From Ruminiclostridium sp. (lineage in GTDB: Bacteria > Bacillota > Clostridia > Oscillospirales > Ruminococcaceae): a stretch of DNA of 36,748 nucleotides. How positions within the stretch are numbered: position 1 is the stretch's first letter; each line of letters begins with the position of its first letter. Below the pieces are notes generated by a model, which had not been told where the DNA came from, did not search any database, and saw only the letters and a program-made list of their open reading frames with translations. Positions 1 through 36,748 of this stretch are shown here, piece after piece. Made by a program: the position numbers and the translations under genes. Where the stretch lies: positions 1 through 36,748 of the forward strand of contig JAFVBZ010000227.1 in the NCBI GenBank assembly GCA_017479645.1, given 5' to 3'.

Positions 1-650
1 CCGCCGCCTTTCGACACATAGCTCATAATGCAGTACCCTGCCGCGGCATACTCTGCGTCGTTCTCGGTGATGCCGACAGTCTTTCCTCCCGCCGTCATCA
101 CACCGACATTCACATCCGGCGACAGCACAGTCTTTACGACAGCGTAATGATCCGAGATCTCGCTGATTGTTCCTACGAGCCCCACAGATGTGAACACGGG
201 ATCGTAGAGCGATATTCCGTCCGCACTCCCGCGGTCTATCGTAAACCCGCCGAAGATGTCGCCGGCATTGCGTGCCGTGACCGAACACGGCGGAGACCAC
301 TTGTAATCGCCGTGCTTCTCGGCTATCCCGAGTATGCTGCGGTACTGCTCATTCTCGGAATCGGTGCGCTCCTTGTCGAGTATCTGACCGTACATATCGG
401 TGAGCATCTCTTTGAGCTGTTCGTTCTCCTGCTTGTATTTCCGGGCGTTCACAAGGGTGTCTATCGTCTCGCCTACCCAGTCGCTTACCGCCTTTCCGGC
501 TGTCACAAACGGCTGAGAAACAGTTTCGAGAACACTTCGCGGAAAGATTATATTATTGCCGGCAACGGCTGCATAGATCATGATCCCGAATACAAGGGCG
601 AAAATGCAGACTATCACCTTGAATTTCTTGCTCTGTAAAAAATCTTTCAT
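1..650 (-). CDS. mreC: Rod shape-determining protein MreC (3' part outside window)
   Basis: MreC is a membrane-anchored, mostly extracellular scaffold of the elongasome that links cytoplasmic MreB to the peptidoglycan synthases. Translating the minus strand from the ATG at 650 gives 216 open codons to the window edge. They show a short cytoplasmic N-terminus (MKDFLQSKKFK), one membrane segment at about residues 12-30, a coiled-coil stretch at about 55-100 rich in E, Q and K, and the start of the beta-domain (NAGDIFGGFTIDRGSADGI), all typical of MreC. The ATG is preceded by AGGAAAG. The gene follows mreB on the same strand after 61 bp that hold a hairpin. Its C-terminus lies left of position 1. 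Identity rests on domain layout and on the mreB neighbour. Confidence 0.93.
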   Translation of the reverse strand, partial: MKDFLQSKKFKVIVCIFALVFGIMIYAAVAGNNIIFPRSVLETVSQPFVTAGKAVSDWVGETIDTLVNARKYKQENEQLKEMLTDMYGQILDKERTDSENEQYRSILGIAEKHGDYKWSPPCSVTARNAGDIFGGFTIDRGSADGISLYDPVFTSVGLVGTISEISDHYAVVKTVLSPDVNVGVMTAGGKTVGITENDAEYAAAGYCIMSYVSKGG

Positions 651-659
651 ACTTTCCTA

Positions 660-697
660 CCGTAAAACCAAAACGCTCCGGCGTTCTTCACCGGAGC
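660..697 (-). terminator. Hairpin with T-rich tail between mreB and mreC
   Basis: On the minus strand GCTCCGG (697-691) pairs perfectly with CCGGAGC (681-675) around a 9-nt loop and is followed by GTTTTGGTTTTA. This looks like an intrinsic terminator or attenuator that would lower mreC expression relative to mreB. Strength is not known. Confidence 0.6.
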
Positions 698-711
698 AAA
701 TTGTGAACAGA

Positions 712-1731
712 TCAATAACGTGAGTCATCATCACTTAATACATCGATCAGCTTGTCGATGTTCTCAAGTACCTTTCCGGTGCCGTCTGCAACGCAGTCAA
801 GCGGTCTTTCGGCTACCTTCACCGGCATACCGGTCTCCTTGTTAATGAGCTTGTCAAGCCCTTTGAGAAGCGCTCCGCCGCCTGCCAGCATAATTCCCTG
901 GTCAATTATATCCGCGGAAAGCTCCGGAGGTGTCTTTTCAAGCGTCACCTTTATCGCTTCGACAACGTGGCTGAGCGGCTCCAGAAGAGCCTCGCGTATC
1001 TCGGCACTTGTGATCGTGATGTTCTCCGGGAGTCCGTTGAGCAGGTTTCTGCCTTTTATGTCCATTTCCGGTTCGTGATCGGAATATGGATATGCCGAAC
1101 CTATTGCGATCTTGATGTTTTCGGCGGTCCGCTCGCCTATCAGCAGATTGTAGCGCTTCTTGATATAGTTGATGATCGCATTGTCGAACTCGTCTCCGGC
1201 AACTCTCACCGAGCGCGATGTCACGATGCCGCCCAGCGATATGACTGCCACTTCGCTGGTACCGCCGCCGATATCGACGATCATGCTTCCGGTAGGTTCT
1301 GCAACCGGAAGTCCTGCCCCTATCGCGGCAGCCATAGGCTCCTCGATTATCGAGACTCTCTTCGCACCGGCACTCTGCGCTGCTTCCTTTACCGCCCGTC
1401 GCTCAACTGCCGTTACTCCGGACGGAATGCAGATTATTACGCGTGTCTTGACGAACTTTCTGCCCTTCACAGCCTTGGAAATGAACTCCTGGAGCATGCT
1501 CGTGGTCATGTCGAAATCGGCTATTACGCCGTCTTTGAGCGGTCTTACCGCCACTATGGAACCCGGCGTTCTTCCTATTACGTCCTTGGCTTCCTGCCCG
1601 ACATATCTTACCCGTTCATATTTTACGTCAACAGCAACAACACTCGGTTCGCGGATTATAATGCCTTTTCCGCGCATATATACAAGGGTGTTTGCCGTTC
1701 CGAGATCTATTCCTATATCCTTGGTAAACAT
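712..1731 (-). CDS. mreB: Rod shape-determining protein MreB (actin homologue)
   Basis: This 339-residue protein is the bacterial actin that forms membrane-associated filaments and directs cell-wall elongation. The N-terminus has the phosphate-1 motif DLGTANT (residues 9-15). The phosphate-2 loop [12 protein letters not shown] lies near the middle and the adenosine motif [14 protein letters not shown] near the C-terminus, all as in the MreB/Mbl family. Length is normal (about 335-345). GGAGAG precedes the ATG at 1731. It is the first gene before mreC and has its own promoter at 1776-1804. MreB and Mbl paralogues cannot be separated by eye, but the mreC neighbour favours MreB. Confidence 0.96.
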
Positions 1732-1775
1732 TTCTCTCCGTCATACTCCGTTCATATTGATAGTGTGTATTGAAT

Positions 1776-1804
1776 ATTATAGCACGATTTGTCTGTGGTT
1801 ACAA
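1776..1804 (-). promoter_or_regulatory. Sigma-A type promoter of mreB
   Basis: On the minus strand TTGTAA (1804-1799), a 17-bp spacer and TATAAT (1781-1776) form a near-consensus vegetative promoter. A TGC just before the -10 gives an extended -10. It lies 45 bp upstream of the mreB ATG. Confidence 0.75.
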
Positions 1805-1899
1805 CTTCCAAAAACCAAAAATTTTACGGAATATTACGGATTTATTTTAGTCAATTTACACACACGCCGCCAAAACTCGCATTAAACCGCGTTTTTTCG

Positions 1900-2337
1900 C
1901 TATTTTCCGGTCGAGCCGAAACCGCCTTCACCCCTGCTCGTCTCTGTGAGCTCATCGGTCTCTATGAAATCCGTGTCGATCACCGGCATAACAACAAGCT
2001 GTGCTATCCGGTCGCCGTTCTTTACCGTGTACGGCTCGGAGGAATGATTGATAAGCGGTACCTTTATCTCGCCCCGGTAGTCGCTGTCGATAACTCCCAC
2101 GCAGTTGGCAAGAGAGATGCCGAACTTCGAGGAAAGAGAGCTTCTCGGAAACACGAATCCCGCGCTTCTGGTGTAAGGTATCTCGATCGCAATGCCAGTA
2201 GGTATCAGCTTTCTCTCGCCCGGTGCAAGAGTTACAGCCTCCTCAAGGCATGCGTAAAGATCGGAACCGGCGCTTCCGTCAGTAGCCTGAAGCGGGACAC
2301 GTGCCATTTTGTTCATCTTTTTAACTTTAATGTCCAT
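1900..2337 (-). CDS. dut: Deoxyuridine 5'-triphosphate nucleotidohydrolase (dUTPase)
   Basis: dUTPase hydrolyses dUTP to dUMP and pyrophosphate, which keeps uracil out of DNA and supplies dUMP for thymidylate synthesis. The 145 residues contain the trimeric dUTPase motifs: ATDGSAGSDLYA (motif 1), PRSSLSSKFGI (2), GVIDSDYRGEI (3), GDRIAQLVV (4) and the C-terminal arm RGEGGFGSTGK (5), so it should be active. GGAGTG lies 8 nt before the ATG, inside the end of the upstream U32-like gene, whose stop codon abuts this start. It is the last gene of the housekeeping run. No clear terminator follows in the 168 bp before mreB. Confidence 0.96.
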   Translation of the reverse strand: MDIKVKKMNKMARVPLQATDGSAGSDLYACLEEAVTLAPGERKLIPTGIAIEIPYTRSAGFVFPRSSLSSKFGISLANCVGVIDSDYRGEIKVPLINHSSEPYTVKNGDRIAQLVVMPVIDTDFIETDELTETSRGEGGFGSTGK

Positions 2338-3087
2338 TTATTTCACTCCTCTGTAATATAGTCCTCTTGTAACGTTTTCTTCATCTGTCGGAATGTCCTG
2401 TGCATACAGCTTCACGATCGGTTCTATATCAGTCTCCGTCGTGAACCGCAGAACCGCGAAATCCGCCTTGAACTCACTTAACCGCCCGTTCAGCATAAGT
2501 ACGTCACTGTTGAGTATCTCTACCGTGTTGTCCGAGCAGATCACCCGCAGCTTTTTCCCTTTGCGGTCTATGACCGACTCGCCGCAGTTCGGCTTTCCGC
2601 ACGGCTTTCCGTCCCGTATCGGACACCGCCTGTTCAGCATAAGCGGCAGTCTTCCGTATGCGATAAATCCCGCAGGTACAGGCTTTTCAATGCGGTTTAT
2701 ACGTTTTACCGTAAGCTCCGGGGAAAGAATGATATCTTTAAGTCCGCAGTCCGCAAGAAATCCCGCAGTAACGCTGTTCGTGCAGTTTAGCCTGTTCCCG
2801 CCGCACACCTCAAATCCGTTCCTTTGCAGAAGCTCTATATGCCCGACAGTATGCGCAAGCGCCCTCGTAAAGCCTGCTTCACGAAGCTCCGAAAGCTCCT
2901 GTTCGGTCCGCTCCTCGCAGTCACCGAGAAACTCCGGCGGCAGCAGTATCACCCGGTCTGCGTACTCGTCCAGCGGCTCACCGGCAAGTCTCATCGGTAC
3001 ATATACAGCCGAGATATCATCGCAGCCAAGTGCCTGTCCGAGCTGCTCCGCCGTATATACCCAAGCCCTCAGTTCTATGCCGCTCAC
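2338..3087 (-). CDS. Short U32-peptidase-family-like protein
   Basis: This 249-residue protein resembles the second half of U32 family proteins (collagenase-like and RlhA-type RNA hydroxylation proteins). Visible family features are the barrel-like stretch VGHIELLQRNGFEVCGG, then NS and LSPELTVKRI, then YGRLPLMLNRRCP, a cluster of cysteines (CPIRDGKPCGKPNC), a DRKGKKLRV strand and NSDVLMLNGRL. Most U32 proteins are 400-800 residues long, so this one is short and lacks the usual N-terminal region. The GTG start at 3087 lies just after the recN stop, with GGATCGG upstream. The cysteines could bind a metal or an Fe-S cluster. Protease activity should not be assumed. The family match is by motif memory only. 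Confidence 0.7.
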   Translation of the reverse strand: MSGIELRAWVYTAEQLGQALGCDDISAVYVPMRLAGEPLDEYADRVILLPPEFLGDCEERTEQELSELREAGFTRALAHTVGHIELLQRNGFEVCGGNRLNCTNSVTAGFLADCGLKDIILSPELTVKRINRIEKPVPAGFIAYGRLPLMLNRRCPIRDGKPCGKPNCGESVIDRKGKKLRVICSDNTVEILNSDVLMLNGRLSEFKADFAVLRFTTETDIEPIVKLYAQDIPTDEENVTRGLYYRGVK

Positions 3088-3089
3088 TC

Positions 3090-4754
3090 CTATTCCGATC
3101 CGTTTCGCCGCTGTATCAGCTCCTCGGCGTTCTTAAGCGTTATCTCGCTGTTTCCGCCGGAGATGAGCCTTGCAACTTCCACAACTTTTTCATTATAATC
3201 AAGACTATGAACAGTCGTATATGTACGGCTTTCATCGGTATTCTTCTGTATCAGCAGGTGGTTGTCCGAAAGTGCGGCTATCTGCGCAAGGTGCGTTACA
3301 CAAAGCACCTGACGCTTCTGCGCTATCTCGGAAAGCTTCGTTCCCACTTTACGCGCCGCCCTTCCGCTGATACCGGTGTCGATCTCGTCAAATATCATCG
3401 TGGGCGTATCGTCGTTGTCTGCCGAAACGCTCTTTATCGCAAGCATTATCCTTGACAGCTCACCGCCGGATGCAGCTTTCGCTATCGGCTTCAGATCCTC
3501 GCCCTTGTTGACCGAGATCATCAGCTCCACATTGTCCATTCCGTTCACAGTGATCTTACCCGGCGTTATATCGAACCGCAGCCGCACGTCCGGCATATCC
3601 AGAAACCTCAGCTGCTCTGTGATCTCTTCGGTAAGCTTTGCTGCCGCCGCTTTCCGCTGTTCGGATATATTCTCCGCCGCGGCTTTCAGCTCCTCGGCGG
3701 CACGATGCCGCTCCTCATTCAGCGCGGCAAGCGTATTGTCGCACTCCGAAAGCTCGTCCAGCTCCTTCTTCCACTCTTCGCAGAGGTCAAGTATCTCGTC
3801 CGTTTCAAGGGAATACTTCCGCTTCAGCCACAGGATCCCGCTCATCTTCTCTTCGAGAGCCTGAAGGCTTCCGCTTTCGTCATCGTCCGGCAAAAGCGCG
3901 CTTATATCTGCGCTTATATCACGAAGTTCCACTGTCAGCGCCGAAAGCCGCTCCGACAGCGACACACATTCCGGTACATACTTCGATATCCCGTTCAGCA
4001 GCTTTGATGCCGCTTCCGTAAGATCGGCAGCCCCCTGATCGCTGTCATCACCGCCGGTCTGACCGGCTGCACCGGACAGTGCGGCAGCTATATCTTCAAG
4101 GTTGCGCGCCCGGTTCAGCTTCTCCGAGATCACCGCCTCGTCGCCCTTTTTAAGTCCCAGCTTCTCGACTGCGTCTATATCCGCCGTGAGCTTCTCTATC
4201 CGCTCGTCCTTGCGTTCATTGTCCGCTTCGAGCTGCTTTATACGCCTGCTCAGAGCCGAAAAACCGCGGAACTTCTCCGCATACTCCGCAAGCTTTCCCG
4301 AAAGCCCGGCATACCCGTCTATCAGCGCTCGCTGATTGGCAGTATCGGTGAGAATACGGCTGTCCTGCTGACCGTGAATGTCAATCAGACCGGAGGTTAT
4401 ATCTTTCAGAAGTGCCGCTGTTGCAGGCATTCCGTTTATCCGCACCTGTCCTTTGCCGTCAGCAGATATATCCCGCTTTATCAGCAGTTCTCCGTCAGCA
4501 GGATAGCCGTTTTCCGCAAGCTTCGCGGCAACGCCTTTCGGAACGCTGTCAAACAGCGCCGTGACGCTTGCACGGCTCTCTCCGGTACGGATAAGGTCTT
4601 TGTGCGCCCGTCCGCCGAGAACGGCGTTTATCGCGCCTATAAGGATACTCTTACCGGCTCCCGTCTCACCGGAAAAGACGTTGAACTTCCCGGTGAAGCC
4701 GATGTCAGCTTTCTCTATGACCGCAAGATTTTCAATATACAGTTCCTTTAACAT
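3090..4754 (-). CDS. recN: DNA repair protein RecN
   Basis: RecN is an SMC-like ATPase that acts at DNA double-strand breaks during recombinational repair. The 554 residues show the Walker A motif SGETGAGKS (28-36) and the RecN feature DIHGQQDSRILTD. A long coiled-coil middle follows, then the ABC signature SGGELSRIMLAIK and Walker B MIFDEIDTGISG, with a C-terminal VTHLAQIAA switch. Length is normal. GAGG precedes the ATG at 4754. It follows argR by 13 bp, an association seen in many Firmicutes, and its TAG stop abuts the next gene. Confidence 0.97.
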   Translation of the reverse strand: MLKELYIENLAVIEKADIGFTGKFNVFSGETGAGKSILIGAINAVLGGRAHKDLIRTGESRASVTALFDSVPKGVAAKLAENGYPADGELLIKRDISADGKGQVRINGMPATAALLKDITSGLIDIHGQQDSRILTDTANQRALIDGYAGLSGKLAEYAEKFRGFSALSRRIKQLEADNERKDERIEKLTADIDAVEKLGLKKGDEAVISEKLNRARNLEDIAAALSGAAGQTGGDDSDQGAADLTEAASKLLNGISKYVPECVSLSERLSALTVELRDISADISALLPDDDESGSLQALEEKMSGILWLKRKYSLETDEILDLCEEWKKELDELSECDNTLAALNEERHRAAEELKAAAENISEQRKAAAAKLTEEITEQLRFLDMPDVRLRFDITPGKITVNGMDNVELMISVNKGEDLKPIAKAASGGELSRIMLAIKSVSADNDDTPTMIFDEIDTGISGRAARKVGTKLSEIAQKRQVLCVTHLAQIAALSDNHLLIQKNTDESRTYTTVHSLDYNEKVVEVARLISGGNSEITLKNAEELIQRRNGSE

Positions 4755-4767
4755 TCCTTACCTCGGA

Positions 4768-5205
4768 TCACACCATTCCTTTAAGCATCGCGGCAAGCTT
4801 CTTCGCATCGTTCTCGGTTCTTGCAAGAATAAAGATCGTGTCATCGCCGGATATAGTTCCCACCACATTCTCGATATTCATGTTGTCGAAGGTTGCGCAT
4901 GCCGCATTTGCAAGACCCGAATGGCATTTCACGCAGACGATGTTGCCGGCGCTTTCTATCCGGGTCACGGACTGGCTGAATATATTCTCAAAATGCCGCT
5001 TGTTCGCCGTTCTGGCGCGCATATAACAGCTCACTCCCGTATCGGAGAGCGCCTTTTCAAGCACAAGCTCGTTTATGTCACGGGACACGGTAGCCTGCGT
5101 GACTTTATACCCGCGTTCAAGAAGCTTCTGCCGCAGCATTTCCTGGTTCTCTATCTCAAATTCGGAGATTATCGCAAGTATCTCCGCCTGTCTTTGTCTC
5201 TTCAT
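4768..5205 (-). CDS. argR: Arginine repressor ArgR/AhrC
   Basis: This 145-residue hexameric regulator controls arginine biosynthesis and catabolism in response to L-arginine. The N-terminal winged helix-turn-helix (about 1-70) includes VTQATVSRDINEL, the family's DNA-recognition helix. The C-terminal oligomerisation and arginine-binding domain (about 75-145) contains the GTISGDDTIFILAR stretch, in which the two aspartates contact arginine. Length matches the family (about 150). It sits between nadK and recN, its usual place in Clostridia, although it has no pathway link to them. Confidence 0.96.
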   Translation of the reverse strand: MKRQRQAEILAIISEFEIENQEMLRQKLLERGYKVTQATVSRDINELVLEKALSDTGVSCYMRARTANKRHFENIFSQSVTRIESAGNIVCVKCHSGLANAACATFDNMNIENVVGTISGDDTIFILARTENDAKKLAAMLKGMV

Positions 5206-5217
5206 TCCTTTTTCCTT

Positions 5218-6060
5218 TTATTTGAGCGGGGTCATAAGCTTTTCGCTGACTGTGCTGTAAAAGCTCCTCTCGCCTATCTCCGCTATGCGAAGCGCTACCG
5301 GCGACTTTCTTATCACAAGCTCCGCGTCAGCCGGGAACTCTGTTCCGTTCGCCCCGTCAACGCTCATATTCACCCTGCTGCCCTCATACGGCGCATAGCT
5401 TACTGTGACCACGTCTGTCCCGCTGAATATCATCGGGCGGTTGAGAAGCGTATGCGCGCACAGATGTGTCAGCTGTATGCACTCGACAGTAGGCTCGATA
5501 ATGGGTCCTCCCGCCGAAAGAGCATAGGCTGTGGAGCCAGTAGGAGTGCTGAATATAAGCCCGTCCGCTCTCACTTTCGTCACCGTTATGCCGTTTATCC
5601 GTACCGTGAACTCCGGAAGCTTGGAATTCACGTCCTTGAACAGCACAATATCGTTGAGCGCGGTTATCTCTTCTCCCGAAATGTCAGCCGAGAGCATCAT
5701 TCGGGTGCTGAATGTACAGCTTCCGTCTGTAAGCGCGGAAAGCTTGTCGAGACAGTCAGAGTCAACTGCTGTCATAAAGCCGAGACGCCCTGTGTTTATG
5801 CCGATCAGAGGCTTTCCGGCAAATGCGGCTTTCTTGCCCCATTTAAGCATCATTCCGTCTCCGCCGACGGTAAGCAGCATATCACATTCGCCGATTATAT
5901 CGTCACTTTCGCTGTATTCCGCACGCTCGTCGCGGTACAGCTCATAAACGCTCCTGTCAAAGGCCGGGGTTATGCCGTACTTCCGCAGTGCCGCAGTAAC
6001 GGACGGAAGCGCAGCCATGCTCTTTTCCTTTTCTGTGCAGGGACACACAAAGATCTTCAT
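5218..6060 (-). CDS. nadK: NAD kinase
   Basis: NAD kinase phosphorylates NAD to NADP and is essential for NADPH supply. The 280 residues carry the catalytic GGDGMML (66-72), NTGRLGFM and the NAD-binding TPTGSTAYALSAGGP motif, followed by CAHTLLNRPMIF. Length is in the normal range (260-300). The gene lies 12 bp upstream of argR and 17 bp downstream of tlyA in the same leftward run. Confidence 0.96.
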   Translation of the reverse strand: MKIFVCPCTEKEKSMAALPSVTAALRKYGITPAFDRSVYELYRDERAEYSESDDIIGECDMLLTVGGDGMMLKWGKKAAFAGKPLIGINTGRLGFMTAVDSDCLDKLSALTDGSCTFSTRMMLSADISGEEITALNDIVLFKDVNSKLPEFTVRINGITVTKVRADGLIFSTPTGSTAYALSAGGPIIEPTVECIQLTHLCAHTLLNRPMIFSGTDVVTVSYAPYEGSRVNMSVDGANGTEFPADAELVIRKSPVALRIAEIGERSFYSTVSEKLMTPLK

Positions 6061-6077
6061 TTTCAGCTGTTCTCTCC

Positions 6078-6812
6078 TTACGGTATGATGCAGTGCATCA
6101 GAAATTCCCTGTTCCCGTCGCCGCCCGTGATCTTTGACGGGACGGTGCGGATATCGGCAAATCCGAGCTGCTCCGCAAATGCGCAGACCTCATCTACCGC
6201 CTTTTTTTGCAGCTTCGGGTCTTTTACCACTCCGCTCTTGCCGAGTTTTGCTTTTCCAAGCTCGAACTGCGGCTTTATAAGCAGCGCACAGACTGCGTTC
6301 TTCGCGGCAAATCCCGGTATCGCCGGCATTATCTGTTTCAGCGATATGAAAGATACGTCCGCGGTTATAAATCCGGCTTTCTCCGGTATCAGCGTCTCGT
6401 CCGCCGCCCGGATATCAAGGTTTTCCAGCGATATCACACGGCTGTCGGAACGCAGCTTTTCAGCGAGCTGGGAGGTTCCCACGTCCACCGCATATACCCT
6501 TTCCGCGCCATTCTGCAGCATACAGTCCGTAAATCCGCCGGTAGATGCTCCGATATCAAGGCATATACAGCCGCGCGGGCTTATACCGAATTCTTCTATC
6601 GCCGTTTCAAGTTTCAGTCCCCCGCGTCCGACATATTTCGTCAGCGCGGACTCCTCCGAAACAGCTATCACTTCGGTCTCGTCAAACTGCTCCGAAGGCT
6701 TCGTGACCTGCTTTCCGTTTACTGTCACACTTCCCTCTTTTATGAGGGCTGATGCCGCAGTCCGGCTTTTCGCAAGCCCCTTTTCGGTAATCAATATGTC
6801 AAGTCTCTTCAT
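6078..6812 (-). CDS. tlyA: TlyA-family rRNA 2'-O-methyltransferase / hemolysin-like protein
   Basis: The 244 residues have an N-terminal S4 RNA-binding domain (about 1-60, RLDILITEKGLAKSRTAA) and a FtsJ-like Rossmann methyltransferase domain. That domain shows KYVGRGGLKLETA, the SAM-binding motif CLDIGASTGGFTDC, and a late KPQFELGK containing the catalytic-type lysine. Members of this family 2'-O-methylate ribosomal RNA (in mycobacteria, affecting capreomycin sensitivity). The older name hemolysin is misleading. It starts 2 bp after the dxs stop and is probably translationally coupled to it. Confidence 0.93.
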   Translation of the reverse strand: MKRLDILITEKGLAKSRTAASALIKEGSVTVNGKQVTKPSEQFDETEVIAVSEESALTKYVGRGGLKLETAIEEFGISPRGCICLDIGASTGGFTDCMLQNGAERVYAVDVGTSQLAEKLRSDSRVISLENLDIRAADETLIPEKAGFITADVSFISLKQIMPAIPGFAAKNAVCALLIKPQFELGKAKLGKSGVVKDPKLQKKAVDEVCAFAEQLGFADIRTVPSKITGGDGNREFLMHCIIP

Positions 6813-6814
6813 TT

Positions 6815-8608
6815 TCAGTTTTCTTCGTTTACCGCACGGACAATCGACTCACGGTCAAGCCCTGCCCGGGAAAGCTGTGTCTCCACATCGGCTGCTGCCG
6901 GAGGAAAATCAAGTGCGGTGATGCGATATTTCCCGGAAAAACCCCGCTCATATATCGCGTAAAGGAACTTCTCACCTATACCGCCGATCCTCATGCCTTC
7001 CTCAAAGAACAGCACCCGCTTATACTGCGCAGCCGTGACCGCTGCTTCTTCCGGTATCGGGAATATCTTCAGCAGCGTCAGCGTATCCGCCCCGTCTATA
7101 CCCGAAACGTTCTGCGCAAGCCTGCCGTATGTGACCACGAGCGTGTCTGATGTTTTTCCGGAGTAGTAGATATCACTGTATTCGTCGGGTCCGCCGGAAG
7201 GACAGGCGCCCCTCGGATAACGCACGGCGGCTATACCGTCTGTATCGTTCAGAGCCTTCTCAATGCACATAGACAGCGTGGCTTCATCGAACGGAGACCA
7301 TATCTCGGTACCCGGCACGCCGGTCAGCATCGGTACATCATATATACCCTGGTGCGTTTCGCCGTCCTCGCCTACAAGTCCCGCCCTGTCTATGAACAGC
7401 ACTATGTGTTTCTTCTCTATCGCAGCGTCGTGCAGCAGCTGATCGCAGCAGCGCTGGAGGAATGTTGAATATACCGCAAATACCGGCAGCATTCCCTGCG
7501 ACGCAAGTCCGCATGAGAATGTGAGTGCATGCTGCTCCGCGATGCCGACATCAAAAAAGCGTTCGGGGAAATGCTGTGCCATGTGCTCCATTCCTGTCGC
7601 ATACTTCATCGCGGCAGTTACCGCGCAGATACGCTCATCATTATCCGCAAGCCCCGCAAGCTTCCTGCCGGCTATCTCGGAAAAGCTCCGGCTGCCCGCA
7701 CTGCGGCTGTAACGGCGCGGGATACCGTGGTATTCGCCGGAGTTGAGCTCCGCCGGCTTATATCCCTTCCCCTTTTTCGTCTTTACATGAACTATGCACG
7801 GCTCACCGGTGATCTTCGCTATCTCAAGCATCTCGATAAGCTTTCCAACATCGTGGCCGTTCACCGGTCCGTAATATTTGAGTCCGAGACTCTCAAAGAT
7901 GTTGCTCTGGTATATCGCAAACTTCACAAGATCCTTCGTCCCGCTCAGAGACTTTGAGATCTCCTTGCCGACGGAGGAATGGGACAGGAACTCCTTCACT
8001 GCCTCTTTCTTGTCGTAATATGAACGCGTCGAGCGCATACGGGTGAGATAATCCGCAACCGTACCCTTGCTGCGCGATATAGACATTTCATTGTCATTCA
8101 ACACGATTATGAGGTTTCCCATATCATGCCCGATATTGTTGAGACCTTCGTAAGCTTCGCCGCCTGTAAGCGCGCCGTCCCCTATGACAGCCACAACATT
8201 CCCCGGCTTGCCTTCAAGCTTCATCGCCTTTGCAATACCGAGCGCCGCCGAGACGGAAATGCTGCTGTGACCGCCGATAAAGGCATCATGCTCACTCTCC
8301 GTACTGCGCGGGAATCCTGAGATACCGCCCGCGGAACGCAGTGTCCCGAACTTTTCATATCTTCCGGTAATGATCTTGTGGGTATATGACTGATGCCCGA
8401 CATCAAACACTATCTTGTCGTCGGGTGTCGAAAAAACGCTGTGGAGAGCTACCGTAAGCTCCACCGTTCCGAGGTTCGAGGCGAGATGCCCGCCGGTCCC
8501 GGAGACCTTCTCTATAAGGAAAGCCCTTATCTCATCGCAGAGCTGCTTTTTCCCGGCGAGATCCAGGCTTTTGATATATTCGGGGGAAATGTTGTCCGAT
8601 AAAAGCAT
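6815..8608 (-). CDS. dxs: 1-deoxy-D-xylulose-5-phosphate synthase
   Basis: DXS condenses pyruvate and glyceraldehyde 3-phosphate in the first step of the MEP isoprenoid pathway and uses thiamine diphosphate. The 597 residues show DVGHQSYTHKI, FIGGHSS, the ThDP motif GDGALTGGEAYEGLNN...ND, and the transketolase pyrimidine-binding part with DVGIAEQHALTFSCGLA and DRAGLVGEDGETHQG. Length is close to the usual 600-640. AAAGGA precedes the ATG. Together with ispA two genes upstream it brings isoprenoid-precursor synthesis and prenyl-chain formation into one transcription unit. Confidence 0.97.
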   Translation of the reverse strand: MLLSDNISPEYIKSLDLAGKKQLCDEIRAFLIEKVSGTGGHLASNLGTVELTVALHSVFSTPDDKIVFDVGHQSYTHKIITGRYEKFGTLRSAGGISGFPRSTESEHDAFIGGHSSISVSAALGIAKAMKLEGKPGNVVAVIGDGALTGGEAYEGLNNIGHDMGNLIIVLNDNEMSISRSKGTVADYLTRMRSTRSYYDKKEAVKEFLSHSSVGKEISKSLSGTKDLVKFAIYQSNIFESLGLKYYGPVNGHDVGKLIEMLEIAKITGEPCIVHVKTKKGKGYKPAELNSGEYHGIPRRYSRSAGSRSFSEIAGRKLAGLADNDERICAVTAAMKYATGMEHMAQHFPERFFDVGIAEQHALTFSCGLASQGMLPVFAVYSTFLQRCCDQLLHDAAIEKKHIVLFIDRAGLVGEDGETHQGIYDVPMLTGVPGTEIWSPFDEATLSMCIEKALNDTDGIAAVRYPRGACPSGGPDEYSDIYYSGKTSDTLVVTYGRLAQNVSGIDGADTLTLLKIFPIPEEAAVTAAQYKRVLFFEEGMRIGGIGEKFLYAIYERGFSGKYRITALDFPPAAADVETQLSRAGLDRESIVRAVNEEN

Positions 8609-8641
8609 TCCTGCGCGTCCTTTCGTTTATTCTTGATGTCA

Positions 8642-9133
8642 TCACATCGGGAATACGAATCCGATCAGTATTCCGAGCAATGCTCCACAGAGCACCTGTA
8701 TAGGCGTGTGTCCGAGAAATTCCTTGAGATCCTTGAGCTCGTCGCCCTCGTGGCTCTCGGATTCGATATCGACTTCCTCGTCAAGCTTCTCTACTATCTC
8801 GTCGTCAAGCTTATCCACTATCTTGCGGAGCCTGTTTATCTCTCGGGCATGCTGACCTGCTTCACGGCGAACTCCGCAGGCATCGTACATTACAATGAAC
8901 GCGAATGACATCGCCAATGCCGCTTCCACAGAGTTCACTCCGCGCACACGGCAGGTCATCATCGCCAGCGAACAGACGAATGCAGAATGAGAGGACGGCA
9001 TTCCGCCCGCTCCCCATATCCGCTCCAGCCTGAACGTTCTGTATTTGACCGCATATATGATCGTTTTGAGCACCTGTGCCGTGAGCCAGCTCGCCGCAGC
9101 CGCAAACAGCACCACATTTATATATTCAGACAT
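8642..9133 (-). CDS. Divergent PAP2 family membrane protein (DUF212)
   Basis: The 163-residue protein matches the divergent PAP2 (YuiD/DUF212) family. It has an N-terminal hydrophobic segment, then GAGGMPSSHSAFVCSLA, which is the PAP2 phosphatase SxxH core, then a hydrophobic stretch followed by DACGVRREAGQHA. A charged region rich in E and D (about 100-140) follows, and a last segment carries the family's GHTPIQVLCGALLGI. Four or so membrane segments are likely. The ATG at 9133 is chosen because AAGGAA precedes it and it lies 1 bp after the ispA stop. Its position between ispA and dxs makes a role in isoprenoid phosphate metabolism plausible but unproven. Confidence 0.9.
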   Translation of the reverse strand: MSEYINVVLFAAAASWLTAQVLKTIIYAVKYRTFRLERIWGAGGMPSSHSAFVCSLAMMTCRVRGVNSVEAALAMSFAFIVMYDACGVRREAGQHAREINRLRKIVDKLDDEIVEKLDEEVDIESESHEGDELKDLKEFLGHTPIQVLCGALLGILIGFVFPM

Positions 9134-9134
9134 C

Positions 9135-10010
9135 TTATTTTTTCCTTCCGAGAAGCATTCTTGTGAGCTGTTCCGTAAACTCGCTGTCATCAAAGGCTTT
9201 CAGCGCTGAAAGCGCCTTTTCCGTGTATTCTTTTGCAGCTTTTTCCGCTTTTTCAAGTCCGTATGTGCGTACGTAGGTGTGTTTATCGTTTTCGGCATCG
9301 TTGCCGGTGCGCTTTCCGAGTTCTTCCGTCGAGCCGGTCACATCGAGGATATCGTCCATGATCTGGAATGCTATCCCAAGATTTTCGGCATATTCCGATG
9401 CGTACTTCACATACCGCTCTTCCTCCGGGCTCTCCGCGCAGTACACTCCGCAGAGACACGCCGCTTTTATAAGCGCTGATGTCTTCATGGAATACATCGA
9501 GAGCAGCAGTTCGCCGGAAAGCTCTTCCCCTGCCATTGCTGTATCTATCTGCTGACCGCCTATCATGCCCGCTGTACCGCAGAGATTTGCAAGCGTTCGT
9601 ATGCACTTGACTGCCGCGGAAGGAGATATGGCGGCGCTCGACGCTATCCGTTCAAACGGCAGTATTGCAAGCGCGTCGCCTGCAAGCAGCGCTGTCGTTT
9701 CCCCGTATGCCTTGTGGCAGCTCGGCTTTCCGCGCCGTAGATCGTCGTTGTCCATGCAGGGCAGATCATCGTGGATCAGCGAATATGTGTGCATATACTC
9801 TATCGCGCACGCGGTATCGAGCGCCTTGACCGGATCTGCGCCGCACATCTCGCAGAAAACCTGCGTAAGCACGGGACGTATGCGCTTTCCGCCGGCTGAG
9901 AGACTGTACTTAGCCGCCTTTATCACATCGCCCTGCGGGAGCGTTTCAGCCGGAAATATCTCATACAGCCTGTCCTCGGCGTTCTTTATGTACTTTTCAA
10001 GTTTTTCCAT
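9135..10010 (-). CDS. ispA: Polyprenyl (farnesyl/geranyl) diphosphate synthase
   Basis: This trans-prenyltransferase builds geranyl/farnesyl diphosphate from isopentenyl diphosphate. The 291 residues contain the first aspartate-rich motif HDDLPCMDNDDLRRG (D81, D82) and the second one QIMDDILDVTG near residue 220, plus the GGKRIRP substrate-binding stretch at 40-46. Length is normal. The start codon abuts the xseB stop. The xseA-xseB-ispA-dxs order is the classic Firmicutes arrangement. Chain length cannot be set from the sequence by eye. Confidence 0.95.
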   Translation of the reverse strand: MEKLEKYIKNAEDRLYEIFPAETLPQGDVIKAAKYSLSAGGKRIRPVLTQVFCEMCGADPVKALDTACAIEYMHTYSLIHDDLPCMDNDDLRRGKPSCHKAYGETTALLAGDALAILPFERIASSAAISPSAAVKCIRTLANLCGTAGMIGGQQIDTAMAGEELSGELLLSMYSMKTSALIKAACLCGVYCAESPEEERYVKYASEYAENLGIAFQIMDDILDVTGSTEELGKRTGNDAENDKHTYVRTYGLEKAEKAAKEYTEKALSALKAFDDSEFTEQLTRMLLGRKK

Positions 10011-10196
10011 TCAGACCGCACCGCCGTTATCAATCTTCTCTATCTCAAGTTTCGCGTTTTCTATCTCGTTTTTGCAGACTTCGGTGAGCTTCGCGGCTTC
10101 CGAATACAGCGCGACCGCCTTTTCAAGCGGAAGATCGCGGTTCTCCATTTCCGCCGAGATCTCGTTCAGCCTTTTATATGCTTCTTCAAACTTCAT
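10011..10196 (-). CDS. xseB: Exodeoxyribonuclease VII small subunit
   Basis: XseB pairs with XseA to form exonuclease VII, which degrades single-stranded DNA from both ends. The 61-residue helical protein begins MKFEEAYKRLNEIS and contains LPLEKAVALYSEAAKL, the family pattern. The ATG at 10196 is chosen rather than an upstream ATG because AAGGATAG precedes it, the start matches the family, and it lies 1 bp beyond the xseA stop. Confidence 0.94.
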   Translation of the reverse strand: MKFEEAYKRLNEISAEMENRDLPLEKAVALYSEAAKLTEVCKNEIENAKLEIEKIDNGGAV

Positions 10197-10197
10197 T

Positions 10198-11388
10198 TCA
10201 ACTATCCTTTTCGGTGCTCTCCACAACAGCGTTTACTTCGCCGTCCGAAAGCTTTATCTTTATCCTGTCGCCCTGACGCACTTCTTCCGCGCTCATCAGA
10301 GCCTTCCCGTCACGGTAGGTTATAGAGTACCCGCGCATAAGCACCGCAAGCGGGTTGAGCGCCTCTATCACAGCCGCGGTATGCGCAAACGAGCGTTCCC
10401 TCGTATCTATCAGCGACTTCATTCGTGAATGTATCTTCTCCGACACTGCCAGCAGCTTCTGTTCATCGTTTTTAAGCCGCTGTACGGGACTTTTTGCCCT
10501 TATCTCCGAACCCGCAAGCTTCACCGCCACAGTCTTGCTGTCGATGATGCGGTGAAGTGAGATGCCGATACTCCGGCGCTTGGCTTCAAGCGTCTCAACC
10601 AGCGCTCTCATATCCGGTACCGCAAGCTCGGCTGCCGCACTCGGAGTGGGTGCGCGCATATCCGCAACAAAATCCGCGATGGTGAAATCGATCTCGTGAC
10701 CGACAGCGGAAATAGTAGGTATCGGGCTTGCAAAAACGGCTCTCGCAACACTCTCGGCATTGAATGCGGACAAGTCCTCCGCAGAACCGCCGCCCCTGCC
10801 GAATATTATCAGATCGGCATCGGTCTTTACCGCCTTTCCGAACGCGGAAACTATCGAGTCCGGCGCAGTAACGCCCTGCATCATCGCCGGTATCAGCAGG
10901 ATCTTCACCTGCGGACAGCGTCTCCCGATTATGTTCAGTATGTCCTGCAGCGCGGCACCGGATTCCGATGTTATAACGCATATCTTAGCCGGCATTTCCG
11001 GCAGAGGACGCTTTCTCGCAAACAGACCCTCGGCTTCAAGCTTCGCTTTCAGCTTCTCAAACTCGGCCGCCTGCGCTCCGGCTCCCTCTTCCTGTATGTC
11101 AGCCGCAATTATCTGGTAATAACCGCCCGCTTCGTAACAGCTTACATTCCCGCGCACGATAACGGACATTCCGTCCTCCGGCTTCATTTTCAGATACGCC
11201 GCGCTGCTGCGGAACATCACACATCTTATCGCCGCACGCTCGTCCTTCAGCGTGAAATAGATATGCCCGGATTTCGCGTTCGGACTGTAATTCGAGATCT
11301 CGCCCTTTACGCAGATATCGCCGAATGTCTTTTCCCCGCGTATCATCGAAAGTATCTTCGCGCTCAGCTGTCCGACTGTAACAGTCAT
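10198..11388 (-). CDS. xseA: Exodeoxyribonuclease VII large subunit
   Basis: This is the catalytic subunit of exonuclease VII. It has an N-terminal OB-fold (about 1-100, VKGEISNYSPNAKSGHIYFTLKD), then the catalytic domain with ICVITSESGAALQDIL, the GRGGGSAEDLSAFN motif and SAVGHEIDFTIADFVADMRAPTPSAAAEL, and a C-terminal helical region ending in RGYSITYRDGKAL. All are diagnostic. About 396 residues is normal. The ATG at 11388, 4 bp after the nusB stop, fits the family start (TVTVGQL). An in-frame ATG at 11403 is the alternative. Neither has a good ribosome binding site, so coupling to nusB is likely. Confidence 0.95.
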   Translation of the reverse strand: MTVTVGQLSAKILSMIRGEKTFGDICVKGEISNYSPNAKSGHIYFTLKDERAAIRCVMFRSSAAYLKMKPEDGMSVIVRGNVSCYEAGGYYQIIAADIQEEGAGAQAAEFEKLKAKLEAEGLFARKRPLPEMPAKICVITSESGAALQDILNIIGRRCPQVKILLIPAMMQGVTAPDSIVSAFGKAVKTDADLIIFGRGGGSAEDLSAFNAESVARAVFASPIPTISAVGHEIDFTIADFVADMRAPTPSAAAELAVPDMRALVETLEAKRRSIGISLHRIIDSKTVAVKLAGSEIRAKSPVQRLKNDEQKLLAVSEKIHSRMKSLIDTRERSFAHTAAVIEALNPLAVLMRGYSITYRDGKALMSAEEVRQGDRIKIKLSDGEVNAVVESTEKDS

Positions 11389-11392
11389 AGGT

Positions 11393-11815
11393 TTAATCGG
11401 CATCTTTGCCCAGCTTTCTTATGTAGTTGCCGAGTATGCCGTTTATGAACGCGCTGTCCTTCTTCTCCGCGTACTTCTTTGCAAGCTCCACCGCTTCGTT
11501 TACCGCTGCCTTTGCGGGTATCTTGTCGCCGCGGTAGTTGATCTCGAATATCGCAAGACGGAGAATAGTCTTGTTCACCTTCGAGATACGCGCCACTTCA
11601 CGGGTCTCGCTGTATTCGCCGATAACCGCGTCAAGCTCCTCATACTTCTCCGCAACCGCCTTTGCGGTATTGATAGTCTCAGAGGTCATCATCATTTCGT
11701 ACGCTTCCTCACAAGCTCCTGCAAGCTCGTCTATATCCGTGCCGGAGATCTCGTGCTGGTACAGCAGAAGGAATACGCCTTCTCTTATTTCGTGTTTTGT
11801 AAGTCTTTCGCTCAT
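11393..11815 (-). CDS. nusB: Transcription antitermination factor NusB
   Basis: NusB binds boxA RNA with NusE/S10 and supports rRNA antitermination. The 140 residues are helical, with the N-terminal RLTKHEIREGVFLLLYQHE and the C-terminal IPAKAAVNEAVELAKKYAEKKDSAFINGILG that define the family. The ATG at 11815 is preceded by AGGAACT and matches the usual family length. Confidence 0.95.
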   Translation of the reverse strand: MSERLTKHEIREGVFLLLYQHEISGTDIDELAGACEEAYEMMMTSETINTAKAVAEKYEELDAVIGEYSETREVARISKVNKTILRLAIFEINYRGDKIPAKAAVNEAVELAKKYAEKKDSAFINGILGNYIRKLGKDAD

Positions 11816-11854
11816 TTTCAGTTCCTGTCTTTTGCCTTTATGAACGCCAAGCAG

Positions 11855-11874
11855 CCCTCCGCTTTCACGGAGGG
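11855..11874 (-). other. Hairpin between asp23 and nusB
   Basis: A perfect 7-bp GC-rich stem (CCCTCCG/CGGAGGG, 6-nt loop) lies in the 68-bp spacer between asp23 and nusB. There is no T-run after it on the minus strand, so it is more likely an RNA-processing or pausing element than a full terminator. Confidence 0.45.
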
Positions 11875-11883
11875 TCACCTGAC

Positions 11884-12237
11884 TTATTTTCCTGTTATTC
11901 CGACGATCTTGACGTTTACCTTGGAAACCGCTATGCCGGTCATATTCTGCACAGCCGACTTGACATGATCCTGTACGGCTTTTGCGACTTCATAGGCTTT
12001 GTGTCCGAGCTCGGTCACGATCGAGATATCTATGACAGCAGCCTCGGAATTGATCTTCACCCTTATCGGCGGGATTATCTTTGAAGAAAAAGGCGCTCCG
12101 CCTACTACGGCAAGCCCGTTCTTTGAGTTCAAAGCCACGCCTTCAACTTCCGCAGCCGCAGTTTCGGCTATGCTTACAAGGACATTCGCAGATACCTTGA
12201 GAGAGCCTGCCGCACTGCCCGGGTTTATGTTATCCAT
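11884..12237 (-). CDS. Asp23/Gls24 family envelope stress response protein
   Basis: This 117-residue member of the Asp23/Gls24 (DUF322) family is linked to the envelope stress response. It has the typical pattern GSLKVSANVLVSIAETAAAEVEGV and a later SVVTELGHKAYEVAKAVQDHVKSAVQNMTGI. The ATG at 12237 is chosen because a strong CGGAGG lies 7 nt upstream. A copy between spoIIIAH and nusB is the standard place in Clostridia. It is the first gene after the promoter at 12293-12321 and so probably leads the vegetative transcription unit. Its precise role is unknown. Confidence 0.93.
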   Translation of the reverse strand: MDNINPGSAAGSLKVSANVLVSIAETAAAEVEGVALNSKNGLAVVGGAPFSSKIIPPIRVKINSEAAVIDISIVTELGHKAYEVAKAVQDHVKSAVQNMTGIAVSKVNVKIVGITGK

Positions 12238-12292
12238 GACATTACCTCCGAATTTATGCAGTAAAATATGCAATAACGCATTATTATTTATC

Positions 12293-12321
12293 ATTATACC
12301 ACAAAAATTCAAAATATACAA
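12293..12321 (-). promoter_or_regulatory. Vegetative promoter upstream of asp23
   Basis: On the minus strand TTGTAT (12321-12316), a 17-bp spacer and TATAAT (12298-12293) with an extended -10 TGG form a good sigma-A promoter. It begins exactly where spoIIIAH ends. It would let the asp23-nusB-xseAB-ispA-dxs genes be expressed in growing cells independently of the sporulation operon. Confidence 0.75.
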
Positions 12322-12903
12322 CTATTTTATTTCAACAATTGTAATATTTTCAGCAGGTACGGCAATTTCACCTAAAAGTGTGCTCTTTATTTGTGCAGCC
12401 TGTGCATTGTCAAGCCCGGCTGTCTTTACCACAACATTCGCTGTGGAGCCGCTTATATAGCAGAGCGCATCGGAAAAGCCTTGGGCTTTCAGCAGGTTCT
12501 CGATCTTTGCCTCGGTCTCGATGTTGCTGCTAACTTCGCGGACATCTTCGGATATTACCGCAAGTTCATCGCTCGTGCTGTCACCGCCGTAATAGAAGCT
12601 CTGGAGCACCTCTATGGACTCGTCACGGCTCTTCTGCTTGTCAAGACGCGCCTGTGCGAAGTATTCGTCGGATTCCGACGAGTCGAGATTTACCGTCTTA
12701 TCCGATGTTTCCGCGCCCACAAAGCGTACCTCGCCGTATGTGGCTGTCTCGGTGCCGGGTGCGGTTTCCGCAGTCTCTACCTTCTGCGCGCCGGAATACA
12801 GGTAATTCACATAAAGCGCCGCTCCGAGCAGCAGCGCAAGACCTGCAACAGCGATATGCTTCTTGCCGATTATAAGATTGAGCCTTTTCTTGAATATTTT
12901 CAT
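12322..12903 (-). CDS. spoIIIAH: Stage III sporulation protein AH
   Basis: SpoIIIAH is the mother-cell protein that binds forespore SpoIIQ across the intermembrane space and helps form the feeding-tube channel. The 193 residues have an N-terminal membrane segment (about 14-33, HIAVAGLALLLGAALYV) and an acidic linker. The YscJ/FliF-like ring-building domain follows at about 95-193 (IETEAKIENLLKAQGFSDALCYISGSTANVVVKT). GGAGGAAG precedes the ATG. It is slightly shorter than in B. subtilis (218). Confidence 0.93.
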   Translation of the reverse strand: MKIFKKRLNLIIGKKHIAVAGLALLLGAALYVNYLYSGAQKVETAETAPGTETATYGEVRFVGAETSDKTVNLDSSESDEYFAQARLDKQKSRDESIEVLQSFYYGGDSTSDELAVISEDVREVSSNIETEAKIENLLKAQGFSDALCYISGSTANVVVKTAGLDNAQAAQIKSTLLGEIAVPAENITIVEIK

Positions 12904-12957
12904 GTTCTTCCTCCGGATATGTAAAGTTCATTCCGCGGCAGAATGTGAACGTTCGCG

Positions 12958-13407
12958 TCAGCCTGCCGCAACGCTGACACGAAGCGAGTTTATACCGAAT
13001 ACACCGGTGACTGCATTCACCACCTTCTCACGCACATCTGCCCTGTCCCCGCCTTCGCAGACCACTATCACTCCCCGAACTTCCGGGGCTGTGACTGACA
13101 GCAGCATATCCGCGTTCCTTCCGTACTGCTTCTGTTCTGACGTTCCGAGCGTCACCATGACATGCACTTCTCCCACGCCGTTTATCTCGGTGAGTATCTC
13201 CGAAAGCCGCTTCTCAAGCCCGCGCTCCTGCTCGTCAATTTCAGCCGCGGCAGACAAAGCGCCTGCTGCAGTCTTCCCGCTCCCGGAAAAGATACTTCCG
13301 AGTGCAATAAGAAGTATAAGCGCAGCTCCCGCAGCAAGTACGATCTTTATCGTCCTGTCGCTTTTCAGCAGCTCCTTTATCTCTCCCATGCCTATGACAG
13401 CTCTCAT
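12958..13407 (-). CDS. spoIIIAG: Stage III sporulation protein AG
   Basis: SpoIIIAG forms a large ring in the mother-cell membrane of the engulfment channel. The 149 residues have one membrane segment (about 20-40, TIKIVLAAGAALILLIALGS) and then a ring-building domain with ILTEINGVGEVHVMVTLGTSEQ and GVIVVCEGGDRADVREKVVNAVTGVFGI, typical of AG. Its ATG overlaps the spoIIIAF stop (ATGA). It is shorter than the B. subtilis protein (about 229), mainly in the region after the membrane segment. Confidence 0.93.
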   Translation of the reverse strand: MRAVIGMGEIKELLKSDRTIKIVLAAGAALILLIALGSIFSGSGKTAAGALSAAAEIDEQERGLEKRLSEILTEINGVGEVHVMVTLGTSEQKQYGRNADMLLSVTAPEVRGVIVVCEGGDRADVREKVVNAVTGVFGINSLRVSVAAG

Positions 13408-13916
13408 TCGTCTTCCCGTTCCTTTTTAGCCTGCGGCGTAAGTTCCGCAGTCACACCTGTGCCTGTTCCCGCAAGACGCTTCGTAATAGCGACTGCTCTC
13501 TCCGCATACGCCGCGTGATCCGTAACGCTCCCGAAAACAAGCTTTATATCACTAATAGATATGCTCCCGTTGTCCGAAATATTAACGTCTATGTAGATTT
13601 TTTCGGGAACTATGCCCTCTTCCCCAAGCTTTTCATATATCGCGGCGCGAAGCGCGTCCGCCGTCTTCTCTTCCGCAAGACCAAATACCTGCACTGTATA
13701 GTCGTTGTAGGAAGTGTCGGCACTGAGTATATCAGAAAAGTCCCATGCCGCATTAAGTCCGCTCACCGCGTTTATCACCGTTACCGCGAAAAAGCAGGAT
13801 ATCAGCAGTTTTATCTGCGCAGAGAACCTTTCCGTCGGTATCAGAGCTTTGTACAGCGCGGTTATTACTGCCGCCGCGCATATCGAAAACAACATCTGCC
13901 TCATGCCGCACCTCAC
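13404..13916 (-). CDS. spoIIIAF: Stage III sporulation protein AF
   Basis: The 170 residues begin with two membrane segments (about 5-22 and 33-52, containing AAAVITALYKALIPTERF and LLISCFFAVTVINAV). A soluble domain follows that is thought to be ring-building-like, with DVNISDNGSISISDIKLVFG. The start overlaps the spoIIIAE stop by ATGA and its stop overlaps spoIIIAG in the same way. Identity rests on position, size and topology. Confidence 0.88.
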   Translation of the reverse strand: MRCGMRQMLFSICAAAVITALYKALIPTERFSAQIKLLISCFFAVTVINAVSGLNAAWDFSDILSADTSYNDYTVQVFGLAEEKTADALRAAIYEKLGEEGIVPEKIYIDVNISDNGSISISDIKLVFGSVTDHAAYAERAVAITKRLAGTGTGVTAELTPQAKKEREDE

Positions 13917-15016
13917 GATCTGCAGAACGCAAGCAGCAGTGCCGACGATACCGTCACGAACAGAAAAAAGCAGGTGAGCGATGCGATCATCACCGACATT
14001 ACATTCTCACCGGACTTCACTATCCTGCTCACAGCCGCACAGCCGAAAAGATCGCTTATCACCCCTGCCGCGAACAGCAGAAATTTATAGCAGATCACTG
14101 TAACAGCCGGCGGAAGCAGCATACATACCCCTGCTGCTATCCCGAAACCGCCGATGCCTGTTTTAAGCACAGATATGCTGCCGGATACGGCGGATAAGGC
14201 TTCCGACGCGGCACCGCCGACTATCGGAACGGCAGATGATACCGCAAATTTCAGCGTTTTCATTGCCGCGTTGTCTGCGGAGGAAGTTATCACCGTCTGA
14301 ACGGACAATATCCCCAGAAATACCGTCATTATCAGCCCAAGCCCCCATACCACGAACTTCTTTATCCCCTCTCCGAGACGATCCAGTCCGAGATCCGGAT
14401 CCGCGCTTCCCGCCGCAGTTATCCCGATCATACAGCTGGTAAGCGGGATTATCACAGAAGAAGTGAGCCTTGCAAGCACCTGTATCGCCGTAAGCGTAAC
14501 GGAGCTGAACACCGCGGCGGAGGCGGTATGTCCTCCCGCGGCTGTTACTCCGGCTATCACGGGAATGTAAACCAGCATAAAGTCGGTAACTGTGCTGAAT
14601 GCGCTCCTCGCAGCGTCAAGAATCCCGCTCAGATATACGGTTACTATTGCCGCGCAGGAAAGCGCCGTTACAAGCGGGTATATCCGGCTCACAGTACCGC
14701 CCGTTGTCTCGCCTATCCCGGACAGGAGCGATGCAAGCAGTATCACTGCTGTCACCGTCCCGAACATCTTCAGCGGCTTTCCCGCGTTTTCTTTCACAAG
14801 CTCCGTTATCGTCCCGAAGATGTCGCTTACATTGACTGTATCGGCACCGCCTTCCGGCGTTATCCCCCCGTCGTCGAGCATATCCCTCGCTTCCTCCGGA
14901 AGTGCATCATACAGCTCGTCCGTCCCGAACTGCGCACCGCAGTTTACCGCAAGCACCGACATAAGTATCATCACAGCGAAGAATGACATAATTGCACGGA
15001 GCATTTTAAACTTCAT
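13913..15016 (-). CDS. spoIIIAE: Stage III sporulation protein AE
   Basis: SpoIIIAE is the polytopic membrane component of the mother-cell-to-forespore channel complex. The 367 residues start with a hydrophobic signal-like segment (about 7-25) and a soluble stretch (ELYDALPEEARDMLDDGGI). About eight membrane segments follow, with the family pattern YPLVTALSCAAIVTVYLSG and PLVTSCMIG-like turns. It overlaps spoIIIAD and spoIIIAF by ATGA, so the operon is tightly coupled. Confidence 0.93.
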   Translation of the reverse strand: MKFKMLRAIMSFFAVMILMSVLAVNCGAQFGTDELYDALPEEARDMLDDGGITPEGGADTVNVSDIFGTITELVKENAGKPLKMFGTVTAVILLASLLSGIGETTGGTVSRIYPLVTALSCAAIVTVYLSGILDAARSAFSTVTDFMLVYIPVIAGVTAAGGHTASAAVFSSVTLTAIQVLARLTSSVIIPLTSCMIGITAAGSADPDLGLDRLGEGIKKFVVWGLGLIMTVFLGILSVQTVITSSADNAAMKTLKFAVSSAVPIVGGAASEALSAVSGSISVLKTGIGGFGIAAGVCMLLPPAVTVICYKFLLFAAGVISDLFGCAAVSRIVKSGENVMSVMIASLTCFFLFVTVSSALLLAFCRS

Positions 15017-15399
15017 AGTATCAGTTCCTTTACGATCCCGAATATCGCGCTGAACAGCGGCACCGAAACAAGAAGCACGGCTGTCTTTCCCGCGAATTCT
15101 ATCTTGGACGCGATAGCGCCCTCTCCGCTGTCACGGCAGCTTTCCGCCGCAAGCTGGGTGATAACACATACCGCAAGCGCTTTCATCAGTATCGCTATGT
15201 ACGCGCTTTCCGTACCCGAAGCTTCCGCAAGCTCGCCGATAAGCTCGGTAAGCGGTGATATCGCAGATATTACCGCGAACAGTATCAGCAGTGATGCCGC
15301 AAGAGAAACGAAAAGTCCGGTCTCACCGCCGAATTTCCGGAGTACAGCCGCGATCGCAGCAGCTATTATTCCCGTGCCGATTATCGCAAATATATTCAT
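15013..15399 (-). CDS. spoIIIAD: Stage III sporulation protein AD
   Basis: This 128-residue membrane protein has about four hydrophobic segments and the AC/AD family look (IIGTGIIAAAIAAVLRKFGGETGLFVSL). It works with AC and AE in the channel complex and overlaps spoIIIAE by ATGA. Length matches the family (about 130). Confidence 0.93.
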   Translation of the reverse strand: MNIFAIIGTGIIAAAIAAVLRKFGGETGLFVSLAASLLILFAVISAISPLTELIGELAEASGTESAYIAILMKALAVCVITQLAAESCRDSGEGAIASKIEFAGKTAVLLVSVPLFSAIFGIVKELIL

Positions 15400-15402
15400 A
15401 TT

Positions 15403-15597
15403 TTACAGTCCGAATACTTCCCTCACAGTTTCAAAAAGCGTGCCGATCTCGCCTATCAGCATCATCAGCACTACCACAAGTCCTGCTATCGTCGTCATCA
15501 TAGCCTGCTCGTCCTTGCCGGACTTTTTAAGCAGTATATCAAGCACCGCGACTATGATGCCGACACCGGCTATCCGGAATATCAGATCAATATCCAT
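15403..15597 (-). CDS. spoIIIAC: Stage III sporulation protein AC
   Basis: This 64-residue protein has two membrane segments around KKSGKDEQAMMTTIAGL, the conserved AC loop. The ATG at 15597 (MDIDLIFRIAGVGIIVAVLD) matches the family start and has AGGGTG just upstream. A GTG at 15603 is an alternative. It lies 3 bp upstream of spoIIIAD. Confidence 0.93.
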   Translation of the reverse strand: MDIDLIFRIAGVGIIVAVLDILLKKSGKDEQAMMTTIAGLVVVLMMLIGEIGTLFETVREVFGL

Positions 15598-15607
15598 AAG
15601 CACCCTG

Positions 15608-16108
15608 TCATATTATAATTATTCCCGCGCCGATGCCGCACATCGTCCATACGCTCATAAGCGTCCTGGACTTGCGGCTGCATTCGAGTTCCGCCGCTTC
15701 CAGCTCGCGGCTTATAAGCGTACTTCCAAGGGCAAGCATCGAGAGCTGACCTTCCGTATCAGTTCCGCCGAGCCTGCTCCCGATATCCGCAAGTATCCGC
15801 CTGTCGTTGTCCGAGAAGAACGGCGTTGTATCCGCTGCGGCAGTCCATGCTTCCGCCGCCGTAAGCCCGCTGTTCATTCCCGCCGCCGTCCTCTTTAAGA
15901 ACGTGCAGTCCGAATATGCGCGTTCACCGGTCATCTCCGCTATAAGCTCATTCAGCGGTATTCCCGCGTACCTTATCTTGGCTGACATCTCATCAAGCGC
16001 TCCCAGCACCGAACGAAGCATCGTACATCTACGCTTAAGCGCCGACGAGAACGCGGCTCCTGCCGCGGTACAGATCATTGCCGCTGCCGCAGCTTCCAAT
16101 ATCCTCAA
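15608..16108 (-). CDS. spoIIIAB: Stage III sporulation protein AB
   Basis: The 166 residues have an N-terminal membrane segment, a helical body related to GspF/type II secretion inner-membrane proteins (RSVLGALDEMSAKIRYAGIPL), and a C-terminal membrane segment ending in GIGAGIIII. The start is a TTG at 16108 with GGAGAG nine nt upstream. This gives the full N-terminal membrane segment and makes the gene overlap spoIIIAA by 74 nt. An ATG at 16078 would remove part of that segment. Confidence 0.9.
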   Translation of the reverse strand: MRILEAAAAAMICTAAGAAFSSALKRRCTMLRSVLGALDEMSAKIRYAGIPLNELIAEMTGERAYSDCTFLKRTAAGMNSGLTAAEAWTAAADTTPFFSDNDRRILADIGSRLGGTDTEGQLSMLALGSTLISRELEAAELECSRKSRTLMSVWTMCGIGAGIIII

Positions 16109-16991
16109 TCCCGTTTACTCTCCATAACCCTTTTACCGTACCGATACGGCTGCCGCCCGACAGCAGCGCCGCGTAATTCACTGCTCCCCTGCTCACCAGC
16201 GTTCTTACTGCGGCATTATCCGCCGCTTCCGACATACTTCCGCAATGCACCGAAAGCAGCAGCTTAACGCCCCGTCCTGCACATTCGGCAAGCTCCTCCT
16301 GCTCCGAGATCACCTCGTCGCAGATGAGATACTCCGGCGACATCAGCCGCATCGCCCGCATTATCCCCTCTTTCTTCGGGAACATATCCAGCACATCACA
16401 GTTAGCGCCTACATCGTTCTGCGGGACTCCGCGGTACATTGCCGCTATCTCGCCGTTCTCGTCGATAACCGCGGTCTTGGCAAAAGATGAGATAATTCTC
16501 GCACAGTCACGCAGCATAGTTGTTTTCGCGCTCAGCGGCGGTCCCAACAGGACGAGACCTTTCAGATCACTCTCAAATACGGCAAGGCTTACCAGCTTTT
16601 CCGCTATGCCCTTGTGCTCCGCGGCAATGCGCAGGTTTACCGATGATATATCCTTCATTGCCGTTATCCTGTCGCCGTGAATTACCGCAGTCCCCACAAG
16701 TCCTGCTCTGTGGCCGCCCCGGAGTGTTATCCGCCCTTCCGCAAGCTCACGCTCCGCGCTGTACAGCGAATAGCCGCAGAAATGCTTGACGCAGGCACTT
16801 ATGCTATCTGCCGTCACCCTTGTCCCGGCGCAGATATGCCGCTTCTCCGGTGTTTCAACGGTAACCGGTCTTCCCGCCCGGAGACGTATCTCGCATGCGC
16901 TCTCCGCTATTCCCGGAGGAACAGAACGCAGTGCATTCTCAAACGGCGGAAGCATTGCCGCAGCTTCGTAATATCTTTCCTTCGTATCCAC
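16035..16991 (-). CDS. spoIIIAA: Stage III sporulation protein AA (secretion-type ATPase)
   Basis: SpoIIIAA is the ATPase of the SpoIIIA-SpoIIQ channel. The 318 residues show the N-terminal family region (SACEIRLRAGRPVTVETPEK; SLYSAERELAEGRITLRGGHR) and a RecA-like domain. That domain has Walker A LLGPPLSAKTT (150-158), an INENG-like VIDENGEIAA, and Walker B YLICDEV. The Walker A glycine before the lysine is alanine (A155), confirmed by the GCG codon. The start is GTG at 16991 with AAAGGA eight nt upstream. It is the first gene of the operon. No convincing sigma-E promoter could be fixed by eye; CATAGAAT upstream is a weak -10 candidate. Confidence 0.93.
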   Translation of the reverse strand: MDTKERYYEAAAMLPPFENALRSVPPGIAESACEIRLRAGRPVTVETPEKRHICAGTRVTADSISACVKHFCGYSLYSAERELAEGRITLRGGHRAGLVGTAVIHGDRITAMKDISSVNLRIAAEHKGIAEKLVSLAVFESDLKGLVLLGPPLSAKTTMLRDCARIISSFAKTAVIDENGEIAAMYRGVPQNDVGANCDVLDMFPKKEGIMRAMRLMSPEYLICDEVISEQEELAECAGRGVKLLLSVHCGSMSEAADNAAVRTLVSRGAVNYAALLSGGSRIGTVKGLWRVNGIEDIGSCGSGNDLYRGRSRVLVGA

Positions 16992-17060
16992 TTTATCATT
17001 CCTTTGCGTTTTTCTCTATGTTGTATTCTATGTGTACAAGTCCCCCGATAGAACAGAAGA

Positions 17061-17137
17061 AATGAATAATGAACAGTGAAGAATGAATAGTGAATAATTG
17101 TGGTGCCGCGCAGACGCGGCTGATCTGAATCGTGACG
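17061..17137 (-). repeat. Dispersed structured repeat, copy A
   Basis: Read on the minus strand, this segment begins CGTCACGAT, continues with a 6-bp hairpin (GCCGCG, loop TCTG, CGCGGC) and ends with an AT-rich tail of repeated ATTCAC/ATTCAT units. The same layout and largely the same sequence occur at 28336-28413 on the plus strand, including a 23-nt identical tail stretch. No gene covers it. Confidence 0.75.
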
Positions 17138-17177
17138 GATATGAGAGTTTTGTTTACAGAACTATAGTTTTTTTGCA

Positions 17178-17211
17178 TAATAAAAACTCCCGCTTTTTGA
17201 ACGGGAGTTTT
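17178..17211 (-). terminator. Rho-independent terminator after the GGDEF-EAL gene
   Basis: On the minus strand AAAACTCCCG (17211-17202) pairs perfectly with CGGGAGTTTT (17192-17183) and is followed by TATTATG, giving a U5 tail. It lies 15 bp after the stop codon of the cyclic-di-GMP gene. Confidence 0.85.
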
Positions 17212-17225
17212 GAGATCGGACTATT

Positions 17226-20200
17226 TTACTTTTTGGCGGAGAGATGTTCGCTCTGCTTTATGCCGTTTTCGAGCATATCCTCAAAATCTGCCACAGGGAT
17301 AGGCTTCGCATAGAAGAAGCCCTGTGCGGTATCGCACTTGCTCTTGCGCAGGAAATCTACCTGCTCCATTGTCTCGATGCCCTCGCAGATAATGTCGATA
17401 TCCATTTTGTCAGCCATGTCTATAACGCTCGAAAGAACTATGTCGTCCTTCTGTTCGATATGATCGCCGGAGAAGAATCCCTTGTCGATCTTCAGCACAT
17501 CAACAGGCATATTTCTGAGCAGTGACAGCGACGAATAGCCGGAGCCGAAATCGTCGATGGATACACGGAAGCCGAACTTGCGAAGCTGATCTAAAACCTT
17601 TATCGCCGCAGCTTCATTCACTATGAATACGCTCTCCGTAAGCTCAAGCTCGATAAGCGACGGATCAATGCGGTATCTGCGCACCATTTCCGTAATCTTC
17701 GCCGTGAAATCCGTTCCGAGCATGTGTATGCGTGATACGTTCACCGAGATCGGTACTACTTCCTTCTCCGCGTCGATGCGCTTTCTCAGATACTTGCAGA
17801 CTTCTTCATATACGAAGAAGTCGATCTTCACGATATAGCCGTTCTTTTCAAGGAACGGTACAAAGCTGTCCGGCGTTACTATCGTGCCGTCCGGCTTAAC
17901 CCAGCGCACAAGTGCTTCCGCACCGACGATACGATCCTGCGATACAGAGACTTTCGGCTGGAAGAACACCTTGAACTCGCTGTTCTTCAGCGCTTTCATC
18001 GCGTCCGCAGCCATTTCTATCGTCTTGTTGAGCTCCTCGCGCATTTCGGGTTTATATATGCTGCAAATTGCTATGCTGTGCTTCTTTGAATACTTTAGTG
18101 CGAGATTCGCATTGTCAAACGCAGTATCAAAGTCAAATGCCGCGCTCATGTCCGGAACATACGCGCTCGCCATTATTCCGAAGCTCGTTTTTCCTCCCGC
18201 AAGCATATCATTCGTGGAGAACCGGCGTGTGAAATCCTCAAACTCGCTTATCAGATCATCGTCATATTCGGCAAATGCACAGAAATGATCGGCTTCGATC
18301 CTGCATACATATCTGATCTTGTCGGAGAAGTATGTGAACGCGGAAGCAAAACTCTTTAACAGCTCGTTTCCTGCTTTGTAGCCATAACGGCTGTTCACAT
18401 AGCCGAAATTCGCAAAATCCGCCATCAGGAACACAAACTTGTCGTTCTCGAACACGTTCTCCATGTGATGTATAACATGAGATTTGAAGCTTTTGTAGTT
18501 CATAAGCCCGGTAAGCTCATCGTAGCTTGCGGCATATTCCGACTTTTCGCGTGCATGATCGGATTCACGGAGCTTTATAAGATATGAGAACACTATCCTC
18601 GTAAGCTCTTTAAGAACCTTTGCTTCGTCGATCGAGCAGCGGTACGAGAACGCGTGATCCTGGAAGCTTACCGTTCCCGCAAGTCTTCCCGAACGGAAAA
18701 ATCCGCAGACCGTGGAAGATCCTATCTTGTTTGTATCCATATACGCGACATAGGCGTTGTCACGGAGCGGAGAGTTTCCGTCGGCACTTACAGTCTGTAT
18801 ATAGTTCTTGTCAAACCGGGCGCAGAAATCATTCAGCTCCTTGTTGGAGAAGATGATTTTATCCATTCTCGCTGCGTCAATGCTCTTTGAGCGCCAGATG
18901 TATGTGTCTTTGAATGTACGTCCGTCGCGTCCGCACTCGGAAACAACTATCCTTCCGAAACGGAAATGCTTTCCGGTCTTTTCGATAAGGCTTCTTACCG
19001 CGTCGTCCATATCTATTCCCGATTCAGCCATTTCAAACGCGCTCGCAAGCAGATCGCCGCCGAATCCGGAAGAGCCTCCGAACATATCCATGCCCTTCTG
19101 ATAGCGCTCAACACGGGACGTAGGCTTTTCGTCCTCGTCAGGTACAGGCTCCTCGCCGGTATAGAAAGTGAAACAGCTCTTGCCTGCTCTCTTCGACGCG
19201 TACAGCGCTGTATCGGCTTTCCTGTACAGTTCGTCAAAAGTGTCTCCGTCCTTCGGGAACAGCGCTATACCGAGGCTTCCGGATACGCTTACTCCGCTGT
19301 CGTCATCGTTGTAGATGAGGCTGAATATTTTGCATATATCGTCGGCTTTGGATTCTATATGCGATTTGTGGTTCATTCCGCGGAGGAATACGATAAATTC
19401 GTCTCCGCCTATTCTTCCAATTACGTCGTTTGCACGGAAAAGATCCTGCATCTCCTGCGCAAAATCCGTAAGAACGCTGTCTCCGAACATGTGTCCCAGC
19501 GTATCGTTCAGCGTTTTGAAGTTGTCTATATCAACTATGATGAATGCGTCGTAAGTGTCGCGGCTGTCTGTGCGCAGAAAGCTCTGGATAAGCGTCTTGG
19601 TGGCTGTCTTGTTATAAAGTCCGGTGAGCGGATCGTGCTCGGCTTTGTCGATAAGGCGCTGATTCGCTATCTTTATCGTGCTTATGTCCTCGACCTTGCC
19701 GACTGCTCCGCGGTATTCTCCGTCATTTATGCCGCGGTCTGTCTTTACTGTGATCCTGTACCAGCGGTAGTCGGAATCGGAGGGCAGATGCAGACGCAGC
19801 TCAAAAACTCCGTTGTCAACGCCGGTCTTGAGGTTGCTGCAGAGAAGTCCGAATGTCTCCTCGTCCTCGTCGCAGAGATATCCGCTGGAGGAGAAATAGC
19901 CCTCGAAGTCATCAACGGACAGGATATGATCGAATGTTCCGCTGACGTTGCGGTAAAAAGTGATGTGATCGTTCTCCGGAACGTATCTGAAGATATAATC
20001 CGCAGATATCGCCATTACCGAGAACATCATATCTATCATCTCGGCACGTTCTGCCATCGCATGATCTTTCTCGGAAATATCGTGCAGAAGTACGCTCAGC
20101 CTTCTGGTGTGTCCGACAGTCTCAACACTTATCTCGGCATAGAGCGGAAGATGCGAACCAGTAGAATTGACCGCTTCTATCTCCAGCCCGAATGTCGGGA

Positions 20201-20447
20201 AGTTCTTCGCAAGCGCATCTATCTTTCCTATCAGCAGGGAGGAATACTCCCTTCCGATAAGCCTGAAACCGTACTCATTGGGCTCGATGTCAAGATATTG
20301 CTTCTTGTCGCAGCCGAACAGACGGAAATAGTTCATATTCGCCCATGTCAGGCGCGCGAAATTGCCGTCGTATGTATATACCGCCGCGGCACAGGGAATT
20401 TCACCGAAAAGATTGTTCTTTTCGGCTGTTTCTGGTGCAGCACTCAT
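17226..20447 (-). CDS. PAS-GGDEF-GGDEF*-EAL cyclic-di-GMP signalling protein
   Basis: This 1073-residue protein has no membrane segment. In order it has two PAS-like sensor regions (about 10-130 and 140-265) and an intact diguanylate cyclase domain with GGDEF at 347-351 and a product-inhibition RxxD site (RAND, 338-341). A GAF-like linker follows (about 455-640). A second GGDEF domain comes next whose signature is EADHF (718-722) and so is probably inactive. Last is an EAL phosphodiesterase domain (about 810-1065) with EALVRW (844-), NVSRIHM, ELTESVF, IDDFGSGYSS, LKID and EGIET, all catalytic residues intact. It may both make and degrade cyclic-di-GMP. It starts 18 bp after the secreted transglutaminase-like gene, with GGTGA before the ATG. 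Confidence 0.95.
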   Translation of the reverse strand: MSAAPETAEKNNLFGEIPCAAAVYTYDGNFARLTWANMNYFRLFGCDKKQYLDIEPNEYGFRLIGREYSSLLIGKIDALAKNFPTFGLEIEAVNSTGSHLPLYAEISVETVGHTRRLSVLLHDISEKDHAMAERAEMIDMMFSVMAISADYIFRYVPENDHITFYRNVSGTFDHILSVDDFEGYFSSSGYLCDEDEETFGLLCSNLKTGVDNGVFELRLHLPSDSDYRWYRITVKTDRGINDGEYRGAVGKVEDISTIKIANQRLIDKAEHDPLTGLYNKTATKTLIQSFLRTDSRDTYDAFIIVDIDNFKTLNDTLGHMFGDSVLTDFAQEMQDLFRANDVIGRIGGDEFIVFLRGMNHKSHIESKADDICKIFSLIYNDDDSGVSVSGSLGIALFPKDGDTFDELYRKADTALYASKRAGKSCFTFYTGEEPVPDEDEKPTSRVERYQKGMDMFGGSSGFGGDLLASAFEMAESGIDMDDAVRSLIEKTGKHFRFGRIVVSECGRDGRTFKDTYIWRSKSIDAARMDKIIFSNKELNDFCARFDKNYIQTVSADGNSPLRDNAYVAYMDTNKIGSSTVCGFFRSGRLAGTVSFQDHAFSYRCSIDEAKVLKELTRIVFSYLIKLRESDHAREKSEYAASYDELTGLMNYKSFKSHVIHHMENVFENDKFVFLMADFANFGYVNSRYGYKAGNELLKSFASAFTYFSDKIRYVCRIEADHFCAFAEYDDDLISEFEDFTRRFSTNDMLAGGKTSFGIMASAYVPDMSAAFDFDTAFDNANLALKYSKKHSIAICSIYKPEMREELNKTIEMAADAMKALKNSEFKVFFQPKVSVSQDRIVGAEALVRWVKPDGTIVTPDSFVPFLEKNGYIVKIDFFVYEEVCKYLRKRIDAEKEVVPISVNVSRIHMLGTDFTAKITEMVRRYRIDPSLIELELTESVFIVNEAAAIKVLDQLRKFGFRVSIDDFGSGYSSLSLLRNMPVDVLKIDKGFFSGDHIEQKDDIVLSSVIDMADKMDIDIICEGIETMEQVDFLRKSKCDTAQGFFYAKPIPVADFEDMLENGIKQSEHLSAKK

Positions 20448-20465
20448 ATTTTCACCGCTTTCATC

Positions 20466-21734
20466 TTACTTCATTTTCAGACTTATATACTTTTCCGGAT
20501 ACGTGACGTCTTCCTTATATGCAAGACGGACATAATCCCCTACCGTAACGAGTCCGAAGATCTGTTTATCCTCACCCTTGTTCAGAGTGTATATCCGTTT
20601 AGTCTTTCCCGTGGAGGGATCGTACGAGTAAACCGATTTATTCGTGTTGAAGTACAGCTTTCCGCCGTAAGTATCGAGAGAAAGATAGCCTGTCGTATAA
20701 ACTTTCGTTCCGTACGCGGCAACAGCAGTGCTTCCGTTTACCCGGCGCGAGAACCATTTGCTCTTGGTTCTTAGCAGGGCTTTCGCTTTTCCGGTGCTCT
20801 TATTGTAGCTGTAAACGGTAATTATACGCTGTCCGCTGGACTCGTCCTTGCCTGTGTCCGCGGCGTAGTAATACTTACCGCCGAGAAAGCATATATGGGC
20901 TCTTATATTCTTCCAGAATGCGTTGTCATAGGAAGTGTCCGACGCCGCGCCGTAACCGCCGCTTACTATCCACCCGCTGTGAAGCTCGGAGGAACTTCTG
21001 CACTGCGAGTCGCTCATAAGGAAATTCTTATGGAGCACAAGTCCCCAGAGATCGTATGTGCTGCCGTTGTACGCGGCTCCCGGATCATCGAGCGTAAGAT
21101 CGACATGATACCATTTTCCGCCTATTTTAAGATAGTTCCACATGTGGTTCTGCGAACGTGAGAATACCACCGTGCAGTCGATGCCGAGATAATCGCGCAT
21201 TATATACTCGTAAGCGAGGGAGTAGCCCTGGCATACCGATTTCTTGTTCACGATGCAGTCATAGGAAGTGTGCTGGGACATCGTTCCGTACTTGCAGTTG
21301 AGAACCAGATAGTCATGGACGTACAGAGCCTTGTCAACATCGTTCATATCCGATGTTATACCCGAAAGCATCTTCTGTATCGCGGAATCGAGCTTCTTCT
21401 GCGCCGCTTCACGCTGGGAAGCGGTCATTGTGTACGCGAACTCGATACTGCGTACTTTTCCGTCGATATCAGCGATATAGTTGAATTTGTTGTCAACATA
21501 GAACAGGTCCGGGTTTTCAAAAAACGCAGACGCAATTATCTCATTTACGGTCTCGTCAACTCCCCAGCCATATCTGCCGGTAAAATCCGAGATATCAATA
21601 TCAGTTTCGCCGCTTTCAAGCTTGTTCTTTATATATGGTGCAAGCTCATCGGAAGCAACATCAGCCGATGCCGTGAATGTCAGACATGTCAGCATCATAA
21701 CTGCGGATAAAAGGATAGGGATCAGTTTTTTCAT
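20466..21734 (-). CDS. Secreted transglutaminase-like protein
   Basis: The 422 residues begin with a signal peptide (MKKLIPILLSAVMML...TASA, likely cut near residue 24). A transglutaminase-like cysteine protease fold carries a putative catalytic triad of C168 (SVCQGYS), H197 (NHMWN) and D212 (HVDLTLDDP). The C-terminal third has aromatic-rich, repeat-like strands (SYNKSTGKAKALLRTKSKWF; VYSYDPSTGKTKRIYTL) similar to DUF5050 or beta-propeller units. The ATG at 21734 is chosen because GGAGGC precedes it. A sigma-A promoter lies 29 bp upstream. It is probably co-transcribed with the cyclic-di-GMP gene. Target and reaction are unknown; such proteins may hydrolyse or cross-link peptides at the surface. 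Confidence 0.9.
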   Translation of the reverse strand: MKKLIPILLSAVMMLTCLTFTASADVASDELAPYIKNKLESGETDIDISDFTGRYGWGVDETVNEIIASAFFENPDLFYVDNKFNYIADIDGKVRSIEFAYTMTASQREAAQKKLDSAIQKMLSGITSDMNDVDKALYVHDYLVLNCKYGTMSQHTSYDCIVNKKSVCQGYSLAYEYIMRDYLGIDCTVVFSRSQNHMWNYLKIGGKWYHVDLTLDDPGAAYNGSTYDLWGLVLHKNFLMSDSQCRSSSELHSGWIVSGGYGAASDTSYDNAFWKNIRAHICFLGGKYYYAADTGKDESSGQRIITVYSYNKSTGKAKALLRTKSKWFSRRVNGSTAVAAYGTKVYTTGYLSLDTYGGKLYFNTNKSVYSYDPSTGKTKRIYTLNKGEDKQIFGLVTVGDYVRLAYKEDVTYPEKYISLKMK

Positions 21735-21762
21735 AAAGCCTCCATACAATTACACAAAATAT

Positions 21763-21791
21763 ATTATACAATAATAAACCAAATAAATCAA
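21763..21791 (-). promoter_or_regulatory. Sigma-A promoter of the transglutaminase-GGDEF-EAL unit
   Basis: On the minus strand TTGATT (21791-21786), a 17-bp spacer and TATAAT (21768-21763) lie 29 bp upstream of the ATG at 21734. The region around is AT-rich. Confidence 0.75.
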
Positions 21792-21893
21792 GTGCTATAT
21801 CAACTGTTCTAAAAAACAGATATAATTTTTGTCGAAATTCAACAATTTTATTATAAAAAACATTTAAAATGCTTTGACAGGCGTAAAAAGGTA

Positions 21894-21922
21894 TTGACAG
21901 CAAATACAAGCTGTGCTATAAT
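21894..21922 (+). promoter_or_regulatory. Consensus sigma-A promoter of nrdD
   Basis: TTGACA (21894-21899), a 17-bp spacer and TATAAT (21917-21922) with extended -10 TGC give a perfect-consensus vegetative promoter 49 bp upstream of nrdD. Confidence 0.88.
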
Positions 21923-21951
21923 CAAAAGCACTGAAATACAATATATAGTTG
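21904..21951 (+). promoter_or_regulatory. Candidate paired NrdR boxes at the nrdD promoter
   Basis: ATACAATATATAGTTG (21936-21951) matches the NrdR-box consensus (ACACWATATATWGTGT) at 13 of 16 positions. A weaker copy starting ATACAAG (21904-21919, 9 of 16) lies 32 bp upstream and overlaps the -10. A spacing of about three helical turns is typical for paired NrdR boxes. NrdR is the ATP/dATP-sensing repressor of ribonucleotide reductase genes; its gene is not in this window. Confidence 0.55.
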
Positions 21952-21970
21952 CAAGGAGCAGGATGTTAAT

Positions 21971-24169
21971 ATGAAGATCATCAAGCGAAACGGTTCGGAA
22001 GTAACTTTCGATCAGGAAAAGATCGTAAATGCTATAACAAAGGCAAATAATGCCGTTGACGAGAGCGTGAGAATGACTCAGCTCCAGATAAAGCGCATCG
22101 CCGAGAGCGTTGTCATCTCCTGTGAGGAGCTCGGACGTTCCCCAAGCGTTGAGGAAGTCCAGGATATGGTAGAGCATCAGATCATGGCTCATGGCGCTTT
22201 TGAAGCTGCAAAAGCGTATATAACCTACCGCTATACCCGCCAGCTTATCCGCCAGTCAAACACCACCGACGACAAGATCCTCTCGCTTATAGAATGCAGC
22301 AACGAGGAAGCCAAGCAGGAAAACTCCAACAAGAACCCGATCGTGAACTCCACCCAGCGCGATTATATGGCAGGCGAAGTTTCCCGCGATATCACCAACC
22401 GTATCCTGCTCCCGAAGGATATCGTTGAAGCGCATAACGAAGGCATAATCCACTTCCACGATTCCGACTACTACGCACAGCACATGCACAACTGCGATCT
22501 CGTAAATCTTGAAGATATGCTCCAGAACGGAACCGTCATAACCGGCACGCTCATCGAGCGTCCCCACAGCTTCTCCACCGCCTGCAACATCGCAACACAG
22601 ATCATCGCGCAGGTAGCTTCCAATCAGTACGGCGGTCAGTCCATTTCTCTCACGCACCTTGCTCCCTTTGTTCAGGTAAGCCGTGAAAAGCTGTACAATG
22701 ACGTGCTTAAAGAAGCGGAATCCGTCGGTATTACACTTACCGAGGAAACTGCAAGAAAAATGGCGGAGAACAGGCTTCTTGAAGAGATACAGCGCGGTGT
22801 CCAGACCATTCAGTATCAGGTCGTTACCCTCCTCACCACAAACGGACAGGCTCCTTTCGTTACTGTGTTCATGTATCTTAATGAAGCAAAGGATGAGAAT
22901 GAGAAGAGAGACCTTGCGCTTATAATAGAAGAAGTACTCAGACAGCGCTATGAGGGCGTCAAGAATGAACAGGGCGTATGGGTAACGCCCGCATTCCCGA
23001 AACTCATATATGTGCTTGAGGAAGATAATATCACCGAAGGCAGCAAATACTACTACCTCACCGAGCTTGCGGCGAAATGCACCGCAAAGCGTATGGTCCC
23101 GGACTACATCAGCGAGAAGAAGATGCTGGAGCTGAAAGGCGACGTATATACCTGTATGGGCTGCCGTTCATTCCTGACTCCGGACAGATTCACCGATGCA
23201 GGTATCGGAAATATCGCGAATGCGAAGAATTACGTTCCCGGAAAGCACAAGTATTACGGAAGATTCAACCAGGGCGTCGTAACGCTCAATCTCCCGGATA
23301 TCGCACTTTCCTCCGGCGGAAACAAGGCGAAGTTCTGGAAGATCTTCGACGAGCGTCTGAGCCTTTGCTACCGCGCTCTTATGTGCAGGCACAAGAGACT
23401 GCTCGGAACGCTCTCCGATGTTGCGCCTATCCTCTGGCAGTACGGCGCTATCGCCCGTCTCGAAAAGGGTGAGCCGATAGACAAGCTCCTGTTCAACGGC
23501 TATTCGACGATCTCCCTCGGATATGCGGGACTGTACGAGTGCGTAAGATACATGACCGGCAAGTCTCACACCGATCCCGAAGCAAAGCCTTTCGCACTCA
23601 GCATTATGCAGTATATGAATGATGCGTGCAAGAAATGGAAGGCTGAAACGAACATAGATTTCTCGCTTTACGGAACTCCCCTTGAATCCACGACATACAA
23701 GTTTGCGAAATGCCTCCAGCGCCGTTTCGGCATAATTGAGGGCGTTACCGACAAGGGATACATCACAAACAGCTATCACGTTCATGTTACAGAGAAGATA
23801 GACGCGTTCACAAAGCTCAAGTTTGAAGCGGAATTCCAGGCTCTCTCCCCCGGAGGAGCGATAAGCTACGTCGAAGTTCCCGATATGCAGAACAACATCG
23901 AAGCGGTCCTGCAGGTAATGAGGTTTATCTACGACAACATCATCTATGCGGAGCTCAACACAAAGAGCGATTACTGCCAGGTCTGCGGCTGGGAAGGCGA
24001 AATAAGCATCGAGGAAGAAGACGGCAAGCTTATCTGGAAATGCCCGAAGTGCGGCAACACAGACCAGGACAAGATGAATGTCGCACGCCGTACCTGCGGC
24101 TACATCGGCACCCAGTTCTGGAACCAGGGACGCACCCAGGAGATCCGCGAAAGAGTCCTGCACCTGTAA
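21971..24169 (+). CDS. nrdD: Anaerobic (class III) ribonucleoside-triphosphate reductase
   Basis: NrdD reduces ribonucleoside triphosphates to deoxy forms with a glycyl radical under anaerobic conditions. The 732 residues have an N-terminal ATP-cone allosteric domain (about 1-90, KIIKRNGSEVTFDQEKIVNAI), a central catalytic barrel, and a zinc site of four cysteines (C669, C672, C691, C694). The C-terminal glycyl-radical motif is RRTCGYIG, with G710. Length is normal. AAGGAG lies 12 nt before the ATG. It is followed by its activase nrdG after a spacer with two hairpins. The presence of this enzyme supports an anaerobic lifestyle. Confidence 0.97.
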   Translation: MKIIKRNGSEVTFDQEKIVNAITKANNAVDESVRMTQLQIKRIAESVVISCEELGRSPSVEEVQDMVEHQIMAHGAFEAAKAYITYRYTRQLIRQSNTTDDKILSLIECSNEEAKQENSNKNPIVNSTQRDYMAGEVSRDITNRILLPKDIVEAHNEGIIHFHDSDYYAQHMHNCDLVNLEDMLQNGTVITGTLIERPHSFSTACNIATQIIAQVASNQYGGQSISLTHLAPFVQVSREKLYNDVLKEAESVGITLTEETARKMAENRLLEEIQRGVQTIQYQVVTLLTTNGQAPFVTVFMYLNEAKDENEKRDLALIIEEVLRQRYEGVKNEQGVWVTPAFPKLIYVLEEDNITEGSKYYYLTELAAKCTAKRMVPDYISEKKMLELKGDVYTCMGCRSFLTPDRFTDAGIGNIANAKNYVPGKHKYYGRFNQGVVTLNLPDIALSSGGNKAKFWKIFDERLSLCYRALMCRHKRLLGTLSDVAPILWQYGAIARLEKGEPIDKLLFNGYSTISLGYAGLYECVRYMTGKSHTDPEAKPFALSIMQYMNDACKKWKAETNIDFSLYGTPLESTTYKFAKCLQRRFGIIEGVTDKGYITNSYHVHVTEKIDAFTKLKFEAEFQALSPGGAISYVEVPDMQNNIEAVLQVMRFIYDNIIYAELNTKSDYCQVCGWEGEISIEEEDGKLIWKCPKCGNTDQDKMNVARRTCGYIGTQFWNQGRTQEIRERVLHL

Positions 24170-24252
24170 GAGCGCGCACAGCGCGCGAGAGAGGCGCGCA
24201 CAGCGCTCGAGACTTGGGGGAAACCTTTTGTGAACAAAAGGTTCTCCCCCAA
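24169..24252 (+). repeat. Palindrome-rich element after nrdD
   Basis: The first part (24169-24210) has nested GC-rich palindromes with two near-copies of GCGCGCACAGCGC. The second part is a long hairpin: TTGGGGGAAACCTTTTG (24214-24230), loop TGAA, and a right arm ending CTCCCCCAA (24252), pairing over 17 bp with one bulged base. No T-run follows directly. It looks like an REP-like intergenic element; similar hairpins are common between genes in related gut Clostridia (from memory). Confidence 0.65.
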
Positions 24253-24288
24253 ACCCCCTTCCAAAAAACTTTAGTGGCTTCGCAATAA

Positions 24289-24321
24289 ATGGGGAGAGTA
24301 ATTCAACTCTCGCCCATTTTT
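24289..24321 (+). terminator. Rho-independent terminator between nrdD and nrdG
   Basis: ATGGGGAGAGT pairs with ACTCTCGCCCAT (one bulge) around loop AATTCA and is followed by TTTT and GTT. It sits 31 bp before the nrdG start. It may end most nrdD transcripts, leaving nrdG to read-through or to a weak promoter of its own. Confidence 0.7.
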
Positions 24322-24351
24322 GTTGGGATAAGATAGTAAAAGGTGATTATA

Positions 24352-24876
24352 ATGTATTATGGCGAGATAAAAAATTATGATATTGCCAACGGTTCGGGCG
24401 TAAGAGTCACTCTGTTCGTTTCCGGCTGTACAAACCGCTGCGAGGGCTGTTTCCAGCCGCAGACATGGGATTTCCTGTTCGGCAGACCATTTACGGAAGA
24501 AACGGAAGATGAGATTATCAAAATGCTTGAACCGGATTTCATAAACGGGCTGACCTTGCTCGGCGGTGAACCCTTTGAGCCGGATAATCAGCGCGCACTG
24601 CTCCCTTTCGTCCGGAAAGTAAAAGAAAAATACCCGGAAAAGAACATCTGGGTATTTTCGGGATTTACTTATGACGAGATGAAAACCGACGGAAGCAGAT
24701 GCAGGTGCGAGTGTACAGATGAGCTGCTGGAGCTTGCTGACGTTCTTGTTGACGGGCGGTTCGTACTTGCGAAAAAGGATATTTCACTGCGGTTCCGCGG
24801 CTCCTCAAATCAGCGAATTATTGACCTTGACAAGACAAGAGAAACCGGCATTGTCACCCTCTGGGACGGGATATAA
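24352..24876 (+). CDS. nrdG: Anaerobic ribonucleotide reductase activating protein NrdG
   Basis: NrdG is the radical SAM activase that makes the glycyl radical on NrdD. The 174 residues carry the 4Fe-4S motif CTNRCEGC (C26, C30, C33), the upstream GSGVRVTLFVSG, LLGGEPFEP, and the C-terminal VDGRFV...LRFRGSSNQRIIDL seen in NrdG. The ATG at 24352 is chosen because AAAGGTG precedes it; a GTG at 24343 is in frame but has no site. It is on the same strand as nrdD and converges with the next gene, leaving 2 bp between the stops. Confidence 0.95.
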   Translation: MYYGEIKNYDIANGSGVRVTLFVSGCTNRCEGCFQPQTWDFLFGRPFTEETEDEIIKMLEPDFINGLTLLGGEPFEPDNQRALLPFVRKVKEKYPEKNIWVFSGFTYDEMKTDGSRCRCECTDELLELADVLVDGRFVLAKKDISLRFRGSSNQRIIDLDKTRETGIVTLWDGI

Positions 24877-24878
24877 CA

Positions 24879-25514
24879 TCACTTTTTCTTCTTGTAAAGT
24901 TCGTTCGTGAGCGGTTTGAGTGCTTTCATAAGCTGTTTGAGGTCGCTGCCTTCAAAGTATTTCTGGAGCGTGTTGTTAAGCGCTCCCCTGTCTTCGCAGA
25001 TCTTCAGCGACAGCACGATATCATCGGTTCGCTGGCGGTACTTCTTTTCCTTAAGATTCTGTTCAACAAAAGTGCGTATGCTGTCATCGCACTTTTTTTC
25101 TTTTGCGTTCCTCTTCCGTACCGGCTTTTCTACCGGTGTTTCACCGATGCAGGATATCCGTGCGACTTTCGCGCCTCGGGTGCAGAAAGCGGTTATCTGC
25201 TTGTCATAGTCGTTGTCGTTTGAGACAATGAAGTATTTATCTGCATTCCCGCCTGCTATATGTCCGCTGATATACTCGACTATCTTCACATCTATCGCGT
25301 TCTTTATGTCAAGGTCAACGCGCTCATATTCAAACGATGCCGGAGACTCATATATTTTCCGGTGAAGTTCGATATTGAGATATGCGGCATTCGCTCTGTA
25401 ATATATGCGGACACGATCGTCTTCGCCGAGACATTCCATTCCGTCTGTACCGTAATTGTGAACATTCTCGGAGTCTATAAAATAGTAGTTTCTTATCTCT
25501 CTTTTCTTTGCCAT
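24879..25514 (-). CDS. NYN/PIN-domain putative ribonuclease
   Basis: The 211-residue protein has a PIN-like fold: FIDSENVHNYG (D14, E16, N17), NAIDVKIVEYISG (D75) and FIVSNDNDYDKQI (D100, D102), the acidic residues that bind metal in NYN/PIN nucleases. The C-terminal half (about 128-211) is lysine-rich and helical, perhaps for RNA binding. It is probably an RNA-cleaving or RNA-binding enzyme, substrate unknown. It follows the solute-binding lipoprotein by 19 bp on the same strand. There is no partner antitoxin next to it. Confidence 0.78.
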   Translation of the reverse strand: MAKKREIRNYYFIDSENVHNYGTDGMECLGEDDRVRIYYRANAAYLNIELHRKIYESPASFEYERVDLDIKNAIDVKIVEYISGHIAGGNADKYFIVSNDNDYDKQITAFCTRGAKVARISCIGETPVEKPVRKRNAKEKKCDDSIRTFVEQNLKEKKYRQRTDDIVLSLKICEDRGALNNTLQKYFEGSDLKQLMKALKPLTNELYKKKK

Positions 25515-25533
25515 TTTTACCTCTGTTATGATC

Positions 25534-27162
25534 TTATTTTTTCAGTGCATTGTCAAAAATATAAATGCCCGAAGCGGGGTCATATCCTATTCTTTCTGTT
25601 CCTTTTCCGGAAAAAACGTATTCCCTGCCGAAGCAAAGGGGCGCAAAGTACCCGTTGTCAAGGATAAACTGCTCAGCTTCAAGGCAGTATCTCGCTGCAC
25701 TTTTATCATCTTCTGCTGTCAGTGCGCATGTGATTATATCATCAAGTTTGCGGCTGTCTGCACCGCCGTAATTGAGCGCGGAAGATGACGCGAACGCGGA
25801 CAGGTAACTCTGTGCATTGCTACCGCCGATACGGACGAGCGCCGCGTCAAAATCCCCGCTCTGCAGTGCCGAAAGATATTCGGGGTAAGGCAGTTCAGAC
25901 ACTGTGCAGTTAATTCCGAAAGCCTTCTGCCAGCGCTGTATGAAAGCACCGGCATATTGCCGCAGCGCTGTTCCCTCCGGTATCAGAAGCTTCATTCCCG
26001 ACAGCGCTCCGTCCGGCAATGCACGCATAGCCCGTTCCCCTCGCTCCGACAGCTCGGTTTCGTTGTACGGCAAAGCTTCCGGATAGCCAGCCGCTTTCCT
26101 GTAATCGGTATCTCCCACTGACGCTCCTTCCGGAACTATACAGGAAGCGGAAGTGTAGATGTCATCGGTGAACCCGTAAGATACATGACCGCCGAGTGCG
26201 ATACGAAGATCCGGTTCCGCGAATACACCGCCGGCATTGAACACAACTCCCCATACCGATGAGGAATAGATGCGCTCGCTGTATTTTCCGGTGAGCATGA
26301 ATATCTCGTCCGGATCGGAAGTGCGGTAAACGTCGGAATCTCCGGAAAGAAAACTGTCGTGTGCGTCCGCATTGATAAGGTATGTAATGTTGCGTGGAGC
26401 TGTTCCGAGAATTACGCTGTTTTCGGGATTGCGTTTAAGCTCTATGAAATTGCCGTTCTTTGTCCACTTGTCGTAATGCCAGCGGTTCACGTAAAAACCG
26501 CCGTTCGAGCCGACACAGTTACCCACAAGTCCGTACTGACCCTCGGTATGCTCCCAGAACGCGCGGCTGCAGGGCATAGCCGGAGCCGCGGCAAGAAGCT
26601 CTTTCAGATCGGTGCGCGGTTCGTTCAGTGTTATGCGGAGTTCGTATTTCCCGGTCGCTTCAACGCCGATCTGCGTACGGTCGGCTATCACTCCGGTGTT
26701 TATCTTCTCCGCGTTCTTTATGCAGTAATATTCCTTTGCGCGGACAGAACCGAGCGCGGGATCCACAAGACGCTGAAATGCGAACACGAAGTCATCGGCG
26801 GTACATTCCGCAGTAAAATCATCTGCGCCGTACCAGCTTACCCCACCCGTAAGACGGAATGTCCATACAAGTCCGTCGTCGCTTACATCAGCGCTCTCTG
26901 CCATAGCGGGAACCGTTTCACCGCCGTCTATTGTCCTGTACAGCCCGCGGAAAACATCGGATATTATCTGCGCGGAGCTGTCGTTTATACAGGTCTGGGG
27001 ATCGAGCGTGACCGGATTGCCGCTGATCACTGATGTGAACGCGGCATTTTTTCCTATATCGGGATCCTCTTCATCGCTGTCACGGCAGGAAGAGAGTGAA
27101 AACACGGCTGTCACAAGCACTGCGGCAGCCGTTATGAATGATAACGTTCGCTTAAAGATCAA
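25534..27162 (-). CDS. Oligopeptide-type ABC transporter solute-binding lipoprotein
   Basis: This family 5 (OppA/DppA-like) binding protein has a lipoprotein signal (hydrophobic run then FSLSSC, with the lipid-modified cysteine). NPVTLDPQTCINDSSAQIISDVFRGLYR and WTFRLTGGVSWYGAD follow, which are typical SBP_bac_5 sequences. About 542 residues is usual. I chose a TTG start at 27162 because it gives a normal short n-region (FKRTLSF) and has GGGAAAGG upstream. The ATG at 27201 lies inside the upstream gene and has no binding site, but is possible. No permease or ATPase gene is nearby, so it is an orphan binding protein here. Confidence 0.87.
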   Translation of the reverse strand: MIFKRTLSFITAAAVLVTAVFSLSSCRDSDEEDPDIGKNAAFTSVISGNPVTLDPQTCINDSSAQIISDVFRGLYRTIDGGETVPAMAESADVSDDGLVWTFRLTGGVSWYGADDFTAECTADDFVFAFQRLVDPALGSVRAKEYYCIKNAEKINTGVIADRTQIGVEATGKYELRITLNEPRTDLKELLAAAPAMPCSRAFWEHTEGQYGLVGNCVGSNGGFYVNRWHYDKWTKNGNFIELKRNPENSVILGTAPRNITYLINADAHDSFLSGDSDVYRTSDPDEIFMLTGKYSERIYSSSVWGVVFNAGGVFAEPDLRIALGGHVSYGFTDDIYTSASCIVPEGASVGDTDYRKAAGYPEALPYNETELSERGERAMRALPDGALSGMKLLIPEGTALRQYAGAFIQRWQKAFGINCTVSELPYPEYLSALQSGDFDAALVRIGGSNAQSYLSAFASSSALNYGGADSRKLDDIITCALTAEDDKSAARYCLEAEQFILDNGYFAPLCFGREYVFSGKGTERIGYDPASGIYIFDNALKK

Positions 27163-27655
27163 CCGTGACCGCCTTTCCCTGCGCAAGACTTTCCGGGACA
27201 TTTATAAGGCGCTGGTTGCGGCTTCCGCGGAATTTCAGTTCCAGAGATCTCTCCGCAAGAACAAAGCGTCCGTCCACAAGCACATCGAGCAGTCCGAGCA
27301 GACGTTTCACCTGCGGTTCTTTCTCACCTTTCGCAAGAAGCTGCTCAAAAGTCCAGCCCGAGTAGCTCATAAGATGATAGCCGTCAGCTTTCAGCTTTTC
27401 GCCAAGCTCCGCAAGCGGTTCCGCCTGACAGAAAGGTTCTCCGCCGGAGTATGTGACACCGTGAACCAGCGGGAACTGCTTTATTTTGCTGTATATCTTG
27501 TCTGTGTCGGCAAGCCTGCCCGCTTCAAAATCGTGGGTCTCCGGGTTGTGACAGCCTTCACAGTGGTGCGGACAGCCCTGAACGAATATCGTGAACCGTA
27601 TTCCGGGGCCGTCAACGTATGATTCGGGGACTATCCCCGCAAGTCTGATAAGCAT
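27152..27655 (-). CDS. NrdG-like radical SAM activating enzyme (second copy)
   Basis: The 167 residues have YVDGPGIRFTIFVQGC, the radical SAM motif CPHHCEGC (C28, C32, C35), TYSGGEPFCQ, and a C-terminal VDGRFVLAERSLELKFRGSRNQRLINV that is characteristic of NrdG. It differs clearly from the nrdG next to nrdD (different N-terminus and HNPETHDF after the cluster). The ATG at 27655 is chosen since GGTGA precedes it. It may activate NrdD or another glycyl-radical protein. It lies in a unit with a second radical SAM gene. Confidence 0.9.
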   Translation of the reverse strand: MLIRLAGIVPESYVDGPGIRFTIFVQGCPHHCEGCHNPETHDFEAGRLADTDKIYSKIKQFPLVHGVTYSGGEPFCQAEPLAELGEKLKADGYHLMSYSGWTFEQLLAKGEKEPQVKRLLGLLDVLVDGRFVLAERSLELKFRGSRNQRLINVPESLAQGKAVTVDL

Positions 27656-27669
27656 CGTTTCACCGCATC

Positions 27670-28296
27670 TCAATCATAGTCTCTGTTATTGGATATAAAC
27701 GCACGCACGCGCAGCGGTACTCCCACATCTTTTGCGCGCTCACGGCATTTCTCTACCTCTTCTTCGCCGATAACATCAACAATAGTCAGCTTTACGTCCG
27801 GTATGAACGAGTGGGCGACAATTGCAAAATTCAGCATCGAATTGTAGGACGGAAGTCCGAAGCGCGACTTCGTGATCTCAAGATACTTATGCGGGTCAGA
27901 TGCGTTAAGGCTGATCGAAAGGCTGTCGATCACGCCGCGCATAGAATAGAGATCGAATGTGGGGTGCATCAGCGATACAAGACCGTTGGTGTTTATGCGT
28001 ATATTCATATCCGTCTGAGACTTGATGTATTCCGCCACTTCGATGATGTCCCACGGGCGCTCCATAGGCTCGCCGTAACCGCAGAAAACCACCTCGCTGT
28101 ACTTCGAGGTATCCACTTCGTCAAACGCCGCCTTGATCTCGTCAACAGTCGGCTCGTGCTCAAGCCAAAGGCTGTCATTCTCACCCACCGTCTCGTCGTT
28201 GTGGCGTATGCAGAATGTGCAGTTGCAGGGGCATTTGTTTGTGATGTTCGCGTACAGTGACCCATTAAGGTCATAGAAGATCTTCATTGCTTTCAT
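27670..28296 (-). CDS. TatD-linked-type radical SAM protein
   Basis: The 208 residues begin MKAMKIFYDLNG and have ANITNKCPCNCTFCIRHND with the cluster cysteines C22, C26 and C29. WLEHEPTVDEI, VVFCGYGEPMERP and the TNGLVSL strand follow. This pattern matches the family of small radical SAM proteins often found fused to or next to TatD nucleases. Function is not known. The start is set by AAGGAG nine nt before the ATG at 28296; upstream in-frame starts run into a dispersed repeat. It lies just before the second nrdG-like gene. No tatD is in the window. Confidence 0.82.
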   Translation of the reverse strand: MKAMKIFYDLNGSLYANITNKCPCNCTFCIRHNDETVGENDSLWLEHEPTVDEIKAAFDEVDTSKYSEVVFCGYGEPMERPWDIIEVAEYIKSQTDMNIRINTNGLVSLMHPTFDLYSMRGVIDSLSISLNASDPHKYLEITKSRFGLPSYNSMLNFAIVAHSFIPDVKLTIVDVIGEEEVEKCRERAKDVGVPLRVRAFISNNRDYD

Positions 28297-28335
28297 TTTG
28301 TGCATCTCCTTAAAGTTGATCAATGCTGTTAATTT

Positions 28336-28413
28336 CGTCACGATCCGGATATGCTGCCGCCTACGGCAGCACCTCAATTATTCACTATTCATTCTTCATT
28401 ATTCACTGTTCAC
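28336..28413 (+). repeat. Dispersed structured repeat, copy B
   Basis: This segment starts CGTCACGAT, holds a 7-bp hairpin (GCTGCCG, loop CCTA, CGGCAGC) and ends with the AT-rich ATTCAC/ATTCAT tail. It is homologous to 17061-17137 in inverted orientation. The stem sequences differ but both pair perfectly. It ends exactly at the stop codon of the helicase gene. Confidence 0.75.
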
Positions 28414-31400
28414 TTATTCCGCGTACATAATGCGTCCGGTCTCCTGGTCTATCTTTGCTCTGCCGTTCTTTACAGCATTCGCAATTCCCATTGACGCGGC
28501 AACCTCCGCAGTTTCGGTAGTCCGCGCAAATCCGAACAGTTTCGCTGTTTCCTTGATGAGCTCGGCACGCTCAAGGCTTATCGAAACCGTGAGTATGTAC
28601 ATCACAGCTGCGCTTATTTCCTCGGTAGCTATGTCATCAAGCTTTCGCTTGCTGCCGTCCGCTGCGGCACCACGGAATTCGCAGTATTCCGACGGTTCCT
28701 GATCTCTGCGCCATACGAATACCGAATCTTTCCGTTGTGTCGTTTTAAGATCCATTCCGTCAAATATCTCCGAGAAACGCTGCTCCGCTTTTGAGGAACG
28801 CTTCATTCCGAACGCGGCAAGAACGTAATGCAGCAGCACTTCCCTGCTCATGGGAGCTTCCCACTCCACAGCAGCTTCTATGATGCGCTTTATCTGCGAA
28901 TTGGAGCTTTCATCGTAGTAGTAGGTCTGGTCACCTATGACCTCCGGAACAAACGGGACGTAAATGTGAGTATTCTCGGATTCTGCGCTTTCTTCCTTTT
29001 CAAAAGTAAGTTCGCGCTTTTTCGGAGCTTCCTGCGGCTGCACCGGTTCACCTTCACGATAAGCGGCGAGTGCTTTCTCTATCTCGCTGTTCAGATATTC
29101 CAGCACCTTGCGGTCGTTGTCCAGCCAGTCGAGGATATGCACGTTCACGATCTTCCAGCCGAGTCCGGCAAGCACAGACGGCTGAACGATATTCCTGTCG
29201 CGGGCATTGGTAAGCTCGAATCCGCTTTCGCTTCCGCACATTATTCCCATGAGGTATGTTCCCGGATCGTCCGGATTGACAACGCCTATGTCGATCTTGT
29301 AATCGGATCTGCCGATACCGGTACGGACGGTATATCCGATATCTTCAAGAGCCTTCGCGACTGTTCCGGCAAATGCCGCTCCCTCGGTCTTTACGGCAGA
29401 TGCCTTTCGTACCGACAGAGCGGAACTGCCCTTAGCGGCGAAATCGAGGAATCCGCGCAGTCCCGCAACTCCCTCGGAACGGCTCCTGTTCACATCTATC
29501 TGCTCCGGTCTGATGACCGAGTAAACGATCATCTCTTTTCTTGCGCGGGATACGGCAACGTTCAGTCTGCGCCAGCCGCCGTCCTGGTTCACGGGTCCGA
29601 AATTCATCGAGACTTTTCCGTCCTTGTCCGGTCCGTAGCCTATCGAGAAGAGTATCACATCACGCTCATCGCCCTGCACATTTTCAAGGTTCTTGACAAG
29701 TATCGGCTCGTACATCTCCGCAGCGTACTGTTCAAGCTCCGGATTCTTCCGCAACTCCTCGGACAGCAGATCGTCTATAAGTATCTGCTGGATTATGTTG
29801 AATGTTACAACGCCTATGCTGTCTTTCCGCAGCACCGGATCGGACAGACGGCGCACGATCTCCGCCGTTACAGCTTCCGCTTCCGCACGGTTCTGTTTCA
29901 TGCCGCCCTTGTCGTAGAAGCCGTCAACATGCACCCATTTCACCTTTGATACAAGATCGTCCGGCGACGGGAATGTACGCAGGCTGTTGTCATAGAAGCG
30001 GCTGTTGCTGTACGCGATAAGGCTCTCATGGCGCGAACGGTAATGCCAGAGCAGATGACGCTGGGGCATCGCAAGAGCAAGACAGTCGTCCAGCACACTT
30101 TCAAGATCTTCTTTATCTATGTTCTCTTCGTCCGTATGATCGGCTGTGAAGAACGATGTGGGCGGGAGCTGTTTCGGGTCTCCGACTACCACCACATTCT
30201 CGCCTCGCGCTATCGCGCCTACGGCTTCACTTGTGGGAAGCTGCGACGCTTCGTCGAATACGACGAGATCGAACTTCGCAAATGACGGGTCTATATACTG
30301 CGCCGCGGAGATCGGGCTCATGAGCATACACGGACACAGCCTTCCGAGCAGGTTCGGTATGCTGTCGAACAGCTTTCTTATCGACATTCCCCGCGCTCCG
30401 CTCTTTATCGCTTTCTGGAGTATCGCAAGCTCGGAAGAAGCTCCGGATTTCCCGGAAGCTGTATCCGGCACTCTCGCAGAAAGCCGTGATACAAGCTCTT
30501 CGATCGTAAGCTCCTCGAAACGCGATGTGAAATTGCGGTATTTATCAACGGTGCGCTCAAATTCCGCACCCTGGAATGCTTTCAGAAGCGGTTCGTTCTG
30601 TACGGCTCGGGATATGACGGACTTGCAGACACAGGCGGAAAGCGCGCCCTTTATGCTGCCCTCGTCAAGAGCGCCGGAACGGTACGCTTCCGCTGCGTTC
30701 TTAAGTCCGAGTCCGTTCAGCTTTCTTATACTGTTTTCGAGGACTACCCTGTCACGCAGAGATTCTGAACTGTTATAATAACCCTGTGCTTCGGCAGAAA
30801 CGCTTCCGAAGAGATCGGGTCCCGTGCATACCGAAACTATATCCGCCGAAAACTCGGTCCTGAGCCTGTCACATACGCCCAGCATATCGAAATAGCGCAG
30901 TTCCGCCTCATTCACGGAAGTCCGGATATCCGGGCTTTCCTTCTTCGCTATTATTGCCGATCTCAGCTCGGGTGTTATTCCCGCAAGCTTTGTGCGCAGT
31001 TCAAACGATACCGGCATAGCTTCTTTCAGCTTTGCGAACGCGCTGTTCTCGCCGCGCCAGTTCTCACCGAGATATTTCGTAACATTCGGATCCGCACTGT
31101 TGACAAGTGCAAGGAGTTGTTTGTATTCCGAAAGAGTTCCGAGTATTTCAGTGATGTTTTCTTTTGTTACAGTCGAAGGATCTTTCGCATATACCGCAAG
31201 CTCTTTCACACATTTACCGGAGTTTATCGCTTTTCCGATGAAGTTGCTCTGCTGCGCTTTCTTCCAGTTTATCAGCGCTGTGTCAGCATCGTAATTCCAG
31301 AAGCTCTGTTCAAATCTGCCGCTGTAATCAGCCTTTATCGCCGCGCATCTCATTCCGGAATCCAGCAGCTTGTCAAGCTCCTCACGCGCTGCCTGCGGAT

Positions 31401-34197
31401 TCTCACCGCTTATTATCCCGTCTATCAGCAGTTCCGGCTCAAATACGGCTTTGAAGATGCCGAAGATGCTGTCGATACCCGCTTTGTCCGATGGCAGCGC
31501 AGCACCGAGAAGATCACCGAGTTTGCCGTAAGCCGCAGACGCTTCCGATTCCTTGTTCATAAGAAGCTCCGCAAGTTCGGAGAACCTGCTGCGCAGCTCT
31601 ATCGTATATTCCGACGCGCATACGTTTTTAAGCGGAGAACCGTGCAGTCCGCCCAGTTCCCTGCCAGCCGCAGCCGTATCTGCCGCAGCTTCGAGCCATG
31701 CGCTGTAATCGGCTGCTGAAGCGCCGTTCACGAAGTCGGCATCAAGCGTCAGCTTTCCGTCATACTCCTTCGCCGCTTCATATCCCACAACTGCATCATA
31801 CACCGACATTCCCGCCGCGCGTTCCGTATAGAGCGCACTCATGGTGTCGTTGAGTTCCCTGCGGAGACTGTGCAGCTTTTCCGCGGTCTGCGCATACTCC
31901 TCCGGAGACTTGATACGGCTCATTGAAAGCGCGGTCTCAAGCTGTGTAAGAACTGCGCGCTTGTTCGACTTGTTGGAGTGCAGTTCAAGGCAGAACGGGT
32001 CAAGTCCGATCTTCGCAAGGCGCTTCTGCACTACCGACAGCGCAGCCATTTTTTCGGCTACGAAAAGCACCGATTTTCCCTGGAACAGCGCATTGGCGAT
32101 CATATTCGTGATAGTCTGCGATTTACCGGTTCCCGGCGGTCCGTGCAGCACAAAGCTCCTGCCCAGTGATGCTTCATATATCGCCGCAAGCTGGGAGGAA
32201 TCAGCGCTCATGGGGACAGCCATATCCGCAGGCAATACCTTCTCGTCAAGGGTATGGGGCGAAAGATCGGTGTCCTCCGTCTCCCACTCGGTCCTGCCGG
32301 ACATAAGGCTCGCTACGACCTTGTTCTTTGCAAGATCATCGGCGCGGTTGCGGATATCGTTCCACATTATGAAACGGCTGAAAGAGAACTGTCCGAGGAA
32401 CGCGAGCTCTTCTATATCCCAGCGTTTCTTCGCCATTACCGCCTGTCTCATGGTGCTGAATACCAGCGGTATGTCAACGCCGTTGTCGTCAGCGGGAAGC
32501 GGGTCAAGCCCGTTCACCGAGATGCCGTGATCCTGGCGCAGCAGTTCAAGAAGCGTTATGTTCATCTGCGTTTCTTCCCCGCGGATACGCAGAGAATACG
32601 ACTTATCCTGTATCTTTTTGATTATATCCACCGGCACAAGTATCAGCGGTGCATAGCGGGGCTTGGTGCTGCGGTCAGTCTCATACCAGCGCAGAAAGCC
32701 CAGTGCAAGATACAGCGTGTTCGCACCGTTCTCCTCAAGACTCACCTTTGCGTCGCGGTGAAGCTTTTTCAGTGTCTTTTCAAGCTCAGTCTCACTTATG
32801 AATGTGCGCAGACGGCGGTTCCTGAACTCCGATTCAGCTATCGACGATATAAGATCGCGGTCATTCTCCGTTTCGTAGATCCTGCTGTCCGACAGCGTAA
32901 ACGACTTCTCCGAGGGCGCAGGCATGATCCTGAAGCTTTCGCCGTCCGATATCACATCTTCCAGCTTTGCGAGATCGTCGGTCATGAACTGGACATTCGA
33001 TGAGCCGGGACGGAAATTAAGCAGGCTGTTGCGAAGGCTCAGATCGAGAAGCTTGCGCTCCCATATCATCTGCTTGGTAAGCTCTTTTTCTTCCGCAAAT
33101 CCACCCCTGCGCGACGTGTCGATCACTCTCGGAGACGATGTTATCTCATCAGCCGTGCGCTTTCCGTAATCGACAGCGCGGTATTCCCCGTTCTCGGCAA
33201 CTCTCGCGGGAATAGGACGGATCCCGCTTCCGCGGCACCTGCGTACATCTACCGCGTACAGGAAATCCGCGTCCTCGTTAAGGCTTGCAAGGGCGTGGGA
33301 TTCCGCATGAGCAAAATCCACGGATTTTCCGGCTACGAAGTCCGTACACTCGGTCACGCAGATCTTGTCGATACCTTCCGCGGCGCGTTTTTTCAGCGCA
33401 GAAGCGTCGTCCTCCGCACAGTCCGCAAATGTCTCGTCCTCAAGCCAGAATCCGGCAAAGCAATGCCCCTTTATCAGCACTATAAGCGGGTTCAGTCCTA
33501 TCTGCTCAAGGCATGACGTGAACAGCAATGCAAGATCAAGACAGGTTCCGTGCTTTTCGGTAAGCACCGTGTATGGGAGCCGGACATGCTGTCCCGATTT
33601 TTCAAAGCTTGCCGGAGGAACGATATAGGCGATGTTCTCCTCCTGCAGTGCGGCATAGATTGCTGCCGCCTGCTGCTTTACGACATTCGGGTCTTCCGAC
33701 TGATAGCCGGTGAATGAGGGAGACCCGCTCCACTTCTGGAGATGCACGGAAGCCTTTGAGATCACCTCGCTCACAAGCGGGTGATTAGGAGACATGAATG
33801 CCGAAACAAGCTCCGGCATCATCATAGCCCCGCTCCATTCGTCATAAGCAAGTATCTCCACAGGTACATCTTTTTCAGCAAGGACTTCCCCGTCCTTTTC
33901 TGCGGAAATGTGTATATTCCCCGCCGTCTTTTCCGTAAGCGAGAACAGATAATCCGTGGACAGCGTGAGCTTCACCGGCGTTATCTCCGTTGTACGTCCG
34001 GCTTCTGCATACTGCACGGTATATTCGTAAGGTTTGGCAAATTCCGGCTCGAAAACCGCAGTCACCTTTATTCCCTCTATCGCCGCTTCACCGGAATTCA
34101 CTGTCCCAATGCTCCTTATCAGCGGTATGTAGTTCTGCTGCATGGCAAAATTGAACACGCCTGCCGACTGCACTTCTATCTTTATATCACCGTTCAT
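28414..34197 (-). CDS. Giant DUF4011-helicase-Vsr-like protein, probable anti-phage defence
   Basis: This 1927-residue protein has an N-terminal beta-rich region (about 1-120) and a transglutaminase-like part with HGTCLDLA (C219) and GHCFAGFW (H245). A DUF4011 start (WERKLLDLSLRNSLLNF, W379) comes next. A superfamily 1 helicase is split around a long helical insert: Walker A GPPGTGKSQT (686), Walker B VVFDEASQLP (D1315), GDPKQLPPTS, VQGDERDVI and RLNVAVSRARKEM (about 1545). A PD-(D/E)xK/Vsr-like region follows (about 1600-1700, D1636), then DUF3320 (about 1745-1830). Families of this layout are predicted or shown defence genes (DUF4011-helicase-Vsr, called Hhe, from memory). The ATG at 34197 has AAAGGA upstream. 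Confidence 0.88.
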   Translation of the reverse strand: MNGDIKIEVQSAGVFNFAMQQNYIPLIRSIGTVNSGEAAIEGIKVTAVFEPEFAKPYEYTVQYAEAGRTTEITPVKLTLSTDYLFSLTEKTAGNIHISAEKDGEVLAEKDVPVEILAYDEWSGAMMMPELVSAFMSPNHPLVSEVISKASVHLQKWSGSPSFTGYQSEDPNVVKQQAAAIYAALQEENIAYIVPPASFEKSGQHVRLPYTVLTEKHGTCLDLALLFTSCLEQIGLNPLIVLIKGHCFAGFWLEDETFADCAEDDASALKKRAAEGIDKICVTECTDFVAGKSVDFAHAESHALASLNEDADFLYAVDVRRCRGSGIRPIPARVAENGEYRAVDYGKRTADEITSSPRVIDTSRRGGFAEEKELTKQMIWERKLLDLSLRNSLLNFRPGSSNVQFMTDDLAKLEDVISDGESFRIMPAPSEKSFTLSDSRIYETENDRDLISSIAESEFRNRRLRTFISETELEKTLKKLHRDAKVSLEENGANTLYLALGFLRWYETDRSTKPRYAPLILVPVDIIKKIQDKSYSLRIRGEETQMNITLLELLRQDHGISVNGLDPLPADDNGVDIPLVFSTMRQAVMAKKRWDIEELAFLGQFSFSRFIMWNDIRNRADDLAKNKVVASLMSGRTEWETEDTDLSPHTLDEKVLPADMAVPMSADSSQLAAIYEASLGRSFVLHGPPGTGKSQTITNMIANALFQGKSVLFVAEKMAALSVVQKRLAKIGLDPFCLELHSNKSNKRAVLTQLETALSMSRIKSPEEYAQTAEKLHSLRRELNDTMSALYTERAAGMSVYDAVVGYEAAKEYDGKLTLDADFVNGASAADYSAWLEAAADTAAAGRELGGLHGSPLKNVCASEYTIELRSRFSELAELLMNKESEASAAYGKLGDLLGAALPSDKAGIDSIFGIFKAVFEPELLIDGIISGENPQAAREELDKLLDSGMRCAAIKADYSGRFEQSFWNYDADTALINWKKAQQSNFIGKAINSGKCVKELAVYAKDPSTVTKENITEILGTLSEYKQLLALVNSADPNVTKYLGENWRGENSAFAKLKEAMPVSFELRTKLAGITPELRSAIIAKKESPDIRTSVNEAELRYFDMLGVCDRLRTEFSADIVSVCTGPDLFGSVSAEAQGYYNSSESLRDRVVLENSIRKLNGLGLKNAAEAYRSGALDEGSIKGALSACVCKSVISRAVQNEPLLKAFQGAEFERTVDKYRNFTSRFEELTIEELVSRLSARVPDTASGKSGASSELAILQKAIKSGARGMSIRKLFDSIPNLLGRLCPCMLMSPISAAQYIDPSFAKFDLVVFDEASQLPTSEAVGAIARGENVVVVGDPKQLPPTSFFTADHTDEENIDKEDLESVLDDCLALAMPQRHLLWHYRSRHESLIAYSNSRFYDNSLRTFPSPDDLVSKVKWVHVDGFYDKGGMKQNRAEAEAVTAEIVRRLSDPVLRKDSIGVVTFNIIQQILIDDLLSEELRKNPELEQYAAEMYEPILVKNLENVQGDERDVILFSIGYGPDKDGKVSMNFGPVNQDGGWRRLNVAVSRARKEMIVYSVIRPEQIDVNRSRSEGVAGLRGFLDFAAKGSSALSVRKASAVKTEGAAFAGTVAKALEDIGYTVRTGIGRSDYKIDIGVVNPDDPGTYLMGIMCGSESGFELTNARDRNIVQPSVLAGLGWKIVNVHILDWLDNDRKVLEYLNSEIEKALAAYREGEPVQPQEAPKKRELTFEKEESAESENTHIYVPFVPEVIGDQTYYYDESSNSQIKRIIEAAVEWEAPMSREVLLHYVLAAFGMKRSSKAEQRFSEIFDGMDLKTTQRKDSVFVWRRDQEPSEYCEFRGAAADGSKRKLDDIATEEISAAVMYILTVSISLERAELIKETAKLFGFARTTETAEVAASMGIANAVKNGRAKIDQETGRIMYAE

Positions 34198-34234
34198 AGC
34201 AAAAATCCTTTCGGAAAATATCATTACCCACAAT

Positions 34235-34263
34235 AGTATATCATCTTTTCCAAGAAAAATCAA
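34235..34263 (-). promoter_or_regulatory. Sigma-A promoter of the DUF4011 helicase gene
   Basis: On the minus strand TTGATT (34263-34258), a 17-bp spacer and TATACT (34240-34235) lie 37 bp upstream of the ATG, just after the hairpin that ends the spoVT part. Confidence 0.7.
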
Positions 34264-34278
34264 GGTTTTTGCCAATAT

Positions 34279-34316
34279 AACAGCTCCGTGCAGCAGAAAA
34301 GATGCACGGAGCTGTT
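34279..34316 (-). terminator. Hairpin after the recombinase-spoVT gene
   Basis: A perfect 14-bp stem (AACAGCTCCGTGCA with its complement) around a 10-nt loop lies 3 bp after the stop codon at 34319. On the minus strand the tail is only ATATTGG, so termination may be partial. On the plus strand the stem is followed by TTT. Confidence 0.65.
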
Positions 34317-34318
34317 TT

Positions 34319-34774
34319 TCATTCTTCCATTTGCTTTGAGAAATACATAGCCGCAGCCTTTACAAGAGCGGTCTGTTCCGGTGTTGCATACTCGCTTCCG
34401 CTTCCGGAAAGCATTACTACCGCCCCGTTCACATCTCCCTGCGCAACGATCGGCGCACAGGCTATTGCATACTTATCCACGCCTTCGATAGGGTTTATGC
34501 GCTTGTCCTCAAGAGATGCGTAAACAACAGGCTTTCTGCCCTCGATCACATCTTCGAGTGAACTCGAAACACGCCTTTCAAGCACTTCCTTCTTCTGCAT
34601 TCCCGAAACTGCGATGACATGATCTCTGTCGCATATCGCCGCAGGACACCCGCCTATCTTCGCGAGCACCTCTGCGTACTGATTCGCAAGATCGGATATG
34701 TCACCGACGGGCGAATACTTCTTGAATATCACCTCGCCCTCGGAGTTCGTGAATATTTCCAGCGGGTCGCCCTC
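34319..34774 (-). pseudogene. spoVT: 3' part of spoVT, cut off from its 5' end
   Basis: SpoVT is the forespore regulator that tunes sigma-G genes; it has an N-terminal AbrB DNA-binding domain and a C-terminal GAF-like domain. Here about 151 codons survive, from EGDPLEIF to QMEE, without stops and with conserved family residues, which argues against long-term decay. The start codon and the first ~29 residues (the MKATGIVRR...EIRRT region known in B. subtilis) are absent and replaced by recombinase sequence. The gap fits insertion rather than internal deletion. Confidence 0.85.
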
Positions 34775-36475
34775 ATTGATAACATTGACACGGTAGACCT
34801 TGTCCTTCCGGTTCGCGGAGGACTGTACGGCGGTCTGTGAGATATCTGCCGTGCCTTGATTAAAATTTATGGTTTCCGGCTTTTTTGTGTCGATATGAAG
34901 TATTCTGTCCACATCAGCTTTCAGCTTCACATCAATGTGGTCTTCATAAACAAGGATCCTGTCAACTATCGTGTTGATGTCCCGCTTGTCGAGCCTGTCT
35001 TTTTGCAGTATATCGTCAAATACCTGCATAACGCTCTTCGCCGCGCGGTTTGTCCGTATAATCGTATTTGCATTGTCGGCTGCAAGGATAAGCTGGTTCT
35101 GTATCCCGTCGATCCTGTCCTGTGCGTCGCTTATAAGCTCGTCATACGTCTGCTCGATAAGTGACGCATTATCTCCGGCTTTCAGAACATCACGGGTCTT
35201 TTGCTTTATGAGCTGTTTCAGCTCCTCCTTCTCTTTCTCCATAAGCTCGCCAAGCTGTTCCGCAGCTGCAAAACTGTCGCGGGTTGAGGTTTCTTCATTC
35301 CTTATCGACTCTTCGAGGACTTCACGCATATCAGCCGAGTTATCACGGACTTTAAGAATGTATGATCTCAATATATCATCGAGCAGGTCTGTCCTGATGT
35401 GGTGAGATGTACAGCCCTTCTTACCCCGTTTCTGATACGCTCCGCATATATATGCCGGTTTCAGGTCTTTCCGGCTCATCGCAAACATCGGCGACCCGCA
35501 GTCCCCGCAGAACAGCACCCCGGTGTACATATTCTCATTCTTGCGGACTCCCCGGTAACTGTTTGTCGTTCTCTGTTTCATCAGTTCCTGCGTTACGGCA
35601 AATTCACTGTACTCTATGATCGCAGGGTGATGATTTTCAAAAACGATATGCTCGCTTTCGTCCGTGCGCATATCTGAGCCGTTTATCTTTGTGCGCTGCC
35701 ATTTATGCTGCCTCAGCGTTCCGATATAGAAGTCATTCTCCAGCATCTTCTGTATCGTGATTATGCTCCAGCTGTCCTTGACTTTCAGCCTGCATTCTCC
35801 TCCGTCACGCTCGATCAGCTCTTTCTGACGCATTCTCGGTGTGGGATAATGCCGATCGGTAAGGTAATTTGCGATCTTCTTGTATCCCCAGCCCTCATTG
35901 TACAGCCGGAACACCTCGCGGACGATCGCTGCTGCCGGTTCATCTGCCTCAAACAGCCCCTTTTTGGTGTTCGTCATCATATAGCCGTATGGGACACTGC
36001 ATATCCACTCGCCCTTGTTCTGACGGCTCTGAATGACTGCGCTGACCTTTTTGCTTGCATCTGTAACAGGCATTTCGTTCACAAAAAAGTACAGCTTTAT
36101 CTTCATCCAGTCATCATTCTTCGGGTAATCAACTCCGTCCCCTATCGCAATTATGCGTATCCCGGTCTCGATAATGTCCTCAAATTCGGCAAGTCCCTTC
36201 CCCGTTCTTCTTGAAAAACGGCTGAGATCCTTTATGATGAGAATGTCGTAAGTGTGATCCATGAGCAGCGGGCGAAGCTGCATATATCCCGGACGCTGAT
36301 TGAACGTGTACCCCGATCTGTCGCGGTCTTCGTAATAATCAACATTGGCTGTCGGAAAATGAAGTCTGCAATACTCGCCGATGATCGCTTTCTGGTTCTC
36401 GATACTTGTGTTGTCCCTGTCAAGCTCTGTGTCCACGGATATTCGGGTGTAGGCTGCTATTTTCAGACTGTCCAT
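34319..36475 (-). CDS. Large serine recombinase fused in frame to SpoVT C-terminal region
   Basis: The 718 residues start with a serine recombinase catalytic domain (about 5-150; YTRIS with nucleophile S13; KDLSRFSRR). The recombinase domain follows (about 165-275), then a zinc ribbon (CGDCG, C323 and C326, then CGAYQKRGKKGC), a coiled coil (about 395-480) and a DUF4368-like end (RDINTIVDRILVYEDHIDV). After a ~20-residue linker, residues 568-718 are SpoVT: EGDPLEIF, GEVIFKKYSPVGDISDLA, AICDRDHVIAVSG and the end AAAMYFSKQMEE. The SpoVT part lacks only the first ~29 residues of the ordinary 178-residue protein. The ATG at 36475 has GGAG upstream; an ATG at 36493 lacks one. The recombinase is probably the integrase of an element inserted in spoVT. 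Confidence 0.93.
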   Translation of the reverse strand: MDSLKIAAYTRISVDTELDRDNTSIENQKAIIGEYCRLHFPTANVDYYEDRDRSGYTFNQRPGYMQLRPLLMDHTYDILIIKDLSRFSRRTGKGLAEFEDIIETGIRIIAIGDGVDYPKNDDWMKIKLYFFVNEMPVTDASKKVSAVIQSRQNKGEWICSVPYGYMMTNTKKGLFEADEPAAAIVREVFRLYNEGWGYKKIANYLTDRHYPTPRMRQKELIERDGGECRLKVKDSWSIITIQKMLENDFYIGTLRQHKWQRTKINGSDMRTDESEHIVFENHHPAIIEYSEFAVTQELMKQRTTNSYRGVRKNENMYTGVLFCGDCGSPMFAMSRKDLKPAYICGAYQKRGKKGCTSHHIRTDLLDDILRSYILKVRDNSADMREVLEESIRNEETSTRDSFAAAEQLGELMEKEKEELKQLIKQKTRDVLKAGDNASLIEQTYDELISDAQDRIDGIQNQLILAADNANTIIRTNRAAKSVMQVFDDILQKDRLDKRDINTIVDRILVYEDHIDVKLKADVDRILHIDTKKPETINFNQGTADISQTAVQSSANRKDKVYRVNVINEGDPLEIFTNSEGEVIFKKYSPVGDISDLANQYAEVLAKIGGCPAAICDRDHVIAVSGMQKKEVLERRVSSSLEDVIEGRKPVVYASLEDKRINPIEGVDKYAIACAPIVAQGDVNGAVVMLSGSGSEYATPEQTALVKAAAMYFSKQMEE

Positions 36476-36508
36476 ATCATAAACACACTCCATATATTTA
36501 TTAACAAC

Positions 36509-36537
36509 ATTGTAACATATAGAGACTGTTTTGTCAA
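36509..36537 (-). promoter_or_regulatory. Sigma-A promoter of the recombinase gene
   Basis: On the minus strand TTGACA (36537-36532), a 17-bp spacer and TACAAT (36514-36509) with extended -10 TGT form a near-consensus vegetative promoter 33 bp upstream of the ATG at 36475. Confidence 0.85.
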
Positions 36538-36748
36538 TAGCGAGTGTGGATTATATATGGTAACAGCCGGTCAGAGCCGGAACGGATAAAGGAAAGAGCC
36601 GAGGGAATGACCCGCCCCCTGTCAAGTAGACAGCGCAAAAAACAAAAACAATCTACGTTGTGACTAAAAGCAGTCTGTGCAATTTGTGCAGGCTGCTTTG
36701 TTGTTATCAATTGGCAAGCCCCTTTTGAAGTGAGGAGCGTAGCGACGA
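36538..36748. other. Non-coding end of window with two inverted repeats
   Basis: No convincing gene is seen in this stretch. It holds CTGTC-AAGTA-GACAG (36619-36633) and a longer hairpin of 11 bp with one mismatch (36667-36677 with 36689-36699). Read on the minus strand, that hairpin is followed by TAGTCA after CTTT and may be a terminator of an upstream element gene. The last bases (GAGGAGCGTAGCGACGA) resemble a motif I associate with mobile elements of gut Clostridia, from memory only. Confidence 0.5.

Follow-up and report, generated by a model that had tools for sequence, protein, structure and literature searches.

What brings a large serine recombinase and the sporulation regulator SpoVT into one continuous reading frame, and is the resulting protein peculiar to a single genome? 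The ORF that raises this question lies near the end of the window, by which we mean the whole stretch of DNA analysed: 36,748 nucleotides that constitute the entire contig C59 of Ruminiclostridium genome G000 (275 contigs, 3.31 Mb). An earlier sequence-only reading had described the frame as open throughout and had interpreted it as a mobile element inserted in spoVT with its integrase at the boundary. The minus strand is indeed without a stop from 34319 to 36493, giving 724 amino acids, or 718 from the ATG at 36475 that is the start common to relatives, while stops interrupt the plus strand across the same interval. The features on which the argument rests are these:

34319..36475, minus strand: int-spoVT fusion ORF, 718 aa (ORF reading, start common to relatives)
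34772..36475, minus strand: large serine recombinase part, residues 1-568 (Pfam and alignment of relatives)
34319..34771, minus strand: spoVT 3' half, GDPLEI to stop, with the SpoVT_C/GAF domain (Pfam, TIGR02851)
34764..34771, minus strand: att core GGCGACCC, common to the 5' half on G000:C8 (sequence match)
34772..34790, minus strand: int-side attP arm, within the int frame (arm comparison)
36494..36748, no strand given: element side of the contig, ended by the contig end
28414..34275, minus strand: host gene lying downstream of spoVT, 1953 aa, resembling a helicase by eye (also the neighbour in G061 and G072)

The recombinase had been described as complete, with intact S13 and zinc-ribbon cysteines, and this was borne out: on the 724-residue form Pfam placed Resolvase at 12-163, Recombinase at 187-308 and Zn_ribbon_recom at 323-375, and S13 together with C323, C326, C344 and C355 is invariant across 10 relatives. 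These three domains and the catalytic serine identify the window fusion as a member of the large serine recombinases (LSRs), and SprA/YokA of SP-beta ranks with the best matches of the recombinase among LSRs of solved structure. The proposed in-frame junction to SpoVT, from GDPLEI to its natural end, is equally apparent, with SpoVT_C matched at 598-723 of the same form (119 bits) and TIGR02851, the SpoVT model, matched over its positions 21-180 with 139.7 bits, below a whole-protein cut-off of 235.9 that the intact SpoVT proteins of the genus also fail to reach. Since the SpoVT part begins at residue 569 (GDP), the first 30 residues of SpoVT are absent. An AlphaFold2 model assigned low confidence to residues 529-570, between a long helical stretch and the SpoVT part, and values of 80-91 per block to the SpoVT part from residue 591; the overall pTM is only 0.39 and the model does not fix the placement of the domains.

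The absent 5' end was found in the same genome. A SpoVT profile search of G000 returned the 3' half in the window, one 5' half on the minus strand of contig C8 (2524-2625), and a third match of 11.8 bits that was taken as noise. The ORF containing the 5' half (G000:C8, L048:2449-2655, minus strand) reads MKATGIVRR...RIREGDP and then continues into other sequence (MKATGIVRRIDDLGRVVIPKEIRRTMRIREGDP then PLITLRQSVFCEAVIALNKRLCGTLER), as had been predicted for an ORF that would break at the same codon. Joined at GGCGACCC, the two halves yield a SpoVT of 180 residues, 174/180 identical to the intact protein of G011; spoVT is broken at its Glu-Gly-Asp-Pro codons. No complete spoVT, the second copy that would have spoken against an insertion, was found in the window genome, either by the profile search or in the genus-wide table of 72 genomes. 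The same table supplied the anticipated empty-site relatives, 40/72 genomes having a full-length or nearly full-length spoVT; among the 10 genomes with the int fusion, a full-length spoVT occurs in none and a 5' half in 7/10. The presence of the 5' half in the same genome, interrupted at the same codons, supports an insertion in spoVT with the integrase at its boundary. In the window genome the ends of the element lie on two contigs, C8 and C59, which share no exact end overlap of at least 15 bases, and the element is not seen whole.

The earlier reading knew of no description of an element in spoVT with such a fusion; comparison of genomes shows the fusion to be one member of a widespread family. 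In the genus it occurs in frame in 10/72 genomes. When named species were scanned with only the int part, 357 relatives were retrieved, of which the best 80 were kept; 73 of these are fusions, comprising 71 complete SpoVT_C fusions and two that read into SpoVT before the contig ends. The other seven comprise one ended by its contig, four with attP-like or other tails, and two that read into the antisense of the 5' half. The two sets overlap, L076-L082 and L144 being contigs of genus genomes already among the 72. Carriers include many gut and rumen bacteria; near relatives include Ruminococcaceae bacterium UBA3215, uncultured Ruminococcus sp. RUG12593 and Ruminiclostridium sp. RGIG9238 (water deer rumen), and the fusion is present on the complete chromosome II of R. 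bicirculans 80/3 and in the single-contig genome G422. Because the same in-frame fusion recurs in the genus, in named relatives, on a complete chromosome and in a single-contig genome, we judge from these comparisons that neither chance nor misassembly is its source. One record of a phage collection, an unverified fecal contig, covers at least 80% of the fusion, and no record of a plasmid collection does so. Of 394 genomes drawn from across the order, 35 have int, window genome included; the other 34 have a complete spoVT in two cases and only the 3' half in 32, with a 5' half listed for 25/32.

What lies between the halves could be assessed where both fall on one contig. Among 28 relatives chosen from the best 80 named ones for half-to-half distances, 12 have the halves on one contig, in the same direction and 13-85 kb apart, with variable cargo between them (20 kb on R. 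bicirculans 80/3 chromosome II, 14 kb in A. massiliensis AT3, 18 kb in R. flavefaciens ATCC 19208), and three have a complete spoVT; in the order draw, 11 of the 34 int genomes have the halves on one contig in the same direction and two in opposite directions. (G284 and G479 of the 394-genome draw have the coordinates of G107 and G111 of the 28-genome set.) Many relatives having the fusion and no element beyond it would have refuted the earlier proposal: relatives with the fusion are indeed many, but those with long contigs do have an intervening tract of 13-85 kb and a 5' half beyond. It might be supposed instead that large chromosomal rearrangements parted the halves and that no mobile element was involved, since the genes found past the ends differ among genus genomes and mostly look ordinary, and the arrangements in G067, G107/G284 and G134 are of the sort expected. 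Same-direction halves in 12/28 and 11/34 genomes, island-type cargo, and an int that has moved between hosts nevertheless make this explanation highly improbable.

Several loci depart from the usual arrangement. The DNA beyond int in G067 reaches infC-rplT-topA (by eye) by ~9 kb, with no 5' half before it, and this genome contains two slightly different copies of the fusion end, on C12 (L058, L069) and on C24 (L059); the halves are in opposite orientation in G107/G284 and in G134. From these arrangements we take it that some loci have been rearranged. Chromosomal inversion as a general cause, suggested to us by G067, was dropped in light of the same-direction halves, and is retained as a possibility for G067, G107/G284 and G134 only. 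The element itself is inverted in G101, one of the 12 same-contig genomes; in the inverted insertions (L123/L204 of G101, and L148) int continues into the complementary strand of the spoVT 5' half, and the core has the opposite orientation with respect to either int or spoVT. We also rejected the notion of one conserved mobile element across the genus, because genomes differ in the DNA that lies past the two ends; beside the 5' half, shared sequence in the genus is confined to ~250 bases in G000 and G091.

Beside the core, the int-side arm and the arm of the 5' half are inverted copies of one another, and in seven genus genomes the two reside on different contigs. Joined, these inner arms form a near-palindromic attP with inverted arms around GGCGACCC, having the consensus TGTCAATGTTATCAGTGAC-GGCGACCC-GTCACTGACAACATTGACA and its symmetry centre at the GA of the core. 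Both arms were obtained from 22/28 genomes tried (the pattern missed G109, G112, G105, G113, G122 and G123), and in these 22 the arms match at 15.3 of 19 positions in the attP join, versus 6.2 in attB, 4.5 in attL and 6.6 in attR. Arms paired within a genome agree better (15.3/19) than arms paired between genomes (13.6), and 0/20000 shuffles reached the observed sum, kinship being uncorrected in this comparison. Sequence comparison therefore assigns to the system an attP and an attB with a short common core, and symmetric attP arms, as characterize LSRs.

On the other side of the break, the 5' half reads on in frame for 20-32 residues and then stops in 31/35 cases; these 31 were aligned, and the four outside 20-32 aa were dropped. 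The tails of the 5' halves have in common the pattern LxxLT...(F/Y)CxAM..L.KR, and their pN/pS is 0.68 in frame compared with 1.02 and 1.35 in the other two frames, a modest value, synonymous change being saturated. Judged by its position, this peptide of ~25 residues would be the C-terminal tail of Int itself in the circular form of the element, in which case int would span its own attP, and int and spoVT would trade 3' ends upon integration. The proposal that the integrated state yields a chimera is supported, and is extended here: the Int of the circular form probably has its own tail, which would make the swap reciprocal.

We consider it likely that the fusion ORF marks attL of an integrative element, that the serine recombinase gene of this element extends across its own attP, and that tails are exchanged upon integration. 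According to this model, Int bearing its own tail would integrate the circle into spoVT, trading 3' ends to create Int-SpoVT(GAF) and SpoVT(N)-Int tail; excision and with it, we infer, the restoration of spoVT would subsequently be carried out by Int or the chimera together with a directionality factor (the candidate being a protein of ~75 aa described below). The exchange point falls within a probably disordered linker of Int in the structural model, so the recombinase may remain active with the GAF domain attached. Neither a circular nor an excised form was found among the genomes and contigs examined. L276 was considered as a circular form and rejected, being a linear contig that ends at the start of the attP arm with no terminal overlap; the attP-like tails of L124 and L137 are likewise on linear contigs.

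An attP inside int is also found in integrases of the SSV1 type, where integration cuts the integrase gene. There int is broken, whereas in the spoVT element it loses only the tail of ~25 residues and acquires a host domain in frame. The significance of the arrangement lies in an integrase gene that spans its own attachment site, such that integration reciprocally swaps 3' ends with a host regulator, and in the occurrence of this tail-swapping integrase in dozens of species, cultured ones included (R. bicirculans, R. flavefaciens, A. massiliensis).

Among 69 fused proteins, the two parts of the chimera show discordant similarities: L090 and L096 are 95.5% alike in int and 47% in SpoVT_C, and the window protein and L055 are 70% alike in int and 97% in SpoVT_C. 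As the histories of int and SpoVT_C differ, we conclude that the fusion is formed anew at recurrent insertions. That Int and SpoVT_C have no one common history would also be expected if the fusion were a passive by-product, with an attP that chances to sit in the 3' end of int, a dispensable spoVT, and neither chimera nor excision of consequence to the cell; a single attP fixes frame and core, so that each insertion of the lineage gives the same frame, and decay does occur, as is seen from the stops that G451 has in both halves and G004 in its two 5' halves. Decayed halves are few, however, stops being present in 1/34 int genomes of the order draw; 8/9 genus sequences agree completely over the first 32 residues of the 5' half, G089 having one change; and spoIVA is present in 24/26 genomes searched (in one only as a fragment), host genome included, none being found in G089 and G121. 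On balance we regard the by-product explanation as a serious possibility, though one that we do not favor.

Constraint on the halves was estimated in the split genomes of the genus. Mean pN/pS is 0.085 for the 3' half (10 sequences, 45 pairs) and 0.038 for the 5' half (nine sequences, 36 pairs, including G023 and G027), the latter value also pertaining to the seven fusion genomes alone; in nine intact genomes, of wider divergence, it is 0.267 for the 3' part and 0.060 for the 5' part. Because the insertion recurs, part of the low pN/pS may predate the insertions, and continued use of the split spoVT is, from these ratios, likely but not proven. In two genomes an additional 5' half accompanies a complete spoVT, which would fit a second 5' end having been regained without excision: G023 (L072:5580-6143 and 8507-8698) and G114 (C107, 112883-113437 and 163614-163712).

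Cargo varies between elements. Profile matches revealed type I restriction-modification and a relaxase (PF03432) in A. massiliensis, the methyltransferase of a type I system in Eubacterium sp. MSJ-21, a type III restriction enzyme with a Snf2-type helicase in G121, type I-C CRISPR-Cas genes (Cas3 and Cas1 by profile) inside the spoVT element of G101 (L204 = G101:C11 53001-73000), a tyrosine integrase, VWA and PP2C in R. bicirculans, and Fic in G108; phage tail-like genes were recognized, by eye only, beside the fusion in viral contig L156. PADLOC gave no match for a SIR2-like protein (L196:5285-7738) and only weak matches for L191:13420-15345, and Pfam gave none for 3/10 cargo proteins. A protein of ~75 aa recurs near int, as in L060:4194-4424 and L103:9507-9749; 19 were aligned, showing the pattern W-L-T ... 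F-x-S-G ... T-x-x-L, and one strict pattern detected it in 25 of the best 80 named loci versus 0/30 unrelated control loci. Five proteins of this family gave one weak Pfam match and nothing better than E 0.016 in PHROGs, and a model of its fold (pLDDT 72.8) had no PDB match at E 1e-3. Its designation as candidate directionality factor is a guess from position only.

Upstream of int, on the element side, two further features occur in the window:

36509..36537, minus strand: sigma-A-like promoter TTGACA-N17-TACAAT (consensus match only)
36502..36512, minus strand: copy of the attP-arm core (9/11), overlapping the -10; possible Int operator

Promoters of this type, identified by consensus match only, precede int at 10/12 positions or better in 25/45 upstream regions versus 5.6% of shuffles, and the attP-arm core CAATGTTATCA (at least 9/11) lies upstream of int in 52/66 (79%); the corresponding shares are 7.7% among shuffles and 2-26% among stretches within int. 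These sites suggest autoregulation of int, by Int or by the chimera. An extension of this idea is that the chimera is a working regulator, combining DNA binding by Int with the sensor of SpoVT at the attP-arm-like sites of the int promoter. Such sites are frequent enough to invite it, but plain Int could use the same site, the N-terminal 30 residues of SpoVT are absent, and the partner domains do not co-evolve; we consider a regulatory role of this sort unlikely.

Elements that interrupt sporulation genes are known in sigK, spsM, spoVFB, spoVR, gerE and yabG (PMC4191935, PMC5595907, PMC10747680); according to PMC4191935, as far as consulted, such targets are mother-cell-expressed and excision is confined to the mother cell. 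In skin (in sigK) and SP-beta (in spsM), precise recombinase-driven excision rebuilds the sporulation gene, as proposed for spoVT, but excision is confined to the mother cell and the consulted parts of that report describe no recombinase-target fusion (PMC4191935). The gin element in gerE of B. cereus ATCC10987 resembles the spoVT element in being non-phage, encoding serine recombinases, splitting a sporulation regulator and having a short repeat at the break; it differs in that gerE acts in the mother cell and no such fusion is described in the consulted parts of PMC5595907. The criterion of prophage-like sequence applied to intervening elements in PMC10747680 leaves gin outside. In the same source, yin in yabG of C. 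botulinum likewise interrupts a sporulation gene and encodes a recombinase and a putative RDF of small size; unlike the spoVT element it is called a prophage, occurs in one strain and interrupts a SigK-regulated gene, with no fusion described in the consulted parts. Diverse LSRs can share one conserved target gene, as here, according to the LSR catalogue of Durrant et al. (PMC10083194), whose main text, the part consulted, has neither SpoVT nor AbrB. In the literature that our search covered, consulted in part, no report of an element in spoVT or sigG or of an integrase-SpoVT fusion was found. The closest kind is, in our judgment, the intervening element of sporulation genes, from which the spoVT element differs in its in-frame reciprocal exchange with the target and in a target of forespore type.

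A second sporulation regulator is interrupted in the window genome. Its sigG is divided at STYAVP|MI, with one piece on each of two contigs:

G000:C58 (L212:2572-2871) and G000:C271 (L211:515-1024): sigG pieces of the window genome

In the genus, 46/72 genomes have a complete sigG and 10/72 have a piece or pieces ending at STYAVP|MI and no complete copy, the junction having been read in seven of the ten (G000, G008, G034, G061, G063, G078 and G092); G089 has a 3' piece in addition to a complete copy. In G063 a single contig contains both pieces, separated by 14.7 kb, and in G092 a serine recombinase different from the spoVT Int terminates ~100 bases short of the sigG 3' piece and is not fused to it (L213:4928-6382 and 6490-7005; G092:C32).

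In model spore-formers sigG drives spoVT. This dependence on sigma-G is also reported for SpoVT in C. difficile (PMC3738446, consulted in part). Both sporulation regulators are split in four genomes, G000, G034, G061 and G092, and the halves are little decayed, which together with that dependence lends some credence to a program like that of skin, whereby the sporulating cell would regain spoVT by excision, and sigG through a second element. Known cases operate in the mother cell, where the genome is discarded, whereas excision in the forespore would be inherited (PMC4191935, consulted in part), and the int promoter is, by consensus match, sigma-A-like; we entertain such programming tentatively, with some doubt. 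A more elaborate version is a self-recording switch, in which the GAF-tailed recombinase would be a host-gated excision enzyme that senses the cue of SpoVT and rebuilds spoVT only then, so that, with the sigG element, the forespore branch (sigma-G and its co-regulator) would come under the control of DNA rearrangement; we think this rather unlikely. Were it true, it would place under such control a forespore branch for which, in the literature consulted in part, DNA rearrangement is described only in mother-cell genes; and if the host domain gates excision, it would constitute a natural design for a host-controlled serine integrase. Under the tail-exchange model, which we prefer, the element still poses the question of how it can occupy a gene active in the forespore of model spore-formers, where the genome is inherited, against the rule derived from skin and SP-beta. 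The split sigG in the same genome makes this forespore question directly testable.

Possible tandem elements were observed at two loci: L137 (1279-1512 and 9983-11770), where an int with an attP-type tail stands at the contig end, and G112:C12, where two 5' halves are present on one contig.
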